Assembly (NCBI GenBank): GCA_019359155.1
Contig: JAHHHV010000078.1
Location: forward strand, 1 to 64,000
Direction: 5' to 3'
From: Pegethrix bostrychoides GSE-TBD4-15B
GTDB taxonomy: Bacteria > Cyanobacteriota > Cyanobacteriia > Elainellales > Elainellaceae
Length of the DNA stretch: 64,000 nt
Shown here one piece after another: positions 1 through 64,000 of the stretch. The notes under the pieces were generated by a model. The model did not search any database and had not been told where the DNA came from. It saw only the letters and a program-made list of their open reading frames with translations. Position 1 is the first letter of the stretch; each line of letters starts with the position of its first letter. The position numbers were made by a program, and so were the translations under genes.

Positions 1-39
1 ACTCAAACAACCGACATTGTAAAAGTACCAAAAGCGCTC

Positions 40-56
40 CTAGACTGCTGGTCTAG
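40..56 (-). terminator. Hairpin downstream of the azoreductase gene
   Basis: A perfect 6-bp inverted repeat (CTAGAC / GTCTAG, 5-nt loop) lies about 55 bp past the azoreductase stop. Read on the minus strand it is followed by GAGCGCTTTT, which is only a weak U-tract, so it may be a terminator or a chance hairpin. Confidence 0.3.
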
Positions 57-111
57 CCTCTTGTGCTACGCAGCCTAGATGGATAAAGTCGAGCTAAGAA
101 ACGTTATGAAA

Positions 112-744
112 TCAGACTGCGACTAGGCTAGCGATTTGAGCCTGAGCTTTAGCAATTGACTCCGCCAGCTTTTGCCCGCCATACTCATCATTTTCCACAT
201 GAATAAACGTGATATCCGTGATGCCGATGAATCCAAACACAGTCACTAAATAAGGGTCGTGATGGTTCATCTGCTCGTAGCGTCCGCCGGGCTGAAAACC
301 AGAATCACCCCGCGCTTCGATCACAAACATCTTCTTGCCCAGCACCAGCGGCCTAAAGGCATTGCCCGACTCGCTTGGTTCAAATGCAACGGTACGCCCG
401 ACCCGCACAATCTGGTCAATGTATGCTTTAAATCCACTGGGAACGCTGAAGTTATACATCGGCACGCCGAATATATAGACATCAGCCGCCAAGAATTCAT
501 CAACGAGTAGATTGCTGAGGTGAATTGCCTCACGCAGTTCAGGCGTATGCTGGTCTGGCGGCATAAAAGCAGCGGCAATCCAGGGTTCGTCCACATGCGG
601 AACAGGATGATGCCCAATGTCGCGATAGGTGACAGTATCATGTGGATGCTGCTGCTTCCACTGCTCGATAAATTCTTGCGTCATGCGGCGAGAATGAGAG
701 CGCTCTCCTCTGGGACTCGCATCGATATGCAGTAAACGTGCCAT
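112..744 (-). CDS. azoR: FMN-dependent NADH-azoreductase
   Basis: A 210-residue flavodoxin-fold protein of the AzoR/AcpD family. These are cytoplasmic FMN enzymes that use NADH to reduce quinones and azo compounds in two-electron steps, usually as protection against electrophilic or quinone stress. The N-terminal strand and phosphate-binding turn (HIDASPRGERSHS) and the PMYNFSVPSGFKAYID segment around residues 96-110 are family signatures. Length is typical. The start is firm because AGGAGG lies 4 nt before the ATG. It is transcribed away from an AraC-type regulator at 886, and the spacing of about 140 bp suggests, without proving, that this regulator controls it. Confidence 0.93.
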   Translation of the reverse strand: MARLLHIDASPRGERSHSRRMTQEFIEQWKQQHPHDTVTYRDIGHHPVPHVDEPWIAAAFMPPDQHTPELREAIHLSNLLVDEFLAADVYIFGVPMYNFSVPSGFKAYIDQIVRVGRTVAFEPSESGNAFRPLVLGKKMFVIEARGDSGFQPGGRYEQMNHHDPYLVTVFGFIGITDITFIHVENDEYGGQKLAESIAKAQAQIASLVAV

Positions 745-885
745 ACGTCCTCCTAATTGATCACCCCCTCAGCTTAAGGAAGCACGGCAAATCCAGCTAT
801 CTAATTCCTGCGCCGCTATCAAAATCTGGCGATAAGTTTTCAGGCGGTGGGGGCCAGCCCTACCAAAACTGCCTACAATCGAGAG

Positions 886-1776
886 ATGAATTGGGTCTAC
901 AGTATGGAAACGCCTATTGTCCTGCCTGCTGAAACAAGCTGCCCGCCGCTCTTGTCTAGCCAAAGTCGAGGCTGGGACAACATCTTGGTTGAGCAATTTC
1001 AGCAGCTGTCTTCAGGGGAATGCAGAACGCATTACGATGGTGAACATGCGCTCTGTCTTTCACTTGCTGCGCGTCCAGTGCGGTTTCTGCAAATTAAGGG
1101 CGGCAAGACTCACAGGAGCCTGTACAGGAAAGGCGACATTTCGATGACCCCTGCCCAGATGCCGTTTTTTGCGCGCTGGGAGGGAGCGGATCACTATTTG
1201 CAGATTCGGATTGCCGCTCAGTTTATGCAGGATGTAGCCGCATCGCTGGCGATGAATCCAGATCGGCTAGAACTCCTGCCTGAGTTTCGGACTCGTGATC
1301 CGCAGATTGAGGCGATCGGCCTGATGCTGCTGACTGAACTCAAGCAGGAGAATCTGGGTGGCAGATTGTATATCGAATCACTGGCCAATATTCTGGCAGT
1401 TCACTTACTAAGACAGTATGCGACGACCAAGCCGGATCTGCCAGTTTACGAGGGTGGACTACCTGAGCGCCGGCTTTTGCAGGTGTTGGATTATATCCAG
1501 GCGCATCTGGAGCAAGAGATTAGGCTAGCTGATTTAGCGGCGCTGCTGGATATGAGTCAGTTCCACTTTAGCCATCTGTTTAAGCAGACAATGGGCACAT
1601 CGCCGTATCAGTATTTGCTCCAGCAGCGGATTGAACGCGCCAAGCAATTTTTGAAAGAGAGTGAGCACTCGATTCTGGAGATTGCCCTGCTCTGTGGATT
1701 CAATAGCCATAGTCATTTGAGCCAACAGTTTCGACGAATTACAGGTATAACGCCTAAAGCCTACAGAGCAAATTAA
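886..1776 (+). CDS. AraC-family transcriptional regulator
   Basis: A regulator of about 296 residues: an N-terminal sensing region (roughly 20-170) and a C-terminal double helix-turn-helix AraC domain (roughly 195-293). The latter has the typical LLDMSQFHFSHLFKQTMG first helix pair and the IALLCGFNSHSHLSQQFRR second pair, ending in GITPKAYR. The open frame extends upstream to a GTG at 847. I prefer the ATG at 886 because the conserved GWDNILVEQF segment of this cyanobacterial subfamily normally follows about 25-30 residues from the start; an ATG at 904 is also possible. No convincing Shine-Dalgarno decides between them. It is divergent from azoR, so local control of azoR is a reasonable inference. 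Confidence 0.88.
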   Translation: MNWVYSMETPIVLPAETSCPPLLSSQSRGWDNILVEQFQQLSSGECRTHYDGEHALCLSLAARPVRFLQIKGGKTHRSLYRKGDISMTPAQMPFFARWEGADHYLQIRIAAQFMQDVAASLAMNPDRLELLPEFRTRDPQIEAIGLMLLTELKQENLGGRLYIESLANILAVHLLRQYATTKPDLPVYEGGLPERRLLQVLDYIQAHLEQEIRLADLAALLDMSQFHFSHLFKQTMGTSPYQYLLQQRIERAKQFLKESEHSILEIALLCGFNSHSHLSQQFRRITGITPKAYRAN

Positions 1777-1861
1777 CCAGCTTCAGACATCTAGGCTCCT
1801 TGAGGTATCTGGCGATTGGTAACGGCTCAAAGCCCAGCTTTCATATTGATAATCTGGTACT

Positions 1862-1891
1862 CCCTCAAAGGCTATACAGAGCCTTTGAGGG
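1862..1891. terminator. Strong hairpin between convergent genes
   Basis: A perfect 12-bp inverted repeat (CCCTCAAAGGCT at 1862-1873, AGCCTTTGAGGG at 1880-1891) with a 6-nt loop lies 86 bp past the AraC stop and 27 bp past the haloperoxidase stop. No U-tract follows on either strand, so it is probably a bidirectional barrier or RNA 3' end stabiliser for two convergent genes rather than a classical intrinsic terminator. Confidence 0.6.
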
Positions 1892-1917
1892 CCGAACTCA
1901 GTAATCCTCACAGAGCA

Positions 1918-3675
1918 TCACAAGGCACTGCTGTTGGAATCGACAAGAACTCCATCGACTTTAATCCTGCCCTGCTGAATTTCTACGATCTTAGGTTGAC
2001 CATCTGTCTTGCGGCTGAAGGTGCGAAACTCAAATTTAGGGTGTTCCACCAAATCTACTGTAATATCCGCCAGGATTTGTGCCGCGATCGCTTCACCCAA
2101 TACCAGACTGCGAGTATTATCGGTGCGCCAGTGCACACCACCCATACTTCTTCCCATAGCTACGTTCATAGCTAGCTTGTTCAATTCGCCTTCAATCGTC
2201 ATGTTCCCAGCATCGATACGCTTACGGAACCCAAAGCCGCATTCGTCAACACCAGTAATGTAAGCCTTGAAAGGCTCAGGGTTGGCATAGGGATCTGATC
2301 TCTCCATCAAAGAGGCGATCGGCAACGGAACCACACTACCATCTTGGTGAACATCAAAAGTTTTAAAGTAGGCTTTCAGCACTGTGACACAGATGCCAGC
2401 AACGGTAGCGTGCCCCGCCCCATAGGCAGGATGAGCCGGACCTCCCGGGGTGAAAGCCATCGGGAGAAGCAAGGATGCTTCGCCACAATGCTTGTTCATC
2501 GCTTTCACAGCTTCCGCCGCCTCGGTTTGCGATACCCACTCAGGCAAACCATAACACCGTGTCACGCAATCTGCTCCAACTCCGATATTCTGGACATGAA
2601 CCAGCCCACCATAAGCTTCCGGGCGCAACCGGAGGTGAACCTGCCATTTCTGATTCCAAACAATCTTCAGCGCGCGAGTGGCAACTTCTGATACAAGGGC
2701 TAGAATGTGTGGGCCACCGAGCGTACCAAAACCAGCTTCACGGTCTTCCAAACGACCACCATCGCCATATGGATTCCCAGGTGTCCACCTTGCGCCTCCT
2801 GATAGTAGGAGCAAGGCTGCGTTGAAATAAGCTTGGTGGAGCGCGTCCTTATTTACGAAGCGCGCGAGGTCACGCATAGTGGAGATATATCGAACTTTAT
2901 CTTGATCTTCGTAGTAGTCTTCCCTAGCTTCGTTGGCGCGTGAATAAGCCAAGCCATCATCACCGTTCCCACTATTTTGTGCGTGCAGCCAACTGTTAAA
3001 ACTAGTGAGATAGTTCCTGCCCTTCCGGTATGGACGCTGCTTCTGATTGATGGTTTGTGTGCCAAAATTAGCGTTTCGAATGAAGAATTGGCTGACCAAA
3101 GGACCAATCTCTTCTCCTGGCAATCCAATGCGAAAAACATTTTGTGACGTAATCGGATTAAGGGTTCCGGATGCACCCGGAACATCAATTCCGGTTTTCA
3201 AATGACCTGCATCTCCAATATCCTGAACAGCCATCTGGAATTTGTCATTAATCTCGGCGGCGGCTTGGGCAACGGATGGATCCATTGCAAATTCATCAAA
3301 AGAAATATCTCTCAAAAGGGACATCCAGTAAAGCTCTGTGATCTCGGCTGCCGAAGTTACAGAGAGAACAGCGGGAGCTGGAGGCATGTCAAAGCCTACG
3401 GGATGACGGGTCAGGCGGTCATGAGCCAATCCCGCCTGTGGATTTACAAAAGCGGCAGGTTTTTCATTTGGAATGGGTGGGTTTTGCTGCACTGAGCCTT
3501 TGGGAACAGCAGCAAATTCCGCCGTTCCTTCTGTGGCTTTGACAAAAGTATCGAATGCAGCGCAATCAACCTCTCCGTACTGGTTGTGAGGCAGGGTCTT
3601 GTGGAAACTTCCCACGCCAACAATCTCTTCTTCGCCAACTTTGAATTTCCGAGTTGTATCACCGTTGTTTGCCAT
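1918..3675 (-). CDS. Vanadium-dependent haloperoxidase
   Basis: A 585-residue member of the vanadium haloperoxidase branch of the PAP2/acid-phosphatase fold. These enzymes use vanadate and H2O2 to oxidise halides to hypohalous species. The vanadate ligands known from algal bromoperoxidases are recognisable: Lys and Arg in KWQVHLRLRPE (about residue 340), the GAGHATVAG loop with the apical His (about 420), and Arg-x5-His in RSMGGVH (about 515). The usual Ser before Gly-His is Ala here. No signal peptide is evident. The start is supported by AGAGG 9 nt upstream. A GTACCC-TTGA-GGGTAC dyad sits about 55 bp upstream of the start. It is a monocistron with no related genes beside it. Whether it prefers bromide, iodide or chloride cannot be read from sequence. 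Confidence 0.9.
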   Translation of the reverse strand: MANNGDTTRKFKVGEEEIVGVGSFHKTLPHNQYGEVDCAAFDTFVKATEGTAEFAAVPKGSVQQNPPIPNEKPAAFVNPQAGLAHDRLTRHPVGFDMPPAPAVLSVTSAAEITELYWMSLLRDISFDEFAMDPSVAQAAAEINDKFQMAVQDIGDAGHLKTGIDVPGASGTLNPITSQNVFRIGLPGEEIGPLVSQFFIRNANFGTQTINQKQRPYRKGRNYLTSFNSWLHAQNSGNGDDGLAYSRANEAREDYYEDQDKVRYISTMRDLARFVNKDALHQAYFNAALLLLSGGARWTPGNPYGDGGRLEDREAGFGTLGGPHILALVSEVATRALKIVWNQKWQVHLRLRPEAYGGLVHVQNIGVGADCVTRCYGLPEWVSQTEAAEAVKAMNKHCGEASLLLPMAFTPGGPAHPAYGAGHATVAGICVTVLKAYFKTFDVHQDGSVVPLPIASLMERSDPYANPEPFKAYITGVDECGFGFRKRIDAGNMTIEGELNKLAMNVAMGRSMGGVHWRTDNTRSLVLGEAIAAQILADITVDLVEHPKFEFRTFSRKTDGQPKIVEIQQGRIKVDGVLVDSNSSAL

Positions 3676-4246
3676 AAGGTTAACCTCTTTGTTTGTTCAA
3701 GTATGTGAGACTTCCCGCACCTTTGGCGGTACCCTTGAGGGTACTTTCTATGGCTAAACAATTTTCACAATCAATTCTTGTGCCTCGCTTTTACTCAATG
3801 ATTGCGATAGCTTGGTTCTAAGCATCACAGACGATTCTTCAACTGCATCTCAGCAGAGAAAGGGAGCATGTCATCTTCTTAGGGAGAATAATTCATTCAG
3901 ATAGGCAGTCCGGTGTGTCAGGACTTGACGTTACTCAAGGGTGGAAATCGCCGCGATGATGTTCTAAACCCCATTATGCCAGTCAGCATTGTCACATCCG
4001 ATTGGGCATGAGCATAGCTGACATTCGCGCTGAGGCGTAAACAGCATAGCTCTAGGAGCTGATTTGTTCGCTAACCTTTACACCTAAAGTTTAGCCAAGC
4101 TTTCTGGCTCGAGGGGTTGCTTAAATACTTTTGACGGTGCAGACGTATCCGGCATTTATGCCTGTAGCATTTGTGTCTGTAATTATTGTGATCAAAAAAC
4201 GCTTAATTGGGGACTCACATGTTCCCGTTGGGCACGAGTTCCGGCT
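3676..4246. other. Long non-coding spacer upstream of the haloperoxidase gene
   Basis: A 571-bp interval with no convincing gene on either strand. It must contain the haloperoxidase promoter (minus strand) and the 3' end of the glycosyltransferase gene downstream. The only structure I see is the short GTACCC/GGGTAC dyad listed separately. Confidence 0.6.
3729..3744 (-). promoter_or_regulatory. Inverted repeat upstream of the haloperoxidase gene
   Basis: A perfect GTACCC-TTGA-GGGTAC palindrome lies 54-69 bp upstream of the haloperoxidase ATG. Its position and symmetry fit an operator, but no regulator is known and a 6-bp half-site can occur by chance. Confidence 0.25.
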
Positions 4247-5491
4247 TCAACGTGACCCAGAACTACTGGAGACTTGTCGCAGATGGCTAATCCGAGTTCG
4301 CAAATCGGTTATAGCCTGTTCAATTGGCACTTGGAGCCAACGCTGCTGCCAACGTCCTAGCTCAGCCTGACGTGCCTCGACGCGCTCATGCAGAACGCCA
4401 AACGAAACCGCCTGCTCCAGCTCAGATCCAAGCCAGTTCAAATCAACGCAAAGCCTTTCGGCCAGTTCTTGCAGCTCATCAAGCCGTAGCTGACCTTGCT
4501 GAACTGTCTGCCAAGCTTGTCGCAGCTCGCGTCGTGATTGTAGCCTTGTCTCGACCGCCAGCGCCGAATCCACTAGATAGGGCTGTCGTTGGTTCCCCAT
4601 CGCAGACCAGACGTGAAGCTGATTGGCCATACCGTTAGCAGTGCGACCCTGTTGTCTGGCCGAGGTTTTCACCCAAACTAGCGGGCTATGCCGAAACCGC
4701 GCCTCGACTCGCATCAAAGAACGATAGAATGCCACATCTTCAGGCGTGCGTACGGGCGGCATTCCGCCAGCTTTAGCATACATTTCAGCGGTGACGGCAA
4801 GGCTTGCGCCGCAGTGCTGATGATGACGCGGCAGGCAGTCAAACGGATCCGGGTCAAGATGAGACTCTAGCTCCACACAAAGGTAGCCATAGCCAATGGC
4901 TCGCAGGTAGCAGGCTCTGGTGTGAGGGTCGAGTCTAGCTCGGTCACAGCTTGCAGTCATAATTCTGCCGCTAACGCCATCTGCACCCCGATCAATTTCA
5001 TGCTGAATTGCTGCTAGCCAGGTTGGAGCCACGCAGGTGTCACCATCAGTGGAGGCAATAATTCCGCGCGGTTGCCGATTCGTGATCAGCCGATAGTAAG
5101 CTTCATCCATCAAGAGCTGCCGCACTCGCCCAATATAGGCATCTGCGGGAACAAAGCTGCGCTCTACGACATGTATCGGCATGCCGCACCGTTTCGCTGC
5201 CTGTCGCGCCAACGCTGCTGAGTTGTCCGTGCAGTTATTGGCTAGCACAATCACCTCGTATTTATTGGGATCAAGACGCTCCCCTTGCAGGTCATATTGC
5301 TGGTTCAGAGCAAACAGCGTCGCGCTAATGTGATCCGCCTCATTGCAAACTGGAACAATCACACAAATATTGCAGCATACGTCAGGGAGTATCTCAATTG
5401 ATAGAGGTGACGAGGGCGAAAAATCAATTTCTGAGCTTATTCCTGAGCGTACAGATTTCTCGGCAATTGCTGGCAAGCAACCACTTTGCAT
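4247..5491 (-). CDS. Family 2 glycosyltransferase
   Basis: A 414-residue GT-A fold glycosyltransferase. The catalytic domain spans roughly residues 40-280: nucleotide-sugar binding strand ICVIVPVCNEAD, an NNCTD loop, and the metal-binding STDGDT (DxD type) near residue 150. The PPVRTPEDVAFYRSL segment provides the acceptor-side ED motif typical of GT2 enzymes. The last 120 or so residues are helical and Gln/Glu/Arg-rich (probable coiled coil) with no recognised fold. No transmembrane segment, so probably cytoplasmic and membrane-peripheral. It stands alone, away from the polysaccharide cluster at 15-25 kb. Acceptor and donor sugars are unknown. Confidence 0.85.
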   Translation of the reverse strand: MQSGCLPAIAEKSVRSGISSEIDFSPSSPLSIEILPDVCCNICVIVPVCNEADHISATLFALNQQYDLQGERLDPNKYEVIVLANNCTDNSAALARQAAKRCGMPIHVVERSFVPADAYIGRVRQLLMDEAYYRLITNRQPRGIIASTDGDTCVAPTWLAAIQHEIDRGADGVSGRIMTASCDRARLDPHTRACYLRAIGYGYLCVELESHLDPDPFDCLPRHHQHCGASLAVTAEMYAKAGGMPPVRTPEDVAFYRSLMRVEARFRHSPLVWVKTSARQQGRTANGMANQLHVWSAMGNQRQPYLVDSALAVETRLQSRRELRQAWQTVQQGQLRLDELQELAERLCVDLNWLGSELEQAVSFGVLHERVEARQAELGRWQQRWLQVPIEQAITDLRTRISHLRQVSSSSGSR

Positions 5492-5948
5492 AAACTGAAG
5501 ACCTTATCCGAAACCTTATGAGCTGCGCGTTGAAACCGCAATTCTAAAGTTACCGATATGGGCGAGAGTAGCGATCTGCCTTCTGGATGATTTGTGAAAG
5601 CAGAGTGACTCATCTATTGAGTGGCTAATTCAATTCAGTAGAGTGCCCTGCTGCATTTTTGCCAATCGGCAGCTTTGCCCTAGCTGATTCTCATGAGTTA
5701 ATTTGACCCGCGCCAAAAACCTATGGCTCTCAAGCTTAAGCCTTACTTTATGCAAGATTTACGAATGAGCTGTCTAGAATAAGTCTTTGCGATTTAGAGA
5801 GATTTACCTACGCTAGCCCTGAGTTGAATGTGTTAAAAAGTACCCGTTGCTAGTATTCTCTTGGTATTTCCCAGTGCTGCCCCGCATTGATTGCCTGCCT
5901 AGAAGATCACCAACTCAGGTCTTGATTCACATTGTTGAGGTTACTAGT
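5492..5948. other. Non-coding spacer between divergent genes
   Basis: A 457-bp interval between the divergently read glycosyltransferase and PEP-CTERM genes. I see no RNA gene, repeat or convincing small ORF. It must hold both promoters. The only clear element is a GAGG Shine-Dalgarno about 11 nt before the PEP-CTERM ATG. Confidence 0.5.
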
Positions 5949-6587
5949 ATGTTTAACATTCGTTCACTCTCAGTCGCAGCGGGGCTAGCAGCCAGCCTGA
6001 TTACTCTGCCAGCGCTCGAAGTTAGCGCGGCTCCCAAACCATCAGCTCCCCCAGCTGCCTGCGCCAGTGGCTCTGTCTCTGCTTTTGGTCTTGGTAGCTT
6101 TACGAGCTGCAATGGCTCCAACTCAGGTAATGATGTCGGCGCACAAGGCGGTTTGACTAATTTGCTGGAAACTGGCATTTTTGGAGGCATCACGAGTGGC
6201 TGGTCGCTCCTAGAGAAAGTGGATCTTAGCGGTAACGCTGGAACAGGCAGCAACTTGAGCCTGAATCAAACCAGCGAGGGCGTTGGAAGCTGGAAAGTTG
6301 CAAGCGCCATCAAAAGCTCTTTTGTACTGAGTTTGAAAACCTCAACTTCGTGGAGTGCGTACTACTTTGACAACAGTGCCGGAAACGCAATCACTGAGGG
6401 GCTGTGGAATACCCTGGGTGTTTCGCTGGCTGGCAGCGGCAACAACGGCAAAGGTCTCTCTCACGCCACGATTTACGTTGCTCCAGAACCCGAAAAGCCA
6501 GTAGAAGTGCCAGAACCGGGACTCATGATGGCATTGGGTCTGACCACGCTGAGCGGGTTGGGATTGCTTAAGCGGAAGCAGGCATAG
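5949..6587 (+). CDS. Secreted PEP-CTERM anchor protein
   Basis: A protein of about 212 residues with a signal peptide (SLSVAAGLAASLITLPALEVSA), a low-complexity Ser/Gly/Asn-rich body, and a C-terminal PEP-CTERM sorting signal: VPEPG, a hydrophobic segment, then the basic tail KRKQA. Such proteins are exported, then recognised and processed at the PEP motif by an exosortase, and are often linked to extracellular polysaccharide. The open frame extends upstream to 5847, but only the ATG at 5949 gives a signal peptide at the N-terminus and has a GAGG ribosome site in front. Two cysteines in the mature N-terminal part could form a disulfide. No exosortase gene is in this window. Followed by a clear terminator. 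Confidence 0.88.
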   Translation: MFNIRSLSVAAGLAASLITLPALEVSAAPKPSAPPAACASGSVSAFGLGSFTSCNGSNSGNDVGAQGGLTNLLETGIFGGITSGWSLLEKVDLSGNAGTGSNLSLNQTSEGVGSWKVASAIKSSFVLSLKTSTSWSAYYFDNSAGNAITEGLWNTLGVSLAGSGNNGKGLSHATIYVAPEPEKPVEVPEPGLMMALGLTTLSGLGLLKRKQA

Positions 6588-6704
6588 CTCTGGGTTTAGA
6601 ACCATCGTCTTCGGCAGCGACCGTTGTGACTGTTGCAGCTTAACCGCTGTGACAAACTAAGAGAAGTTCTTAGCAGATATTCCTAGCAGATGGACAATGT
6701 TGGC

Positions 6705-6746
6705 GAGAGGGTCTGGAGTGCAAGCCACTTCTGCCCTCTCTTTTTT
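6705..6746 (+). terminator. Intrinsic terminator of the PEP-CTERM gene
   Basis: GAGAGGG (6705-6711) pairs with CCCTCTC (6734-6740); the interior AGTG/CACT can extend the stem, and six T residues follow directly. This is a classical rho-independent terminator 118 bp past the PEP-CTERM stop. Confidence 0.8.
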
Positions 6747-6795
6747 GTTTTGTAAGCTGCCATTTTGTATGCCACCATGCAGGCTGACGCTGTAG

Positions 6796-7092
6796 CTAAA
6801 TTATCCAGTAGCCATTTCTGCGCCAGTACTGCTCGCGGAGTGCCTGCTTAAGCTGTCCTTCTGTGATTAGCGCTGCTGACAGCAGCAGCTCGCCCAGTTT
6901 TCGACGCGGCTGCTGAGTTGGTGGCTGCTGCGCTAGAACAGCTTGAAGCTGAGCGGCTGAAATCCAGCGGTTGCGGATCAAAATCCAGCCTAATTTTGCC
7001 GAGTCGGGAGTGCTAGTGGCCAGAGTGTTAGTAGCCAGAGCGCTGGAGGAAGTTTCGGGGGAGGCCGGGAATGGAATGAGGGCTAGTAGCAT
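6796..7092 (-). CDS. Small protein with two MshEN-like repeats
   Basis: A 98-residue protein with two related 23-residue units, LGWILIRNRWISAAQLQAVLAQQ and LGELLLSAALITEGQLKQALREQ. They match the LGExLxxxGxIsxxQLxxALxxQ pattern of MshEN (GspE N-terminal) domains, which in other proteins bind c-di-GMP or act in pilus ATPases. The basic end YWRRNGYWII is distinctive. The N-terminal 30 residues are Ala/Thr/Ser-rich linker. It begins only 8 bp after the stop of the disrupted gene at 7101-7356, so the two were probably co-transcribed. No Shine-Dalgarno is visible; translational coupling is possible. Function unknown. Confidence 0.6.
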   Translation of the reverse strand: MLLALIPFPASPETSSSALATNTLATSTPDSAKLGWILIRNRWISAAQLQAVLAQQPPTQQPRRKLGELLLSAALITEGQLKQALREQYWRRNGYWII

Positions 7093-7100
7093 AAGTCGTT

Positions 7101-7356
7101 CTACAGAGAAGGAGCGGCTTGATTGCCGTATTGAATACTTACAAGCTTGGCCTCGATCAATTCCGGAATAAACTCCCGCTTCATCTCACCTTCGTCAATT
7201 TTGTGATGAGCGCAGAAAAGTCTGCTGGCTGAAAGCCAATGTCGTTCAGTCCACTTTGCAGCAGGTCGGGAACCAGCAGATTGTACTGTTGATCGACTGA
7301 TCGACGAGATCGACAGCATCCTCAAGGCGCAACGTCAGTGCGTACACCTGAGCCAC
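7101..7356 (-). pseudogene. Small gene broken by two frameshifts
   Basis: On the minus strand, three adjacent frames join into one coherent protein of about 82 residues. A GTG at 7356 starts MAQVYALTLRLEDAVDLVDQ. An 8-bp tandem duplication (GATCAGTC beside GATCAACA, about 7295) shifts the frame to QQYNLLVPDLLQSGLNDIGF and on to PADFSALITK. A one-base loss in an A-run (about 7200) shifts it again to IDEGEMKREFIPELIEAKLV, ending at TAG 7101. Removing 8 bp and adding 1 bp gives exactly 83 codons. I do not recognise the family. The A-run shift could be a sequencing error; the 8-bp duplication is less likely to be. Confidence 0.55.
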
Positions 7357-7362
7357 GATATA

Positions 7363-7418
7363 CCTACTGGCCAGCACCTACTGGCTATCACCTACTGGCC
7401 ATAATCTACTGGCCACCG
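7363..7418. repeat. 14-bp tandem repeat, four copies
   Basis: Four head-to-tail 14-bp units at 7363, 7377, 7391 and 7405 share the core CCTACTGGCC followed by a variable tetranucleotide. The array lies between the small secreted-protein gene, whose stop codon is inside the last unit, and the frameshifted gene. Confidence 0.8.
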
Positions 7419-7588
7419 CCCCAGCGCGGACGAGCCGAGGACTGCATCCAGCTAATCTGGATCGTCGGCTGGGCGGCTTGCCTCACCTGAGCAGATGGCT
7501 GGCAGGCCAAGAAGCCCCAGCCCAAAGTGGCTGCACTCACAATCATTGAGCTAACTAAAGCAAAACTCAAAGCAATATATAGACGCAT
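7406..7588 (-). CDS. Small putative secreted protein
   Basis: A 60-residue ORF with a convincing N-terminal signal or anchor segment (MRLYIALSFALVSSMIVSAA) followed by a short polar tail with one cysteine. Its stop codon lies inside the 14-bp tandem repeat, so the repeat may have truncated or extended the original C-terminus. No family recognised. It would be the first gene of the minus-strand small-gene run that continues to 6796. Support is limited to the signal-peptide-like composition. Confidence 0.4.
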   Translation of the reverse strand: MRLYIALSFALVSSMIVSAATLGWGFLACQPSAQVRQAAQPTIQISWMQSSARPRWGGGQ

Positions 7589-7858
7589 TGTGGTTTTCCA
7601 AAAGGCTACAAAGGGGGCTGTCTGCGCCTCTTGTCAGGGAGCGAAACCGCAGCCTGAAAGAAGAGAGGGTGGCTCAGCCTGCGGTGTATTCCACAGTTCA
7701 TTTGCCTGCGTAAACCGTTAGCCTTACCCTATTGATTAGGTTGCCGGATCCGTTTTGCCAGATTGACTCATTAGATGACTCATTAAAATACTCACTTTGG
7801 CTCAGTTGGTTTGGTCTAGAGATTTGCTCAGGGTTAGGACGTTCAGGGGTGCTTCAAC

Positions 7859-9145
7859 ATGGCTGGTCGGGAATCGTTTCGAGCTACAAAAACTGGGATC
7901 GATCTCGTAGATGAGCGCCGTATCAAACGGGGATGGACACGCAAAGCGGCAAACTTTGCTCAGGCTGCTCATGTTGGCGTGGGAACGCTAGCGCGATTCT
8001 GGGATCGCTCACGTCGGCTCGATAAAGTCTCGATTATGGGAATTTTTCAGGCGGTCGGTATCCACAACTGGCAGGACTATGTTGAATCAGCAGAGGCGTC
8101 TGAAGCCTCTGGAGGATCTAGAGTCTTTGAACGCTCTGAAGCTTCAAAACCTGGCTCCCAGCCGCAAATTCGCGAGGGTCTGCCCGAATGTCCGGTGTTC
8201 TATGGCCGTAGCAAAGACCTGACGCTGCTCTCTGGCTGGGTGCAGACCGAAAACTATCGGGTGCTGGCAATTTTAGGGATTGGCGGGCTGGGCAAAACCG
8301 CCTTTGCAATCAAGCTCGTCGAGATGCTGCTGCCTCAGTCTGACGGCGTGATCTGGCGCTCTATGCAAAACGCACCCTTGCTGCCTGCCTTCATTGCCGA
8401 GCTGCTAGAGTCGCTGACCGATGCGCCGTCCATTACCTCTCGCCCCATCGATCGGCTGATCAAACAGCTGCAACAGCAGCGAATTCTGCTGGTGTTTGAC
8501 GGCTGGGAGGCGCTGCAAGGCGGCGGATATGCTGGAGTCTACCGCGAACCCTACCAAGACTACGCCCTGCTCCTAGATGAACTGGGACGACAGCCCCATA
8601 AAAGCTGCGTCATTATTACCAGCCGCGAAAAGCAGAAAAACCTGACGCTGCTCGGCGGCAGTCTCCGTTCGCACTGGCTACCGGGACTCGAACCCGCCGA
8701 GGCCTTTCAGCTGCTAGAGCGCAAAGGCCTCGGCAATTTTGCTACACCTGAGGCGGAAGAGCTAGTCAAGCGCTATCGGGGCAATCCGCTGGCGCTTCAG
8801 CTGGCGGCCTCGGTGATTCGCGATCAGTTTGGCGGCAATATCGCCGGTTTTTTAGCGGAAAAGATCTACCTCGATGAAGAGCTGGAGAATATTCTGGCGC
8901 AGCAGACTCGCAGCCTCAGCGACTCTGAGCGCTATAGCCTGTCTGTCTTGGCCGAAGCCGCTGAACCTATTGACCGCGAAGCGCTCTGCGTGAGGCTATC
9001 GCCTGTTCTCTCTAGCTTGGACTGTTTGAAGGTGCTGGATTCGCTAGAGCGACGATCGCTGATGGAGCGCACGATTGAGCTAGGTCAGGTGCTTTATAGC
9101 TTGCAACCAATGGTGAGACGGCATGTGCAGCAATCTCACTCGTAG
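7859..9145 (+). CDS. HTH/NB-ARC STAND ATPase lacking sensor repeats
   Basis: A 428-residue protein. Residues 10-75 resemble the helix-turn-helix domain that precedes many cyanobacterial NB-ARC/NACHT proteins. An acidic-Ser linker follows, then a full NB-ARC ATPase: P-loop GIGGLGKTAF (about 140), Walker B ILLVFDGWE (about 210), sensor-1 IITSRE (about 254), GxP motif GNPLALQLAA (about 308) and a winged-helix region to the end. Most relatives carry C-terminal WD40 or TPR sensor repeats; this one stops at TAG immediately after the winged helix. Such STAND proteins act as signal-triggered oligomeric switches, often in defence or regulated cell death. No effector domain is fused. A regulatory or defence role is inference. 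Confidence 0.82.
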   Translation: MAGRESFRATKTGIDLVDERRIKRGWTRKAANFAQAAHVGVGTLARFWDRSRRLDKVSIMGIFQAVGIHNWQDYVESAEASEASGGSRVFERSEASKPGSQPQIREGLPECPVFYGRSKDLTLLSGWVQTENYRVLAILGIGGLGKTAFAIKLVEMLLPQSDGVIWRSMQNAPLLPAFIAELLESLTDAPSITSRPIDRLIKQLQQQRILLVFDGWEALQGGGYAGVYREPYQDYALLLDELGRQPHKSCVIITSREKQKNLTLLGGSLRSHWLPGLEPAEAFQLLERKGLGNFATPEAEELVKRYRGNPLALQLAASVIRDQFGGNIAGFLAEKIYLDEELENILAQQTRSLSDSERYSLSVLAEAAEPIDREALCVRLSPVLSSLDCLKVLDSLERRSLMERTIELGQVLYSLQPMVRRHVQQSHS

Positions 9146-9180
9146 GTTCAGTCTTGGCCTTCTAAACCACTGCCCGACGC

Positions 9181-9209
9181 TTGACAGAAGTGGGTTAAAG
9201 TGTAACGAT
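9181..9209 (+). promoter_or_regulatory. Sigma-70-type promoter for a possible small transcript
   Basis: A perfect TTGACA -35 box (9181-9186), a 17-bp spacer and AACGAT (9204-9209) preceded by TG form an extended -10 promoter 36 bp after the NB-ARC stop. Initiation would be near 9216. Confidence 0.45.
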
Positions 9210-9215
9210 GGATAC

Positions 9216-9333
9216 AGAATCGGGATAGGGAGATTCGCAGCCAGACCGCTGCGGTGCACTGCGGTTTTTGAGTCCCGTGAGGTTTTTCAAGTTAGCTGGT
9301 TGGAGTCACCCTCGGTTTCGGGGGTGTTTTCTT
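9216..9333 (+). ncRNA. Candidate intergenic small RNA
   Basis: Between the promoter at 9181 and the terminator ending at 9333 lies about 118 nt with no ORF of note. It contains an internal hairpin (ACCGC 9245-9249 / GCGGT 9261-9265 followed by five T) and the terminal stem. It does not match any cyanobacterial RNA I can recall (Yfr1, 6S, SRP RNA, tmRNA, RNase P, glnA-type riboswitch). Expression is untested. Confidence 0.35.
9307..9333 (+). terminator. Intrinsic terminator
   Basis: CACCCTC (9307-9313) pairs with GGGGGTG (9320-9326) through one G-U pair, with a 6-nt loop and TTTTCTT following. It ends either the NB-ARC transcript or the candidate small RNA. Confidence 0.65.
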
Positions 9334-9377
9334 GTGAAAGATTTCTGATGACAAGGGTTTGTGATCAAAAAAATTCG

Positions 9378-10232
9378 CTAGTGATGTGCCAGCGTCGTCA
9401 ACAGCGGCAAAAACGATAGCAGTAGCCACCAGGGTAGATGCGCTACATCAACGGGTTGAGACAGTTCCAGATTGCCCAGCAGCGCTTCAATCCGCTCCTC
9501 AATTCGGGCAGAGCTAACCCCAACCGCCATGCTGCTGTCAAAGCTTCTGTCTAAGTTACGCAGCGGCGCTTGAGCCATTTGGAGCAGCGATTCAGCGAGC
9601 AGCAGCGCATCGACGCGCTCAGATGCCCAGCGATCGGCGCGCAGCTCACGCAGCAGCAATAGCTCTTGCCAGAGGCATTCGGTGTTGGGCATCCAAGCGG
9701 TTAGCTGCCGCAACCAGCCCAGCCAGAAAAACCAGAAGCTATCTCGGTAATAGACATGGGCCTGCTCATGCGCCAAAACCGCCTCAACCTGTGCCGCAGA
9801 GAGCTGACTGAGCAGTCCTTGCGTAATCACCAGCTGAGACTGCCAGAAGCCGAGCTGAGCCGCAAACGGCATGGCTGTCTCCGGCAAAACATGCGCCGTG
9901 ACTGCGGTATCGAGCCTCTCCAGCCGCAGCACCGGATACTGCCGTACCTGTCGTAGCGCCTGCCAGTTTTGCCCAGCTCGCCAGAGCAGCAGAATCACCG
10001 CCCCAGTCAGCAGAGCCGCCGCGCAGATCTGGCCAATCTGCCCTACCGGCAGCCCCAGCATCTGGCCCTGACCCATATTCAAAATCGTGATGGCCGTCAC
10101 CAGCAGCAGCAGTGGCGGAAACAAAAATAGCCCCAACATATAAGGCCAGCGCAGGGACTGGCTAGGCCGAAACAGCAGCAGTCGCGCTATGCAGGCTAGC
10201 CCCACCGCCAGCAGAATCAAATGCAGGTGCAT
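9378..10232 (-). CDS. petP: M56-family membrane metalloprotease, PetP type
   Basis: A 284-residue BlaR1/MecR1-like protease. Hydrophobic segments cover roughly residues 1-95; the zinc site HEQAH is near residue 154, followed by the ELRAD glutamate motif about 40 residues later, and a last hydrophobic segment lies at the C-terminus. In Synechocystis the homologous PetP is a copper-responsive membrane protease that degrades the repressor PetR, so that plastocyanin replaces cytochrome c6. Here the gene overlaps petR by one base (TAATG) with GGAGGAA before the ATG, so the two are translationally coupled. The divergent neighbour is petJ, which makes the PetP assignment much stronger than homology alone. 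Confidence 0.85.
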   Translation of the reverse strand: MHLHLILLAVGLACIARLLLFRPSQSLRWPYMLGLFLFPPLLLLVTAITILNMGQGQMLGLPVGQIGQICAAALLTGAVILLLWRAGQNWQALRQVRQYPVLRLERLDTAVTAHVLPETAMPFAAQLGFWQSQLVITQGLLSQLSAAQVEAVLAHEQAHVYYRDSFWFFWLGWLRQLTAWMPNTECLWQELLLLRELRADRWASERVDALLLAESLLQMAQAPLRNLDRSFDSSMAVGVSSARIEERIEALLGNLELSQPVDVAHLPWWLLLSFLPLLTTLAHH

Positions 10233-10687
10233 TAGCCTTCCTCCCTGGCTTGACGAACGGCCTTGAGCCGCTGGGCAATGGCTTCGAGCTTGCTGGCACT
10301 CGCGCCGTCCAGCGCATCGGCAAAGGCGGCTACCAGGTCAGGGTTGCTGATTGCTAGAAAGCGCTGAAGCCGTTCATGCGCCTGCAAAATCTGGGTTTCT
10401 TCGGGCGAAACCAACGGTCGCCAGCGAAAGGCGCGGTCGGTTTTGTCGCAGGTCAGCCAGCCTTTTTGGGTGAGTCGGCGCAGCACGGTCGTCACCGAAG
10501 CATAGGCCAGCTCGCGATTGGGATCTGCCAAGATCTGATCGTGGATTTCCTTGACGCTGGCTGAGCCAAGCTGCCAGAGAATCTCCAGAATTTCGGTTTC
10601 GAGGGGGCCTAATGAAAGCTGTCTGGGGCGCGGTTCGGGTAGAGGTGGCATGGCGATGGGAAGTCGGGCGGATTGCCGTTGACTCAT
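10232..10687 (-). CDS. petR: BlaI/CopY-family repressor, PetR type
   Basis: A 151-residue BlaI/MecI/CopY winged-helix repressor. LSLGPLETEILEILWQLGSA (about 25-44) begins the DNA-binding domain, YASVTTVLRRLTQKGWL is the recognition helix and wing, and the C-terminal half is the helical dimerisation region that is normally cleaved by the partner M56 protease. In Synechocystis PetR represses petJ when active and activates petE; PetP removes it under copper. Here petR is divergent from petJ with 191 bp between them and is followed directly by petP. The N-terminal 20 or so residues are Pro/Arg-rich and an internal ATG about 12 codons in is an alternative start. Confidence 0.87.
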   Translation of the reverse strand: MSQRQSARLPIAMPPLPEPRPRQLSLGPLETEILEILWQLGSASVKEIHDQILADPNRELAYASVTTVLRRLTQKGWLTCDKTDRAFRWRPLVSPEETQILQAHERLQRFLAISNPDLVAAFADALDGASASKLEAIAQRLKAVRQAREEG

Positions 10688-10878
10688 TCAGCTTAGCGGA
10701 TTGCTGGACTGTAATTGGCTGCACTTCTTGCTAACAATCTGCAATCGCAACAATTCGCAATCTATGACAGCCCGTCTTTTGACAGGCAGAGCCAAGTTGC
10801 TGAGGATAGAACGGGCAGGTTCGCGCTGAGCCTGTGCTGAATAGATCTGAGAGAGTTTGAGAGAGAACGGAAGAAAGT
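10688..10878. promoter_or_regulatory. petR/petJ divergent control region
   Basis: This 191-bp spacer must hold both promoters and any PetR operator. For petJ I see TTGACA (10779-10784), a 17-bp spacer and GAGGAT (10802-10807). Two TGACAG copies (about 10765 and 10780) and an imperfect TGTC-N4-GAC dyad overlap the -35 box, which is where a BlaI-family repressor would act. GGAAG precedes the petJ ATG. The operator assignment is inference. Confidence 0.45.
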
Positions 10879-11211
10879 ATGAAAAAAATAATTGCGATTT
10901 TGATTTTGGGCTTTAGCTTAGTGACCGTTTGCTTCAGCCAACCCGCTGTAGCCGCCGACATCGCCAATGGGGCAAAAGTCTTCGGAGCCAACTGTGCGGC
11001 CTGCCATATTGGGGGCGGTAATGCGGTGAATGCAGCCAAAACGCTGAAGAAAGCCGATTTGGATACATACGAAATGGCTTCCATTGAGGCGATTACAGCT
11101 CAGGTGATCAAAGGCAAAAACGCCATGCCCGCTTTCATCGGACGGTTGAGCACTGAGCAGATTGCAGATGTGGCTGCTTACGTGCTGGATCAGTCTGAAA
11201 AAGGCTGGTAA
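10879..11211 (+). CDS. petJ: Cytochrome c6 (cytochrome c553)
   Basis: A 110-residue precursor of the soluble thylakoid-lumen c-type cytochrome that carries electrons from cytochrome b6f to photosystem I or to cytochrome oxidase, substituting for plastocyanin when copper is scarce. A signal peptide (residues 1-25, ending PAVAA) precedes the mature start [15 protein letters not shown] attaches heme c with His as axial ligand, and the Met of NAMPAF is the second ligand. The C-terminus [12 protein letters not shown] is typical. The start is supported by GGAAG. It is divergent from the petR-petP pair and followed closely by a TPR gene on the same strand. Confidence 0.97.
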
Positions 11212-11300
11212 ATTTGCTGAACTCCAGCCCTTTATGCCTCGTGCTGGGCTGGAAGTCAAATTTGCAGAAACTGCAGAAACTAATAGTGAGGCAGAAAATA

Positions 11301-12242
11301 GTGAGTTGGAATACCCTGCTAGTCGCGGTACTGAGCGGCCTAGCTTGGCTGTTGCCGGTTACGATAGTGGCCGCTGCTCCCATGCCGCCAGCCGCGATGG
11401 CTCCCACCCAGCCACCGCTGCAAGCCAAATCACTGCTGCAAGCCAAATCACCGCTGCAAGCTGGAACCACTGCGCTCCAGACGGGCGATTATGATCTTGC
11501 CGTTCGGCAGCTCACCGAAGCGCTAGAGCAAGCCCCCAGCAGCGCCGCCTACAGCAATCGCTGTTTGGCTAGGATCTATCTCGCAGACTATCCCGGCGCT
11601 GTGACCGACTGCACCCAAGCCCTCCAGCTCAACCCCAAGCAGCCAGAGAGCTATCTCAACCGGGGGTTGGCCTATCACCGCCTGGGGCAGCCCGCCGAAG
11701 CGATAGCCGACTATAGCCAGCTCCTCCAGCTAAAGCCTCACGACTTCCGCGCCTATTACAATCGCGGGCTAGCACAGGTAGAGCAGCAGGCCTATCACGC
11801 CGCTATCGTTGACTATGGCGAGGCGATCCGGCAGGCTACGCCGCTCGATCGCTCAGCGCTGGCAGCAATCTACAACGATCGGGGGCTGGCCGAACTGTGG
11901 CTAGAGCATTGGCCGCAGGCAATCGCCGACTTCACGCAGGCAATTCAGTTCAACGACCGGGATCTGCGCGCCTACTACAATCGCGGCTGCACCTATCACC
12001 AGCAGGGGCAGCTCACCACCGCGCTGCAAGATTTTAGCCAGGTTCTGCAAATTGCCCCCAACCATGCCCAAGCCTATCTGAGTCGTGGCTTGCTTCAGCA
12101 GCAGTTGGGCAACTCAGAAGCCGCGCTAGCAGACTTGCAAGAGGCCGCCGCATATTTCAATCAGCAAGGCGCGAAACTGGCCTACTCCCAAACGCTGCAA
12201 TTGATCCAGAAGCTGCGCGTCGTAGGCATGGCAGTCGGCTAG
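11301..12242 (+). CDS. Secreted TPR protein next to petJ
   Basis: A protein of about 313 residues. A signal peptide (SWNTLLVAVLSGLAWLLPVTIVAAA) is followed by a Pro/Ala/Gln linker with a duplicated LQAKS unit, then about six tetratricopeptide repeats with the canonical YNRGLAxxxxxxYxxAIxDY pattern. The frame is open back to a TTG at 11214, but GTG 11301 has GAGG 9 nt upstream and places the signal peptide at the N-terminus. It lies downstream of petJ in the same direction, so co-transcription is possible. TPR proteins in the lumen or periplasm usually serve as assembly scaffolds; the partner is unknown. Confidence 0.82.
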   Translation: MSWNTLLVAVLSGLAWLLPVTIVAAAPMPPAAMAPTQPPLQAKSLLQAKSPLQAGTTALQTGDYDLAVRQLTEALEQAPSSAAYSNRCLARIYLADYPGAVTDCTQALQLNPKQPESYLNRGLAYHRLGQPAEAIADYSQLLQLKPHDFRAYYNRGLAQVEQQAYHAAIVDYGEAIRQATPLDRSALAAIYNDRGLAELWLEHWPQAIADFTQAIQFNDRDLRAYYNRGCTYHQQGQLTTALQDFSQVLQIAPNHAQAYLSRGLLQQQLGNSEAALADLQEAAAYFNQQGAKLAYSQTLQLIQKLRVVGMAVG

Positions 12243-12274
12243 CAGTCGGTTGGCAGTCGGTTGGCAGTCGGTTG
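12231..12274. repeat. 11-bp tandem repeat, four copies
   Basis: GCAGTCGGTTG is repeated three times exactly (12242, 12253, 12264), preceded by one variant copy (12231) that includes the TPR gene's stop codon. The array fills the spacer before the next gene. Confidence 0.8.
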
Positions 12275-12319
12275 ATTGACGATGTGACCATACAAATTGA
12301 GCTTGTTTCGGGGGTGCAA

Positions 12320-12829
12320 ATGCGAAAACCTATTGTTTTGAGAATGTTGATGGTCGGCTTGACTGGGCTGGCGGTAGCTGCGCCGCTCCATGTCCGGCTC
12401 CAGGCCCATGAAGCGGGACATGGAGCCGACAATCCCGCCCCAGATGGGCATGGCATCGCAGGCGAAATGCATCAGCATGGCTCCATGGAAGTCCCAGCAG
12501 GCTATCCGCTGCCCAAGGTCAGCCTCGTGATTCATCCTGATGCCCGCAAAGGCTGGAATTTGGAAATGCAGCTGACAAACTTCAATCTCGCGCCAGAGCA
12601 GGTCAATCAGCCTGATGCGCATAGCGGCGATGTTCTGGAAGGACATGCCCATCTCTATATTGACGATGTTAAAGTGACGCGGCTCTATGGCAACTGGTAC
12701 TATTTAGAAAGTTTGCCGCCTGGGCAGCACCAGATTAGCGTCAGCCTCAACAGCAACAGCCACGCTACGTTGATGCATGATGGCCAGCCCATTCAGGCCA
12801 TAGCCACGCTAGACGTGCCAGCTCAATAG
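12320..12829 (+). CDS. Secreted His-rich, probably metal-binding protein
   Basis: A protein of about 169 residues: signal peptide (VLRMLMVGLTGLAVAA), then a His/Met-rich stretch (residues about 28-55: HEAGHG, DGHG, EMHQHGSME) typical of copper or other soft-metal binding, and a beta-rich domain with GHAHLYIDDVKVTRLYG and a late HATLMHDG. The family is not named here; similar periplasmic proteins occur beside copper-handling genes. ATG 12320 is chosen over the TTG at 12272 because it gives the signal peptide at the N-terminus and has GGGG just before it. It is 22 bp upstream of the SafE fusion gene, so they are almost certainly one operon. Confidence 0.78.
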   Translation: MRKPIVLRMLMVGLTGLAVAAPLHVRLQAHEAGHGADNPAPDGHGIAGEMHQHGSMEVPAGYPLPKVSLVIHPDARKGWNLEMQLTNFNLAPEQVNQPDAHSGDVLEGHAHLYIDDVKVTRLYGNWYYLESLPPGQHQISVSLNSNSHATLMHDGQPIQAIATLDVPAQ

Positions 12830-12851
12830 CAATCTGCGGCAATTTGCGACG

Positions 12852-14105
12852 ATGCTCGATTTTCTGCTGATTTTCAGCCTGGGATTTTTTGGCAGCTTTG
12901 GCCATTGCGCCAGCATGTGCGGCCCAATTGTCTCGGCTTTTGCCCTCTCTGCCACTCCCGCTCTCGACTCGTCGCGCCCATCCCGGCCCCTGTCATTTCA
13001 TCTGCTGCTAAATCTGGGGCGGCTGCTCAGCTATCTGCTGACCGGAGCCGGAATTGGGGCGCTGGGTTCGGTGCTGCTGGCAGGCGGGCAGCTAGCGGGC
13101 ATCGGCAGCGGACTGCGGCAGCTAGTCACGGTTTTAACGGGGCTGCTGCTGATTTGGCTGGGTCTGAACCAGATTTGCCCGGATCGATTGCTGAAGCTGC
13201 CGTTTTTGCATCCGCTAGCAGGCAGACTGCATCAATCTTTGAGCCATCAGATGGTGAATCTTTCGCTGAGCCGGCGCTGGTGGACCCCCTTTTTGCTGGG
13301 TGCAGTCTGGGGGCTAATTCCCTGCGGATTTCTCTACGCCGCCCAAATCAAGGCCGCCGAAACCAGCAGTCTGGGACAAGGCGCATTCACTATGCTGGCA
13401 TTCGGGCTGGGGACGCTGCCCACGATGCTGGCTGTGGGTCTGGGGGCATCTCGTCTCAGCAGCGACCGCCGCAGTCAGCTGTTTCGGATGGGCGGCTGGA
13501 TTACGCTGGGCGTGGGGCTGCTCACCCTGCTGCGAACTGGCAACACAATGGTCGATTTTACGGGCCATGTGGCGCTGGCGGCGCTGGCGCTGGCGCTGGC
13601 GGCAAGGCCAATCAGCCGGATCTGGGCGGCTCCGCTGCGCTATCGGCGGGCGCTGGGCGTGGGAGCGTTTTTGCTGGCGCTGGCGCATACGCTGCATATG
13701 GTCGAACATGCCTGGAATTGGAAGCTGGAGGCGCTGCTATTTATGCTGCCTCAGCATCAGTGGGGCATTTGGGCTGGGGGCGGGGCATTGCTGCTGATGC
13801 TGCCGGCGGCGGCGACGAGCTTTGACGGGGCGCAGCGGCTGAAGGTTTGGCGGGGGCTACATCTGCTGGCGGTTCCGGCGCTATGCCTCACGACCGCTCA
13901 CTGTCTGATGATCGGGTCGCACTATTTGGGCGGCTGGCAGCTGACGGTTTGGAATTGGCTGGCAGTGGGGCTGCTGCTGCTGGCGGTAGCGGGAGTGCTG
14001 CTGCTGCGAATTCGCGGGTTTTGGTCACTGATTCAACTGGAGAACTACTATGCTGCACCGATTGCGCCGAGCAAATTTAAAGCGGGTCAATCTGCTGCCG
14101 ATTAA
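12852..14105 (+). CDS. SafE-type membrane protein fused to MsrQ-like heme domain
   Basis: A 417-residue polytopic protein. Residues 1 to about 230 are a SafE/UreH-like domain of six transmembrane helices with the GHCxxMCGP motif at the start and a repeat of the fold with GLIPCGF near 155. From about 235 the sequence follows the ferric-reductase/MsrQ (YedZ) template: TGHVALAALAL, RRALGVGAFLLALAHTLHM, PAAATSFDGAQRLKVWRGLH, and later AHCLMIGSH. The histidines are positioned to coordinate transmembrane heme b. Domains of the first type move metals or reductant, and MsrQ passes electrons across the membrane. The fusion suggests a membrane redox or metal-handling step in the periplasm. Substrate unknown. 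Its 3' end overlaps the next gene by 56 bp. Confidence 0.82.
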   Translation: MLDFLLIFSLGFFGSFGHCASMCGPIVSAFALSATPALDSSRPSRPLSFHLLLNLGRLLSYLLTGAGIGALGSVLLAGGQLAGIGSGLRQLVTVLTGLLLIWLGLNQICPDRLLKLPFLHPLAGRLHQSLSHQMVNLSLSRRWWTPFLLGAVWGLIPCGFLYAAQIKAAETSSLGQGAFTMLAFGLGTLPTMLAVGLGASRLSSDRRSQLFRMGGWITLGVGLLTLLRTGNTMVDFTGHVALAALALALAARPISRIWAAPLRYRRALGVGAFLLALAHTLHMVEHAWNWKLEALLFMLPQHQWGIWAGGGALLLMLPAAATSFDGAQRLKVWRGLHLLAVPALCLTTAHCLMIGSHYLGGWQLTVWNWLAVGLLLLAVAGVLLLRIRGFWSLIQLENYYAAPIAPSKFKAGQSAAD

Positions 14106-14532
14106 TCTGCTAATTGGCTTGCTAGTTGCACTGGGCGGCGCGTTTGTCAATCAGCCGCAGCCTTTGGCTCATGAAGTCGAGCTATCGAACGAAGTGGGCG
14201 GGACGCTGCATATCGAGCCCAATGATAGCCCGAAGGCAGGGACTGCTAGCCTCACCTGGATCGCGCTGACTCGTCGGGGTGGTCAGCCGATTCCGCTAGC
14301 TGACTGTAACTGCAATCTGTCGGTCTACGCACAGCCCTACAGCCCTGGCGATAGGCCGATCCAGCAGCCCACCCTCAGTGCTACTTCTGCTGAAGGCCGC
14401 ACCGGAATGCCCAGCGCCAGCATTACCTTTCCGCGTGCCGGAGCCTATGAGCTAGTGCTGCAAGGCAGTCCCACTGCTGCTGGAGCATTCTCGCCCTTTG
14501 AGCTGCGGTTTGCGGTGACGGTTGCTCAATAG
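14050..14532 (+). CDS. Small secreted protein of the SafE operon
   Basis: A 160-residue protein with a signal peptide (LLIGLLVALGGAFV, cleavage probably before HEVELS) and a beta-sandwich-like mature domain. A CNC motif (ADCNCNLSVYAQP) and a mature N-terminal His suggest metal binding. The start ATG overlaps the 3' end of the SafE-fusion gene in another frame and has GGAG 9 nt upstream; the overlap implies translational coupling. It resembles small periplasmic domains of the FixH/CopC/YtkA kind in general shape, but I cannot assign it to one. Confidence 0.72.
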   Translation: MLHRLRRANLKRVNLLPINLLIGLLVALGGAFVNQPQPLAHEVELSNEVGGTLHIEPNDSPKAGTASLTWIALTRRGGQPIPLADCNCNLSVYAQPYSPGDRPIQQPTLSATSAEGRTGMPSASITFPRAGAYELVLQGSPTAAGAFSPFELRFAVTVAQ

Positions 14533-14570
14533 CCGGTTGCCCAATAGCTGCTAGAGCAGAGCAGCCAAAT

Positions 14571-15050
14571 CTAGCGACGCTCAGGCTGGGCTGACCAGGT
14601 TTGGGATGAGATGGGAGCCTGCCAAGGGTTTTGGGCTGCTGGTTCGGGGGTCGCGCTGGGCGTGATCTGCACGAAGTTGGGCGTGAACAAGAAAATATTG
14701 GGGCCGAGCTGTCGCTGGTGCCCATCAATGGCGAACACGCCACCCGCCACATAGTCTGCACAGCGCTGCGCCTGGTCGGCCTCCAGCTGCGTTAGATTCA
14801 AGACCACCGACTTGCGTTCTCGCAGCGCTGTCACAGCCTGAGGCGCTTCTTCAAAGCTACGGGGCTGCATCAGCACAACTTCCATCTGCAAACCGGGCAG
14901 ACCAATCACGTTGCTGGGCAAACGGCGCGGACTGCCCGGTGCCTGTTCGGCTTGAGCCAGAGGTTGCTCAACTTCGTCTTCATAGTCGTCGTACTCATCG
15001 TACTCGTCTACCAGGCCAAACGCATCCCGCAAGCGCTCGAAGAGATTCAT
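14571..15050 (-). CDS. sepF: Cell division protein SepF
   Basis: A 159-residue SepF (Cdv2/YlmF). It has an N-terminal amphipathic membrane-targeting start ([13 protein letters not shown]), an acidic Asp/Glu/Tyr linker, and the C-terminal SepF core (about 65-140) including [20 protein letters not shown] and the dimerising [19 protein letters not shown]. SepF polymerises into rings that bind FtsZ and anchor it to the membrane; in cyanobacteria it replaces FtsA. ATG 15050 is preferred over a TTG four codons upstream because the membrane-binding helix begins there. It is the last gene of the minus-strand run, 120 bp after the WecG-type gene. Confidence 0.93.
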
Positions 15051-15170
15051 GGCAGTTTTCAATAGTTCGCTTGTTCTATTTTATCTCACCTCCAGGAAAA
15101 TGGTTTATTTCGCGGCGATTTTGCGTTGAGCTAGAGAAATTTAGAGAAAGATTGCAATATCAGCAGGTTG

Positions 15171-15974
15171 CTAACGAGGCTTAACCCGCTGCTGCATCAG
15201 CTTTGAGGGCTGAGGCCGGACGCGATGCCGCAGGTAGTCGGTGAGGATGTGGTAGAGAAACACCATGTTGCCCAGCAAATAGCGCTCCCAGAGTCTTCTG
15301 GGTTCTGTCACCAGCCGCGTCACCCATTCAAAGCCGCGATCGGTGAGCCAGCGCGGACCGCGATAGACTGAGCCCGTATAAAAGTCGAGGCAGGCTCCCA
15401 GCGGCAGAAACACCCTGGTTTCGATCCGCTCCAAATTATCGAGAATCCAGCGCTCTTGGGCAGGCATCCCAAATCCGACGTATAGCACGTCAGGCTTAAA
15501 CTGGTTGATCTGCTCAATCACCTGGTCATTCTCAGCCCCGGTTTTTGCAAAATAGCCGTGATGCCCCTCAACCCGCAGGTTCGGCGCAACCTGCTTGAGC
15601 TTTTCGATGGCGCGATCTGTAACGCCGGGTTGTCCGGCCAGCAGGAATAGCGAAATATGATCACGTTCACAGGCCGTCGCCAGCGCTTCGATATAGTCTG
15701 GGCAGGTCATGCGGTGGTCGCCACAGAGGCAGTAGCCGTTGAGATTTGCCCCTAGCAAAACGCCAAAGCCGTCACAAAAAACCAGGTCGGAACCATTAAT
15801 AAACTGCCGATACCAGGGCAGCTGCCGCGCAAAGTTGATCGCCCGCACGTTGACATTGCTAACAATCGTTTTTTTGTTAGCCTGAGCGGACTGCACAATG
15901 TAGTCAATCAGTTCACAGACCGTTACCTTATGAAATCGCGTGTTGAGAACTATAACCTCATCAAATACCTGCAT
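15171..15974 (-). CDS. WecG/TagA/CpsF-family glycosyltransferase (GT26)
   Basis: A 267-residue GT26 enzyme of the family that adds N-acetylmannosamine(-uronate) to a lipid-linked first sugar. Signature segments are NVNVRAINFARQ, the conserved GSDLVFCDGFGV with the catalytic Asp, YVGFGMPAQERWI, and the basic C-terminal region (TRLVTEPRRLWERYLLGN) that docks to the membrane. AGGAGA precedes the ATG. It starts 8 bp after the preceding glycosyltransferase gene stops and is the last biosynthetic gene of the polysaccharide cluster. The exact sugar is not readable. Confidence 0.92.
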   Translation of the reverse strand: MQVFDEVIVLNTRFHKVTVCELIDYIVQSAQANKKTIVSNVNVRAINFARQLPWYRQFINGSDLVFCDGFGVLLGANLNGYCLCGDHRMTCPDYIEALATACERDHISLFLLAGQPGVTDRAIEKLKQVAPNLRVEGHHGYFAKTGAENDQVIEQINQFKPDVLYVGFGMPAQERWILDNLERIETRVFLPLGACLDFYTGSVYRGPRWLTDRGFEWVTRLVTEPRRLWERYLLGNMVFLYHILTDYLRHRVRPQPSKLMQQRVKPR

Positions 15975-15982
15975 TGTTTCTC

Positions 15983-17326
15983 CTAAACTGGCGTTGAAAG
16001 ATATCGGAAAATATGTTGAAAAATCGTATCTGTAAACAGCTCAGGCTGATTCTCAGCCGCAAACTCTGCCATGCGTTGCGGATCGCCCAACTGCTGCGTC
16101 ATGGCGACTTGAATGGCGGCGGCGAGCTGCTCAGAATCAGCGGAATCGACCGCCAGCCCCAGCTGATGTCGTCGCGTCATCTCGCCCATCAGACCAAAGT
16201 CTGAGGATAAAACTGGTGTTTGGGCGGCGGCGGCTCTCACCAGAATGGCGCTCATGCCAATATGTCGCTGGTAGGGAGCCAGCACCACATCGGCCAGCTC
16301 GAAATAGGGCTGAATTTCGTGATCGGGCAGGAAATTATGCTGGCAGATAATCTGGACTGGCCGAAACATGGAGATTTGCGCCACCTGAGCCGATAGATGC
16401 GGATCATCAGTTGGGCCAATCAGCAAAAAGCAAAGCCGCTGACAGAGGGCGGGCGCAATCTGCTCAATTGCTGCCAAGAGCTGATAAACCCCTTTGCGCT
16501 GGCTCAACATGCCAAACAGCAAAAACACCTGACGCTCTGGCTCAACGCCCAGCTTGGCTCTGAGGCTAGCAGCATCCTGATCTAGTGTAGCCGTGGCCTG
16601 CACTGGATCGGGCAGGTGGCGGGCTTTGCCAGGGGCGAGACCGTTCAGATGAGGGGCAAGCTGATTCATTGCCTCTACTGCCAGTGGATCAAGACAAAAG
16701 AGCTGTTGGAGATCCGGGCAGCGCAAAAGCTGAGTCAGACAGAAGCGATCGCGGGCTTGCCAGAGCCGCTCTTTGATAGTGGGCTGGTAGTTGGGAAACT
16801 GTTCGTAGTGAAAGACTGGTCTGAAATAAATGCAGGAGAACGCACAGGAGAGTCGGCTAGAGCTACCCAGTCCAAACCGCAAGCCAAATTGCAGGCAAAA
16901 CTGTAGACCAAACCGTAGTAACAACGTATCGAGATACATAATTAGACAGTAGCTGCTGTTGAGCCGTCGCGTGTATTTTTGCAGCAGCCGCCACTCTTGA
17001 AAAGCTCGCTGAATCCGTCTCCAAAATGAATGCTCTAGATCGGCGCTCTCGACTAGCTGCTGCTGTTCCTCAGCCGAAATTGCCACAAACTGGACGCGAG
17101 CATCCGACTCGGCCAATGCCACAATCCCAGCATGTTTCTCGATAAACTGACGCGACACCAAGACATCGAGCCGACCCGGTAAATTTTGGGTGAGCCAATA
17201 CTGGATTAAATGCTGAAGATATCCAGGATGATGTCCTCGATAGTCAAGATCAAACAGCAGGATGCGCGGGCTGGATTCGGACTTGAGCGAGTTGGGCGCG
17301 ATTTGTTCAGGAAGTTTGATGTTCAT
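15983..17326 (-). CDS. Group 1 (GT4-type) glycosyltransferase
   Basis: A 447-residue GT-B glycosyltransferase. The N-terminal half starts ILLFDLDYRGHHPGYL; the C-terminal half has the GT4 donor domain with FLLFGMLSQRKGVYQLL (about 265) and the LADVVLAPYQRHIGMSAILVRAAAA acceptor/donor loop (about 350), where the usual EGFG motif is replaced by QRHIG. A Leu/Phe/Arg-Gly repeat (LQFCLQFGLRFGLG) at about 145 reflects a micro-duplication. Cytosolic, in the polysaccharide cluster, 19 bp after the previous gene. Confidence 0.88.
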   Translation of the reverse strand: MNIKLPEQIAPNSLKSESSPRILLFDLDYRGHHPGYLQHLIQYWLTQNLPGRLDVLVSRQFIEKHAGIVALAESDARVQFVAISAEEQQQLVESADLEHSFWRRIQRAFQEWRLLQKYTRRLNSSYCLIMYLDTLLLRFGLQFCLQFGLRFGLGSSSRLSCAFSCIYFRPVFHYEQFPNYQPTIKERLWQARDRFCLTQLLRCPDLQQLFCLDPLAVEAMNQLAPHLNGLAPGKARHLPDPVQATATLDQDAASLRAKLGVEPERQVFLLFGMLSQRKGVYQLLAAIEQIAPALCQRLCFLLIGPTDDPHLSAQVAQISMFRPVQIICQHNFLPDHEIQPYFELADVVLAPYQRHIGMSAILVRAAAAQTPVLSSDFGLMGEMTRRHQLGLAVDSADSEQLAAAIQVAMTQQLGDPQRMAEFAAENQPELFTDTIFQHIFRYLSTPV

Positions 17327-17345
17327 AGAGTTCAGTATTCATAGA

Positions 17346-18557
17346 CTATAAATTAGAGACGGCTTCAGATATCTCAGCTAAAAACTTGATTTGGCGGTTA
17401 CGATACCATTCTGTGCTTTGAGCAAAATCAATATCAGCAGAACTGCCAGAGACGTATTCGGATGATTCTTGATTCATAGATTGGCCGATGGATTGGTCGA
17501 TAGATTGGCTGGCACAGGCTGCCAACAGCGCTGTCGCAAACTGCTGGGGCTGTTCGGCCACCTGCACTGTGGTTGGCCAGTTATTTAGACCGCGCAGAGC
17601 AACTGGAGTCGCCACAATTTTGGAACCAGAGGTAATTGCGTCTAGCGTTTTGATCTGGATGCCGCTACCGCTGAGCGTAGGAATCGCCACAGCGCGCGCC
17701 TGTCCCATGAAGACCTGCGCGTCCGGCACAAATCCTAGATAGCGAATCTGCGGATAGCGCTCCGTCAGCCATTCCGCCCCACGCCCTGCCACCTGAATGC
17801 TGAGATGCTGAGGCAAGAGCGGATAGACGAACTGCAAGAACCAGCGCAAGCTCTCTTCGTTGGGCTTCCAAGCCCAGCTGCCAATCAAGCCAATGTCAAA
17901 CGCCTTGGGCTGCAGTCGCGTCCGCATCGGCGATAGATTGGCGGGCAGCGTCATCGTCAGCGTTTTCTGCCCCAGCTTAGAGAAATACTCGGCATCTGTT
18001 TGGCTCAGCGCCCAGACTTGATCTGCCTCGTGCGCCAGATCTGTTTCGATCTGCTCAATTAACCGCGCCTCGCGGCGATAGATCCACTGCATAACGCGAC
18101 TGCTGAGTGCTGCCTGCTGGCGATAGAGTTGATGCTCTAGGTTGTGAGCAATCATCACTAGCTTTTGCTGAGGCGGCAAAAACGGCTGGAGCCAGCCCAG
18201 CTGCGGGTGATCAATTATCACAAGATGAAACGGTTGCTCGGACTGGTGCAGCAGCTTCTTCACCTGCTGGATATAGCGCTGAGAATAGTACTTAACGCCA
18301 GAATAGGGCAGACCTTTAGCCAATCCCAGCAGCATCCAGAGCAGCGGATACCCTTTGGCTCGCTGAGTCTCAATGTAGCGCTGAGCGATCAGCACCTCCG
18401 AGCGCTCTAGCTCAAACGGATCATCCTGCCGCATATAGCCCACCGTCAGCACCCGATGCCCGGTCTGGCGCAGGGCATCAATAAAGCATTGGGAGGCAAC
18501 CTCGCTGCCCATGCGCTGCTGACGAGGCAAAATGGTCGTTAAAAACAAGACATTCAT
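17346..18557 (-). CDS. Group 1 (GT4-type) glycosyltransferase
   Basis: A 403-residue GT-B enzyme: N-terminal MNVLFLTTILPRQQRMGSEV, a middle region with MIAHNLEHQLYRQQA, then the donor domain with IGLIGSWAWKPNEESLRWFL (about 225) and IPTLSGSGIQIKTLDAITSG (about 295), the pattern of GT4 enzymes that bind nucleotide-sugar through the SGSGIKxK loop. The C-terminal tail contains a repeated SIDQSIGQSMNQ-type unit. It lies between the polymerase/ligase and the next GT4, same strand with short spacers. Sugar specificity unknown. Confidence 0.88.
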   Translation of the reverse strand: MNVLFLTTILPRQQRMGSEVASQCFIDALRQTGHRVLTVGYMRQDDPFELERSEVLIAQRYIETQRAKGYPLLWMLLGLAKGLPYSGVKYYSQRYIQQVKKLLHQSEQPFHLVIIDHPQLGWLQPFLPPQQKLVMIAHNLEHQLYRQQAALSSRVMQWIYRREARLIEQIETDLAHEADQVWALSQTDAEYFSKLGQKTLTMTLPANLSPMRTRLQPKAFDIGLIGSWAWKPNEESLRWFLQFVYPLLPQHLSIQVAGRGAEWLTERYPQIRYLGFVPDAQVFMGQARAVAIPTLSGSGIQIKTLDAITSGSKIVATPVALRGLNNWPTTVQVAEQPQQFATALLAACASQSIDQSIGQSMNQESSEYVSGSSADIDFAQSTEWYRNRQIKFLAEISEAVSNL

Positions 18558-18604
18558 GGCTGTAAAACGGGTGAGTGAATCTAGATGTGAATCTGCAAAG
18601 TAAA

Positions 18605-19930
18605 TTACGGGATGGGATTTTCAATCATCTGAGCTGGGTGTCGCCAGCGGCGGCGACACTGTAGCTTTGCCATTAGCGCAATCGAGATTGTGATTGTCCA
18701 AAACGTATTGCTAGCCAAAAACGTGCGGGTTTCGGTAACGTTGAACAGTAGTGTGATAATTAAAAATTGCAGCATCCAGAAGGTTTCTACGCCATACTCG
18801 CGTGAGGTCATCAGGGTGACAGCATCGCGAATTGAGCGTAGAAACATCAGGATGCAGAGACCCAAGCCGACCAGTCCGACCTGCAAGAATGTATCAATGA
18901 ATCCGTTGTGGGCATGAAACCGCACGCCTGATCGAGCGATTGCGCCGGCCCAAGTGCCGTTATAAATCGTCTGTGCCTCGCTTGAAGTCCAGAAGCCCGA
19001 ATAGCCATAGCCCAGCCAGGGTTGCTGAAATCCCTTCTCAATCGCAAAGGCCCAGACCGGGCCGCGTGAGTTGAGATCCAGGCTTTTGCCCAGCCCGTTC
19101 ACAATCACAGTTTCAATATTTGTTACCAGCAGAATGACGGCTAGCCCGGTCACAACCACTGCTAGACTGAGCAGCACAACGCGAGTTTTGAATGACTGCC
19201 GCACCATTTGATAAAACGGCAGCAGTGTCAGCGACAGAATCAGCAGCGTCAGGCTCGTTTTGCTGCCCGACAGTAAAATCAGCATGAGCACCAGCCCCGC
19301 CCCGGCAAAATAGAGGTGGCGGTGGCGAGGACTGTCAAAGCCACAGAGCACAAACGGTACCAGCCCTACCGTCATCAAGCGTCCCAAATATTGCTTATGA
19401 GCATAGATGCCTTTCCAGAGTCCAGCATGTTCACCGCCTATGTGAGTCCCGTAGCTCGGCATAGTCACGGCGTAAAAGCTGCTCAAAACGGCAGCAATCC
19501 CCACTGTCCAGACCAAAATTCGCATCTGCTCTCTGGGGCTGTAGCGAAAGGCCATGTAGAAGCCTAGCGCTGAAGCGCGCAGCAGGGCTTTGGTTTCATC
19601 GCTAGTAAAATCTGGGGCAGATGACCAAAAAACCGAGAGCGTGGCCACTCCCAGCAGCAGCAGCAGCGGCAAATCGCAAATGCTGACGTAGAGTAGCCGC
19701 TTCCAGTGCTTTAGATTCAGGCAAACCAGGACTCCCACAACCCCATAGCTGGCAACATTGGCCAAGCTGATCAGCTGAGGCTCAATGTTCAGTTCGGTAA
19801 AGTAGAGCAATGTCAAGATCAGCAGCGCTAGCTCTAGTTTCTCAGTCCAGTGCGTTGAGTGCGTTAAGTGCGTTGAGTTGGGTGCTGCCCGATTGGACTG
19901 GGGGGCGGGGACAGAAATGGTTTGGTTCAT
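18605..19930 (-). CDS. O-antigen ligase/polymerase (Wzy/WaaL-like)
   Basis: A membrane protein of about 441 residues with some ten transmembrane helices and the Wzy_C/O-antigen ligase domain (about 190-350), including GSKTSLTLLILSL and the periplasmic loop with RSGVRFHAHNGFIDTFLQVG, whose His is conserved in this superfamily. It polymerises or attaches lipid-linked oligosaccharide at the periplasmic face. The frame is open to a TTG at 19972, but the ATG at 19930 is a more usual start. The N-terminal 30 residues hold a THLTHSTH micro-duplication. Central gene of the polysaccharide cluster. Confidence 0.87.
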   Translation of the reverse strand: MNQTISVPAPQSNRAAPNSTHLTHSTHWTEKLELALLILTLLYFTELNIEPQLISLANVASYGVVGVLVCLNLKHWKRLLYVSICDLPLLLLLGVATLSVFWSSAPDFTSDETKALLRASALGFYMAFRYSPREQMRILVWTVGIAAVLSSFYAVTMPSYGTHIGGEHAGLWKGIYAHKQYLGRLMTVGLVPFVLCGFDSPRHRHLYFAGAGLVLMLILLSGSKTSLTLLILSLTLLPFYQMVRQSFKTRVVLLSLAVVVTGLAVILLVTNIETVIVNGLGKSLDLNSRGPVWAFAIEKGFQQPWLGYGYSGFWTSSEAQTIYNGTWAGAIARSGVRFHAHNGFIDTFLQVGLVGLGLCILMFLRSIRDAVTLMTSREYGVETFWMLQFLIITLLFNVTETRTFLASNTFWTITISIALMAKLQCRRRWRHPAQMIENPIP

Positions 19931-20019
19931 AGGATTGGGATCGCTAGATTCACCGGACAGCCGTTGACTCAACAGGATATTTAGAATTATTTAGAATATA
20001 GAGCCGCCATCAGAGAGGA

Positions 20020-21303
20020 TTATCCAGACGAGTCGCTCAAAATATCCGCAAATAGATTCAGATATCGGCGCGACTGAATTTCTAACGTAAACTCCTGGAT
20101 TACCTTTTCTCTAGCCCGCTGCGCTAGATTTGGCGATCTAGACTGCTGTTCTAGAACCCAGCACATTCCTTGAGCTAAGTCTTTTGTATCCCCTGGCTTG
20201 GCTAGATAGCCATTCTGCTGATGCTCGATCAAATCTGGCATACCGCCGATGCCAAACGCGACGCAGGGCGTACCGCAGGCCAATGCCTCCAAAATCGTAT
20301 TGGCCAGGTTTTCTTCTGTAGAAGGCAGCACAAAGAGATCCACCGCAGAATAGAGCAAAGCCAGCGACAGATCATCCTGAAAGCTGCCCAGATAGTGACA
20401 AGGCAGGCCAAAATCGGGCGGCGATGCGGGACGCTCTGCTCCAAACACGACTAGCTCGGCATGCCCCATCCGCTGACATAGCGCCTGTAGCGCTGGCTGT
20501 AGCAGATGAAATCCTTTGCGCCGATCTTGGGTAGCGTTGAGCGCCCCAAACAAAATCAGCGGTCGATCTGGCGGCAGTCGCAGCAGTCGCCTTGCCATCT
20601 CAGGCTCTAGCGGCTGAAACGTTTCTGTGTCGATGCCGTTAGGAATCCGTTCAATTCGCGCGTTGCTGAACAAAGCGCTGGCGCGAGCGGCCTCAGCCAT
20701 CCAGTCGCAGAGCGCTACTAGCGTCAGATTGGCAGCATTCCAGGCGCGTCGCTTCCGCTGCCAGATCTGATGCGATAGATCGCTCTGGTTCTGGCTCCCC
20801 AGCTGCGGACAGGCTCCACAGGACTGCTCATAGCCCCGGCAGTCGCCGCTATAGTGACAGCCGCCAGTCAGAGGCCACATATCATGCAGCGTCCAGACGA
20901 GCGGCTGCGGCAGCTTTGCCAGCGTTTCCAGCCGCAAGAATCCTTCGTTTACCCAGTGCAGATTGATCAAGTCGGGCTTCAGCTTTTTTACTTGTGCTGC
21001 AATCCTGTCGGGACACCACTGCGGCGAAAAAGTGGTGGCGGTGCGGTGCGGATAGCGCTTCAGCGGCAGGGCATCAAAGCTGAGTCGAGCGGTTGCTATC
21101 CCTTGCGCTAGCCGAGTTTTTGGAGCAATCACCTGAGCGGTCGGTCTGCCCTGCTGTACGAGCATTCGCGCCGTAATCTCTGGGTGATTAGCTGGGTGAT
21201 TAGCTGGGTGACTAGCCTGTTTCAACAAGCCTTGATGCAGCCTCTGAGCAGCGCGTGCGGCTCCCCCTGAGCTATCTGATGTGCTTAACAGTAAAATATC
21301 CAC
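20020..21303 (-). CDS. Group 1 (GT4) glycosyltransferase with Cys-rich insert
   Basis: A 427-residue GT4 of the subfamily with a Cys-rich segment after the HDMWPLTGGCHYSGDC motif (about 140-170; five Cys in total). N-terminal glycine-rich STSDSSGGAARAAQRLH; donor domain with RLLRLPPDRPLILFGALNA, DRRKGFHLL, and the classical EX7E-type segment FVLPSTEENLANTILEALAC (about 345). The N-terminal part has an NHPANHPANHPE duplication (12-bp unit). In other cyanobacteria these enzymes act in exopolysaccharide clusters. Followed by the polymerase gene. Confidence 0.9.
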   Translation of the reverse strand: MDILLLSTSDSSGGAARAAQRLHQGLLKQASHPANHPANHPEITARMLVQQGRPTAQVIAPKTRLAQGIATARLSFDALPLKRYPHRTATTFSPQWCPDRIAAQVKKLKPDLINLHWVNEGFLRLETLAKLPQPLVWTLHDMWPLTGGCHYSGDCRGYEQSCGACPQLGSQNQSDLSHQIWQRKRRAWNAANLTLVALCDWMAEAARASALFSNARIERIPNGIDTETFQPLEPEMARRLLRLPPDRPLILFGALNATQDRRKGFHLLQPALQALCQRMGHAELVVFGAERPASPPDFGLPCHYLGSFQDDLSLALLYSAVDLFVLPSTEENLANTILEALACGTPCVAFGIGGMPDLIEHQQNGYLAKPGDTKDLAQGMCWVLEQQSRSPNLAQRAREKVIQEFTLEIQSRRYLNLFADILSDSSG

Positions 21304-21345
21304 GCTGGCTTTCTGCTGATTTTCTGCTGGTTATAGATCTGGCCG

Positions 21346-22353
21346 TTACAAACTTGAGAAAGGGCTGATGCCTGCGGGCTGCTTGGCAGAGACTGGCTTA
21401 GCAGAGACTGGCTTGATTTGAGCTTTAATTTGAGCTTTCACCAGTGCTTTCATCTGCTGCAATCGGCTCTGGCGAAACAGCGTATTTTGGGTAAAGCGGT
21501 CGGCTTCTAGGTGGCGTAATACAAACGGCGGATGCCGCAGCGGCAGCTTCAACGGCTGGGTTGGCATTTGGCTATAGCGCGCTGCAAACTCGCCTTGAGC
21601 TGACAGAATATTTGTGCCCTCAGCGTCAAATCCCAGATTAGAAACCAGGTTCTGATTGGCGATAATTCCCAGCCCGCTCTGACTCCAGCAGCTAAATGTC
21701 CACTGATAGTCCCAGTTTGTTTGTCTACTAGGATCGCTATAGGTAGCCTCTAAAATATTGCGCCAGTAGCGGCAAGCGGCAGGCTCCCAGATTTGCTCCA
21801 AAAGCCCTTGGTCGCGGAATTCTGGCCAGCGCTGCATTCTCAGGTCAAAGTGATTCCAAGCGCGTCGCCAAGTCGCCCAGCCCCAAATATGGTTAAACGC
21901 TGAGAAGTAGTAGTCATAGTCGGTACGGCGGCGACCCAGCTGGACATTTTGGCCGGAAATAGAGGTGATGCGGCTATCGTCCCGGTAGCGCTCCAGCAGC
22001 TCCTGGCAAAAGCCAAAAAAGCTGGGGTCGGGCAGGCAGTCGTCCTCCAGGATAATCGCCGACTCAACGAGGCTAAACGCCCAGCTCAAGCCGCTAGCCA
22101 CCGAGCGCGCGCAGCCCAAGTTGTGATCCGCATAGCGTTTAATCACCTCGCAGTCCCAATCTACGGTATCAATGATTGCTCTGGCCGCCGCGCATTTTTC
22201 GGCTTCTCCGGGGCGGTCATGACGGGGAGCATCGGCAATTACTAGCAGATGCTTGGGTTTAACCTGACGGATTGCTGCAAAAACGCGGCGAGTCGTTTCA
22301 AGTCGTTTAAATATAATCAAGACGACAGGCGTGATTAGCGGAGCGTCCAACAT
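21346..22353 (-). CDS. Family 2-like glycosyltransferase
   Basis: A 335-residue GT-A protein of the kind often annotated as hemolysin HlpA-like or glycosyltransferase family 2. N-terminal TPVVLIIFKRLETTRRVF; the metal-binding ILEDDCLPDPSFF near residue 100; then SAFNHIWGWATWRRAW and the NWDYQWTFSCW acceptor region. The C-terminus ends with micro-duplicated KAQIKAQIKPVSAKPVSAKQ. It lies between the ABC exporter and the Cys-rich GT4, minus strand. Substrate unknown. Confidence 0.85.
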   Translation of the reverse strand: MLDAPLITPVVLIIFKRLETTRRVFAAIRQVKPKHLLVIADAPRHDRPGEAEKCAAARAIIDTVDWDCEVIKRYADHNLGCARSVASGLSWAFSLVESAIILEDDCLPDPSFFGFCQELLERYRDDSRITSISGQNVQLGRRRTDYDYYFSAFNHIWGWATWRRAWNHFDLRMQRWPEFRDQGLLEQIWEPAACRYWRNILEATYSDPSRQTNWDYQWTFSCWSQSGLGIIANQNLVSNLGFDAEGTNILSAQGEFAARYSQMPTQPLKLPLRHPPFVLRHLEADRFTQNTLFRQSRLQQMKALVKAQIKAQIKPVSAKPVSAKQPAGISPFSSL

Positions 22354-22391
22354 AAGCGTGAATTCCGTGAATACGATAGGTAGAATAGTTT

Positions 22392-22422
22392 GATGCTTCA
22401 GCTGTCAGAATACTGAAGCATC
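22392..22422. terminator. Perfect hairpin inside the polysaccharide cluster
   Basis: GATGCTTCAG (22392-22401) and CTGAAGCATC (22413-22422) form a perfect 10-bp stem with an 11-nt loop, in the 123-bp gap between the ABC exporter stop and the next glycosyltransferase start. No U-tract follows on the minus strand, so it may attenuate, process or stabilise the operon mRNA rather than end it. Confidence 0.5.
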
Positions 22423-22476
22423 TCCGCACATGAATCACCTGAATCAACAGCAGCTATCGGCCTGCTAAGCTCAAAG

Positions 22477-24225
22477 CTAACGGCTTAAAACCACAGATTG
22501 ATAGCTGCCCGACTGCACGACTCGGCCTTGTTCCAACAGGTACACATAGTCACAGTTTTTCACCGTCGAAAGTCGATGCGCGATGATGATCAGCGTCTTG
22601 TGGCCTGAGAGTGCCTGAATTGCGCCGTTCACCAGTGCCTCAGTTTCGCTGTCTAGGGCGGAAGTGGCTTCATCGAGTACCAAAATTTCGCGCTCATGAT
22701 AGAGCGCCCGTGCAATCCCCACCCGCTGCCGCTGACCGCCAGAGAGCCTGACTCCGCGTTCCCCCACCACGGTTTGCAGACCTGCGGGCAGTTGCTCTAG
22801 CAGCTCTTGAAGCTGGGCGGCCACAATTGCCTGACGCAGCTTCTCGGCATCAATTAGCTCGTCAGGAACACCAAAGGCAATATTGCGCTCTAAAGTATCA
22901 TCAATCAAAAAAATGGACTGCGGAATATAGCCAACCAGGTTTTGCCAGCCGCGGATGTCGTCGTAGATGGACTGACCATCCACATAGAGGTCGCCGCTCT
23001 GAGGCGTCAGCAGCCCCAAAATTACGTCTACGAGCGTGGTTTTTCCAGCTCCCGACTTGCCAATCAGCGCAATCGACTGGCCTTTTTTGATTTTGAGGTT
23101 CACCCGGCTAATTGCCGACTCTAGTGCGTCCGGATAGCTGTAGCTGAGGTTGCTGAGCTCGACCTGTCGCTCAAACCGCAGCGCTTTGGAAGCCTGTTTC
23201 AGCTTCCGGGTTGGCTCAACCTGCTTCAAAGCGTCATAGATCACATTGAGGCTATAGGTCGAGTTCTGAACTTGGTTCATCGAGTTGAGAAACTGTCCAG
23301 CTGAGGGCATGAGCCGAATCGCTGCAACTGCAAACACGCCCAGCACCGCCATCAAGTCCTGCTGTGGTTCGGCTGCAGCCAGTGAGATGCAGACAAATAT
23401 AACCAAAATCACCACCAGCAGCGCTTCAATTAAGATCCGGGGCAGCTTCTGAACGCTGTGAAACCTAAACGCCGCGCTGTTTAGCCTGGTGCATTCGCGG
23501 TTCATCTGGTTCATAAAATAGGGTTCGCAGCCAATCACCCGCGTCTCTTTGATGCCGCCCAGGCTGTGATTGACCACGCGAATAATCTCCTCGTAGGCCA
23601 CAGAGCCTTCCTGCCCCCAGTAGCTGACCCGCTCCCGAATTGTATAAAACAGACAGAATACAGGCAGCAGCACCGCCAGCACCATTACCAGAAACAGCAG
23701 GTTGGTCTTGGCCAGCAGCAGCATAATCACCGCCAGCACCACCAGACTCGCCGCAGCTTGCAGCAGGGGCAGCAAGAACTCGCTGCAGAATCGATAAGTT
23801 TCAAACGTGATGCTGTTGATCAGCCCCGCCGTGTTGTGATTGAGATGAAAGGTATAGGGGACTTCTAAATAGGCTTGCAGCAGCTTTTGCATGACCTTTC
23901 GCTGCTGGCCGTAAGCAAAGCCGATAATATAGGCCTGCGACACAAAGTACAGCAGTGATTTAATCAGAAAAATAACGCAGAGCAGAATGCCAATTAGAAC
24001 AACGAACTGAGCATCAGACTGAACGTTCAGGCTTTGACTGATTTGATGCAGCAGCGGTATAGTCTGAACGCTAGACGGATTCGCGGCTAGCGATAGAAAC
24101 GGGCCAACAAACCCAATGCCAACTGCTTCTAAGACAGAGACAACCGTGAAGGTGAGGAGCAGTAGAACCAGCCCTCCAATATCCTCTTTGAGAACATAGA
24201 GCAGCTTTGAGACGCGCTTGAGCAT
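22477..24225 (-). CDS. ABC exporter, fused membrane and ATPase domains
   Basis: A 582-residue half-transporter of the MsbA/HlyB type. Six transmembrane helices occupy about 1-330 and the ATPase about 345-580: Walker A GKSGAGKTT, Q-loop, signature LSGGQRQRVGIARAL, Walker B ILVLDEATSALD, and the H-loop IIAHRLST. It works as a homodimer exporting lipids, lipid-linked glycans or peptides. Its place between cysC and a set of glycosyltransferases, with no Wzx flippase in the cluster, makes lipid-linked oligosaccharide flipping the most likely job; this is inference. Confidence 0.9.
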   Translation of the reverse strand: MLKRVSKLLYVLKEDIGGLVLLLLTFTVVSVLEAVGIGFVGPFLSLAANPSSVQTIPLLHQISQSLNVQSDAQFVVLIGILLCVIFLIKSLLYFVSQAYIIGFAYGQQRKVMQKLLQAYLEVPYTFHLNHNTAGLINSITFETYRFCSEFLLPLLQAAASLVVLAVIMLLLAKTNLLFLVMVLAVLLPVFCLFYTIRERVSYWGQEGSVAYEEIIRVVNHSLGGIKETRVIGCEPYFMNQMNRECTRLNSAAFRFHSVQKLPRILIEALLVVILVIFVCISLAAAEPQQDLMAVLGVFAVAAIRLMPSAGQFLNSMNQVQNSTYSLNVIYDALKQVEPTRKLKQASKALRFERQVELSNLSYSYPDALESAISRVNLKIKKGQSIALIGKSGAGKTTLVDVILGLLTPQSGDLYVDGQSIYDDIRGWQNLVGYIPQSIFLIDDTLERNIAFGVPDELIDAEKLRQAIVAAQLQELLEQLPAGLQTVVGERGVRLSGGQRQRVGIARALYHEREILVLDEATSALDSETEALVNGAIQALSGHKTLIIIAHRLSTVKNCDYVYLLEQGRVVQSGSYQSVVLSR

Positions 24226-24316
24226 ATCCGTGCCTATTCAATTAGCGAGCAAGTAACGGGAAACTCGCGCTCTATGCCAATCTCAATCAGGGAATCCACG
24301 GGTTGAGGCCAGTACC

Positions 24317-24877
24317 TCAAATCTGCTGCAAAACGGGAACTTGATCCAGATAGCCCAGCGACTTGAGGCAGTTCAGGACGTTTTGAGCGCTCTGCTCTAC
24401 TGTTTCCTGCTGAGTCTGACAGTTTACCTCTGGGTTATCGGGCGGCTCATAGGGATCGTCAATGCCAGTAAACTGCTTGATCTGCCCTGCTCTGGCGCGT
24501 TTGTACAGCCCTTTGACATCACGCTGCTCGCAGACTTCCAGCGGCGTACTGACATAGATCTCCACAAAATCCCCAATCTTTTGCCGCACCTGCTCTCTGA
24601 TTTCCCGGTAGGGCGAAATTGCTGAAACCAGGACAATGACACCGTTTCGGGTGAGCAGGTGAGCCACAAAGCCAATCCGACGAATATTCTCATCGCGATC
24701 TGCTTTGCTAAACCCCAAGCCTTTGGTCAGGTTTTCTCGCACCACGTCACCGTCCAAGACCTCAAGCTGATGCCCTTGCGCTCGCAAAGCCTGCTCAACA
24801 ACCTGACAGATGGTGGTTTTACCCGCACCGCTCAGCCCCGTGAACCAAACCGTTACGCCCCGTTGCCCCATATTCAA
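24317..24877 (-). CDS. cysC: Adenylylsulfate (APS) kinase
   Basis: A 186-residue APS kinase that phosphorylates adenosine 5'-phosphosulfate to PAPS, the donor for sulfate reduction and for sulfotransferases. P-loop GLSGAGKTT at the start, DGDVVRENLTKGLGFSKADR (about 42-61), ISPYREIREQVR, and the lid segment CEQRDVKGLYKRARAGQIKQ are all present. Complete length, no ATP-sulfurylase fusion. It leads the minus-strand polysaccharide cluster, 91 bp before the ABC exporter. That position suggests PAPS supply for glycan sulfation, but no sulfotransferase is visible here. Confidence 0.95.
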   Translation of the reverse strand: MNMGQRGVTVWFTGLSGAGKTTICQVVEQALRAQGHQLEVLDGDVVRENLTKGLGFSKADRDENIRRIGFVAHLLTRNGVIVLVSAISPYREIREQVRQKIGDFVEIYVSTPLEVCEQRDVKGLYKRARAGQIKQFTGIDDPYEPPDNPEVNCQTQQETVEQSAQNVLNCLKSLGYLDQVPVLQQI

Positions 24878-25131
24878 TCCAGCCTCCGAAATAGCTCAGC
24901 TCTGTAATCTTACTTTCAGCAGTATAGGCTTTGATGTGGCTGTGAGATCGCGGTCTGGGATCGCGATCTGGCTTCACGACCTGAATGAGCTGGGTTGGGG
25001 CAGGTGCTCATTGCTCTAGCTGTGCGTATTGTAATGTGATGTTTTTCCAGCCACTGCCAGTTCAGATCACACTTTACACAGTCTTTACAGTTTTCTCCGT
25101 AGAATCTCTCATGCCTCATCGCTGATGCGAG

Positions 25132-26316
25132 CTAATTAGACTGCGAGAGCCGCTGCACAGCCTCGCCGCCCAAAAGCTGGTGCGTTTCTTTAAGGAGCTG
25201 CGGAATTTTCGCCGCGTGAGGACTCTGCGCCAGAGCTGCGCTGAAGTCTAGCTGATCAATCTGCTCGGCTCTGGTGCCCGGAAACCAGTGGCCGCCGTTT
25301 CCCAGCAGGTTGTAGCGCATTTTGCCGTATTCCAACATGTCGTAGGCCAACGCTAGGTTGCGCAGCCAGAGAATCACGGGAATGTTGATGCGTCCGGGGG
25401 TCTGCTCCGGATCGGGTAAGCCCAGATGCCAGCTTCTCATCCAGTCTGCGCCTAGTCGCTCAATCGCGGCTTGCTCTAACCGATGCTGGATGGGCGGCAG
25501 GAGCTCCTCAGCGTGATCCAGCAGCTCTAGAGTTTTGAGATGTTCGGCAAAATCGCCTGGACGAGCCGCCCCCAAGCTCAGAGTGTGAACCTGGGGATGG
25601 CTGAGACAAAACAGATCGTTAAACAACATCGGGCTAAGCGGAGCGCAGAGATCGACGAGCCGCTGGGAAGGCTGATAGAGCAAGCCGCCTTTATTAGAAG
25701 GGCTAATAATAAACACGCCCATATCCTGCTGCGCTGCGGCCTCAATGGCTGGCCAGTTCAGCTGATTAATGTAGTACCAATGCAGATTCACATAGTCAAA
25801 TTGGCCGGTAACAATTGCCTGAATAATGATTGAGGTGGAACCATGGGTGGAGAAGCCTACATGCCTGACTTTACCAGCCGATTGCAGCTGACGCGCCACA
25901 GCCAAGCAGCCGTTATTGCCCAAGCTATAATTAAGCGTGTTGGTATTATTGATGCCATGTAGTCCTAGTAAATCTACATAGTCTAGCCCCAGGTTTTGCA
26001 GCGATTGCTCAAAGGTCTGGCGAAACTCCTCTGGGTCGGCAGTCGGCGAGACTTTGGTCTGGACAATCAGCTTCTGGCGCGGTAGCTTCGGCAAAATTTG
26101 CCCCAGCTGGAGTTCGGAGGTACCGTAGCCTCTGGCCGTTTCGATGTGAGTAATGCCCAAATCGACCGCCTGCCGAATCGTGGCCTCCAGGTTTGCCTGA
26201 TTCTCGGCTGGAATGTCACTCAGCGGCAAATCCTGCCAGCGATATTGGTAGCGCATACCGCCGCAGGAAAAAATCGGCATCATCAGCTCGGTTCGGCCAA
26301 ATCTTCGATATTGCAT
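25132..26316 (-). CDS. Aldo/keto reductase
   Basis: A protein of about 394 residues. The TIM-barrel aldo/keto reductase domain (residues 1-280) starts MQYRRFGRTELMMPIFSCGG. The catalytic set is recognisable: Asp in VDLGITHIETARGYGTSE with Tyr, Lys in IVQTKVSP, and His in LGLHGIN. NADPH is the expected cofactor. The last 110 residues form a helical extension common in cyanobacterial members (NGGHWFPGT). No ferredoxin-type 4Fe-4S motif is present. The frame is open to 26406, but the ATG at 26316 gives the family's usual N-terminus. Substrate unknown. Confidence 0.88.
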   Translation of the reverse strand: MQYRRFGRTELMMPIFSCGGMRYQYRWQDLPLSDIPAENQANLEATIRQAVDLGITHIETARGYGTSELQLGQILPKLPRQKLIVQTKVSPTADPEEFRQTFEQSLQNLGLDYVDLLGLHGINNTNTLNYSLGNNGCLAVARQLQSAGKVRHVGFSTHGSTSIIIQAIVTGQFDYVNLHWYYINQLNWPAIEAAAQQDMGVFIISPSNKGGLLYQPSQRLVDLCAPLSPMLFNDLFCLSHPQVHTLSLGAARPGDFAEHLKTLELLDHAEELLPPIQHRLEQAAIERLGADWMRSWHLGLPDPEQTPGRINIPVILWLRNLALAYDMLEYGKMRYNLLGNGGHWFPGTRAEQIDQLDFSAALAQSPHAAKIPQLLKETHQLLGGEAVQRLSQSN

Positions 26317-26580
26317 GGTTGACAAGATTGCAGGGTTGACAAGCAGCGGGGTTTTGATTGAGTCAGGGTAAATTAAGCCGGGATGAAGTTGAGCCAAGAT
26401 AATCAACCGCCAGAACTAGATTCTCCAGCTACCGTCAGCTCTAAAAACCGTTAATCTGGTTAATCTATAGCTGAGCTGTAACCCTAGTCTGAGATCATCT
26501 GCCAGCTAGTGCAGAAACAGCTGAGTACCCGCTCAGCACTGGCTCTTTGAGCCTCATTCAATCTATTGTAGTTGCGCGTT

Positions 26581-27618
26581 ATGGACATTTCTGAATTGGA
26601 TAACTTAGAAGACTCAGTCCAAGATTTGCTGTCGCTCGCCAAGCTCGAACTCGAAGAAAAGCGGCTGCAAGCCCAGCGAGAAAGTCAAATTCAGCAGGAG
26701 GTCACCAAAATTCGGCAACGCTTAGATCCCCTACTCAGCGACGTAGAGGCCATGCTGCAAACATTAGCCGCCGAAAATTGCCAAAGTCCAACTCAGCAAA
26801 AATTAGCCGAAACAGCTGCCGACCTGCGCCAGCGCATCGAAGAAGCGCCTATCCTCGCCGCTCAGTCCATCGATCGTCAAATGGTGCTGAACGAAGAGCG
26901 GCTGCTAGATGCACGCTTAGCCGAACAGACCGACCGCTGGCGACAGGCGCTCAAAACCGACCTGCTGGAGATGGTGGCCGAGCAGACCGATTTTTTTAGC
27001 GCTACCGACGCGGCGGTGGCGATTCGCGGCCATCTGCCAGATCTGAAAGCCATTGGCGCATTAGAAGTCGTGGTAGAAGCGCTGATTGATCAGATCAACG
27101 CGCATAGCGAAGAAGGCCCGGTGGCGCGGCTGCGCGGCAGTCATGAGCAGACGTTGGGCTATATCTACAGCAAGGCGATGGAGAACCGCAATAAGGTCGA
27201 CCATGCGCCCAATGTCCAGCCTCGCACCCGCCACCGCATCGGCGAGAAACGCCCCAATCCCTACAGTCAGCTTCAGGGAAAAGTCGTGATCTTTGGCGGA
27301 CATGATCGGCTGGAAACAGCCGTCCGCAATCGGCTGCGTGACGCCAACGTGACACTGGTCTGGTGTACAGCGCAGGCGGGCCCGCAAATTGCTGAGCAGG
27401 CCGAAGCCCATATCGCTAATGCCGACCTGACGCTGGTGCTGACGGGCTACACCAGCCACAAGCTGACCGACAAGGCGATGCAGGCGGCGCAGCGGCTAGG
27501 CAAATCCGTCGAGCTGATCAACACGACGGGCGTGGTGCGGGTGCTGGAGGCTTTGGAATATGGCCTGAAGTCGCAGCAGTTGGCTCGTCACCTCAACAAC
27601 TTCTCGAAGCCAGCCTGA
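26581..27618 (+). CDS. DUF2325 domain protein
   Basis: A protein of about 345 residues. The N-terminal two thirds are charged and helical (coiled-coil-like, EEKRLQAQRESQIQQEVTK); the C-terminal 100 residues are a Rossmann-like DUF2325 domain (GKVVIFGGHDRLETAVRNRL ... ADLTLVLTGYTSHKLTD ... ELINTTGVVRVLEAL). The domain resembles a nucleotide-binding or receiver fold and occurs widely in cyanobacteria without an assigned role. ATG 26581 is preferred to a TTG three codons earlier. Convergent with rpiA, only 4 bp between stops. Confidence 0.82.
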   Translation: MDISELDNLEDSVQDLLSLAKLELEEKRLQAQRESQIQQEVTKIRQRLDPLLSDVEAMLQTLAAENCQSPTQQKLAETAADLRQRIEEAPILAAQSIDRQMVLNEERLLDARLAEQTDRWRQALKTDLLEMVAEQTDFFSATDAAVAIRGHLPDLKAIGALEVVVEALIDQINAHSEEGPVARLRGSHEQTLGYIYSKAMENRNKVDHAPNVQPRTRHRIGEKRPNPYSQLQGKVVIFGGHDRLETAVRNRLRDANVTLVWCTAQAGPQIAEQAEAHIANADLTLVLTGYTSHKLTDKAMQAAQRLGKSVELINTTGVVRVLEALEYGLKSQQLARHLNNFSKPA

Positions 27619-27622
27619 TGCG

Positions 27623-28333
27623 CTAGATTTCCCGGACGCTGGGCTGACCATCTTTAACTTCGCCCACCAAAATCAGGTCGGCCAAGCCCACAAACAAGCC
27701 GTTGTCCAGTACGCCGGGAATATTGTTGAGCGTTTTCTCCAGCTCGGCAGGGCTGTCGATGGCCGTAAACTTGACATCAATAATCATGTTGCCTTGATCG
27801 GTAATCACCGGGCCGTCTTTTTTGACCGCCATCCGCAGCGCCGGCTGACCGCCCAACTTTTCGACGGCGCGGGTGACGGGCGCAATCGCCAGCGGCAGTA
27901 CCTCTAGCGGCAGCGGAAAGGTGCTGCCCAACCGATCGACCAGCTTGCTGCTGTCCACGACCACAATAAATAGATCGGCCAGACTGTCCACCAGCTTTTC
28001 GCGGGTATGGGCTGCGCCACCGCCTTTGATCAGATTTTTTTGCGGGTCAACTTCATCGGCTCCGTCAATCGCAATGTCGATCTTTTCAATCTCGTCCAGC
28101 GTCGTTAAGGGAATCCCATATTGCTTGGCCAGCACCGAAGCCTGAAACGAAGTGGGCACGCCTTTGATATCTTTTAGCTCGCCTGAGCTGAGCCGCTCAC
28201 CCAAAAACTGAATGGCAAACGCAGTCGTAGAGCCAGTTCCGAGTCCAACTACCGTGCCGGACTGGACGCGGCTGGCTGCGGCACGCCCTACCTCTTGTTT
28301 CATTACCTTAACGGGATCGAGTCCTGCTGTCAT
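27623..28333 (-). CDS. rpiA: Ribose-5-phosphate isomerase A
   Basis: A 236-residue RpiA that interconverts ribose 5-phosphate and ribulose 5-phosphate in the Calvin and pentose-phosphate cycles. Motifs are [16 protein letters not shown] (phosphate loop), [13 protein letters not shown] with the catalytic Asp pair, and [13 protein letters not shown] with the catalytic Lys and Glu region. The frame extends to 28420, but ATG 28333 has AGGAG 9 nt upstream and fits the family length, so the longer form is rejected. Confidence 0.96.
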
Positions 28334-28556
28334 GTCTAGCTCTCCTATGAGTTGATTTGCATCGATTACGGCTTCATCAGCATGACTCAAAAAGTACCTT
28401 TGCTCAATTGTTGAAGACACTGCTAGCTAAAACAAGCCGCCAGCTTACCTATAGCCCAATCTATGATCTTTCTGCGAAGTCGAGCTAGATTGTCTGAATT
28501 CTGCTGAGACTTTGCGTATTAAGGAACATCACGTAGGGTGATCGCTAAATTTGCAC

Positions 28557-30647
28557 ATGATTGAGCTAGACTCGGCTACCGAAACCTTATCCGTTATACC
28601 CGCTCAGGATCCCACAACAGCCACAACGACAGCCACAACGACGGCCACAACGACAATCGCGCAGCAGCTTGGCCAGACGCACTGGCGCGAGAAGGGCGAG
28701 CTGCTGCTGAAGGCCGAATCCTGGCAGTCGGCACTCGATTGCTTTGGGCAAGCGCTGCAATTTCAGCCGCAGGATCGAGCCAGCTGGCAGAGCTACTGTC
28801 TGGCTCTGGATCGGCTAGAGCGTTACCCAGAGGTGATTGCCGCCTACGATCAGGCGCTGAAGTTTTATCCCCAAGATGCCGTCTTTTGGTACAACCGAGG
28901 CGTCGTGCAGCGCCGGATGCAGCGCCTCTCAGAGGCCATTGAGAGCTACAGCCGCGCTGTTCAGATCCGCCCCAATCTGTCTCAAGCCTGGTATAACCGA
29001 GGCTGTGCGCGGGCTGAACTGCGGCAATATGCTGAGGCGATTACCGACTACGACCGGGCGCTGGCGCTTCAGCCCGATAAGCTCACCGCCTGGTATGACC
29101 GGGGCTACGCCTTAGCCGCGCTGGAGCGATATGCCGAAGCCGTTGCCAGCTATGATCGGGCGCTGGTCAATCCGCAGAATGCCGCCGCCTGGAACAACCG
29201 AGGCGTGGCGCTAACCCAGCTTCAGCAATATGCTGAAGCGGTTGCCAGCTATGACCGCGCCATTGCGCTCGACCCGCAGCTTGGGGCAGCCTTCACCAAT
29301 CGCGCCCGCGCCCTGTTTGAGCTAGAGCGCTATCCTGCCGCCCTCAGCGATCTGGATCAGGCGATCAGCTACCAGCCCAACCGCTGGGAGAACTGGCATC
29401 AGCGCGGCAAGGTGCTCTACCAGCTGGAGCGTTATGAAAGTGCCGTTGCCAGCTACGACCGCGCCATTCAGCTCGACTCCGCCCAGCCGCACTGGCTAGA
29501 TCGGGCGGCGGCGCTGGTGCAGCTAGAGCTGTGGGAAGCCGCGCTAGAGAGCTATGTTCAGGCTTTGAGGCAGCCTGAGCTAGCCCTGACAACCCTGGCA
29601 GGCTTGGAGCAAATCATTCAGGTGCAGCCCCAGAGGTCAGCAGCTTGGTACTGGCGCGGCATTGCCTGCCTCCAGCTCCAGCAGTTTCAGACCGCCGCCG
29701 TCAGCTTTGCCCGCAGCTTAGCCCTTCAGCCTAATCACGCCGACGCTTGGCTGCATCGCGGCATTGCCTTAGAGCAGCTGCATCAGTGGCCATCAGCAGC
29801 AGACTGCTTTATACGAGTCTTGCAGCTTCAGCCTGATCACGTTGAGGCTCAGTTTTATCAGGGCACACTGCTGTTGCAGATAGGGCAGCCCCAGGCCGCA
29901 GCCCAGATTTTGGATCAGGTGGTGCAGCGCTGTCCAGACCAGAGCATCGTCTGGGCAGCGCGCGGTCGGGCGATGCTGCACTTGCATCAGCAGCAGGCGG
30001 CACTTGCAGACTTTAACCGCGCCCTCGAACTGAATCCGCAGCAGGCGGAAATTTGGGCGGCTCAGGGCAGCCTACGCTTCCAGGCCGCTGATTATGGGGC
30101 AGCCATTCACAGTTTTGAGCAGGCGCTGCGGCTGGATCCACAGCTCTATGCAGCGCTGTTGTTGCGGGGTACGGCGCTGCTGCGAACTCAGCAATACCTG
30201 GCCGCCGTCCAGAGCTTTGATCAGGCGCTGAAGCTGCGGATTGACCAGCCGCAAGCCTGGAGCGACCGAGGCGATGCGCTGCTCCAGCTTCGGCGCTATG
30301 GGGAGGCCATCCAAAGCTATCACCAAGCGCTGACGCTCAACCTCCGGCAGCCGCAAATCTGGTATAACCAGGGCTTGGCGCTAGAGCGGCTCAACCGCAC
30401 CGAAGCGGCGCTCAAAAGCTATGATCAGGCGCTAAAGCTTCAGCATAATCTCCCCCAGGTTTGGCGCAACCGAGGCCGAGTTTTGGCTCAGCTGAAGCAA
30501 TACTCAGCCGCGCTACTCAGCTTCAACCGTGCCCTCAAGCTCCAGTCGGATGACTACCTGTGCTGGCAAGAGCGCAGCGCCTTACTCTTGCAGCTCGGTC
30601 AGCTCGATGCCTCAATTGGCAGCTTGACGCAGGCGCTGCTGCATTAG
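28557..30647 (+). CDS. Large TPR protein (about 17 repeats)
   Basis: A 696-residue protein made almost entirely of 34-residue tetratricopeptide units (residues about 40-690) with the pattern AWYNRGxALxxLxRYxEAxxSYDRAL. A short N-terminal segment holds a 12-bp tandem repeat encoding TATTTATTTATTT. No signal peptide or catalytic domain, so a cytosolic scaffold is likely. The frame starts at TTG 28551; ATG 28557 is two codons in and more likely. Convergent with prs, 8 bp apart. The partner is unknown. Confidence 0.88.
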   Translation: MIELDSATETLSVIPAQDPTTATTTATTTATTTIAQQLGQTHWREKGELLLKAESWQSALDCFGQALQFQPQDRASWQSYCLALDRLERYPEVIAAYDQALKFYPQDAVFWYNRGVVQRRMQRLSEAIESYSRAVQIRPNLSQAWYNRGCARAELRQYAEAITDYDRALALQPDKLTAWYDRGYALAALERYAEAVASYDRALVNPQNAAAWNNRGVALTQLQQYAEAVASYDRAIALDPQLGAAFTNRARALFELERYPAALSDLDQAISYQPNRWENWHQRGKVLYQLERYESAVASYDRAIQLDSAQPHWLDRAAALVQLELWEAALESYVQALRQPELALTTLAGLEQIIQVQPQRSAAWYWRGIACLQLQQFQTAAVSFARSLALQPNHADAWLHRGIALEQLHQWPSAADCFIRVLQLQPDHVEAQFYQGTLLLQIGQPQAAAQILDQVVQRCPDQSIVWAARGRAMLHLHQQQAALADFNRALELNPQQAEIWAAQGSLRFQAADYGAAIHSFEQALRLDPQLYAALLLRGTALLRTQQYLAAVQSFDQALKLRIDQPQAWSDRGDALLQLRRYGEAIQSYHQALTLNLRQPQIWYNQGLALERLNRTEAALKSYDQALKLQHNLPQVWRNRGRVLAQLKQYSAALLSFNRALKLQSDDYLCWQERSALLLQLGQLDASIGSLTQALLH

Positions 30648-30655
30648 CAAAATAT

Positions 30656-31648
30656 CTAGCGAAACATGCTGCTGACGGAGCTATCTTCGTGAATCCGCCA
30701 GATGGTCTCGCCCAGCAGGTTAGCGACAGTAAGCACCGTCAGCTGCCGGAACTGCCGATCTTCGTCCATGGGCAGCGTATTGGTGACAATCACCTCTTCA
30801 AATAGCCCTGCTGAAAGCCGCTCGATGGCGGGAGGTGAAAATACAGCGTGGGTCGCGCAGGCGTAGACTTGGCGGGCTCCTTCTTTGCGAAGCAGCCTTG
30901 CCCCTTCACAAATCGTGCCAGCTGTATCGATCATGTCATCAACTAAAACAGCCGTTTTGCCCGCCACGTCACCAATTAGGTTCATCACCTCAGCTACGTT
31001 ATGCGCCTGCCGACGCTTGTCAATAATCGCCAGCGGCGCGTCGTTTAGCTTTTTGGCAAAGGCTCTGGCGCGCGCCACACCACCTACGTCAGGCGAGACA
31101 ACCACGATATCGCTGAGATTTTTGCTCAGTAGATAGTCTAGCAGCACGGGCGAGCCGTAAACATGATCAAACGGGATATCAAAATAACCCTGAATTTGGG
31201 CTGAGTGCAGATCCATCGCCAGAATCCGGTCAGCCCCCGCCTCGGTGATTAAATTGGCGACCAGCTTAGCCGTAATTGACTCGCGTCCGGCGGTTTTGCG
31301 GTCGGCTCTAGCATAGCCGTAGTAGGGCAGCACGGCAGTGATCTGCCGGGCTGAGGCGCGGCGGCAGGCGTCAATCATGATCAGCAACTCCATCAAGTGA
31401 TCGTTCACTGGACAGCAGGTGGGCTGCGTTAGATAGACATCGCAGCCGCGAATTGACTCCTGAATCTGGATGTAAATCTCGCCGTCTGCAAATCGCTTGC
31501 GTACCATCGGCCCCAAATCCATGCCCAGATAGCGTGCTACCTCTTGAGCCAAAGGTATGTTCGCGGAGCCGGAAAACAGCCGAAGGCGGCTATTGTCTTC
31601 AAATGATCGGAGCGAGAAAGCAGCGGGCAGAGTGACAGAACTGGTCAC
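30656..31648 (-). CDS. prs: Ribose-phosphate pyrophosphokinase
   Basis: A 330-residue class I PRPP synthase that makes phosphoribosyl pyrophosphate from ribose 5-phosphate and ATP for nucleotide, His, Trp and NAD synthesis. Motifs are LRLFSGSANIPLAQEVARYL, GCDVYLTQPTC, LPYYGYARADRK, the metal/ATP-binding MDLHSAQIQGYFD, and the PRPP loop AVLVDDMIDTAGTI. Length and order are typical. Followed on the other strand by the TPR gene. Its substrate is also the product of rpiA 2.3 kb away, which may be coincidence. Confidence 0.97.
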   Translation of the reverse strand: MTSSVTLPAAFSLRSFEDNSRLRLFSGSANIPLAQEVARYLGMDLGPMVRKRFADGEIYIQIQESIRGCDVYLTQPTCCPVNDHLMELLIMIDACRRASARQITAVLPYYGYARADRKTAGRESITAKLVANLITEAGADRILAMDLHSAQIQGYFDIPFDHVYGSPVLLDYLLSKNLSDIVVVSPDVGGVARARAFAKKLNDAPLAIIDKRRQAHNVAEVMNLIGDVAGKTAVLVDDMIDTAGTICEGARLLRKEGARQVYACATHAVFSPPAIERLSAGLFEEVIVTNTLPMDEDRQFRQLTVLTVANLLGETIWRIHEDSSVSSMFR

Positions 31649-31984
31649 GGCAAGTCCTCGACGCGACGATGTACCAAGCCTAGCAAGATAAAACAGATCA
31701 ACAAGTACATACCTTCAAAGAGGGCATATCTTCAAAGAATTCTCAACTGAATTATTTAAAATATCACGGTTCAGAGCGGGACACTGAGTAGCCAGCTACG
31801 CGATTTTGATCTTGCGATCTTAAAGTTCCCATTCCAGACAAGACGAGATAATTGTAGCTAATAAATACTGGAGACACCCAGTTTGAGGTGAAATTTGCGG
31901 TCAACAAAAACTACTGCCCCTGCCACAGGCCAAAACGGAGCTGTAGCAAGAGCAGGTAGAGAGTTTCAATAAAGCTAGACGAGC
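31649..31984. other. Non-coding spacer between psb30 and prs
   Basis: A 336-bp interval with no gene. It must hold the prs promoter and the psb30 3' end (both minus strand). Two CTTCAAAGA copies (about 31712 and 31731) are the only repeat I see. Confidence 0.5.
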
Positions 31985-32116
31985 CTACAGATCGCCACCC
32001 CGAAAAGCCAGCACAAAAATCACGGCTGGTCCTGCAATCACAATCAGTGCCAGCATCGTCAGCTGAGCGATTGTCTCAAAATTAATCCCACCCAACAATC
32101 CAGACAAAAAATCCAT
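31985..32116 (-). CDS. psb30: Photosystem II protein Psb30 (Ycf12)
   Basis: A 43-residue single-span protein. The segment [20 protein letters not shown] followed by [11 protein letters not shown] matches the Psb30/Ycf12 pattern (AQLTMLxxIxxAGPxVIFxLAxRxGxL). Psb30 sits at the edge of photosystem II near cytochrome b559 and stabilises the complex. GGAGG lies 5 nt before the ATG. Monocistronic on the minus strand. It is short enough to be missed by automatic gene callers. Confidence 0.93.
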
Positions 32117-32335
32117 ATCGCCTCCCAAACAAGCCCGCGAGTTTTAAACGTGTTTAACGTGATTCGGTAGTCTGATTGACTAATCCGCCCTTATTTTACC
32201 TGCTTAAGGCTGGAATCTCCGCACAAAGTTACAGTCTGTTTCAGTATTTGCGAAAGCTCGCTAAAGTAGACTTGGCAAGGCTCTCCATCTGCGCTCGTCC
32301 ATCAAGTCCTCAGACCTTCACAAGGAGCCGTCCGC

Positions 32336-32686
32336 ATGGCAAACTGGCATTGCGTAAAACACTGTGGCGCTTGCTGCCACCTCGATCCGAGCGATCGCCC
32401 CGACCTAGATCAGTATCTCTCGCCGCCTGAGCTAGCGCTCTATCTGAGTCTGGTGGGCGAAGATGGCTGGTGCGTTAACTATGATGCGCTGAACCGCGAA
32501 TGCCGCGTCTATGCCGAGCGCCCGCGCTTTTGCCGGGTCGAAGCTGATGTATTTCAAGATCTCTATGGAATTGAACCAGACGAACTCAATGAGTTTGCAA
32601 TTGACTGCTGCCGAGAGCAAATTGAAGGCGTTTATGGCGATCGCAGCCTGGAAATGCTGAAGTTTGATCAGGCGGTTGGCATCTAG
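32336..32686 (+). CDS. YkgJ-family cysteine-cluster protein
   Basis: A 116-residue protein of the YkgJ/CxxCxxCC zinc- or iron-cluster family. The N-terminal CVKHCGACC supplies four cysteines; Cys in GWCVNY, CRVYAERPRFC and the late CC complete an eight-Cys pattern typical of the family. The metal and function are not established. It is 88 bp upstream of the UPF0016 gene pair, same strand, and may share a transcript. Confidence 0.88.
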   Translation: MANWHCVKHCGACCHLDPSDRPDLDQYLSPPELALYLSLVGEDGWCVNYDALNRECRVYAERPRFCRVEADVFQDLYGIEPDELNEFAIDCCREQIEGVYGDRSLEMLKFDQAVGI

Positions 32687-32774
32687 TTTGAGATTGGGGG
32701 TTGCGCTTGGGGGGCTATATCAGGATAAAATGAAAGAAATATGAAAGCAGCCTTTCCCACGGAACCGATCGCCG

Positions 32775-33203
32775 ATGTCGCTTCAGTCCGCTTCGCAATC
32801 ATCTAGCAGCAGCGTTTTGCAAATCGCATCGACTGAAGACGAGTCGGAGTTGGGGGCGTCGGCCTCTCAGTCGGCCTCTCAGCTGTCATCTGAACCATTA
32901 CCTGCTGTCAGCCCTCTTGGCGGCACTAATTTAAAAGTATTTCTCTCCACGTTTTTGACCATTTTTCTCGCTGAGCTGGGCGACAAAACTCAGCTGACCA
33001 CGCTGCTGCTAGCTGCCAAATCGCACGCACCCTGGATTGTGTTTGCTGGCGCAGGTACAGCGCTCGTCATAACTAGCCTGCTTGGGGTCTGGCTGGGCTG
33101 CTGGCTGGCGCGGCGCATCTCGGCTAAAACGCTGGAAACGGCGGCAGGAGTTCTACTATTGCTGATCTCAGCTCAGCTGTTTTGGGAAGTGTTTCATCTT
33201 TAG
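32775..33203 (+). CDS. UPF0016 half-protein, putative manganese exchanger subunit 1
   Basis: A 142-residue member of the UPF0016/GDT1 family, Mn2+/Ca2+ cation exchangers. It holds a single copy of the hallmark ELGDKTQL motif (about residue 70) and three predicted transmembrane helices (about 53-140), after a Ser/Gln-rich N-terminal stretch of 50 residues containing a QSASQ repeat. Full-length family members have two such halves. The next gene encodes the second half with ELGDKSQL, so the two probably form a heteromer, as described for the split Hmx1/Hmx2 exchangers of Synechocystis. Location: thylakoid or plasma membrane. Confidence 0.88.
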   Translation: MSLQSASQSSSSSVLQIASTEDESELGASASQSASQLSSEPLPAVSPLGGTNLKVFLSTFLTIFLAELGDKTQLTTLLLAAKSHAPWIVFAGAGTALVITSLLGVWLGCWLARRISAKTLETAAGVLLLLISAQLFWEVFHL

Positions 33204-33220
33204 GGATTTGGGCTCAGCAT

Positions 33221-33538
33221 ATGGATTGGCATCTGTTGGGAGTCAGCTTTGTGATGGTGTTTGTTTCAGAGTTGGGCGATAAAAGTCAGCTGGCCGCAAT
33301 TGCGCTCAGCGGCAGCTCGAAGTCGCTGAAGGCAATTTTTTTGGGCACATCAGCTGCACTATTGCTGGCCAGCTTTTTGGGCGTTCTGCTAGGAGAAGGG
33401 ATTTCGCAGCTCTTGCCGATGGCTTGGGTCAAGGGAATTGCGGCCACCGGCTTTGCAATCATGGGGCTAAAGCTGCTGCTCTCTCAGTTTGAGCTAGCAG
33501 CAATCTGCGACCCAGAAACGCCTGCTGAATCCCCTTAA
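33221..33538 (+). CDS. UPF0016 half-protein, putative manganese exchanger subunit 2
   Basis: A protein of about 105 residues with the second UPF0016 half: VSELGDKSQL near residue 18 and three predicted helices. ATG 33221 (MDWHLLGVSF) is chosen over TTG 33182, which would overlap the first gene by 22 bp; with ATG the spacer is 17 bp and AGGGA lies before it. The pair replaces the usual single two-domain gene. The two EGDK-motif loops must face each other to form the cation site, so neither half should work alone. Confidence 0.87.
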   Translation: MDWHLLGVSFVMVFVSELGDKSQLAAIALSGSSKSLKAIFLGTSAALLLASFLGVLLGEGISQLLPMAWVKGIAATGFAIMGLKLLLSQFELAAICDPETPAESP

Positions 33539-33551
33539 AACTAAAACTTGC

Positions 33552-35555
33552 CTAAACAAACGCCTCTTCATTCACCCGATACTCGCCAATCGGCGTCAGC
33601 TTCCAGGTTGAATCGCTGTACAGCTCCAGCACAAAGTCATGATATTTCAGCAGGCTGGTGCGATGGCCAACGCTGACAAACGTCGCCCCCATCTCGCGCA
33701 GCGTTTCGTAGAGCCGCTTTTCGTTGCCTAAGTCAAGGGCGCTAGTCGCCTCGTCTAGCATGGCGTAGCGAGGTTTGGTGAGCAGCAGTCGGGCAAAGGC
33801 CAAGCGCTGCTGTTCGCCCAAAGATAAAACATCTCGCCAGTCTAGCTCTACGTCAAAGCCACCGACTCGCTCGACTAGCTCCGGCAGATTGGCCTGCTGC
33901 AAGGCTACCTGAAGCTGCGCGTCGTCAGTAGCGCGATCCAGGTTGGGATAGAGCAGCTGATCGCGGAGGCTGCCCAGCACCATGTAAGGCCGCTGCGGCA
34001 AAAACAGCATTTCCGACAGATCAGGACGCGCGATGTTGCCGCTGCCGCTGTTCCAGAGTCCGGCAATGGCGCGCAGCAGAGAGCTTTTACCCACGCCGCT
34101 CTGCCCCACAATCACCAAACTCTGCTGTGGCTGAAGCGCCACCGACAGATCGTTGAGCAAGATTCGTTGCCCTTTAGGTGTGGTCAGCGATAGGTCGCTC
34201 AAGGCAATTTCGGCAGCCTGTCGGGTACTGATCGTGCTGATCTCGGCAGGCAGCGGTTGGTCTTGAGCTTCTAGGGCTTCGGTAAAAGTCTCCAGTCGGT
34301 TGATGCCTGCGGCAAAGGTACTGAGCTGAGTAATTTCCAGCACGACTAAAGCAAAGGCCTCAAAAATCTGGGAAAAGGCGAATCCAGCCTGACTAATATC
34401 ACCAAATCTGATCTGCTCTGAAAAGTAGAGCGGAGCCAAGATCACCGAGGGCAAAATATAGGTCGCATAGCGGTAGGGCGTGCGGAAAAAGAGCAGGTTG
34501 CGCTGCCAGCCAATCAAAAACCGAAAGTTTTGCAGCACTTCTGCAAAGCGGCGGCGGATCTGCCCCATTTCTTGGGCTTCGCCTTGATAAAAAGCAATCG
34601 ACTCGGCGTTGTCACGCACATGCACCAAGCCATAGCGAAAATCGGCCTCGCGGCGCAGCTGATTGAAGTTAAGTGCAATCAGTCTGCGACCAAACAGCGC
34701 TGCTACAATTGTGCCGACCAGCGCATAGCCGACTAGGAAAATCGCCAAAAACCGCGAAATTGACCAGAGAATTCCGGTAAACGAAATTACGTCAATCACT
34801 GCCCCCAGCCCTAGCAGCAGATATTTGAGGCTAGTGGTGGTAAATGACTTAATATCTTCGGCAATCCGCTGGTCAGGATTGTCGATATCTTCTTCAAAGT
34901 TGATTTCATAGTAGGCACGGCTGTGAAAATATTGCCCCAAGAACTTCTGTGTCATCCAGTTTCGCCAGCGCAGCCCCAGCAAATCTTGGACGAAGGTATA
35001 AAATACAACAATTGGCGTAGCCACCGCAAACACGCCTGCATAGACAAAAAAGAAGCGCCAGTAGGTCGGGGCATCACGCTCTGAAAGCGCCGTGGTGAAG
35101 AAGTTGCCAACATAACTAATCAAAACGTTCATGCCGCTCACTGACAGCGACAGCAGCAGCAGCACGCCCAGAAACATCCACTGCTGCCAGCGGGGAGTCA
35201 CCTGAGCGCGCGCCACAAAAAAAGCCGCCGCCGGAATCAGCAGCGCTGCTAGCACCACCCAAATTGCGGGAGAGCCAAACGTGCCCTGCACCATGCCCAT
35301 CAGCCCGCCCGCTGTCTCGCCCATAAATTCTGGCAGCAGCGCATTCAGCAGCATCACCACGCCGCTGGTGAGCAAAAACAGCAGCGCAAATAGAAAGATA
35401 ATCAGCAGCCCAATCAGCAGAAAAAACAGCTTGCCCTGATTTTTGGCGGTCGGAAACCAGTAGGGCTGAGCAATTGCCACAAAGCGGTTCCAAAGCTGGC
35501 GATCGAATTGGCTTAATCGATTAAGTGAAGGACGGTTTGAGGGTACGACGGTCAT
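33552..35555 (-). CDS. ABC transporter, SbmA/BacA-like membrane domain with ATPase
   Basis: A 667-residue fused transporter of the ABC_membrane_2/SbmA-BacA type, related to peroxisomal ABCD proteins. Transmembrane helices span roughly 40-350, including the family pattern RWRNWMTQKFLGQYFHSRAYY and DNPDQRIAEDI. The ATPase is at about 450-660: Walker A GQSGVGKSS, signature LSLGEQQRLAFARLL, Walker B YAMLDEATSALD. In SbmA/BacA relatives the substrates are peptides, very-long-chain fatty acids or vitamins; here it is unknown. Convergent with the UPF0016 pair. Confidence 0.9.
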   Translation of the reverse strand: MTVVPSNRPSLNRLSQFDRQLWNRFVAIAQPYWFPTAKNQGKLFFLLIGLLIIFLFALLFLLTSGVVMLLNALLPEFMGETAGGLMGMVQGTFGSPAIWVVLAALLIPAAAFFVARAQVTPRWQQWMFLGVLLLLSLSVSGMNVLISYVGNFFTTALSERDAPTYWRFFFVYAGVFAVATPIVVFYTFVQDLLGLRWRNWMTQKFLGQYFHSRAYYEINFEEDIDNPDQRIAEDIKSFTTTSLKYLLLGLGAVIDVISFTGILWSISRFLAIFLVGYALVGTIVAALFGRRLIALNFNQLRREADFRYGLVHVRDNAESIAFYQGEAQEMGQIRRRFAEVLQNFRFLIGWQRNLLFFRTPYRYATYILPSVILAPLYFSEQIRFGDISQAGFAFSQIFEAFALVVLEITQLSTFAAGINRLETFTEALEAQDQPLPAEISTISTRQAAEIALSDLSLTTPKGQRILLNDLSVALQPQQSLVIVGQSGVGKSSLLRAIAGLWNSGSGNIARPDLSEMLFLPQRPYMVLGSLRDQLLYPNLDRATDDAQLQVALQQANLPELVERVGGFDVELDWRDVLSLGEQQRLAFARLLLTKPRYAMLDEATSALDLGNEKRLYETLREMGATFVSVGHRTSLLKYHDFVLELYSDSTWKLTPIGEYRVNEEAFV

Positions 35556-35615
35556 TCAGATTTCTCTTGATATGTGGGGATTCTGTGGGGTAGTCCATCG
35601 CCTATTCTAAAGCGC

Positions 35616-36494
35616 TTAAAACAAGTCGAGCTGTCTGGCGACGGGAAGTACCGCCGACTCGATCAAATTCCAGGGCAGGGGCGGCACTAAATCTGGCTCC
35701 ACAAGCTCTAAAAGCTGCTGAAAGTGGCGAGCGATATGCGGTGAATGCTGCTCAACAGGGCAATGCACAAAAAAATAAACCTGCTGGTTTTGCTGGAGCC
35801 ATTGCTGCACCTGCATCGCCCAAAACTCCAGGTAGGTCTGATTGTAAGCCAGCTCTGGATGACTAATGTAGCGCACGATGCTGAAGGCGGCAGTCGTGAC
35901 GGGCTGAAGCGGCAGTCGCGGCTTGCGGCGCTCGGAGGTGAGCTGCGGATCGTCAGGGCATTCGTAGATTGGGCGCGTATCCAGCAAGACTCGCCCTACC
36001 CCAAAGTCGGCTAGCAGCGCATTCAGGTGATTGGCCTGCTCTAGCTCAAACCAGCCAGGATGCCGCAGCTCCACCGCCAGCTTTGCCTCAGTTGGCACCT
36101 CAGTTGTCCAAGCGCGCAAAAAAGCCTGCAAATCGGCCAGTTCTGCGGGGCTGTAGCTGGGCGGCAGTTGGGCAAACAAAACGCCCAGCCGATTGCCCAA
36201 TCCCTGCATTCGCTCCACAAAGCTTAGCAGCGCCGGAAGCTGCGGCACTAGCCTACCCTGATGCGTGATCTGGCGCGGCAGCTTCGGGCAAAACTGAAAG
36301 CCCGCCGGCGTTTGGCTTGCCCAGCGCTGCACTGTGGCGGCATCGGGAACCGAATAAAAAGTCGTGTTGCCCTCAACTGTCATAAACCGCCGACTGTAGA
36401 GCTGCAAAAAATCAGCAGGCCGACTGCCCTTGGGAAACAGATCGCCTACCCAGTCTTTGTAAGCCCAGATTGCACAGCCCAGCCGAAAGCTCAT
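35616..36494 (-). CDS. DUF72 domain protein
   Basis: A 292-residue DUF72 (YecE-like) TIM-barrel protein: N-terminal GCAIWAYKDWVGDLFPKGSR, TVEGNTTFYSVPDAATVQRW (about 38-57), FCPKLPRQITH and LAVELRHPGWF (about 140). The fold resembles endonuclease IV/xylose isomerase. Function is not established. No partner gene in an operon. A 14-bp tandem array sits directly upstream of its start. Confidence 0.9.
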   Translation of the reverse strand: MSFRLGCAIWAYKDWVGDLFPKGSRPADFLQLYSRRFMTVEGNTTFYSVPDAATVQRWASQTPAGFQFCPKLPRQITHQGRLVPQLPALLSFVERMQGLGNRLGVLFAQLPPSYSPAELADLQAFLRAWTTEVPTEAKLAVELRHPGWFELEQANHLNALLADFGVGRVLLDTRPIYECPDDPQLTSERRKPRLPLQPVTTAAFSIVRYISHPELAYNQTYLEFWAMQVQQWLQQNQQVYFFVHCPVEQHSPHIARHFQQLLELVEPDLVPPLPWNLIESAVLPVARQLDLF

Positions 36495-36508
36495 CCATTT
36501 ACTATAGG

Positions 36509-36568
36509 CCAGTTCATCCGAGCCAGTTCATCTGGGCTAGTTCATCTGGGCTAGTTCATCTGGGCTAG
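36509..36568. repeat. 14-bp tandem repeat, four copies plus a partial
   Basis: Four head-to-tail units CYAGTTCATCYGRG start at 36509, 36523, 36537 and 36551 and run into a partial fifth at the stop codon of the HATPase gene. They lie between the start of the DUF72 gene and the 3' end of the HATPase gene, so they fall in the 5' leader or promoter of DUF72. Confidence 0.85.
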
Positions 36569-37174
36569 TTAAGCTAAGCTACGAGCCTGATTGACAGGCA
36601 GCTCCACCCAAAATTCAGTACCGCTAGCCTGCGAGTAGCATTGCAGATCGCCACCATGCTGATGCACCACAATCTCGTAGCAGCTGCGAAGTGCTGAGCT
36701 AGACCGCTTTCCGGCGGCGGCAAAGATCTGACTCTGCTCCTCCAGTGAGATTTCAGCGCCGTTATCCGCCACGCAGACCACTACGCGCGGATTGCCACCC
36801 TGCGGATCAGGAATCTGCATCGTCCGAATTGTCACCTGAGGCCGCTGTACTGTGACAGTATGAGCATCAGTATGGGCAGCATCAGCCTGAGGCGAAACAG
36901 CTTCAATCGCCTGAGCAATCAGAGCTGTAAACACCTGGTCAATCTCGGCGCTGCACTCCACCGCCAACAGATCGCCATAGTCACAGACCACCTGAATGCC
37001 GCGCTGCTCTGACTGGGACTTGAGACGAGGCCGCAGCGAACGCAGAGTTCGGTTAATCACAGCTTGTAGATCTGTAGGCTGCGTTTTGACAGCGGTTTGA
37101 ACAAAGTTGGTTTGAGCAGAGTTGGTTTGAGCAGAGTCAGGCGTTAGTGATCGGTGTAAGGAGTTGGAACACAT
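36569..37174 (-). CDS. Orphan histidine-kinase-like ATPase domain
   Basis: A 201-residue protein resembling only the catalytic half of a histidine kinase: LRPRLKSQSEQRGIQVVCDY begins the HATPase_c fold, VADNGAEISLEEQSQIFAA is the G1-type box, and GTEFWVELPV is the terminal strand. There is no HisKA phospho-acceptor helix, no His box and no sensor domain. The G2 glycine box (normally GxGLGL) is replaced by SSALRSCYEIV, so nucleotide binding is doubtful. The N-terminal region has a SAQTNSAQTNFVQT duplication. It could be a kinase inhibitor or scaffold, or a decaying kinase fragment. Confidence 0.6.
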   Translation of the reverse strand: MCSNSLHRSLTPDSAQTNSAQTNFVQTAVKTQPTDLQAVINRTLRSLRPRLKSQSEQRGIQVVCDYGDLLAVECSAEIDQVFTALIAQAIEAVSPQADAAHTDAHTVTVQRPQVTIRTMQIPDPQGGNPRVVVCVADNGAEISLEEQSQIFAAAGKRSSSALRSCYEIVVHQHGGDLQCYSQASGTEFWVELPVNQARSLA

Positions 37175-37456
37175 AGGAGTTGACAGTTTTAAGAGGCCGA
37201 TAGGGACTGTAGATAGGGGGTTTGGTACCCTGTTCGATTCAAAAAATTCGTTGCTATCTTAGAAAGGTGTGAGTCAGGTCTGTTCCTAGCCTACGTACTG
37301 GCTCATTCAAGAGTATGGCAAACCGAACCTCGCAGCGTAACTCGGTAAAACCCTGAACTCAGAAGTTTGTTTAATCTCAGTCGCCTCAGTGTAAGCGAGG
37401 TTGCTGAACGGTGGCAGATTTGCTAGCGGCCTGAGATTTCTGACCTAGTAGATGCG

Positions 37457-38791
37457 TTAAGACTCGTTGAGCCGATTGGGAATGCCTTCACAGCCGCCCG
37501 GTACGGTTGAACGAGTGGCATCACCGCCCCAAGCGCAGCAGTAGTAGCGCTGCTCCTCAGATAGCCGCAGCACACCGCTCAAGTCAGCGTCTTCAACTAC
37601 GGCTCCGGTATAGGCTCCGGTCTGATAGTTGGGAATGTCGTGGCGGGTGCGGGGGGAGGCCGTCGCAGCAGAGCCGTAAAACAGGCGACAGCCCATCATG
37701 TCAGAGCCAGCCAGCACCGCGCCGCATAAAATTGTGCGTGCCAGGTTGGTTTTCACCATGTCGCAGCCTTTTAAGTTGGCGCGGATCAGATTGATGTCGC
37801 TCAGATCCGTCCAGCGCAAATCCGTCCCCGATAGGTTTGATCCAGCCAGCATCACGCCCAAATCTACCACCCGCACTCCGTAGTCGCGGTCTTCAGCATA
37901 GCCACCCTTGCCGTCCAGCATGGCGCGTCCCAGTCTCCGATCGCGTTGGAGGGGCGACAGCAGCCGCGAGCGCGACAGAAACCGCAGCACCTTGGCCTTG
38001 CCGCTAGAATCGACGCTGCTGAGAATTGCTGCCGTGCGGCCTTCGGCAATGGCGCGTTCCTGCGGCCAGTCTTCCAGCAGCCCCTCTTCGTCTAGCACCA
38101 AATCGGAAATGCCTTGAAAGTAAGAGTCGATCGTCTGCTGCTGTGTGATCATATTTTGCTGGATCGTCAAATCTTTGGAAATCACGTACTGCCGCCAAGC
38201 AATATAGACTGCTAGCACCGCGATCAAAATCTGCCCCAGCGCCCCAAAGACTTCGCCCGTTGCGCCAATTGCCTCCCAGTTGAGACTCTGATACCAGGCA
38301 TCAAAGCCGACACCCCATCCGCTGAGCTGCACTAGCCCATAGCCCGCCAGCATCAGGCCAATAAAACCCGTCAGGATGAGCCGCTCCTGGGGAGAAATTA
38401 GCTCAGTAAAAATTTTCCAAACCAGCTGCCAGAGAATACGAAGCGAGATCAGCAATGCTACTGTCGCTCCCGTAAAGGCGAGCCAGAAATTGCTAAAGCC
38501 CAGCCCCACAATCATCAGCAAGAGCGCCAAAAAAATCAGCAGTTCGAGCGGGGGCTGACGCTGACGCTGACCGAAAATTGGCTGTGCGCTGCCGGAATAT
38601 GTGCTGCCGGAATATGCGCCGCCAGAAGAGGCCGCTGTAAAACTCTCAAGCGCGGCCTGATTGCGAAGTTCATTGTTGGCTGAAGACGGAGCCGCCAAGG
38701 CCCCAGATTCGTAAGATTCGTAGCTCATTTCTGCATCAGCCGTGATGCGATTGGACGCAGAATTTTCGGAGAACTGAGAATCTGGAGCCAT
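37457..38791 (-). CDS. Membrane protein with pentapeptide repeats
   Basis: A 444-residue protein: a disordered N-terminal region of about 85 residues (with a YSGSTYSGS duplication), about four hydrophobic segments (about 90-215), a helical stretch, then pentapeptide repeats (A(D/N)LxX pattern, about 325-370: LAGSNLSGTDLRWTDLSDIN). The tail contains CC and CE residues (YYCCAWGGDA). Pentapeptide repeats form a right-handed quadrilateral beta helix with unknown binding partners. Alone on the minus strand. No function assigned. Confidence 0.85.
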   Translation of the reverse strand: MAPDSQFSENSASNRITADAEMSYESYESGALAAPSSANNELRNQAALESFTAASSGGAYSGSTYSGSAQPIFGQRQRQPPLELLIFLALLLMIVGLGFSNFWLAFTGATVALLISLRILWQLVWKIFTELISPQERLILTGFIGLMLAGYGLVQLSGWGVGFDAWYQSLNWEAIGATGEVFGALGQILIAVLAVYIAWRQYVISKDLTIQQNMITQQQTIDSYFQGISDLVLDEEGLLEDWPQERAIAEGRTAAILSSVDSSGKAKVLRFLSRSRLLSPLQRDRRLGRAMLDGKGGYAEDRDYGVRVVDLGVMLAGSNLSGTDLRWTDLSDINLIRANLKGCDMVKTNLARTILCGAVLAGSDMMGCRLFYGSAATASPRTRHDIPNYQTGAYTGAVVEDADLSGVLRLSEEQRYYCCAWGGDATRSTVPGGCEGIPNRLNES

Positions 38792-38860
38792 AGGTATCCT
38801 AAAAATTTCAGCGGATGCAAAGTCCCCTTTAATTTAATTCAGGATAGTGATTCAGGATAG

Positions 38861-39079
38861 CTAACGGGACGGCATCGTAAAGATATTCAGAGTATCGCCA
38901 GCCTCTCGCTTGACCCGCCCTGCACAGACTGCCTGGTGGAGTTCCTCCAGCGCCGATAGATCTGCGGCCTGATAGCCCCGCACAGCAATCACCTGTCGAA
39001 TCAAGCCCTCTGACTCAACGCTGAGGCAGCCCATCTGAAAAGCCGACTGGACGAGGCGGTGGATCATGGAAAGTGGCAT
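38861..39079 (-). CDS. Small conserved hypothetical protein
   Basis: A 72-residue protein starting MPLSMIHRLVQSAFQMGCLS and containing LSALEELHQAVCAGRVKREA. Small proteins of this shape recur in cyanobacterial genomes; I know of no function. No signal peptide or transmembrane segment. It lies upstream of the pentapeptide-repeat gene on the same strand, 69 bp apart. Confidence 0.7.
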   Translation of the reverse strand: MPLSMIHRLVQSAFQMGCLSVESEGLIRQVIAVRGYQAADLSALEELHQAVCAGRVKREAGDTLNIFTMPSR

Positions 39080-39361
39080 TGTCAGTCACCCCGAGTACAA
39101 GATTTATCTCTCAATTCTGGTCAATTGCCTGGAGCGCAGAATTGACTGAGATCGATTCGGCGATGTGATCTAAAATCACAGCTCAGGTGAGAGTAGTCAC
39201 TCATTTGCACAGAGGGGTTCTCGGATATCTGCATGAGCTGCGGGTTCTGCGTGGTTTTCAGCAAAAGCGATGCCAAACAGCAAGGCTTGAGCTATCTTTG
39301 ACTAAATTTGTTGACGTAGAAAAATAGCCCTGTACGTGAGGCTCAGGAAGAGGAGTGATCG

Positions 39362-41536
39362 ATGGCAAATCTGGACAGTTCATGGCAGGCTTCTGTAATC
39401 AAGCTGGCACAGACGGGAAACTCGCGAGCCATTGCCTTTTGGCTGAACCGCGATCTGGTGCCTCAAGGCATTTGCGCTCAAATTGCGTCAGAGCCATCCG
39501 GAGGACTAGCCATTCAAATTGTCAGCCGTCAAGTGCCAGACTGTGACAAGCTGGTGCGCTATATTTGCCATCGCCTCTGCAAGCTCGATTCAGAAGCGAT
39601 CCAGCAGGTGCGAATTACGGCTCAGATGGTCGGAGCTTCAGAGCAGCTTTGGGAGAAATCAGCTCGAATTATTCCCCCTTCGGCTCGGCAGGTTGCTCAG
39701 CCTGCCGCCGCCGCAACACTGGCCGCTGCAACACTGGCCACTGCAACACTGGCCACAGTATCCTCGCCTGCCGAAACGAGCTTGGCTCAGCCCAAGGCAG
39801 TGCCGCCTGCCGTTACGCTAGCTGCCGCTCAAGAGGCTGCCCTAACCGCGCCAAAAAAGCTGGCTCCTGTAGCCGCGACTCGCAAGGTCAGTATTAAGGC
39901 CAGTATCAAGGCTAGTGTTTTAGACAGGCTGCCCTCTTTTCTGTTCAAGCCGCAGCCCGGTCAGCCGCGTAAAGCCAAGTCAGGAAACACGGCTAGTCGG
40001 ACGAAACACAGTTTGAAAAGCGGTTTGAGACATCAGCTCCAGGCGCTTAAGCTCAGTTCTGTAGAACTCACGGATCAGTCGATTCGCTGGTTTATTGGCC
40101 AGAAGCCTGCCGGTCGCGCTCTGGTTTTGGGCAGTGCTGCCATCACCGCCTTTTTGATTGGCTGTAGCTTCGAGCTGGCCGGTTACTACGTTAATCCAGC
40201 AGCTTTTCAGCGCTCAAAGGCTTCGCTGACTGGCCTGTTCCACAACGCTATTCCCTCTGGCTCTGTCCAAACCGTTTCAGAGCGCGTCTCGATTGTTCGG
40301 CAGCCCGTGCTCAACCCAGATGATCCCAGCATCAGCCTGATCTTTAGCAACAGCGATCTGCTGAATCGGCTGCCTGTTAGCCAGCGACTGCCGGATCAAG
40401 TCAATCCTGGCGCGGCGCTGGTCACCACGGTTGAAGCGTTTCGACAGGCCGATATGCTGATAACTAACCTAAATAGCCCGGTACTCTCAGCCGCCGCCAC
40501 ACAGTCTGCCAAGCCCAAGCCCGTCACAATCAATTCGCCCCAGCCAATCGATGCAGAGGATCAGCCCCAGCTCAGTGCTCTGCCTGAAGATACCGACGCA
40601 GAGAAGGCAGCTGGCAGCGAAGATCACGAAGCGGAAAAAATGAACTTCATCGCAGATGAAGAAGCCGCCCCAGAAGACGCTGAAGCCGCACCTGCCGAAA
40701 CCAGCCAGCAGCTACCGCTAACCCCGCAAGAGCTGCTGGCCAATCGGGTCAATTTAGTCAATTTGGCGAGCAGTGCGGTGATGCCAGAGGGGGCAACCCA
40801 ACTCAGCCAAGCGCTAGCGCTGATGCGGCAGGGCAATATCTATGCGGTGGGTGCGGGCACCAGCCTGCCAGAAGCACGTCGCCCGCAGATCTTTGAGGTC
40901 AAGGGCAAGCGGATTGCCTACTTCGGCTATTCAGATTCTTCGCCTAGAGCAGCCAGCGGTATCACAGCAGGCGTAAACGTTAGCGTCAATCAGCAGATGC
41001 AGGCTGATATTGAGGCAATTCGCGACCAAGTGGATTGGGTTGTGGTCAGCGTCAACTGGAACCGAGAGCTGAGAGCCTACCCGGAAGACTGGCAGATTAA
41101 CCTGACTCATGCGGCGGTGGACTATGGGGCAGACCTGGTGGTGGGCTATCATCCGACGGCAGCACAGGGCGGCGAAGTCTATAATGGCCGCGCTATTGTC
41201 TATTCGCTGGGCAACGCAATTGATGAATATAGCGAAAAGCCAGTGGGTCACTATGAGGCGGCGGCGCTGAAAGTCACTCTGACAGAGCATGTGATGCAGC
41301 TTGAGTTTTTGCCGCTGCAAGTCAAACGCGGTCAGGCTCAGATTGCCCCTAGCGACATGGCCTCAAAAATTTCGCAGTATATGCAGCAAGCTTCTAGCCT
41401 GTTTGACCAGCCGCTGCGCTCACCAACCAGCCTCAATTCGCAGGTGCGGCTAACGCTGCCAGCGGCTCCTAACTCAGAGATGCCCACTGATTCGTTTATT
41501 CAATATCCGGCTCCACCAGCCAGCCCAGCGCCTTAG
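39362..41536 (+). CDS. CapA-like (PGA-synthesis fold) protein with altered metal site
   Basis: A 724-residue protein. Residues about 115-255 are low-complexity with in-frame duplications (ATLAAATLATATLATV; IKASIKASV) and one transmembrane helix near 258-275 (LVLGSAAITAFLIGCSF). The C-terminal half is a CapA/poly-gamma-glutamate synthesis-type metallophosphoesterase-like domain: ISLIFSNSDLLN, ADMLITNLNSPV, VVVSVNWNRELRAYPEDWQ, VDYGADLVVGYHPTAAQGGE, IVYSLGNAIDEY. Usual CapA members have HWG and HPH at these places; here they are NWN and HPT, so metal binding is probably lost or changed. GAGGAG precedes the start. The partner genes capB and capC are absent. Confidence 0.85.
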   Translation: MANLDSSWQASVIKLAQTGNSRAIAFWLNRDLVPQGICAQIASEPSGGLAIQIVSRQVPDCDKLVRYICHRLCKLDSEAIQQVRITAQMVGASEQLWEKSARIIPPSARQVAQPAAAATLAAATLATATLATVSSPAETSLAQPKAVPPAVTLAAAQEAALTAPKKLAPVAATRKVSIKASIKASVLDRLPSFLFKPQPGQPRKAKSGNTASRTKHSLKSGLRHQLQALKLSSVELTDQSIRWFIGQKPAGRALVLGSAAITAFLIGCSFELAGYYVNPAAFQRSKASLTGLFHNAIPSGSVQTVSERVSIVRQPVLNPDDPSISLIFSNSDLLNRLPVSQRLPDQVNPGAALVTTVEAFRQADMLITNLNSPVLSAAATQSAKPKPVTINSPQPIDAEDQPQLSALPEDTDAEKAAGSEDHEAEKMNFIADEEAAPEDAEAAPAETSQQLPLTPQELLANRVNLVNLASSAVMPEGATQLSQALALMRQGNIYAVGAGTSLPEARRPQIFEVKGKRIAYFGYSDSSPRAASGITAGVNVSVNQQMQADIEAIRDQVDWVVVSVNWNRELRAYPEDWQINLTHAAVDYGADLVVGYHPTAAQGGEVYNGRAIVYSLGNAIDEYSEKPVGHYEAAALKVTLTEHVMQLEFLPLQVKRGQAQIAPSDMASKISQYMQQASSLFDQPLRSPTSLNSQVRLTLPAAPNSEMPTDSFIQYPAPPASPAP

Positions 41537-41633
41537 ATTGAGATGTATGCAGCCAAATGTATGCAGCGAGATACGAGTCGTGCAGGGCAGCGTATTACAA
41601 TAAGCGCAGCCTAACGCATGAGGAACAACCAGG

Positions 41634-42491
41634 ATGCCCGCAGTTACCGCCGAACAGCGCCAGTACAGAACCTACATTCTAACGAATTCTGAGGCGCGTC
41701 TGGAACTCGTGCCAGAGCGCGGCGGCATTGCAACCAGCTGGCAGGTGCAAAACCAGGAGATGTTTTATCTTGACAGCGAGCGCTTCACCCATCCTGAGCT
41801 ATCCGTGCGCGGCGGCATTCCGATCTTGTTTCCAATCTGCGGTAATCTCCCAGAGGATCGCTACAGCCATGCAGGTCAGTTTTACAAACTCAAACAGCAT
41901 GGCTTTGCGCGGGATATGCCCTGGCAGGCTCAAGAAACCAATCCAGAGCAGGCGGCTTTAACGCTAGTCTTGGAGAGCAATCTACAGACGCTGGAAGTCT
42001 ATCCGTTCGAGTTTCAGCTTGCCTTTACCTATGCGCTGCAGGGCAGATCGCTGCTGCTCACCCAGCGCCATAGCAACCGCTCCAATCAGCCCATGCCGAT
42101 TTCAACCGGGCTGCATCCTTATTTTTGCGTGAGTGACAAATCGCAGCTGCAAGTTGAGATCCCGGCCAGCCAGTATCAAGAGAAAAGCAGCCCAAATCCC
42201 CAGCCGTTTCAGGGCTTGGATTTCGAGCTAGAGGAAATCGACCGCGCCTTCCGGCCTCTATCGCAGCAAACCAGCCGGGTGATTGACCGCCAGCGCCAGC
42301 TCAGTCTCCAACTCGACTACGACAGTCACTACAGCACCTTAGTTTTCTGGGCGGTGAAGGGCAAAGATTTTTACTGTCTAGAACCCTGGAGCGCTCCCCG
42401 CAATGCAATGAACACGGGTGAAGATCTGCTGATCGTTCCACCCCAGAGTAGTCTGGAGACGCAGGTTAAGTTCACAGTTGATTTTCTCTAG
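41634..42491 (+). CDS. Aldose 1-epimerase (mutarotase) family protein
   Basis: A 285-residue galactose-mutarotase-like beta-sandwich protein. Conserved pieces are VRGGIPILFPICGNLPEDRY, the active-site His in LKQHGFARDMPW (about 88), STGLHPYFCVSDK with the second His (about 160), and the late EPWSAPRNAMNTG with the catalytic Glu. It interconverts anomers of hexoses or hexose phosphates (glucose-6-phosphate epimerase members share this fold). Monocistronic between the CapA-like gene and the S1 gene. Confidence 0.93.
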   Translation: MPAVTAEQRQYRTYILTNSEARLELVPERGGIATSWQVQNQEMFYLDSERFTHPELSVRGGIPILFPICGNLPEDRYSHAGQFYKLKQHGFARDMPWQAQETNPEQAALTLVLESNLQTLEVYPFEFQLAFTYALQGRSLLLTQRHSNRSNQPMPISTGLHPYFCVSDKSQLQVEIPASQYQEKSSPNPQPFQGLDFELEEIDRAFRPLSQQTSRVIDRQRQLSLQLDYDSHYSTLVFWAVKGKDFYCLEPWSAPRNAMNTGEDLLIVPPQSSLETQVKFTVDFL

Positions 42492-42665
42492 GTCTTTTCT
42501 GCCTTGGCAGATTCGTTCATCCGTACCCGATAGGTCAAGAATTGATTATATTGAGGAAATCTAGCGGGGCTTATTGCTCTGTTAACCTTGTATGATGGCT
42601 ACTTGGCCTGCTTGCTGGGTTTGGCTCAGCGAGTGCCTTTGGATCTTTTAGCCAGCTTTTTTGCC

Positions 42666-42672
42666 GAGGAGG
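42666..42672 (+). promoter_or_regulatory. Shine-Dalgarno that fixes a TTG start
   Basis: GAGGAGG at 42666-42672 is 6 nt before TTG 42679. It rules out the in-frame TTG at 42661 and there is no ATG nearby, so the S1-type gene starts with a rare codon under a near-perfect ribosome site. Confidence 0.8.
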
Positions 42673-42678
42673 CTGACG

Positions 42679-43677
42679 TTGTCCTTTTCTACTGATGATT
42701 TCGCCAAAGCGCTTGAGCAACATGACTACCAGTTTCAGCGGAGTCAGGTGGTTCGGGGCAAGGTGGTGAGCTACGAATCTGACGGCATCTATATTGACAT
42801 TGGCGGCAAGGCATCGGCTTTTCTGCCGCTAGAAGAAGCCTCGTTGGGGCGGATTGCCAATCTGGCTGAATATCTGCCTGTTGGAGAAGAGCGCGAATTT
42901 ATGATCATCCGCGAGCAGGATGCAGATGGTCAGGTGACGCTTTCGCTGCGCCAGATCCAGATTCGCCAAAGCTGGAAGCAGATGGCAGCGCTGCAAGAAG
43001 ATGGTCAGAGCATCCAGGTGCGGGTCAACGGCATCAACCGGGGTGGTGTGACGGTAGAGATTCGCGGGATTCGCGGCTTCATTCCCCGCTCGCACCTCGT
43101 CGATCGCGAAAATTTGGAGGCGCTCGTGGGCAGAGCGCTGACGGTCAGCCCCATTGAAGTTGACCCAGAGCGCAAAAAGCTGGTGCTGTCTCAGCGGTTG
43201 GCTACACAGGCAGCGAGCCTCGGTCAGCTGGAAATTGGTCAGCTGGTGGATGGCAAAATCGTCAGCATCAAGCCGTTTGGGCTGTTTGTCGAGTTTTCTG
43301 GCACGACTGGCCTGCTGCATATCAATCAAATCAGCAAAACCTATGTCTCTTCGCTGGAAACGCTGTTTTCGCACGGTCAGCCGCTCAAAGCCGTCATTTT
43401 AGACATAGACGATATTCGCAAGCGGGTTTCGCTCTCTACCAAGGTTTTAGAAAATTTCCCAGGCGAAATGCTGGAGAACCTAGCTGAAGTGATGGCAACC
43501 GCTGAATCACGCGCTGAGAAGGCACGACTGGCGATGCCCTCTGCTACGGTGCCGCTAGCCAGTCAGCCCGAAGTTGCCGCCGAGCAACCAGCTGCACCCA
43601 ATGAAGCTGCTCCAGACGAGACTGCCTCAGAGAGTTTACCTAAAGATTTACCTGAGGAGCTTAAGGATCTAGCCTGA
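42679..43677 (+). CDS. S1 RNA-binding domain protein (ribosomal protein S1 homolog)
   Basis: A protein of about 332 residues with three S1 domains (about 25-95, 105-165, 180-250): VVRGKVVSYESDGIYIDIGG, GVTVEIRGIRGFIPRSHL, and VDGKIVSIKPFGLFVEF. The C-terminal 70 residues are Ala/Glu/Pro-rich. Cyanobacteria carry a main S1 and a second shorter paralogue (Rps1b type) with a role in binding mRNA at initiation; this looks like the second. The start is a TTG at 42679: GAGGAGG lies exactly 6 nt upstream, whereas an earlier TTG at 42661 would place the ribosome site inside the coding region. Convergent with the lysozyme gene, overlapping by 9 bp. Confidence 0.9.
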   Translation: MSFSTDDFAKALEQHDYQFQRSQVVRGKVVSYESDGIYIDIGGKASAFLPLEEASLGRIANLAEYLPVGEEREFMIIREQDADGQVTLSLRQIQIRQSWKQMAALQEDGQSIQVRVNGINRGGVTVEIRGIRGFIPRSHLVDRENLEALVGRALTVSPIEVDPERKKLVLSQRLATQAASLGQLEIGQLVDGKIVSIKPFGLFVEFSGTTGLLHINQISKTYVSSLETLFSHGQPLKAVILDIDDIRKRVSLSTKVLENFPGEMLENLAEVMATAESRAEKARLAMPSATVPLASQPEVAAEQPAAPNEAAPDETASESLPKDLPEELKDLA

Positions 43678-44424
43678 GCTGGCCGCTAGCTCTTCGTTCA
43701 ACAGCTGCTGGTAAATCTCCGGCAGCTGATTGGTCATGCTGTTTGGCTCGATGCCATAGCCCAAGCTCGTCCAGGTGGGTGACAGAATTTGTAGCACTTC
43801 GGTGAGCCGATCCTGCTTCAGCAGCTCAGCGAGATCCACGCCCCAGGCTGTTGAGTCGCTCAGCCAGCGATAGACCACCTCGTCCTGAGATTCTGGGGCA
43901 AAGCTAAACTGCCTAGATTCCCAAAACCGAATTGGCTGCGGATAGTAGCGGGCAGCCTGTTCCTGCCAAGTGGTGGTAATAAACTGGTAGCGGCCTGCGG
44001 CGGTTGTGCAGTCGCCAATATTTGGGCCAGCCAGAATCGGTACGCACAGATCAGGGTGACGGCTTAAATCGCTGAAATGCTCGCCACCGTATAGCAGCGA
44101 GTAGGGGCGGTAGCTGTTGGACTCAGAGGCCGAAATGGTTCGCATCAGCGCCCGAATGTAGGGATCGCCGCCCTGCTTGACAAGGGGCGCTAGCGTCACG
44201 TTCCAGGCTGGATCAACGGGTGGCTTCGCAGGCGGCATCAGCATTCGACCGAGTGTTGTGGCAATCAAGATAGCTGTCCCTGCCTGGATCAATGGCTGAA
44301 CAAAGCGGCGCTCGCTCGGTTCAGCTGCAAGATCAGTCACCCGACTGCTCGGCTCGCTCCGCTTAACTTCAGGAGTAGGCAGATCAGCAGCAGGCAAATC
44401 AGGTTTGGGAGATGCGTCAGTCAC
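43669..44424 (-). CDS. Membrane-anchored lambda-type lysozyme (GH104-like)
   Basis: A protein of about 251 residues. After a Pro/Asp-rich cytoplasmic stretch comes one transmembrane segment (FVQPLIQAGTAILIATTLG), then a domain with the pattern of phage lambda lysozyme R: RTISASESN with the catalytic Glu (about 105), YGGEHFSDLSRHPD, TAAGRYQFITTTW, FAPESQDEVVYRWL and SPTWTSLGYG. Lambda R is a lytic transglycosylase that cleaves peptidoglycan. This copy has no holin or phage neighbours and looks domesticated for cell-wall work. GTG 44424 is preferred to TTG 44472, which would overlap the upstream gene. Confidence 0.85.
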   Translation of the reverse strand: MTDASPKPDLPAADLPTPEVKRSEPSSRVTDLAAEPSERRFVQPLIQAGTAILIATTLGRMLMPPAKPPVDPAWNVTLAPLVKQGGDPYIRALMRTISASESNSYRPYSLLYGGEHFSDLSRHPDLCVPILAGPNIGDCTTAAGRYQFITTTWQEQAARYYPQPIRFWESRQFSFAPESQDEVVYRWLSDSTAWGVDLAELLKQDRLTEVLQILSPTWTSLGYGIEPNSMTNQLPEIYQQLLNEELAASSG

Positions 44425-44455
44425 GATTGCGTTAAACCTGTAGAACGAAAAGCAC

Positions 44456-45115
44456 CTATGCCACGTTAGCAAATAGTGCCTGAAGCGGCTGAGCTACCGC
44501 ATCGGGGTTAGCGACAATTTCCACGGTTTTGTTGCGAGCCTTAGGCTCTCTCAAGGCTTCTACGCAGACCTGTGCCACCTTGCTGCGCGGGATGCCGCCT
44601 TCAAACAGACTATCTGCCGACGACATCACGATTGCGTCAGTATTGTCCTCGTTTTTGAGGCCGCCCGGACGCACGATGGTATAGCTGAGTCCGCTGGCTC
44701 GCAAATAGTCTTCAGCTTGCTTTTTCCAAACCAAAATTAGCCAGAACAGGTTGAGCGGATGAAACAATCGCGAGACGCAAAGCGACGAAACCATTACAAA
44801 CTGCTGAACGCCGCTGCTTTTAGCCAGATCGATCAGGTTTTTGGTGCCCTCGTAGTCTACTTTGTAAGGGCCAGTTGGGTCGAAGCTCGGCGCTGCCCCG
44901 GTAGCTGATATCAGCACCGTGCTGTCGCCAATCGCAGCTCTCAGGCTCTCAGGCTGCAAGACATCGCCCAAGGCTAGCTCTGCTTCAGCAGGCAAGATCT
45001 CGCGGGCTTTCTCCAAATCCCTGACTAAAGCGCGAACCGGAATATCCTGCTTGACTAGCTCAGCCACGATGCGTCGCCCGGTCTGACCTGTTGCCCCTGC
45101 CACAAATGCTTTCAT
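44456..45115 (-). CDS. NAD(P)-binding SDR-like protein (atypical, NmrA/YwnB type)
   Basis: A protein of about 219 residues with the N-terminal dinucleotide motif AFVAGATGQTGRRIVAELVK, GDVLQPESLRAAIG, STVLISATGA, and YTIVRPGGLKNED. This is the extended/atypical short-chain dehydrogenase pattern without the YxxxK catalytic pair, as in cyanobacterial and chloroplast homologues. NADPH binding is likely; substrate unknown. The ATG at 45115 is preferred to TTG 45136. The lysozyme gene starts shortly after its stop on the same strand, so they may be co-transcribed. Confidence 0.85.
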   Translation of the reverse strand: MKAFVAGATGQTGRRIVAELVKQDIPVRALVRDLEKAREILPAEAELALGDVLQPESLRAAIGDSTVLISATGAAPSFDPTGPYKVDYEGTKNLIDLAKSSGVQQFVMVSSLCVSRLFHPLNLFWLILVWKKQAEDYLRASGLSYTIVRPGGLKNEDNTDAIVMSSADSLFEGGIPRSKVAQVCVEALREPKARNKTVEIVANPDAVAQPLQALFANVA

Positions 45116-45471
45116 ATTGCTTTTATTGCCGATCAATATAGATTATCTCAAACTCAAGTCTCTCAAATTTGAGCCGATAAAAATCTGCATTGAGTCAGGG
45201 ATTTCGGCATCAACTTAGGCCAAATCTGCGTAGATCGAACAGGGTGAGCAGGAGTTTCGCATAGGCTGAGCCAATTTCTCCGTAGATCAATCGTAGGCCG
45301 GTCGGAAATCAGCCCGGTATGCTGGGCAAATTAGCTCATAGGTTAGCCTACGGGTTTAGCGCTCGCTTTGACGAGAGTTCGTAAATTAGCTCCTCCTTCC
45401 TCAGATGTTCGGTTAGGATATCGTAGAGAAGGAGAGGCTCCGGAACCGCATTCAATTCAGGACAGTCTCTT
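45116..45471. other. Non-coding divergent spacer
   Basis: A 356-bp interval between the SDR gene (minus) and the DUF1997 gene (plus). It holds both promoters. No small gene or strong hairpin seen. GAAGGAGAGG lies about 30 bp before the DUF1997 ATG, too far to be its ribosome site. Confidence 0.45.
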
Positions 45472-46245
45472 ATGCAGGCCAATTCCGCCGAACAGCACTC
45501 CTTTGAAAACGCCGCTATCTTAGGCGTGCCCTCTGGTCGAGTAGATATTACTGCTTTGGAAGGATATACCCACGACGACCGAATTCACAGCGAGCCTGTC
45601 TGCTTTCACAGCTCATTTACGAGCTGCATGGAAATGTATGCAGATGTGGCAACTGTCGCGCGCTACCTGGATGCACATCGCGCCTGGTTCCCCCGCTGCG
45701 CCCAGCCAATGGCCACCGAGCCAATTGGTGACAATGGCTATGCGCTCACCATTGGCAAGTTCGGCTCCTTTGGCTATGAGGTCGAACCCAAAATCGGCCT
45801 GAATCTGCTGCCCGCCGATCAGTCAATCTATCGGATTCAAACCATTGCTGTGCCCAACTATGTTCCTCCGGGCTACGAGGTGGATTTTAAGGCCGCTCTC
45901 CAGCTGATTGAAGCCGCGCCCGACTCTGAGCTGTTGGCTGCCTTTAAAAAGGCTACGGCTACGGCTCCAGAGTGCGTAACGCGAGTTGAGTGGCAGCTAG
46001 ATCTCCAAGTGATGATTCAGTTCCCGCGCTTTATTCATGCGCTGCCTCTGTCGCTGATTGAAACCACAGGTGACCGTCTGCTCAATCAGATTGTGCGGCA
46101 GGTCTCGCGGCGGCTGACGCAGAAGGTGCAGGAAGACTTTCACAGCAGCAGCGATTTGCCGTTTCCCAAAAAGTACCGCAAGCTCTGGCAGCGTCATCCC
46201 AATCTACAGGCTGACCCACAAGCTGACCCACAGGCTGAAGACTAA
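45472..46245 (+). CDS. DUF1997 domain protein
   Basis: A 257-residue DUF1997 protein (cyanobacteria and plastids). The domain runs about 40-235: VCFHSSFTSCMEMYADVATV, FPRCAQPMATEPIGDNGYAL, GKFGSFGYEVEPKIGLNLLP, and the C-terminal HALPLSLIETTGDRLLNQIV. The tail ends with a QADPQADPQAED duplication. No signal peptide; function unknown. It may bind a lipid or hydrophobic ligand (START-like outline), but that is only an impression from sequence. Confidence 0.88.
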   Translation: MQANSAEQHSFENAAILGVPSGRVDITALEGYTHDDRIHSEPVCFHSSFTSCMEMYADVATVARYLDAHRAWFPRCAQPMATEPIGDNGYALTIGKFGSFGYEVEPKIGLNLLPADQSIYRIQTIAVPNYVPPGYEVDFKAALQLIEAAPDSELLAAFKKATATAPECVTRVEWQLDLQVMIQFPRFIHALPLSLIETTGDRLLNQIVRQVSRRLTQKVQEDFHSSSDLPFPKKYRKLWQRHPNLQADPQADPQAED

Positions 46246-46271
46246 AGGCGCGCAGCTTAAAGATTGTATGC

Positions 46272-48005
46272 CTAAGAATTATATTTAGCGATCCAGATAT
46301 CGTAGTTGCCCTGGTTCGCTGCCGCCGGGAAGCTGCCCTGCGTTTGGCCAGCCAAATAGATCGCCCCCGTCGCATCTGTCGTGAGGCTGTAGGCTTCGTC
46401 GTTTTGAGCCGTGCCGAGCTGGCTGGCGCTGAGTAGATTACCGTTCGCGTCGGCTTGGGCAATCCAGGCATCCGAGCCGCCTAAGGCTGAGCCGAACAGA
46501 CTGGTGTTAGTTTCGCCCGTCAGGTAAATTCTGCCTGCTGGATCAATCGCAACTGCCTGAGCCGTATCTAGGCCACTGCCGCCAATCTGTTTTGTCCACT
46601 GCCAGCTGCCGCTGCTGCTGAACTTGGCTAGGAACGCATCTGACTCGCCGCCGCCATAGGAGTTGGCCACCAAACTGCCAGAAGGTAACGCTGCTGCGGT
46701 CTGGCCGACGATATACAGATCGGAACCGCTCACCGCAAGACCTCGCCCATAGTCAGTGTCACTCCCACTGCTCAGCGTTTGGTTCCAGAGCAGATTGCCT
46801 GTCATTCGGTCGAAGCTTGCCACAAACGCATCACCGCCGGACAGATTGACCGAGCTGCCGGAGAGATTCAGCGTCGCGTCAGAAATGCCAGTAATGTAGA
46901 TGCTACCGTTAGTCACCGTGATATCAGAGGCAGCTGTAGTTTTGGCATTGCCGAATTCTAGAATGCCGCTATCGCCAAAAGCGGTCTCCAAATCGCCGTT
47001 GCTGGCATACTTAGCCACAAATGCTTTGCCCTGACTGATCGGATCTGGGAGGCCGCGTCGAACGCCGGTAACGTAGATATTGTTGTTGTCGTCGATCGAT
47101 ACGCCCGCAGCCGCATCTGCGGCATTGATGCCCAAGACCGAACTCTGAATGGTTCTCAGCCACTGCTGCTGGCCGTTTGAGTTGTACTTGGCGATAAAGG
47201 CGTTGCTGTTGAGACCGACAATCGTTGCGCCCACTACATAGTAGTTGCCTGAATCATCGACAGCAATATCAGCAACGGCAGTCGAACCTGACAGCGCCAG
47301 CGTTCGCTGCTCTAGCGAAGTTCCATCTTGGGCATATTGGTGGACAAATCCACTGCCTGAAAAAGCGCTGCTGGGGCTAGACACACCCGCAACATAGGCG
47401 CTGCTGTTTTGAGTCGCAGTCCCAAACGCATAGTCGTTCTGCGCTGTACCAAACTGACGCAGCCAGGTCTGGGGACGAAAAGCAGCTAGAGAGAAGATGG
47501 GAGGCGGAGCTGAGCCAGGGACTGGGGATGGAGGACTAGCGCCGGGAGATGGACTGAGGGCTGGACTAGCGCCGGGAGAGCCAATTAAACCATCTGCAGG
47601 CAGGGCTGCTGTTGCCAGCCTGAGCCGATAGCGACTATCGCCCCGCGCCTGGGAGACTCGCAGGTAGTAAGTGCCCGCTGCTAGCTCCAAGTCAACAGTG
47701 CGGCCATTGGCGCGGCTAGCTGCCAGCGGATTTAGATATCTGCGGATTTGCTTGCGGTTCAGATCGCTGAATTCAGTGCGGCCAATCTTTTTCAGAGCCT
47801 GATTCTGTTGCAGGTTGAAGAGCCGGACGGCAGCTCGTCTGCTGCCCGTGGCTTTGAGCGTCAAGCGACTGGCGCTGCTGAGTTTCAGGCGGTACAGATC
47901 GTCTGGGTCGGTTTTGCCGACTCGATCACTCAGCAGCTGACCACCACCGAGATTGCGAACGAGCCGAGCGGTTTTGAGGCTATTTCTGGCGCGATCAGGT
48001 GCCAT
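46272..48005 (-). CDS. SBBP-repeat beta-propeller protein
   Basis: A 577-residue protein: N-terminal PPC-like domain (about 25-150, with DPDDLYRLKLSSASRLTLKA and AAGTYYLRVSQARGDSRYRL), a Pro/Ser/Gly linker with micro-duplications (LIGSPGASPALSPSPGASPP), then seven or so SBBP beta-propeller repeats (about 185-577) of the form WLRxFGTAQNDYAxGxAxDxxGNxYVxG. No clear N-terminal signal peptide, though domains of this type are usually exported. Probably surface-binding; ligand unknown. Confidence 0.85.
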   Translation of the reverse strand: MAPDRARNSLKTARLVRNLGGGQLLSDRVGKTDPDDLYRLKLSSASRLTLKATGSRRAAVRLFNLQQNQALKKIGRTEFSDLNRKQIRRYLNPLAASRANGRTVDLELAAGTYYLRVSQARGDSRYRLRLATAALPADGLIGSPGASPALSPSPGASPPSPVPGSAPPPIFSLAAFRPQTWLRQFGTAQNDYAFGTATQNSSAYVAGVSSPSSAFSGSGFVHQYAQDGTSLEQRTLALSGSTAVADIAVDDSGNYYVVGATIVGLNSNAFIAKYNSNGQQQWLRTIQSSVLGINAADAAAGVSIDDNNNIYVTGVRRGLPDPISQGKAFVAKYASNGDLETAFGDSGILEFGNAKTTAASDITVTNGSIYITGISDATLNLSGSSVNLSGGDAFVASFDRMTGNLLWNQTLSSGSDTDYGRGLAVSGSDLYIVGQTAAALPSGSLVANSYGGGESDAFLAKFSSSGSWQWTKQIGGSGLDTAQAVAIDPAGRIYLTGETNTSLFGSALGGSDAWIAQADANGNLLSASQLGTAQNDEAYSLTTDATGAIYLAGQTQGSFPAAANQGNYDIWIAKYNS

Positions 48006-48170
48006 AGAAGTTTAGAGGCGATTTTTGAGTGCGACTCGTTCAGGAAGCAGGTTAGGAAGCAGTGCTGAAACGTAAGCTTTCTCTAGCTTGCGCTCAGTTG
48101 TTCTTGACCAGATTAACATTCTGCACCCGTCTAGTGCCCACTCATCGCCCAATCCTAAGCCCTGTAACGC

Positions 48171-48920
48171 TTAGCTTGCCGCCATCCGATTGGTGCGAAA
48201 CGTCACGTTAACGCCTTCATTGGTTTGCTCCAAAACCAGCAGCGGGGTTGGCTTGGCTTTTTGATCCCAGCGGACGCTAGCGATTCGTCCCTGAATTGTA
48301 GGCTGCCAGGTGTCATCTGCTTCCAGGCTCATGAACTTCTGCATACAGTTAATGATCTGGCTGATCGTGACGGAAGTAGGCTGAGTCGGCAGCTTCATCA
48401 GCTTAATCTGAATTCTAAACAGGACGCGGCGCGTGCCCTTGGGAGAGTTGGTCGGATCGTATTCCACGTCAAAGATTTCATCTACCTGCCGTCCGGTTGA
48501 GCTGGCAATCCCCACGACTCCTTGCTCAGCCTGAAGCGGACGTAGGGCAATCGAGATTTTCTCTTTGACACGAATTTTAATCTGATTCATCAGCGCGAAA
48601 TGGAACTGCTCTTCCTCCATCCGCATCCGCAGATAGTCGAGGTTAAATTCACGCGAATGGATCAGATCCGGATTTCTCTCCATCTTGCTAATCGTATTTA
48701 ACGCTAGCTTCAGCTTCTTTTGCAGCTCGCGATTCTTAAACTCTTCAAATCGCTTTTGCTTGGCGAGGTGAGTCATCATCACCTGGCTATAAGCTGCAAG
48801 TGCAACTAGCAGAATCCCCAGCGCTCCGGTTCCTAGCATCCAGGGATTGTTGAGCAGCTCTAGCTTCGGCGGCTTGATTTGCGCCAGTTGGGGTTCTACA
48901 AGAATGACGTGGGCTGGCAT
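48171..48920 (-). CDS. Membrane-anchored conserved hypothetical protein
   Basis: A 249-residue protein with one N-terminal transmembrane helix (about 26-48: WMLGTGALGILLVALAAYSQ), a charged helical stretch (about 55-105, KQKRFEEFKNRELQKKLKLA) and a soluble C-terminal region with GRQVDEIFDVEYDPTNSPKG. I know similar proteins only from cyanobacteria. No function can be assigned. Located between the SBBP-repeat gene and the M15A-like gene, all minus strand. Confidence 0.75.
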   Translation of the reverse strand: MPAHVILVEPQLAQIKPPKLELLNNPWMLGTGALGILLVALAAYSQVMMTHLAKQKRFEEFKNRELQKKLKLALNTISKMERNPDLIHSREFNLDYLRMRMEEEQFHFALMNQIKIRVKEKISIALRPLQAEQGVVGIASSTGRQVDEIFDVEYDPTNSPKGTRRVLFRIQIKLMKLPTQPTSVTISQIINCMQKFMSLEADDTWQPTIQGRIASVRWDQKAKPTPLLVLEQTNEGVNVTFRTNRMAAS

Positions 48921-49108
48921 AGGTACTGAATAGGCTGGCTTGCGCCAATACGGTGAGGAGTAATCTTAGAATGCCCCCAGATAGCGTAACCTGATCACTA
49001 CGATTACACCACGACAGCAGGTCAACTGTGAGCTGCGCGGTTTGATCTGCTGCAATCTTCATCAAAGCAAAATATTCCGCCCAACGCTCGCTGACTATTC
49101 CCTAACGC

Positions 49109-50767
49109 TCAAGGCTGCCTCCAGCGGCTGCGATGGGGCTGGGCATCTACATAGCAAAGGTGGGGATAGCGGCTATAACGGCCTAAGCTACCTGTCCACC
49201 AAGGATCAAGAGCGCGGTAGATCTGATCGCCCGTTAGCCCGTCGCAGTAAAACTGGATTGCGTCGCCAATTGCATAGCGCTCAGGTTGCTGCTGATCTGT
49301 TGGCTGATACCAGGTAGTGATGCAGAGCGGGCGACCGATGCGCTCAATCGCCTGCTGCGCTAGCTCGGCAATCCGAATCACGGCTTCTATAGCGGCTGGA
49401 TGCGCTGGCAAATAGCGCCCGCCCTGAGTCGCATCCGCCCAGCTTAAGCTGCCGCTGGGCAAAATGGCGGCAAACAGCTGGAGGTTGTCAGATGTCCAGA
49501 CGGCTGGACGCGGTGGCGACGGAATTGGCTCTGGCTTAGGAGCCGCATCGGGTGAGTCGCGTCGAGCTGTTTCTAGCCGCTGCAAAGTATCCAGCAGGTT
49601 TTGCAGCGTTGGATCGCGGCTGTCCCAGCCCTGCCAGAGCTGCCAGAGCCGAATCAACGCCTCGCGCTGGAAGTCTGACTCGTCGTAGAGTGCCGGAATC
49701 TGCTTTACAAAATCGAGCAGCGCGCGGTCGAGCTGACTGGCAGCAGTGAGCATGGCGCGTCGATCGGGGCTGCTGGCCGTCATCACCTGAGCATCTAGGC
49801 CGAGCTGCTGGAGGGCGGTGCCGCGTGAATCCAGCCTGTACCAGAGGCGATAGGCTTCAGTCAGAGCATTGCGCTGGTCGCCTTTACCCTGATAGGCCGG
49901 AGGAATCCGCTGGATGCAGGCAATCAAGGCCGGATCAATGAGCTGAATGCTGGTCTCGGCGGTGGGCGCAGCTTGCAATTGGGCAATTGCCGCCTCGCGG
50001 GATGGGCACTGATGCCAGAGCTGCGCTAGCCGCAAGAGAGCCTCCCGCTGGTGGGGATAGCCGCTGTAGCCAGCACTATAGTCTTGCAGGGCTTGCAGCA
50101 GCAGCGGATCGAGCCGCGCTTCGTCAAAATTGGCGGGCAGCGGATCGGCAGGATCGCGCTCTAGAAAGAACGCAATCGTAGCCAAGCGATCATCGAGCTG
50201 CCGCCAGATGCGGCTAGCCTCCAGCAAAGCCTGCCGCTGATAGCTCAGCCCCAAATAGTAGCGGGGCAGCGCTTGGGCAAACTTGAGCAGCGTTTGATCT
50301 AGCCAGCCAAAGCCTTCGTCTAGCGGCAGACCAGCTGCCTTACAGTCTTGTCTCCAGTCTTCTAGATAGGCTTGCAGCAGAGCCGTATCGTGGGTTAGCT
50401 CCAGGCGGGCAGCATCAGCATCGCTGGCAATCGGCACATAGCCACTGGCGATCAGCTGAATGAGTCGATCGCTGTAGCAGCCCCGGTCGGCATTCCAGAA
50501 TTCCGCTCCCTGCCAGCCTTGAGCCGTCAGCCGTCCGATCAGGCTCCGCAGGCTGTTGGCCGCATACTGCACCTGCTTGGCAAAGTGATTCACCTGGTCG
50601 AGCGGGATGCGGTTGGCCGGAGAGATGCCCAAGCCCAGCTCGCCGTCCGCTAGGCTGGGTCGCTGCTGGGCTGCTGCAAGTGCCGCCAAGATCGGCTTGT
50701 GGAGTCCGGTGCGAATCGCGGCCTGAAGGTAATCATCGTTGCGCTGCTCAGCGCTTAATCCTGCCAT
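49109..50767 (-). CDS. Repeat protein with degenerate M15A-like C-terminal domain
   Basis: A 552-residue protein. Residues about 165-405 contain four repeats of about 60 residues sharing LPxYYxGxxYQRxALLxAxRLWxxxDxRxAAIxxL. The final 120 residues resemble cyanobacterial peptidase M15A domains (DUF882-like): LCITTWYQPTDQQQPERYAIGDAIQFYCDG and a late HLCYVDAQPH. In active family members the segment reads RHxxGxAxD; here Tyr and Gln replace His and Asp, so zinc-peptidase activity is doubtful and the domain may only bind peptidoglycan. No signal peptide is visible. Confidence 0.75.
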   Translation of the reverse strand: MAGLSAEQRNDDYLQAAIRTGLHKPILAALAAAQQRPSLADGELGLGISPANRIPLDQVNHFAKQVQYAANSLRSLIGRLTAQGWQGAEFWNADRGCYSDRLIQLIASGYVPIASDADAARLELTHDTALLQAYLEDWRQDCKAAGLPLDEGFGWLDQTLLKFAQALPRYYLGLSYQRQALLEASRIWRQLDDRLATIAFFLERDPADPLPANFDEARLDPLLLQALQDYSAGYSGYPHQREALLRLAQLWHQCPSREAAIAQLQAAPTAETSIQLIDPALIACIQRIPPAYQGKGDQRNALTEAYRLWYRLDSRGTALQQLGLDAQVMTASSPDRRAMLTAASQLDRALLDFVKQIPALYDESDFQREALIRLWQLWQGWDSRDPTLQNLLDTLQRLETARRDSPDAAPKPEPIPSPPRPAVWTSDNLQLFAAILPSGSLSWADATQGGRYLPAHPAAIEAVIRIAELAQQAIERIGRPLCITTWYQPTDQQQPERYAIGDAIQFYCDGLTGDQIYRALDPWWTGSLGRYSRYPHLCYVDAQPHRSRWRQP

Positions 50768-50876
50768 AGCCCGTAACCTACGCTTGTAAATCTTCTGCTA
50801 AATGTTAGATGACTTTGGCAAATAGGAGGCAGATTGGGGCAGGTTGGCCACAAGATTTTTGGGGTCTGGGCAGGAT

Positions 50877-51203
50877 TTACGCCTTAACCAACGAAGCGAG
50901 CGGGTCGGGAATGCTGGCCGAGGGAGCCTGAAACTTGCCTGTGGCAACGTATTCTAGCCGCAGCTTCAGCCAGGTAATAAACTGCGGATCGGTGGAGACA
51001 ATTGCCACAGATGGCTGCGGGCATTGGGCTTTGACGCTGGCCATCTCTGGGGCTTCTAGAAAAGCGGGCTGGTGAATCAAAAAGAAATCAATCGCCTTTT
51101 CCTGCTCTTGGTAGTAGCGGGTTCGCTCTTTGAGGACTTCGGCGGTTGGCTCTTCTTCAAGCAGATAGCGCTGGCTAGCCGCCAAGTAGTAGTAGGTCTG
51201 CAT
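50877..51203 (-). CDS. ycf54: Ycf54, partner of Mg-protoporphyrin monomethyl ester cyclase
   Basis: A 108-residue Ycf54 (MgPME-cyclase complex protein). MQTYYYLAASQRYLLEEEP, the helix VLKERTRYYQEQEKAIDFFL, QPAFLEAPEMASVKAQCPQP and ITWLKLRLEYVATGKFQAPS match the family throughout. It binds and stabilises the AcsF/CycI cyclase that makes protochlorophyllide. The open frame extends to 51263; the ATG at 51203 is chosen because family members start at the TYYY strand and are about 106 residues. It lies 90 bp downstream of pdxJ on the same strand. Confidence 0.94.
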   Translation of the reverse strand: MQTYYYLAASQRYLLEEEPTAEVLKERTRYYQEQEKAIDFFLIHQPAFLEAPEMASVKAQCPQPSVAIVSTDPQFITWLKLRLEYVATGKFQAPSASIPDPLASLVKA

Positions 51204-51292
51204 GTCTCGTCTGTCTATGTCCATACTATAATCTGTCAATCGATCATACCGGAGCAACGCCACAGGTCTCTCTCCACAGGTCTCTATCGTCT

Positions 51293-52012
51293 CTACAAAC
51301 CCTGGATTATCTGCTTCATTTCCCGTACAGCCCGCTCCATGCCCACGAGTACGGCTCGGCTGACGATGCTGTGGCCGATATTTAGCTCCTCCATTCCGGG
51401 CAGGCAGGCTACTGGATAAGCGTTCCAGTAAGTGAGGCCATGTCCAGAATTGACCCGCAGACCTAGCCCTAATGCTTGCTCACAGCCCTGAGCCAAAATT
51501 GCCAGCTCTTTGGCGCGGTGCTGTTCAGTCTTGGCTTCGGCATATTGGCCTGTATGCAGCTCTACAAACCGCGCTTCTGTTGCAGCCGCCGCCTCAATCT
51601 GAGCCGGGTCAGCGTCAATAAACAGGCTGACTGGAATATTGGCCCACTGAAGTTGCCCAACCACCTGCTGCATTCGCTGCTGCTGTCCGGCAATATCTAG
51701 CCCGCCCTCAGTGGTGACTTCTTCACGACGCTCTGGTACCAGCGTCACGTAGTCGGGACAGATCTCTAGGGCAATTCCCACCATCTCATCGGTGGCCGCC
51801 ATCTCCAGATTGAGATGCGTCCGTACGGTTTGACGCAGCAGCCGCACATCTCGATCCTGCATATGCCGTCGGTCTTCGCGCAGATGCACAGTGATGCCAT
51901 CTGCGCCTGCTAGCTCGGCTAACACCGCTGCCGCAACTGGGTCAGGCTCAACCGTACCTCTGGCCTGCCGGATCGTTGCGACATGATCAATATTGACTCC
52001 GAGAGTTGGCAA
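51293..52012 (-). CDS. pdxJ: Pyridoxine 5'-phosphate synthase
   Basis: A 239-residue PdxJ TIM-barrel enzyme that condenses 1-deoxyxylulose 5-phosphate with 3-amino-2-oxopropyl phosphate to form pyridoxine 5'-phosphate (vitamin B6). The N-terminal [30 protein letters not shown], the catalytic Glu in [11 protein letters not shown] and the C-terminal [13 protein letters not shown] are all conserved. Length typical. Directly upstream of ycf54. Two direct repeats lie about 75-105 bp upstream of the start. Confidence 0.97.
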
Positions 52013-52473
52013 CTTCTTGCTCCTTTGCTGTCGAATCTTTAGCGAATATATATAGGTATGCTGTGAGTATGCTCTAAACTCTTAAAACTTTACCCCCGAG
52101 TTCTTTACCCCTGAGCTTGAGTGAATGGCTTACTCCAACTAACAGGTGCTCAAAACAAGATATTTCTAACTCTTCAAGGTTTCACGCAGCAGCTTTACGG
52201 CAATTTCGAGCGAGCTTGGTACTCTGAACTATAGAGGGCAGAAGAGGGTAGAGCAAGACCATAGGCGAAACCATAGGCGAATTATCAGGGGCAAGCCAGT
52301 GACTAGCTGCCCTGACGGGACAGGATCACTGATCAGATTACCAAATTCCCAAACAATGATTGGTTTCTGATGTCACTTTGCTCTTTTCAGGGGCAATCTA
52401 CTCGATTGGGTTATGCAGCAAACAGCACAGGCGTTTAGTCGCGGCCCCAGTCTCCTACCTCACCCTAAGCGCC
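52013..52473. other. Divergent spacer with small direct repeats
   Basis: A 461-bp interval between pdxJ (minus) and the CHASE2 gene (plus). It contains two CTTTACCCCYGAG copies (52088-52100 and 52103-52115) 15 bp apart and two CCATAGGCGAA copies near 52259-52280. The CHASE2 frame opens at GTG 52360 but I place the start at ATG 52474. No small gene or RNA seen. Confidence 0.45.
52088..52115 (-). promoter_or_regulatory. Direct repeats upstream of pdxJ
   Basis: CTTTACCCCCGAG and CTTTACCCCTGAG are 15 bp apart start-to-start and about 75-105 bp upstream of the pdxJ start. Tandem response-regulator sites look like this, but no regulator is known. Confidence 0.25.
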
Positions 52474-55455
52474 ATGAGAATTTTTGAACGGCAGTCGGGC
52501 TGGAAGCTGAGCCTCCAGAGCCTGGGACATTACTGGCAGCGGGTCTTGGCACTAATTTTGGCGACTCTGCTCATCTTGAGTCTCCAGCAGCTGGGCTGGG
52601 GAGAGGCGCTCGAAAATCAGCTCTATTCCAGCTTTTTTCACTGGCGCGGCGCGTTGCCGCTGGATCAGTCTGTGGCAATTGTCGAAGTTGACCAAGCCAG
52701 CCTGCGCCAGCTTCAGATGTCGCCCTGGTCGCGCTCACTCTACCGGCAGCTGGTCGATCGACTGGGTGAAGCCAACCCAGCTGTGATTGCTTTAGATCAG
52801 CTGTTTGAGGGAGTTGATCCAGAGGATTTGGAGCTAGCGACCGCCATTGCTCAACAGCGAGTCGTGCTGGCTCAAGCCTGGAAATCCAGCCAGCCACTGC
52901 TGACTAGCCCGACTTTGACCCAAGCTGCCACTGCACTGGGACATATCGAGCAAACGGCTGATCCCGACGGACTCGTGCGGTCTGTGACTGCTACGGTTAA
53001 TCATCTGCCGGCGCTGGGGCTAGCCGCCATTCAAGTCTATGCAACCTATACGGGCAGACCTATACGGCCTGTTCAACCGCAAATCTGGCTCAACTGGGAA
53101 AATGCCATTCAACAGGCAGCGCATTATTCAGCGGCGGAGGTTTTGCAGGGGCAACTGCCTCCTCAGCAGTTTCGCAACAAAATTGTTCTGGTCGGCAGTA
53201 CGCTAAATCGTCAGCCAACGCCCTTCGATGCGGCGAGTCCGGCGATCTACTTCCAGGCGACGCTGGTTAGCAACTTGCTCCAGCAAGATCCACTCATCAG
53301 AATCTCGCGGTTCAAGGCTGCGCTGGTACTGCTGCTGTTGACGCTGGTGGCTTTGAGCGGCGCTCGGTGGCACTGGCAGCAGCAGATCTGGCTCTGGGTG
53401 AGTTTGGGGGTAGCCTGGGCAGGGCTGAGCTGGTTGGCGTTTAGGGCAAATCTCTGGCTGCCAGTGGCGCTGCCGCTAATCTGGCTTTTGAGCGTCGGCG
53501 GACTGCTGCTGCTGATTCGGTTTGTGACGACCTTTTTTGAACTGCGCCAGAACGCAACTCGCTATACGCTGATGACGCAGGGCTTCAATGAAGGAGTCTG
53601 GGACTGGGATTTAAAGACTAATCGCTTCTATATTTCACCGCGCTGGAAGCAGATGATTGGCTACAGTGAAGCCGCGCTGAGCGACCAGCCGCAGGAGTGG
53701 TTTGACCGCGTGCATCCGCTTGATCGGGCCGCTTTGGATGCCGCGATCACAGACTATCTAGCGGGCAGAGGTAGCCACTTTGAGCAGGAGTATCGGCTGC
53801 GGCATGAGGACGGCAGCTATCGCTGGATGCAGGGACGCGGGCTAGCGGTTTTTAAGGTGGGCAAAGCAAAGCGGCTGGTGGGATCGCAGGTGGACATTAC
53901 AGCGCAGAAGCAGGCTGAAGAGGAGCTATGGCGCAGCACCTTTTTTGACCGACTCACCGAACTGCCGAGCTGGACTGGCTTTGTCGATCATCTTCAGCAG
54001 GCGATTGACCAGGTGCAGCAGGATGCTCAATTCCGATTTGCTATTCTCTGGCTCGACCTCGACCAGTTCAAGCTGGTGAATCACAGTCTGGGTAACAGCC
54101 TGGGGGATCGGCTGCTGGTGGCAATTGCTCAGCGGCTCAAGACGTTTTTGCCAGCCAGCGAGATTGTGGCGAGACTCGGCGAAGATGAGTTTGCGGTTTT
54201 GCTGCGGCAGATCCAAGATCGCGACGAGGTGATCCGCGTGGCTGAGCAGATCCAGCAGGAGTTGACTCGGCCTTTTAATCTGGAAGAGCATGAGGTGTTT
54301 GTTACGGTTAGCGTCGGCATTGCGCTGAGCGCGCCTTACTACGCCGAGCCTGAGCATCTGCTGCGGGATGCCGGAACCGCGATGTATCGAGCGAAGGCGA
54401 TGGGACGCGCCAGCTGTCTGGTTTTTGAAAGGAGTATGCGGACTGGGATGCTGGTGAAGCTACGCTTAGAGAGCGACCTGCGCCGCGCGATTGCTCAAGG
54501 GATGGCGCAAGGTGAGCGTCAGGCGGGAGAAAGCCTATCTTCAGTCACCGATTTACCAGTCACCGATTTACCAGTCGCCGATCGAGGGTTTGACGCAGAG
54601 TTCGCTGAGCTGCCTAGCACTCTATCGAATGGCGCTCATCCTCAGGTCAGCAGCGCCATTTCCAGCAGCCGATCTGACGAGCTAAACCTGCGGCTAGAAG
54701 CGCCGCCGACTCCTTCTCCAGAGCAATATCCAGAGCTAGAGCTTTACTACCAGCCGATTGTCCGGCTTTCGACAGGTCAGGTGACGGGGTTTGAGGCACT
54801 GGTGCGCTGGCAGCATGCTCAGCAGGGACTGCTGTTTCCGTCGCGGTTTATTTCCATGGCAGAAGAAACCGGGCTGATTATTCCCTTGAGCTGGTGGATT
54901 TTGCGAACGGCCTGTCGGCAGATGAGCCAGTGGCGGCAGCTATTTCCAGAAAATGCGGCGCTGACGATGAGCGTCAACCTGTCGAGCAAGCAGTTCTCGA
55001 TGACGAATCTGGCCGAGCAGATCCACCAGATTTTGCAGGAGAGTCAGCTCGAACCGACTTCGCTGAAGCTAGAGCTAACCGAGAGCATGGTGATGGAAAA
55101 TGCTGCCAGTGTGGTGGATATGCTCTATCAGCTGCGAGCGTTGGGGATTCGGCTGGCGATTGACGACTTTGGCACAGGCTACTCGTCACTCAGCTATCTG
55201 CCGCGCTTTCCGCTGACGACGCTCAAGATCGACCGCTCGTTTGTCGAAAAGATCGGCGACTGCAACGATAACTTGGAAATTGTGCGGACGATTCTAGCGC
55301 TGGCGCATAATCTGCGGATGGATGTCGTGGCCGAAGGGGTGGAAACCGAGGCGCAGGCAACCCGGCTGCGCGAGATGGGCTGTGAGTATGGGCAGGGCTT
55401 CTTCTTTTATAAGCCGCTGAACGTTGAGGCGGCGACCCAGCTTTTGGCAAAGTAA
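52474..55455 (+). CDS. CHASE2-PAS-GGDEF-EAL signalling protein
   Basis: A protein of about 993 residues: TM helix (20-40), extracytoplasmic CHASE2 sensor (about 50-278), three TM helices (279-355), PAS (about 360-485), GGDEF (489-665), a low-complexity linker (667-755) with a VTDLPVTDLPVAD duplication, and EAL (756-993). The GGDEF A-site reads RLGEDEF (Glu for the second Gly), so cyclase activity is doubtful. The EAL domain keeps FEALVRW, VNLSS, ELTES, DDFGTGYSS, LKIDRSF and AEGVET, so it should hydrolyse c-di-GMP. ATG 52474 places the first TM near the N-terminus; a GTG at 52360 would add 38 residues. Confidence 0.88.
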   Translation: MRIFERQSGWKLSLQSLGHYWQRVLALILATLLILSLQQLGWGEALENQLYSSFFHWRGALPLDQSVAIVEVDQASLRQLQMSPWSRSLYRQLVDRLGEANPAVIALDQLFEGVDPEDLELATAIAQQRVVLAQAWKSSQPLLTSPTLTQAATALGHIEQTADPDGLVRSVTATVNHLPALGLAAIQVYATYTGRPIRPVQPQIWLNWENAIQQAAHYSAAEVLQGQLPPQQFRNKIVLVGSTLNRQPTPFDAASPAIYFQATLVSNLLQQDPLIRISRFKAALVLLLLTLVALSGARWHWQQQIWLWVSLGVAWAGLSWLAFRANLWLPVALPLIWLLSVGGLLLLIRFVTTFFELRQNATRYTLMTQGFNEGVWDWDLKTNRFYISPRWKQMIGYSEAALSDQPQEWFDRVHPLDRAALDAAITDYLAGRGSHFEQEYRLRHEDGSYRWMQGRGLAVFKVGKAKRLVGSQVDITAQKQAEEELWRSTFFDRLTELPSWTGFVDHLQQAIDQVQQDAQFRFAILWLDLDQFKLVNHSLGNSLGDRLLVAIAQRLKTFLPASEIVARLGEDEFAVLLRQIQDRDEVIRVAEQIQQELTRPFNLEEHEVFVTVSVGIALSAPYYAEPEHLLRDAGTAMYRAKAMGRASCLVFERSMRTGMLVKLRLESDLRRAIAQGMAQGERQAGESLSSVTDLPVTDLPVADRGFDAEFAELPSTLSNGAHPQVSSAISSSRSDELNLRLEAPPTPSPEQYPELELYYQPIVRLSTGQVTGFEALVRWQHAQQGLLFPSRFISMAEETGLIIPLSWWILRTACRQMSQWRQLFPENAALTMSVNLSSKQFSMTNLAEQIHQILQESQLEPTSLKLELTESMVMENAASVVDMLYQLRALGIRLAIDDFGTGYSSLSYLPRFPLTTLKIDRSFVEKIGDCNDNLEIVRTILALAHNLRMDVVAEGVETEAQATRLREMGCEYGQGFFFYKPLNVEAATQLLAK

Positions 55456-55472
55456 GCTCAAAGATGCGCTAA

Positions 55473-55591
55473 TTTTCCACTTTTGATATTTCTTATCTTT
55501 TCCTCTGCCTTTTCCCGGGTTTTCCCCAGGTTTTCCCCAGGCTTTCCCCAGATTGATCCAGGTTTTCCCCAGAACTGTCGAGTTATCCACA
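55473..55591 (+). other. Phased array of DnaA-box-like 9-mers
   Basis: Same-strand 9-mers: TTTTCCACT 55473, TTTTCCCGG 55510, TTTTCCCCA 55520, 55531 and 55563, CTTTCCCCA 55542, TTGATCCAG 55553, and a perfect consensus DnaA box TTATCCACA at 55583. Start-to-start steps from 55520 are 11, 11, 11, 10 and 20 bp, close to helical repeats. The cyanobacterial DnaA box is TTTTCCACA; the array units differ by one base. This could be a DnaA-binding cluster (replication origin or DnaA-titrating site) or a regulator array. No dnaA or dnaN is near. Confidence 0.45.
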
Positions 55592-55652
55592 GCCTCGGGC
55601 AAGCAGATTCGCATCAAGCCTGAGTTTGGAGTAAATCTGGGGGAATTCCGCC

Positions 55653-55688
55653 CTCAGGACAGACCTCTGCGCCGTCGCCCTGAGTTTT
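55653..55688 (+). terminator. Possible terminator downstream of the CHASE2 gene
   Basis: CTCAGG (55653-55658) pairs with CCTGAG (55679-55684) around a 20-nt GC-rich loop and is followed by TTTT. It lies about 200 bp past the CHASE2 stop, beyond the DnaA-box-like array. The stem is short, so support is weak. Confidence 0.3.
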
Positions 55689-55898
55689 GATTAAGACATG
55701 TAACGAAAAATAGGCCACGATGCCGATTCTCTCGTCGGCTAATTTTTTAAAAGGGAGATTGAGTATAAAGACTCATGATTGCCAGAGTCTGCTGTGATCG
55801 CGCAAAATGATTGCGGCTAGGGTGGCAGATTAGCCATCAACTCCAGATGAAAGCCCTGCACTCAGGGCGTTTGAGGCAGTTTGAAATCACCGTCACAG

Positions 55899-55937
55899 TC
55901 AGGATAAAGTCAGGGCAAAGTTGGGGCAAAGTTAGGG
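55899..55937. repeat. 11-bp tandem repeat, three and a half copies
   Basis: Units TCAGGATAAAG (55899), TCAGGGCAAAG (55910) and TTGGGGCAAAG (55921), then a partial TTAGGG, are head-to-tail about 160 bp upstream of the DUF2811 ATG. It shares the 11-bp period, but not the sequence, of the array 310 bp upstream. Confidence 0.7.
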
Positions 55938-56093
55938 TTGCGTTCTGGCTGCTTTCCGCTACAATTCAGCATTCCTAGAGCGCCGAGGCTGGAACTGGCT
56001 TCCGCTCATGGTTTTGCAGATTTGCTGCATTGCCGTCTCCATCGCAGTCTGCCTTTCAGTTCACCTTCAGAGTTATCAGAGTTAGAGGTTTCT

Positions 56094-56318
56094 ATGTATA
56101 CAACGGTCAGCATTCTGGCGGAAATTCCCGAAGAGCTTCACGAGTCCTTGCAGAACTACCTAGATAGCCATCCCGACTGGGATCAAGATCGGGTGTTTTC
56201 GGCAGCGCTCTCGCTGTTTCTGCTCCAAAACGGCAGCAGCAACAGCCCGGATGCCTCGCGCAGCTATCGACGCGCCGCCAGAGTCTATCTCGACACGCTG
56301 TTTAAGCACGCGGTTTAG
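56094..56318 (+). CDS. DUF2811 domain protein
   Basis: A 74-residue protein starting MYTTVSILAEIPEELHESLQ and continuing HPDWDQDRVFSAALSLFLLQ: the DUF2811 pattern, a small helical family found in cyanobacteria. The frame is open back to 55938, but only ATG 56094 has a ribosome site (GAGG 6 nt upstream) and the family length. The AALSLFLLQ helix recalls ribbon-helix-helix antitoxins in outline, without evidence for DNA binding. Function unknown. Confidence 0.85.
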   Translation: MYTTVSILAEIPEELHESLQNYLDSHPDWDQDRVFSAALSLFLLQNGSSNSPDASRSYRRAARVYLDTLFKHAV

Positions 56319-56534
56319 CTGGCCTAGAACGCTGTAGCTCATCCTGTAGCTTAGCTCTATAGGTCCCTGAGCCTTGTCCCTGAGCAGAGCTGAGAGAATT
56401 GGCTTCACCCGACACGACTGCATCGATTGTTTACAGCTTTCGGTGAATCGCCAAATCCTTTCAGTTAACTCGGTAGAATAAGTGATCAGGCTGCGGCTCT
56501 CTATCAAAACAGGCTAAAAGGCGAGGAAGCACTT

Positions 56535-57113
56535 ATGTCCTATCTCTGGTTCAAAGCACTGCATATTGTCGGCATTGTGGCCTGGTTTGCAGGCATGTTT
56601 TATCTGCCCCGCCTGTTTGTCTACCATGCCGAAGCCAACGAGCAGCCTGAAGCCGTCCGCAGTATCTTGCAGCAGCAGTATCAGGTCATGGAAGCTCGAC
56701 TTTACAAAATTATTATGACCCCCGCCATGCTCCTGACCGTGGCAATGGCGATTGGTATGCTGGTGATGGCGCCTGAGCTGCTTCAAGAAACCTGGATTCA
56801 CGTCAAGCTGAGTCTGGTGGTGGTGCTAATTGGCTATCACCACTTTTGCAAGCGGTTGATGAATGAGATGGCGGCTGGCAAGTTTCGCTTCAGCGGCCAG
56901 CAGTTTCGCTGGTTTAATGAATTTCCGACCGTCTTGTTTGTGATCGTGGTGCTGCTGGCCGTGTTCAAAAATAGCTTTCCCACCTCGGCTGCAACCTGGG
57001 CGGTTGTCGGCTTAGTGGTGGCAATGGCCGCAATTATTCAGCTTTATGCCCGCAAGCGGCGACTGGATCGAGAAGCCGCTAGTCTAGAGGAATCTGGTTC
57101 AGCCCAGGCGTGA
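56535..57113 (+). CDS. hemJ: Protoporphyrinogen IX oxidase HemJ
   Basis: A 192-residue membrane protein of the HemJ (UPF0093/CopD-like) family that oxidises protoporphyrinogen IX to protoporphyrin IX, the last step common to heme and chlorophyll. His10 (WFKALHIVGIVAWFAGMFYL) is the known heme-binding residue; four transmembrane helices follow, with RLYKIIMTPAMLLT and HVKLSLVVVLIGYHHFCKRL as further conserved regions. Its 3' end overlaps the 3' end of the cyclase/kinase gene on the other strand by 35 bp. Confidence 0.96.
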   Translation: MSYLWFKALHIVGIVAWFAGMFYLPRLFVYHAEANEQPEAVRSILQQQYQVMEARLYKIIMTPAMLLTVAMAIGMLVMAPELLQETWIHVKLSLVVVLIGYHHFCKRLMNEMAAGKFRFSGQQFRWFNEFPTVLFVIVVLLAVFKNSFPTSAATWAVVGLVVAMAAIIQLYARKRRLDREAASLEESGSAQA

Positions 57114-60100
57114 CTTCAAGCTCAGGCGTGACTTCAAGCTCAGGCGTAACCGTAAAAGTCAGCACGGTTTCATCCACGCCCTTGAGCTTTAGCGGACTCA
57201 TTTTGGTGATCGTCGCTTCGTCGAGGTAGTCGGCCACCGCCGCCGAAACCAAAATTGAGCCGGGATCTGCGGCCTCTTGCAGCCTTGCCGCAATGTTAAT
57301 CGTGGGGCCAATCGCCGTGTAGTCAGAGCGCTCGGCGCTGCCAAACATGCCGACGACTGCCGTGCCCTGATGGATGCCGCAGCGAAACTGGATCGGGGCA
57401 ATGCCTTGCGCTTGCCAGCGGGCGTTGAGCTGATGCAGCGCCTGACACATTTGGCGAGCAGCGGCAATTGCTCGGCGCACCTGCTCGTTGGGCGTTAGAT
57501 CTTCGGGCGCACCAAACAGCGCCACAATCGCATCGCCAATAAACTTATCGACCGTGCCGCCATTGTCGAAAATGGCGCGGGTCATCTCTGAGAGATATTC
57601 GTTTAGCAGCTCGGCCACCCGCCGCGACCGCAGCGTATTCGAGAGCTGGGTGAAGCCGACAATATCGCTAAACAGCACTGTAATCATGCGGGGCTCGGGG
57701 CTGAGATCGAGCGTCAGATTTCCTGCTGCTGCCTTCTGCACCAGCGCGGGCGGCAAAAACCGCTGCAAGACGGATTGGGTCAGGTAGGTATTTAGCTCGG
57801 CCACCCGCCGCTCGTTGGCCTTGAGCGCCAGCAGATTTCGCACCTCGGCCAACAGCTCTCGGTCGTTGAATGGCTTGGAAAGATAGGCATCTGCCCCGGT
57901 TTCAGCCCCTTCAATCCGGGTGTTTTCGTCGGCCTTGGCGGTGAGCAGCACGATGGGCGTACCTTGCAGTGCCGCATCCTGACGGATCATTTCAATCAGC
58001 TCCAGCCCGGAGACAACTGGCATCATCAGATCGGTCACGATCAGGTCGGGAGCCTCAGCTTTGGCAACTTCATAGCCTTCTGCCCCGTGCCGCGCCGTCC
58101 AAATCTGGTAGCCCGACTGCTGCAAGACGCTAGAGACATAGCTGCGCATGTCGCGATTGTCATCGACAACCAGCAGCTTGGCAGTCAAGGCGGGCGCGAT
58201 TGCCGATAGACCCGTACCAGTCGGCGTGATTGTGGGTAGCCCAACAGGCTGAGGCAAAGTTTGTTGCGCCGACTCTGTCTCTAGCTCTATATCTGCTAGC
58301 TCAACTACAGCCCGACTCTGCTCTAGCTCCACTGGCAAATCAGTCACCTGCTGGGCAGGCAGATGCGCTTTGCCCAGCGGCAGCCGTACCGAAAAACAAG
58401 TGCCGCTGCCGTAGGTGGACTCAACCTGAACCGTGCCCCCATGCAGCTCGACCAGCTCTTTGACCAGCGCCAGTCCTAGACCGCTGCCTTCATAGCTGCG
58501 GCTGGCCGAACCGTCCGCCTGCCGAAATCGGTCAAACAGATAGGGGATTTGATCGGCTCGGATGCCGATACCGCTGTCGCTGACCTGCACCAGACAGTGC
58601 TGAGCCTCAGATTTGAGCGTCAGCTGAATCTGGCCGCCGGCCTTGGTAAATTTGATTGCGTTCGAGAGCAGATTATAGAGCACCTTGTCAAATTTCTCAG
58701 CATCAAGATAAATTGCGCCGCAGGGTTCTAGGCTGGCGGTTAGTCGGAGCTGCTGCTTCTCGCAGTAAGGCCGGAATGCCTCGACAATTTGAGCCAGAAA
58801 CTGATGCGGATCGCAGGGGCGGAAGCTCGACTGCATTTGGCCAGCATCCAGACGCTGAAGATCCAGCAGCTGATTCACCAGCCGTAGCAGTCGGCGCGAG
58901 TTTCGCAGCGCCATCACCGATTGATCCAAGCTCAACCCTTGCTGCTGCGCCACCGCAGACTCCAATGGCCCAATTGTCAGCGTCAGCGGCGTGCGAAACT
59001 CATGCGACACGTTCTGGAAAAACTCGGTTTTTTGGCGATCAATCGCGCGCAGCTGTTCGGCCTGCTGGCGCGTGGTTTCGTAGAGCTGTGACTGATGCAC
59101 GGCAATCGCGGCCTGAGCCGCCACCGCCTCTGCCAAATCGACTTCGGTTTGCGCCCAGTCGCGCGGCTGCTGAATTTGGCGCAGCGAAATGCTGCCGATA
59201 ATCTGGCCGTCATAGAGCAGTGGCACGACCAAGAGCGCTCTAGCCGTTGAGCGCAGCGGCAGATCAGGGTTGATTGCGTCCTGCTGGCTCAGATCGTTCA
59301 CTACCACCGGAGCCTGCGTGGTCAAAAGCTGCTGCAACAGCGGGTTGCCGTCAATGGGCGCGACCGATTGCGGCAGCTCTGGACGTTCTCCGTCAGGCAG
59401 CGTTGCGTCATGCAGCCCCACGCATCGGACAAATGCATCTTCTGCCGTCCAGAGCGACAGGGCGCAACCATCCACATGCAGCGCCTGCCCCAACTGCTGC
59501 GTGATGGCCGCAAAGATTTCTTCCGGCTCAAGGCTAGACCGAATTGCTACCGTGATCGTGTTCACCAGCGCCTCACGTTTGGCCAGCGCCCGCGCCTGCT
59601 CATATGCTAAAGCCTGCGACAGCGCTGGAGCTGCCTGATCCGCCACCATCGTAATCAGCGCAATCTCATCGTCCTGCCAGTGGCGCAGCTGCTGTTGGAG
59701 CAAGGCCAGCACTGCCATTGGCTCCTGTTTATAGACCAGCGGCACGACCAGACTAGAGGCAATTTGAGCGGACTCATAGGCTTGGAGTTGGCAGCTCGCT
59801 TCAGGTGCAGTCAATTCAGCCTGGACATCGTGGATCACCTGAATCTTTGAACTGTCCCAGAGCGTTTGCTGCAAGAGCGCCAGCTCCATCGTACTGAGCT
59901 GTGGAGCTTGATAGACAACTGTATCTTGCGGCTGATCCTGCGCCCGCAGCAGGCAGCAGTCTAGCTCAAACATCTGCCCTACCGTATCGACCAGGGTTTG
60001 CAACAGCGTCTGGTAGGTAGGAGCCTGCCGGATGGCAGTAGCGACAGCGTTTAGCAGTGACTCTTGCCGCAGGGTACGCCGAAGCTCTTGAGTGCGCGTT

Positions 60101-60495
60101 TTTAAGACGCTATGCGTATCTACCGCCTGCCGCACCACAGTTCTCAGCTCTGCTTCGTTCCAGGGTTTGGTGACATATTTGAACACCTTGCCAGAGTTAA
60201 TCGCCTCGACTAGATCTCCGACATCGGTGTAGCCCGTCAGAATGATCCGAATCGTGTCGGGATACTGTGTGGCGGTGAGGCTGAGAAACTCCGTACCGCT
60301 CATCATCGGCATTCGCTGGTCGGAGATAATCACAGCCACTTCGCCTAGCTCGGCCAGCATTTCGAGTGCCGCAGGGCCACTTTCAGCGCGCAGCACCTTA
60401 AACTCGCGGTGAAAAGTCCGGTAGAGCAAGTCGAGGTTATCTGGCTCGTCGTCTACGACCAGGATCGAGACTTTTTGGGGATTAGCAGATTTCAT
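57079..60495 (-). CDS. Hybrid response regulator / histidine kinase / adenylate cyclase
   Basis: A 1138-residue cytosolic protein with seven domains: receiver 1 (1-125; phospho-acceptor Asp59 in IISDQRMPMMSG), GAF (about 150-300), GAF (about 315-465), HisKA with VSHEFRTPL (His about 497), HATPase (about 600-705; NAIKFT, GSGLGLALV), receiver 2 (about 760-885; Asp about 822 in VTDLMMPVVSG) and class III cyclase (about 935-1110). The cyclase keeps metal ligands in FSDIVGFT and DKFIGDAIVALFG plus the DYTAIGPTINIAAR substrate motif with Thr, the adenylate-type choice. Output is therefore probably cAMP. The C-terminal tail carries an 18-bp repeat (LEVTPELEVTPG). Confidence 0.92.
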   Translation of the reverse strand: MKSANPQKVSILVVDDEPDNLDLLYRTFHREFKVLRAESGPAALEMLAELGEVAVIISDQRMPMMSGTEFLSLTATQYPDTIRIILTGYTDVGDLVEAINSGKVFKYVTKPWNEAELRTVVRQAVDTHSVLKTRTQELRRTLRQESLLNAVATAIRQAPTYQTLLQTLVDTVGQMFELDCCLLRAQDQPQDTVVYQAPQLSTMELALLQQTLWDSSKIQVIHDVQAELTAPEASCQLQAYESAQIASSLVVPLVYKQEPMAVLALLQQQLRHWQDDEIALITMVADQAAPALSQALAYEQARALAKREALVNTITVAIRSSLEPEEIFAAITQQLGQALHVDGCALSLWTAEDAFVRCVGLHDATLPDGERPELPQSVAPIDGNPLLQQLLTTQAPVVVNDLSQQDAINPDLPLRSTARALLVVPLLYDGQIIGSISLRQIQQPRDWAQTEVDLAEAVAAQAAIAVHQSQLYETTRQQAEQLRAIDRQKTEFFQNVSHEFRTPLTLTIGPLESAVAQQQGLSLDQSVMALRNSRRLLRLVNQLLDLQRLDAGQMQSSFRPCDPHQFLAQIVEAFRPYCEKQQLRLTASLEPCGAIYLDAEKFDKVLYNLLSNAIKFTKAGGQIQLTLKSEAQHCLVQVSDSGIGIRADQIPYLFDRFRQADGSASRSYEGSGLGLALVKELVELHGGTVQVESTYGSGTCFSVRLPLGKAHLPAQQVTDLPVELEQSRAVVELADIELETESAQQTLPQPVGLPTITPTGTGLSAIAPALTAKLLVVDDNRDMRSYVSSVLQQSGYQIWTARHGAEGYEVAKAEAPDLIVTDLMMPVVSGLELIEMIRQDAALQGTPIVLLTAKADENTRIEGAETGADAYLSKPFNDRELLAEVRNLLALKANERRVAELNTYLTQSVLQRFLPPALVQKAAAGNLTLDLSPEPRMITVLFSDIVGFTQLSNTLRSRRVAELLNEYLSEMTRAIFDNGGTVDKFIGDAIVALFGAPEDLTPNEQVRRAIAAARQMCQALHQLNARWQAQGIAPIQFRCGIHQGTAVVGMFGSAERSDYTAIGPTINIAARLQEAADPGSILVSAAVADYLDEATITKMSPLKLKGVDETVLTFTVTPELEVTPELEVTPGLNQIPLD
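57105..57150. repeat. 18-bp tandem repeat at the overlapping gene ends
   Basis: CAGGCGTGACTTCAAGCT occurs at 57105 and 57123 exactly, and partially at 57141. It encodes the ELEVTP repeats of the kinase/cyclase tail and contains the hemJ stop codon, so the duplication has extended one gene without harming the other. Confidence 0.75.
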
Positions 60496-60731
60496 ATACC
60501 GCTCTTCATCGGGCTGAGGGCAATCGGGTCAACCAGTTCGGTAACGTAGCCGAACAAAACAACGCTGCCCTTATTATTGAGGATTATTGAGGCAGGAGCG
60601 AGTCTCGGAAAATTCAGGAATCTATCTCCCAGACTGCCCAGTCTCGGTCAAGCCATAACTGCGTTTGCCGATACAAACAGCATCCAGCTCGCAGTCTGCC
60701 GCTACGCGAACTGGCGCTCAGGCTTACAATA

Positions 60732-61439
60732 ATGGCATCCTCGCTTTCTCACCGCATGTCTATGCCGCGTCCAGATGCTCTACCGCCTGCCCTCCCCGAA
60801 CTGCCGCCTCCGCTCTCTATGCAGATAGCATCTGATGAAGCCTTAGATCCAACGTTAGCCTCCAGCCCCTTTCTGATTCGCACCGTGCGGCTAGCCGATC
60901 TGGTAGCCTTATCTGAGGTGCTGGCTAGCAGCTTTCACAGCCCGGACGGCTGGATGCGCTGGCTCTATCCGCTGCTGAGGACGGGGATCTATGAGGATCT
61001 CAGAAGCCGGATGCATAGTCGGGGCGAGCATTATGTCTGTCTGGTGGCTGTCAGTCCTGGACGCAAAGAGCCAATCGTGCAGTCGCCTGCACTCAGCCTG
61101 CTGTCTGGCAGCGATACGATTGTAGGCAGCGTTGAGATGAACCTGAAAACGCCCTCGCTGCTTCAGCCCTGGAATCAGAAGTATCTTTACCTGTCAAATC
61201 TGGCGGTACAGGCGGATTATCGACGGCAGGGCGTAGCTCAAATGCTGCTCCAGCTCTGCGATCGGATTGCCTTGGACTGGGGCTTTAGCGATCTCTATCT
61301 GCATGTGCTGGAGAGCAACCATGCGGCTAGACGGCTCTACTGGAAGTCGGGTTACCGGGCGCGGCGGATTGAAACCAACCCGCTCAGCCTGATGCTGGGG
61401 CAGTCGCGGCAGCTCTTGCTGCACAAGCGCTTGAAATGA
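60732..61439 (+). CDS. GNAT-family N-acetyltransferase
   Basis: A 235-residue protein whose C-terminal half is a GNAT fold: YLYLSNLAVQADYRRQGVAQ (motif A, acetyl-CoA pyrophosphate loop QxxGxA, about 155-180) and ESNHAARRLYWKSGYRARRI (motif B). The N-terminal 45 residues are Pro/Leu-rich and variable; ATGs at residues 9 and 11 are alternative starts. It resembles cyanobacterial/plastid GNATs, but the substrate is unknown. 34 bp upstream of the SDR gene, so likely co-transcribed. Confidence 0.87.
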   Translation: MASSLSHRMSMPRPDALPPALPELPPPLSMQIASDEALDPTLASSPFLIRTVRLADLVALSEVLASSFHSPDGWMRWLYPLLRTGIYEDLRSRMHSRGEHYVCLVAVSPGRKEPIVQSPALSLLSGSDTIVGSVEMNLKTPSLLQPWNQKYLYLSNLAVQADYRRQGVAQMLLQLCDRIALDWGFSDLYLHVLESNHAARRLYWKSGYRARRIETNPLSLMLGQSRQLLLHKRLK

Positions 61440-61473
61440 TTTTGTAGAATTCCGAGTTTTTGGAGCCATCTTT

Positions 61474-62361
61474 ATGTTTTTAGTCACAGGGGCAACGGGC
61501 GGACTGGGGCGGCGAGTAGTGCGCCTGCTGCGCGAACAGGAACAGCCGGTGCGAGCTTTTGTGCAGCTCACCTCGCGCTACGGCGAACTCGAACATCGGG
61601 GGGCTCAGATTTTCATTGGCGATCTCGGCTCTGAGCGCGATATCCAGAAAGCCTGCGAGGGCGTGCGGTACGTGATTAGCGCCCACGGCTCAAATGCCTC
61701 CAGTCGCGGCGGGGCAGAAGCGCTAGACTACCGAGCCAATCGCGAGCTGATTACGGCGGCGCAGGCGGCGGGCGCTGAGCATCTGACGTTTATTTCGGTC
61801 CTGGGAGCTGATCGCGGCTACGAGGATGCGCCTGTATTTAAGGCGAAGTGGGCAATTGAGCAAGAATTAAGAGCCAGCGGCCTCGGCTTTACGATTTTCC
61901 GGCCTTCTGGGTTCGCCTCAAATTTGATTTCGCTGGCCGAGCAGTTCCGGCAGACAGGCATCTATCTGCTGGTGGGCGATCCGCAGTCCCGCAGCTCGAT
62001 TATCAGCACCGATGATCTAGCGCGAATGACAGCAGCGGCGGCAACCACATCCGCAGCGCTGAACAAAACCCTGGCGGCTGGTGGCCCTGAAGCACTCCAA
62101 CGCCGCGAGATTCCGCAGATCTTTGGCCGTCTCTTCAACCGCGAGCCGCTGGTCATCAACCCGCCGCTGGCCGCAATCGACGGGTTACGGACCTTGCTGG
62201 GCTTCGTTAACCCGACCGCGCAGACTTCGCTGGGTACTTTGCGGACTCTGCTGGCCAACGAGTTTTTCTGCAAGCCTACCGAGATAGAGCAGCTGGAGTC
62301 GATTTTTGGCTTTCCACTCGAAACCCTGGAAACCTTTTTGCGGCGCTATGTCAGCATTTAG
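61474..62361 (+). CDS. NAD(P)-binding SDR/NmrA-like protein
   Basis: A 295-residue extended-SDR/NmrA protein: FLVTGATGGLGRRVVRLLRE (dinucleotide loop), GDLGSERDIQKACEGV, FISVLGADRGYEDAPVFKAK (with the SDR Lys) and FTIFRPSGFASNL. Such proteins in cyanobacteria include Ycf39 and isoflavone-reductase-like paralogues with roles in pigment-protein assembly; this one is more divergent, so I do not give it that name. Expected cofactor NADPH. Convergent with the DUF92 gene, 8 bp apart. Confidence 0.87.
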   Translation: MFLVTGATGGLGRRVVRLLREQEQPVRAFVQLTSRYGELEHRGAQIFIGDLGSERDIQKACEGVRYVISAHGSNASSRGGAEALDYRANRELITAAQAAGAEHLTFISVLGADRGYEDAPVFKAKWAIEQELRASGLGFTIFRPSGFASNLISLAEQFRQTGIYLLVGDPQSRSSIISTDDLARMTAAAATTSAALNKTLAAGGPEALQRREIPQIFGRLFNREPLVINPPLAAIDGLRTLLGFVNPTAQTSLGTLRTLLANEFFCKPTEIEQLESIFGFPLETLETFLRRYVSI

Positions 62362-62369
62362 GTTTTGAC

Positions 62370-63188
62370 TCAGGTTCGCAAAGCGATCAGCGAGAACAGA
62401 GTCACTACGGCAATTAACACTGCCGTCACTGCGCCAATCAGCGTGTTGATGATGTTGACGACCTCGTTGGTCAACCAGTCAAACTTGGCCTGAAGCGTTG
62501 CCCCAATCACGCTCTCCAGATTCGTCGCCACAAAGGCAGCCACCATGCAGATCGCAATATCAATTGGGTAAATTAGCCCGAGTGCCCAGCCCGTCGTGGC
62601 TAGAATCGCTGAACCCAGAATGCCAGCCAGCGTCCCTTCTAAACTCACAGCGCCTTCTGTGCCGCGTGCTACGGGCTGAAGATTGGTGATTAAAAACGTA
62701 TGCCTGCCGTAGGCTTTGCCAACTTCGCTGGCGCAAGTGTCGGAAAGCTTGGTACTGATGCTGGCCACATAGCCTAACAGCAGCAGCTCAGTCGTGGGCT
62801 GCACCCAGAGTCCCTCGAAGCTATTGATGGCATAGATGCTCAGGGCGCAGATTGCGGCCACCAGCGCTGAACCCCAGACGTTTTCTGGCCCCCGCGCCCC
62901 CGACCGCTTCTCAGCGATTCCGGCAGCTTCCTTCTGCGCCATCCCAACGCGCGTCACGGCTGATCCAACTGCAAAATAAACTAGCATCAGCAGATAGCCA
63001 CGCAGTCCCAAAGTGCCCCAAAGAATCACGCCGAGGATGCCTGCATGGAGCAATCCGGCGGGAGTCAGCAGCTTTTTGGGTGCGAACCAGGCTACCGCCA
63101 TCAGGACGGCATTGATGCCGAGCGCAACCAGCCAAGGTGCAAAAATATCTAGCAGTTCAGGATCTAGTCCAGCCATTAGGGTCGTCAT
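62370..63188 (-). CDS. DUF92 membrane protein (VTE6-like phytyl-phosphate kinase)
   Basis: A membrane protein of about 272 residues with seven or so helices of the DUF92/TIGR00297 family. VGSAVTRVGMAQKEAAGIAE, SGARGPENVWGSAL (about 95-112), SISTKLSDTCASEVGKAYG and TEGAVSLEGTLAG are family hallmarks. Plant VTE6 and its cyanobacterial homologues phosphorylate phytyl phosphate to phytyl diphosphate for tocopherol and phylloquinone recycling. The frame is open to GTG 63215; ATG 63188 is preferred. Upstream lies trpS on the same strand. Confidence 0.87.
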   Translation of the reverse strand: MTTLMAGLDPELLDIFAPWLVALGINAVLMAVAWFAPKKLLTPAGLLHAGILGVILWGTLGLRGYLLMLVYFAVGSAVTRVGMAQKEAAGIAEKRSGARGPENVWGSALVAAICALSIYAINSFEGLWVQPTTELLLLGYVASISTKLSDTCASEVGKAYGRHTFLITNLQPVARGTEGAVSLEGTLAGILGSAILATTGWALGLIYPIDIAICMVAAFVATNLESVIGATLQAKFDWLTNEVVNIINTLIGAVTAVLIAVVTLFSLIALRT

Positions 63189-63239
63189 AGTTTTTGCCCA
63201 CTGACGCAATGCCACTCATAGGCTACCCCAGTTTTGGGG

Positions 63240-64000
63240 CTAGACCCGCACCGAGTAGCCGAGAGCTGTCTTGACTTTGTTGAGCGTCGGGATAGCAATG
63301 GCCTCGGCTGTTTCGCACCCCTGCCGCAGCACTGACTCTAGATACCCTGGCTCGGCCATGATTTCGCTGTACCTATCCTGAATAGGTTTTAAGGCGGCAA
63401 TCACCGTGTCGGTCAAGAGCGGCTTGAACTGCCCCCAGCCCATCTCCTGGCATTCGGCGGCGACGGCGGCTTTAGTCTGATTAGAAAGAATCATGTATAG
63501 CCCCAGCAGGTTATGGCATTCGGGGCGGTCGGTATCATCAAACCACAGTCCGCGCACCGAGTCGGTTTTGCAGCGCTTCAGCTTGTACTGGATCTGATCG
63601 GGCGGGTCAAGCAGGTTGATTCGGCTCAGATCAGAGGGATCGGATTTTGACATTTTTTTGGTGCCGTCGCTCAGGCTCATTACCCGCGCTCCTTCGGCTC
63701 GAATCATCGGCTCTGGCAGCTTCAAAATCGGCGACTCTGGCTTGCCGTAGAGGTAATTGAGTCGAGCGGCAATATCGCGGGTGAGTTCGAGATGCTGCTT
63801 CTGGTCTTCGCCGACGGGCACTTTATCTGGCTCATAGAGCAAAATATCGGCAGCCTGCAACACCGGATAGGTGAGCAACCCCGTGCCGACGTTTTCCCCC
63901 TGCTTGATCGCCTTCTCCTTGAACTGCACCATATCTTGCAGCCAGTTGAGCGGCGTAATGCAGCTAAACAGCCATGCCAGCTCGCTATGCGCCGGAATAT
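63240..64000 (-). CDS. trpS: Tryptophanyl-tRNA synthetase, C-terminal part (gene runs off window)
   Basis: The 3' part of trpS; the 5' end lies beyond position 64000. In frame to the window edge I read LAWLFSCITPLNWLQDMVQF, followed by VLQAADILLYEPDKVPVGED (tryptophan/ATP site) and the class I signature KMSKSDPSD. It charges tRNA-Trp. The visible frame ends cleanly at TAG 63240 with the usual SYSEIMAEPGYLESVLRQGC-type C-terminal region. About 250 codons are present; the HIGH region is outside the window. Confidence 0.96.
   Translation of the reverse strand, partial: IPAHSELAWLFSCITPLNWLQDMVQFKEKAIKQGENVGTGLLTYPVLQAADILLYEPDKVPVGEDQKQHLELTRDIAARLNYLYGKPESPILKLPEPMIRAEGARVMSLSDGTKKMSKSDPSDLSRINLLDPPDQIQYKLKRCKTDSVRGLWFDDTDRPECHNLLGLYMILSNQTKAAVAAECQEMGWGQFKPLLTDTVIAALKPIQDRYSEIMAEPGYLESVLRQGCETAEAIAIPTLNKVKTALGYSVRV

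Follow-up and report, generated by a model that had tools for sequence, protein, structure and literature searches.

In most of the cyanobacteria examined, a row of probable DnaA boxes stands upstream of the small gene DUF2811, and the gene or its row of boxes is usually lost or decayed where dnaA is missing. Taken together, these observations suggest, instead of a replication origin, a control switch that is linked to DnaA and had so far gone unrecognised. The window (the whole stretch of DNA analysed, 64,000 nucleotides of a contig of Pegethrix bostrychoides) carries one such array in front of its own DUF2811 gene. Of the explanations considered, the one we favour, with reasonable confidence, is that the array is a regulatory element of the DUF2811 gene to which DnaA binds. 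That DnaA is the protein occupying the boxes is suggested by their sequence, by their spacing and by the loss of the array with dnaA. The evidence is comparative throughout; described in the following are the array and its conservation, the distance that separates it from a promoter-like sequence, its association with DUF2811, and the loss of this gene together with dnaA.

A scan of the plus strand for TTWTCCMCA, allowing up to two mismatches, found eight starts of DnaA-box-like 9-mers within 55473-55591, in agreement with the seven or eight same-strand 9-mers reported in the initial annotation of this DNA; a further two-mismatch site lies far 3' of the array, at 56012. Four of the sites in 55473-55591 are exact and two have one mismatch. 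Only 55520-55591 matches the five-box layout of the relatives (see below). It consists, all on the plus strand, of box 1 (TTTTCCCCA, 55520-55528, no mismatch, equal to the consensus form of box 1 in the relatives), box 2 (TTTTCCCCA, 55531-55539, no mismatch, 11 bp after box 1; the relatives usually have a weaker gATTCCACA), box 3 (CTTTCCCCA, 55542-55550, one mismatch, 11 bp after box 2), box 4 (TTTTCCCCA, 55563-55571, no mismatch, 21 bp after box 3) and box 5, the classical DnaA box TTATCCACA (55583-55591, no mismatch, 20 bp after box 4). The first three sites of the series are weak and fall outside the conserved layout: the outlying 9-mer TTTTCCACT at 55473-55481 (plus strand, one mismatch), and two 9-mers starting at 55498 and 55510 (55498-55518, plus strand, two mismatches each). 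The measured steps are 25, 12, 10, 11, 11, 21 and 20 bp, so the series of 11, 11, 11, 10 and 20 bp that had been claimed was only partly right. As for the claimed likeness to the cyanobacterial box, only the last box is a classical one; TTTTCCCCA accounts for three of the five and CTTTCCCCA for one, none of these four being the cyanobacterial TTTTCCACA. The view that the layout is unusual for chance was borne out: when the 64-kb window was shuffled 60 times with its dinucleotides preserved, any 119-bp stretch contained at most one exact same-strand box and at most three same-strand boxes with up to one mismatch, as compared with four and six in the real sequence. The array is real and above chance level. 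It lies in a non-coding region whose length of 638 bp (55456-56093) is as initially described, provided that the downstream gene starts at the ATG at 56094, a start position shared with the aligned relatives. The frame upstream of this gap ends at 55455, and we take it, from domain names assigned by eye, to be GGDEF-EAL-like. A search of 54000-57000 with Rfam returned nothing at the gathering threshold.

Relatives were collected by a protein scan for DUF2811 on the contigs of named genomes, and the best 80 of at least 297 (i.e. the closest, not all) were kept. Across cyanobacteria, DUF2811 is repeatedly preceded by a same-strand array of like layout, its steps being approximately 11, 11, 21-22 and 21 bp. 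Box density was counted at the 74 of these best 80 loci that have 700 bp of upstream sequence. Between -700 and -200 relative to DUF2811, same-strand boxes numbered 210 and opposite-strand boxes 2 in a total of 37 kb, whereas the surrounding DNA, serving as control, had 27 same-strand and 34 opposite-strand boxes (61 in total) in 862 kb. Two or more same-strand boxes were present at 71 of the 74 loci and in 2 of 3340 control blocks, three or more at 53 of the 74 and in none of the 3340. When positions were counted from the last box at the 76 loci with a box (again from the best 80 of at least 297), boxes with at most one mismatch were found at -21 in 64 loci, at -42/-43 in 69 and at -65/-64 in 50; box 2, which is usually weaker, was found at -54/-53 in 23 of the 76. 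For L036, L069 and L104 this count leaves out the last box, since in each of them a further box lies nearer the gene, and for the same reason that of L069 and L104 was also left out in a separate array step. An alignment of 38 arrays, drawn from the same best 80 of at least 297, yielded the consensus TTTTCCCCA-N3-ATTCCACA-N3-TTTCCACA, followed by 13 or 14 variable letters, TTTTCCACA, 12 or 13 more letters and TTTTCCACA. Pseudanabaena loci have a variant layout with a first step of 12 bp, and at two loci (L057 and L114) DUF2811 is present and the array absent.

The genes around this arrangement change. Among 62 loci from the best 80 of at least 297, the frames upstream of the array fell into 26 clusters and those downstream of DUF2811 into 19, the largest with 21 members; instead of annotated genes, the longest open frames in the vicinity were taken as neighbours. 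Since the upstream frame varies to this extent, the array follows, and belongs to, DUF2811. What is observed is a conserved DnaA-box cluster upstream of a gene, as looked for in a DnaA-regulated promoter element. The initial annotation had named conservation of the array in related genomes as a check on its proposal; conservation, which could not be seen from the window, was found upstream of DUF2811 across cyanobacteria and is the strongest evidence.

Conservation was also assessed with R1, a sequence-only profile made from 38 arrays with the window's genus excluded. The 38 were taken from 57 non-redundant arrays (out of 72, without L035-L038), 17 Pseudanabaena-type loci as well as L061 and L093 being omitted. 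When 146 genomes of the phylum were searched, some match was found in 65, not always at DUF2811. In the window's genome R1 matched three places only: after guaA (E 1.1e-10), at the window array (55533-55592, E 3.7e-7, 32 bits) and at the dnaN-side cluster (4e-6). The best matches in other genomes scored 50-74 bits, and the window copy, with its 32 bits, is low. Within 1.5 kb upstream of DUF2811 and on the same strand, a match was present in 54 of the 60 genomes having this gene, that is, in 54 of 58 with dnaA and in neither of the two without it. The six DUF2811 genomes with no upstream match are G052, G107, G163 and G167 (with dnaA) and G082 and G173 (without dnaA); direct scans found two boxes each at G052, at G107 and at one G163 gene. 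These counts come from coordinates entered by hand, namely 61 of the listed R1 rows (matches on DUF2811 contigs and those of the genomes with no upstream match) and the DUF2811 rows other than that of G133, whose match fell below the cut-off. Of the 30 loci with the best matches, 29 include DUF2811 and one includes dnaN. One match at DUF2811 was present in each of four further genomes of the window's genus that were searched, and also in G017. In all of the 22 genomes searched besides the 18 without dnaA (20 with dnaA, plus G003 and G004) at least one match was found, those of G052 and G107 not lying at DUF2811. R1 recognizes other box clusters too, including weak ones in G135 and G177, both of which are without dnaA and DUF2811. 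Fourteen of the 18 genomes without dnaA had no match anywhere; the dnaA-less genomes with a match were G396 and G436, plus G135 and G177 with their weak matches away from DUF2811. As a separate observation, directly 3' of guaA in the window's genome there is a second array of TTTTCCACA boxes, all in one direction and at steps of about 21 bp (L031 1500-1575; G000:C67:12281-12354), and an R1 cluster beside guaA is also found in G001, G008 and G009.

The fate of DUF2811 in genomes without dnaA was followed in two sets. In the 146-genome set ten members of the class were without dnaA: eight of them were without DUF2811, in G173 the gene was broken, and in G082 it was intact but had no array. A prediction of co-loss for a larger genome set was fixed before dnaA was searched there. 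Among these 388 genomes of the class, DUF2811 was undetected in 15 and dnaA in 18; 368 genomes had both genes, 2 had dnaA only, 5 had DUF2811 only and 13 had neither. DUF2811 was undetected in 13 of the 18 genomes without dnaA versus 2 of the 370 with it (Fisher p 1.5e-18 by genome, a value that ignores relatedness, and 4e-10 when whole genera were counted, with genus-level sets compiled by hand and the dnaA and DUF2811 tables compared by eye). Seven DUF2811-lacking genomes were newly seen in the larger set, five without dnaA, as predicted, and two with it. The two dnaA-only genomes, G185 and G268, are draft assemblies (380 and 460 contigs). Judged by their family and genus labels, the 13 genomes with neither gene represent only about five lineages (g48, g47, family f26, f34 and g164), and two of the genera are split: in g164, G432 and G434 are without both genes and G386 has both, whereas in g47, G175 and G384 are without both and the seven other genomes in the set have both.

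The five genomes with DUF2811 only (G082, G173, G396, G436 and G449) bear signs of decay as well: the gene is broken in two, and the array is gone in one and decayed in two. In G449 (L214) and G173 (L215) DUF2811 has in-frame stops and is a pseudogene, dnaA being absent. G082 retains the DUF2811 gene and the promoter-like sequence, but 800 bp contained no box even when one mismatch was allowed; its family members G147, G457 and G388 do have boxes. The arrays of G396 and G436 scored 39 and 24.8 bits, as compared with 61.5 in G169, a dnaA-bearing genome of their genus. The occurrence of DUF2811 is linked to that of dnaA. In G082, G396 and G436 an intact gene is kept without dnaA, so that the protein can persist after DnaA is lost. 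Because the gene is seldom kept intact together with its array after the loss of dnaA, DUF2811 most likely belongs to the pathway of DnaA, in which its product would probably act.

The spacing of sequence elements between array and gene was determined in 39 of the 76 loci with a box (from the best 80 of at least 297 relatives), Pseudanabaena-type loci being omitted. TGGGGA followed the last box at a distance of 44-45 bp in 30 of the 39. GATTnnnTCGT was present in 19 of the 39, in 16 of these 19 at 127-130 bp. In 34 of the 39 loci the distance from the last box to a promoter-like TTGACA or TTGACG is 182-184 bp; a -10-like CACAAT or CAAAAT lies at 206-209 bp in 21 of 25, and the ATG follows at 287-609 bp. 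The position of the array is thus constrained relative to the promoter-like sequence. In 36 of 38 loci of this set TTGACA and CACAAT are separated by 19 bp (20 if counted to the next letter). This is longer than usual for a strong sigma-70 promoter, and so long a spacer would be compatible with activation. In 25 of 38 loci, inverted-repeat arms of 10 bases, with up to three mismatches and of the form CGCAnCATTG / CAATGATGCG, flank the promoter-like sequence, a count given with no chance estimate.

The window preserves the order of these elements, with 12-13 bp extra. On its plus strand, the block that reads TGGGGAtTT in the relatives is TGGGGGAATT (55638-55647, 55 bp after the last box). It is followed by a conserved AT-rich block at 55686-55735 with TGTAAC (55699) and GATTCTCTCGT (55725); the counterpart of the relatives' GATTnnnTCGT lies in this block, 142 bp after the last box. 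The first promoter-like sequence is degenerate: the TTGACA ... CACAATGATGCG of the relatives corresponds to 55777-55814 on the plus strand, with TTGCCA at 55779 and CAAAAT at 55803. Since both the array and this first promoter are weaker than in most relatives, control may be weaker in the window's genome, and with so weak a copy the general finding is firmer than the activity of the array in the window. A second promoter-like block on the plus strand, at 55926-55977, has TTGCGT at 55938 and TACAAT at 55960. It is conserved in the genomes of the genus and in G017, with separate matches of 40-51 bp and 82-92% identity in G001, G002, G003 and G017. Just 5' of this block, Tandem Repeats Finder detected a second 11-bp tandem repeat (AGTCAGGGCAA, 55897-55937).

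A regulator array was one of three roles that the initial annotation had offered, along with a replication origin and a DnaA-titration site. It agrees best with the data, since in most relatives the distance between the array and the promoter-like sequence is nearly fixed and the array stays with DUF2811 despite the changing upstream gene. In the mechanism that we propose, DnaA would bind the five same-facing boxes, of which three follow each other at 11-bp steps (2-bp gaps) and two are each placed about two helical turns further on. As the boxes would lie roughly on one face of the DNA, an oligomer of DnaA could form on them and influence the promoter of DUF2811, the predicted location of which, in most relatives, is about 183 bp 3' of the last box. 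Expression of DUF2811 would then depend on how much DnaA there is or on its state, and the DUF2811 product would most likely work with, on, or downstream of DnaA. The 11-bp steps fit the findings of PMC11317965 on E. coli DnaA, which favours two boxes with 2-3 bp between them and whose binding at one such pair was strongly lowered by one added base pair. We infer DnaA control of DUF2811 from the distance to the promoter, and the identity of this promoter, the sign of the regulation and the function of DUF2811 are likewise proposals made from the sequences. On a more tentative level, DUF2811 could be a regulator or partner of DnaA whose expression is tied to DnaA by the array, the two forming a feedback loop that controls the initiation of replication or couples DnaA to another process, also where dnaA is dispensable; we regard this as a plausible idea with somewhat less than an even chance of being correct.

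The same boxes might instead serve as a titration or nucleotide-state site that stores, inactivates or reactivates DnaA, in the manner of datA or DARS, with DUF2811 as a neighbour or as part of the complex. Like datA and DARS of E. coli, the array is a DnaA-box locus outside oriC. Sequence and location of datA and DARS are reported to be conserved among E. coli strains, and here, too, same-strand box clusters lying away from the dnaN-side candidate origin are widely conserved; the second cluster, beside guaA in four genomes of the family, would also suit such a role. Unlike datA and DARS, the array is associated with a protein-coding gene and with a promoter-like sequence. A titration site leaves the near-fixed spacing to the promoter-like sequence unexplained, as a site of pure storage needs none, and it accounts neither for the linkage to one gene whose upstream neighbour changes nor for the loss of DUF2811 with dnaA. 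We therefore consider it unlikely, though it is the most serious competitor of the regulatory element.

Whether the array is an origin or a secondary origin in these cyanobacteria was judged from, among other things, the position of the replication genes. In the window's assembly, which has 92 contigs, dnaA is on C71 and dnaN on C6, and the window is C80; the array is therefore not next to either gene. On C6, tandem TTTTCCACA boxes lie about 400 bp upstream of dnaN, and nearer to dnaN there are boxes followed by a DnaA-trio, CTACTACTACTA, which makes this place the probable origin (L034 1053-1270, G000:C6). A DnaA-trio beside boxes is, in a passage of PMC8287927, the arrangement for origin unwinding. 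No run of three CTA or TAG triplets was found within 40 bp after the last box, either in the window or in the 74 relatives (from the best 80 of at least 297). The TTTTCCACA box and the dnaN-side oriC have been published for cyanobacteria (PMC4674748, PMC5987646). The array resembles that oriC in having DnaA boxes of the same consensus (PMC4674748), and differs from it in having no adjoining dnaN and no DnaA-trio of the CTA or TAG form within those 40 bp and in its location at another locus.

In 13 single-contig relatives, picked by hand, the distance between array and dnaA ranged from 0.10 to 2.49 Mb, being at least 0.95 Mb in seven and less in six, so the array keeps no fixed place relative to dnaA. 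In G065 a separate box cluster (1677-1879) adjoins dnaA (37-1377), and the array is at 3,751,007. The position of dnaN was mapped in the window's own genome only. What speaks for an origin is that a conserved AT-rich block comes after the ordered boxes with similar spacing, the firing of some cyanobacteria from several sites (PMC7198777), and a few genomes in which array and dnaA are not far apart (about 33 kb in G122, an assembly of two contigs, and 0.10 Mb in G059). Against this stand the dnaN-side cluster with its DnaA-trio elsewhere in the window's genome, the absence of the triplet run at all 74 array loci (of the best 80 of at least 297), the varying distance to dnaA in the 13 genomes and the tight linkage to one small gene. 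The array is probably not the origin of this genome, and the origin option of the initial annotation is disfavoured; for these cyanobacteria as a group, we rate an origin or secondary origin as improbable.

It is slightly less probable still that the boxes are bound by a protein other than DnaA with a similar recognition sequence. Many boxes in the window are TTTTCCCCA, which would suit such a protein. In the relatives, however, the consensus of boxes 4 and 5 is TTTTCCACA, which is the cyanobacterial box reported in a passage of PMC4674748, and in the five genomes that lack dnaA and keep traces of DUF2811 the array is gone or decayed. Slippage of a short tandem repeat was rejected as very unlikely: Tandem Repeats Finder does call an 11-bp unit in the array, and another 11-bp array lies at 55897-55937, but boxes and phase are conserved in the relatives and most spacer letters are not.

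Read as a regulatory element, the array can be compared with the DnaA-regulated genes of other bacteria. It shares with those of B. subtilis the intergenic position of the DnaA boxes (cited in PMC7198777), and its close box spacing is like that of the pairs, 2-3 bp apart, which E. coli DnaA prefers (PMC11317965). Unlike these clusters, it has five boxes that all face the same way and span about 72 bp, to which DnaA is predicted to bind. Unlike them, too, it is nearly fixed in position relative to a promoter-like sequence in most relatives across the class, and its gene is lost with dnaA. According to PMC7198777, dnaA has been lost in several cyanobacterial lineages, replication is DnaA-independent in Synechocystis 6803, Nostoc 7120 and Synechococcus 7002, and the role of DnaA in dnaA-positive species where it is dispensable is called unclear. 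The array together with DUF2811 provides a concrete candidate for the remaining role of DnaA in such cyanobacteria, and genera g164 and g47 offer natural within-genus contrasts for testing it.

The DUF2811 gene of the window (56094-56318, plus strand) encodes a protein of 74 aa that matches PF10929 with a Pfam E of 2.5e-29 and a score of 101.8 bits, versus a gathering score of 26.6. Its relatives are highly similar, with a mean column identity of 74% among 30 sequences, and all 30 proteins examined are acidic, which argues against the role of a simple DNA-binding repressor. A ribbon-helix-helix fold, suspected by eye from a strand-helix-helix pattern, is not claimed, as the acidic composition speaks against plain DNA binding. 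AlphaFold models were of low confidence (pLDDT 55 and 61 in two runs). A Foldseek comparison with the PDB gave nothing at E 0.001, and sequence searches of Pfam and the PDB gave no significant distant relative. The Pfam entry PF10929 gives no function. A full-text search of the open-licence literature found no paper with the word DUF2811, and in searches of the same literature no title or abstract start found described a link between the array, DUF2811 and DnaA. The association with DnaA boxes offers a first functional lead for DUF2811.

Two peculiarities of gene number and structure were noticed. Small genomes of family f2 (e.g. G025, G140 and G165) have two to five DUF2811 matches each, and few boxes are left near the six f2 DUF2811 genes that were scanned. 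In G260 (L213, L219) DUF2811 is in two adjacent pieces, though dnaA and the upstream boxes are present.
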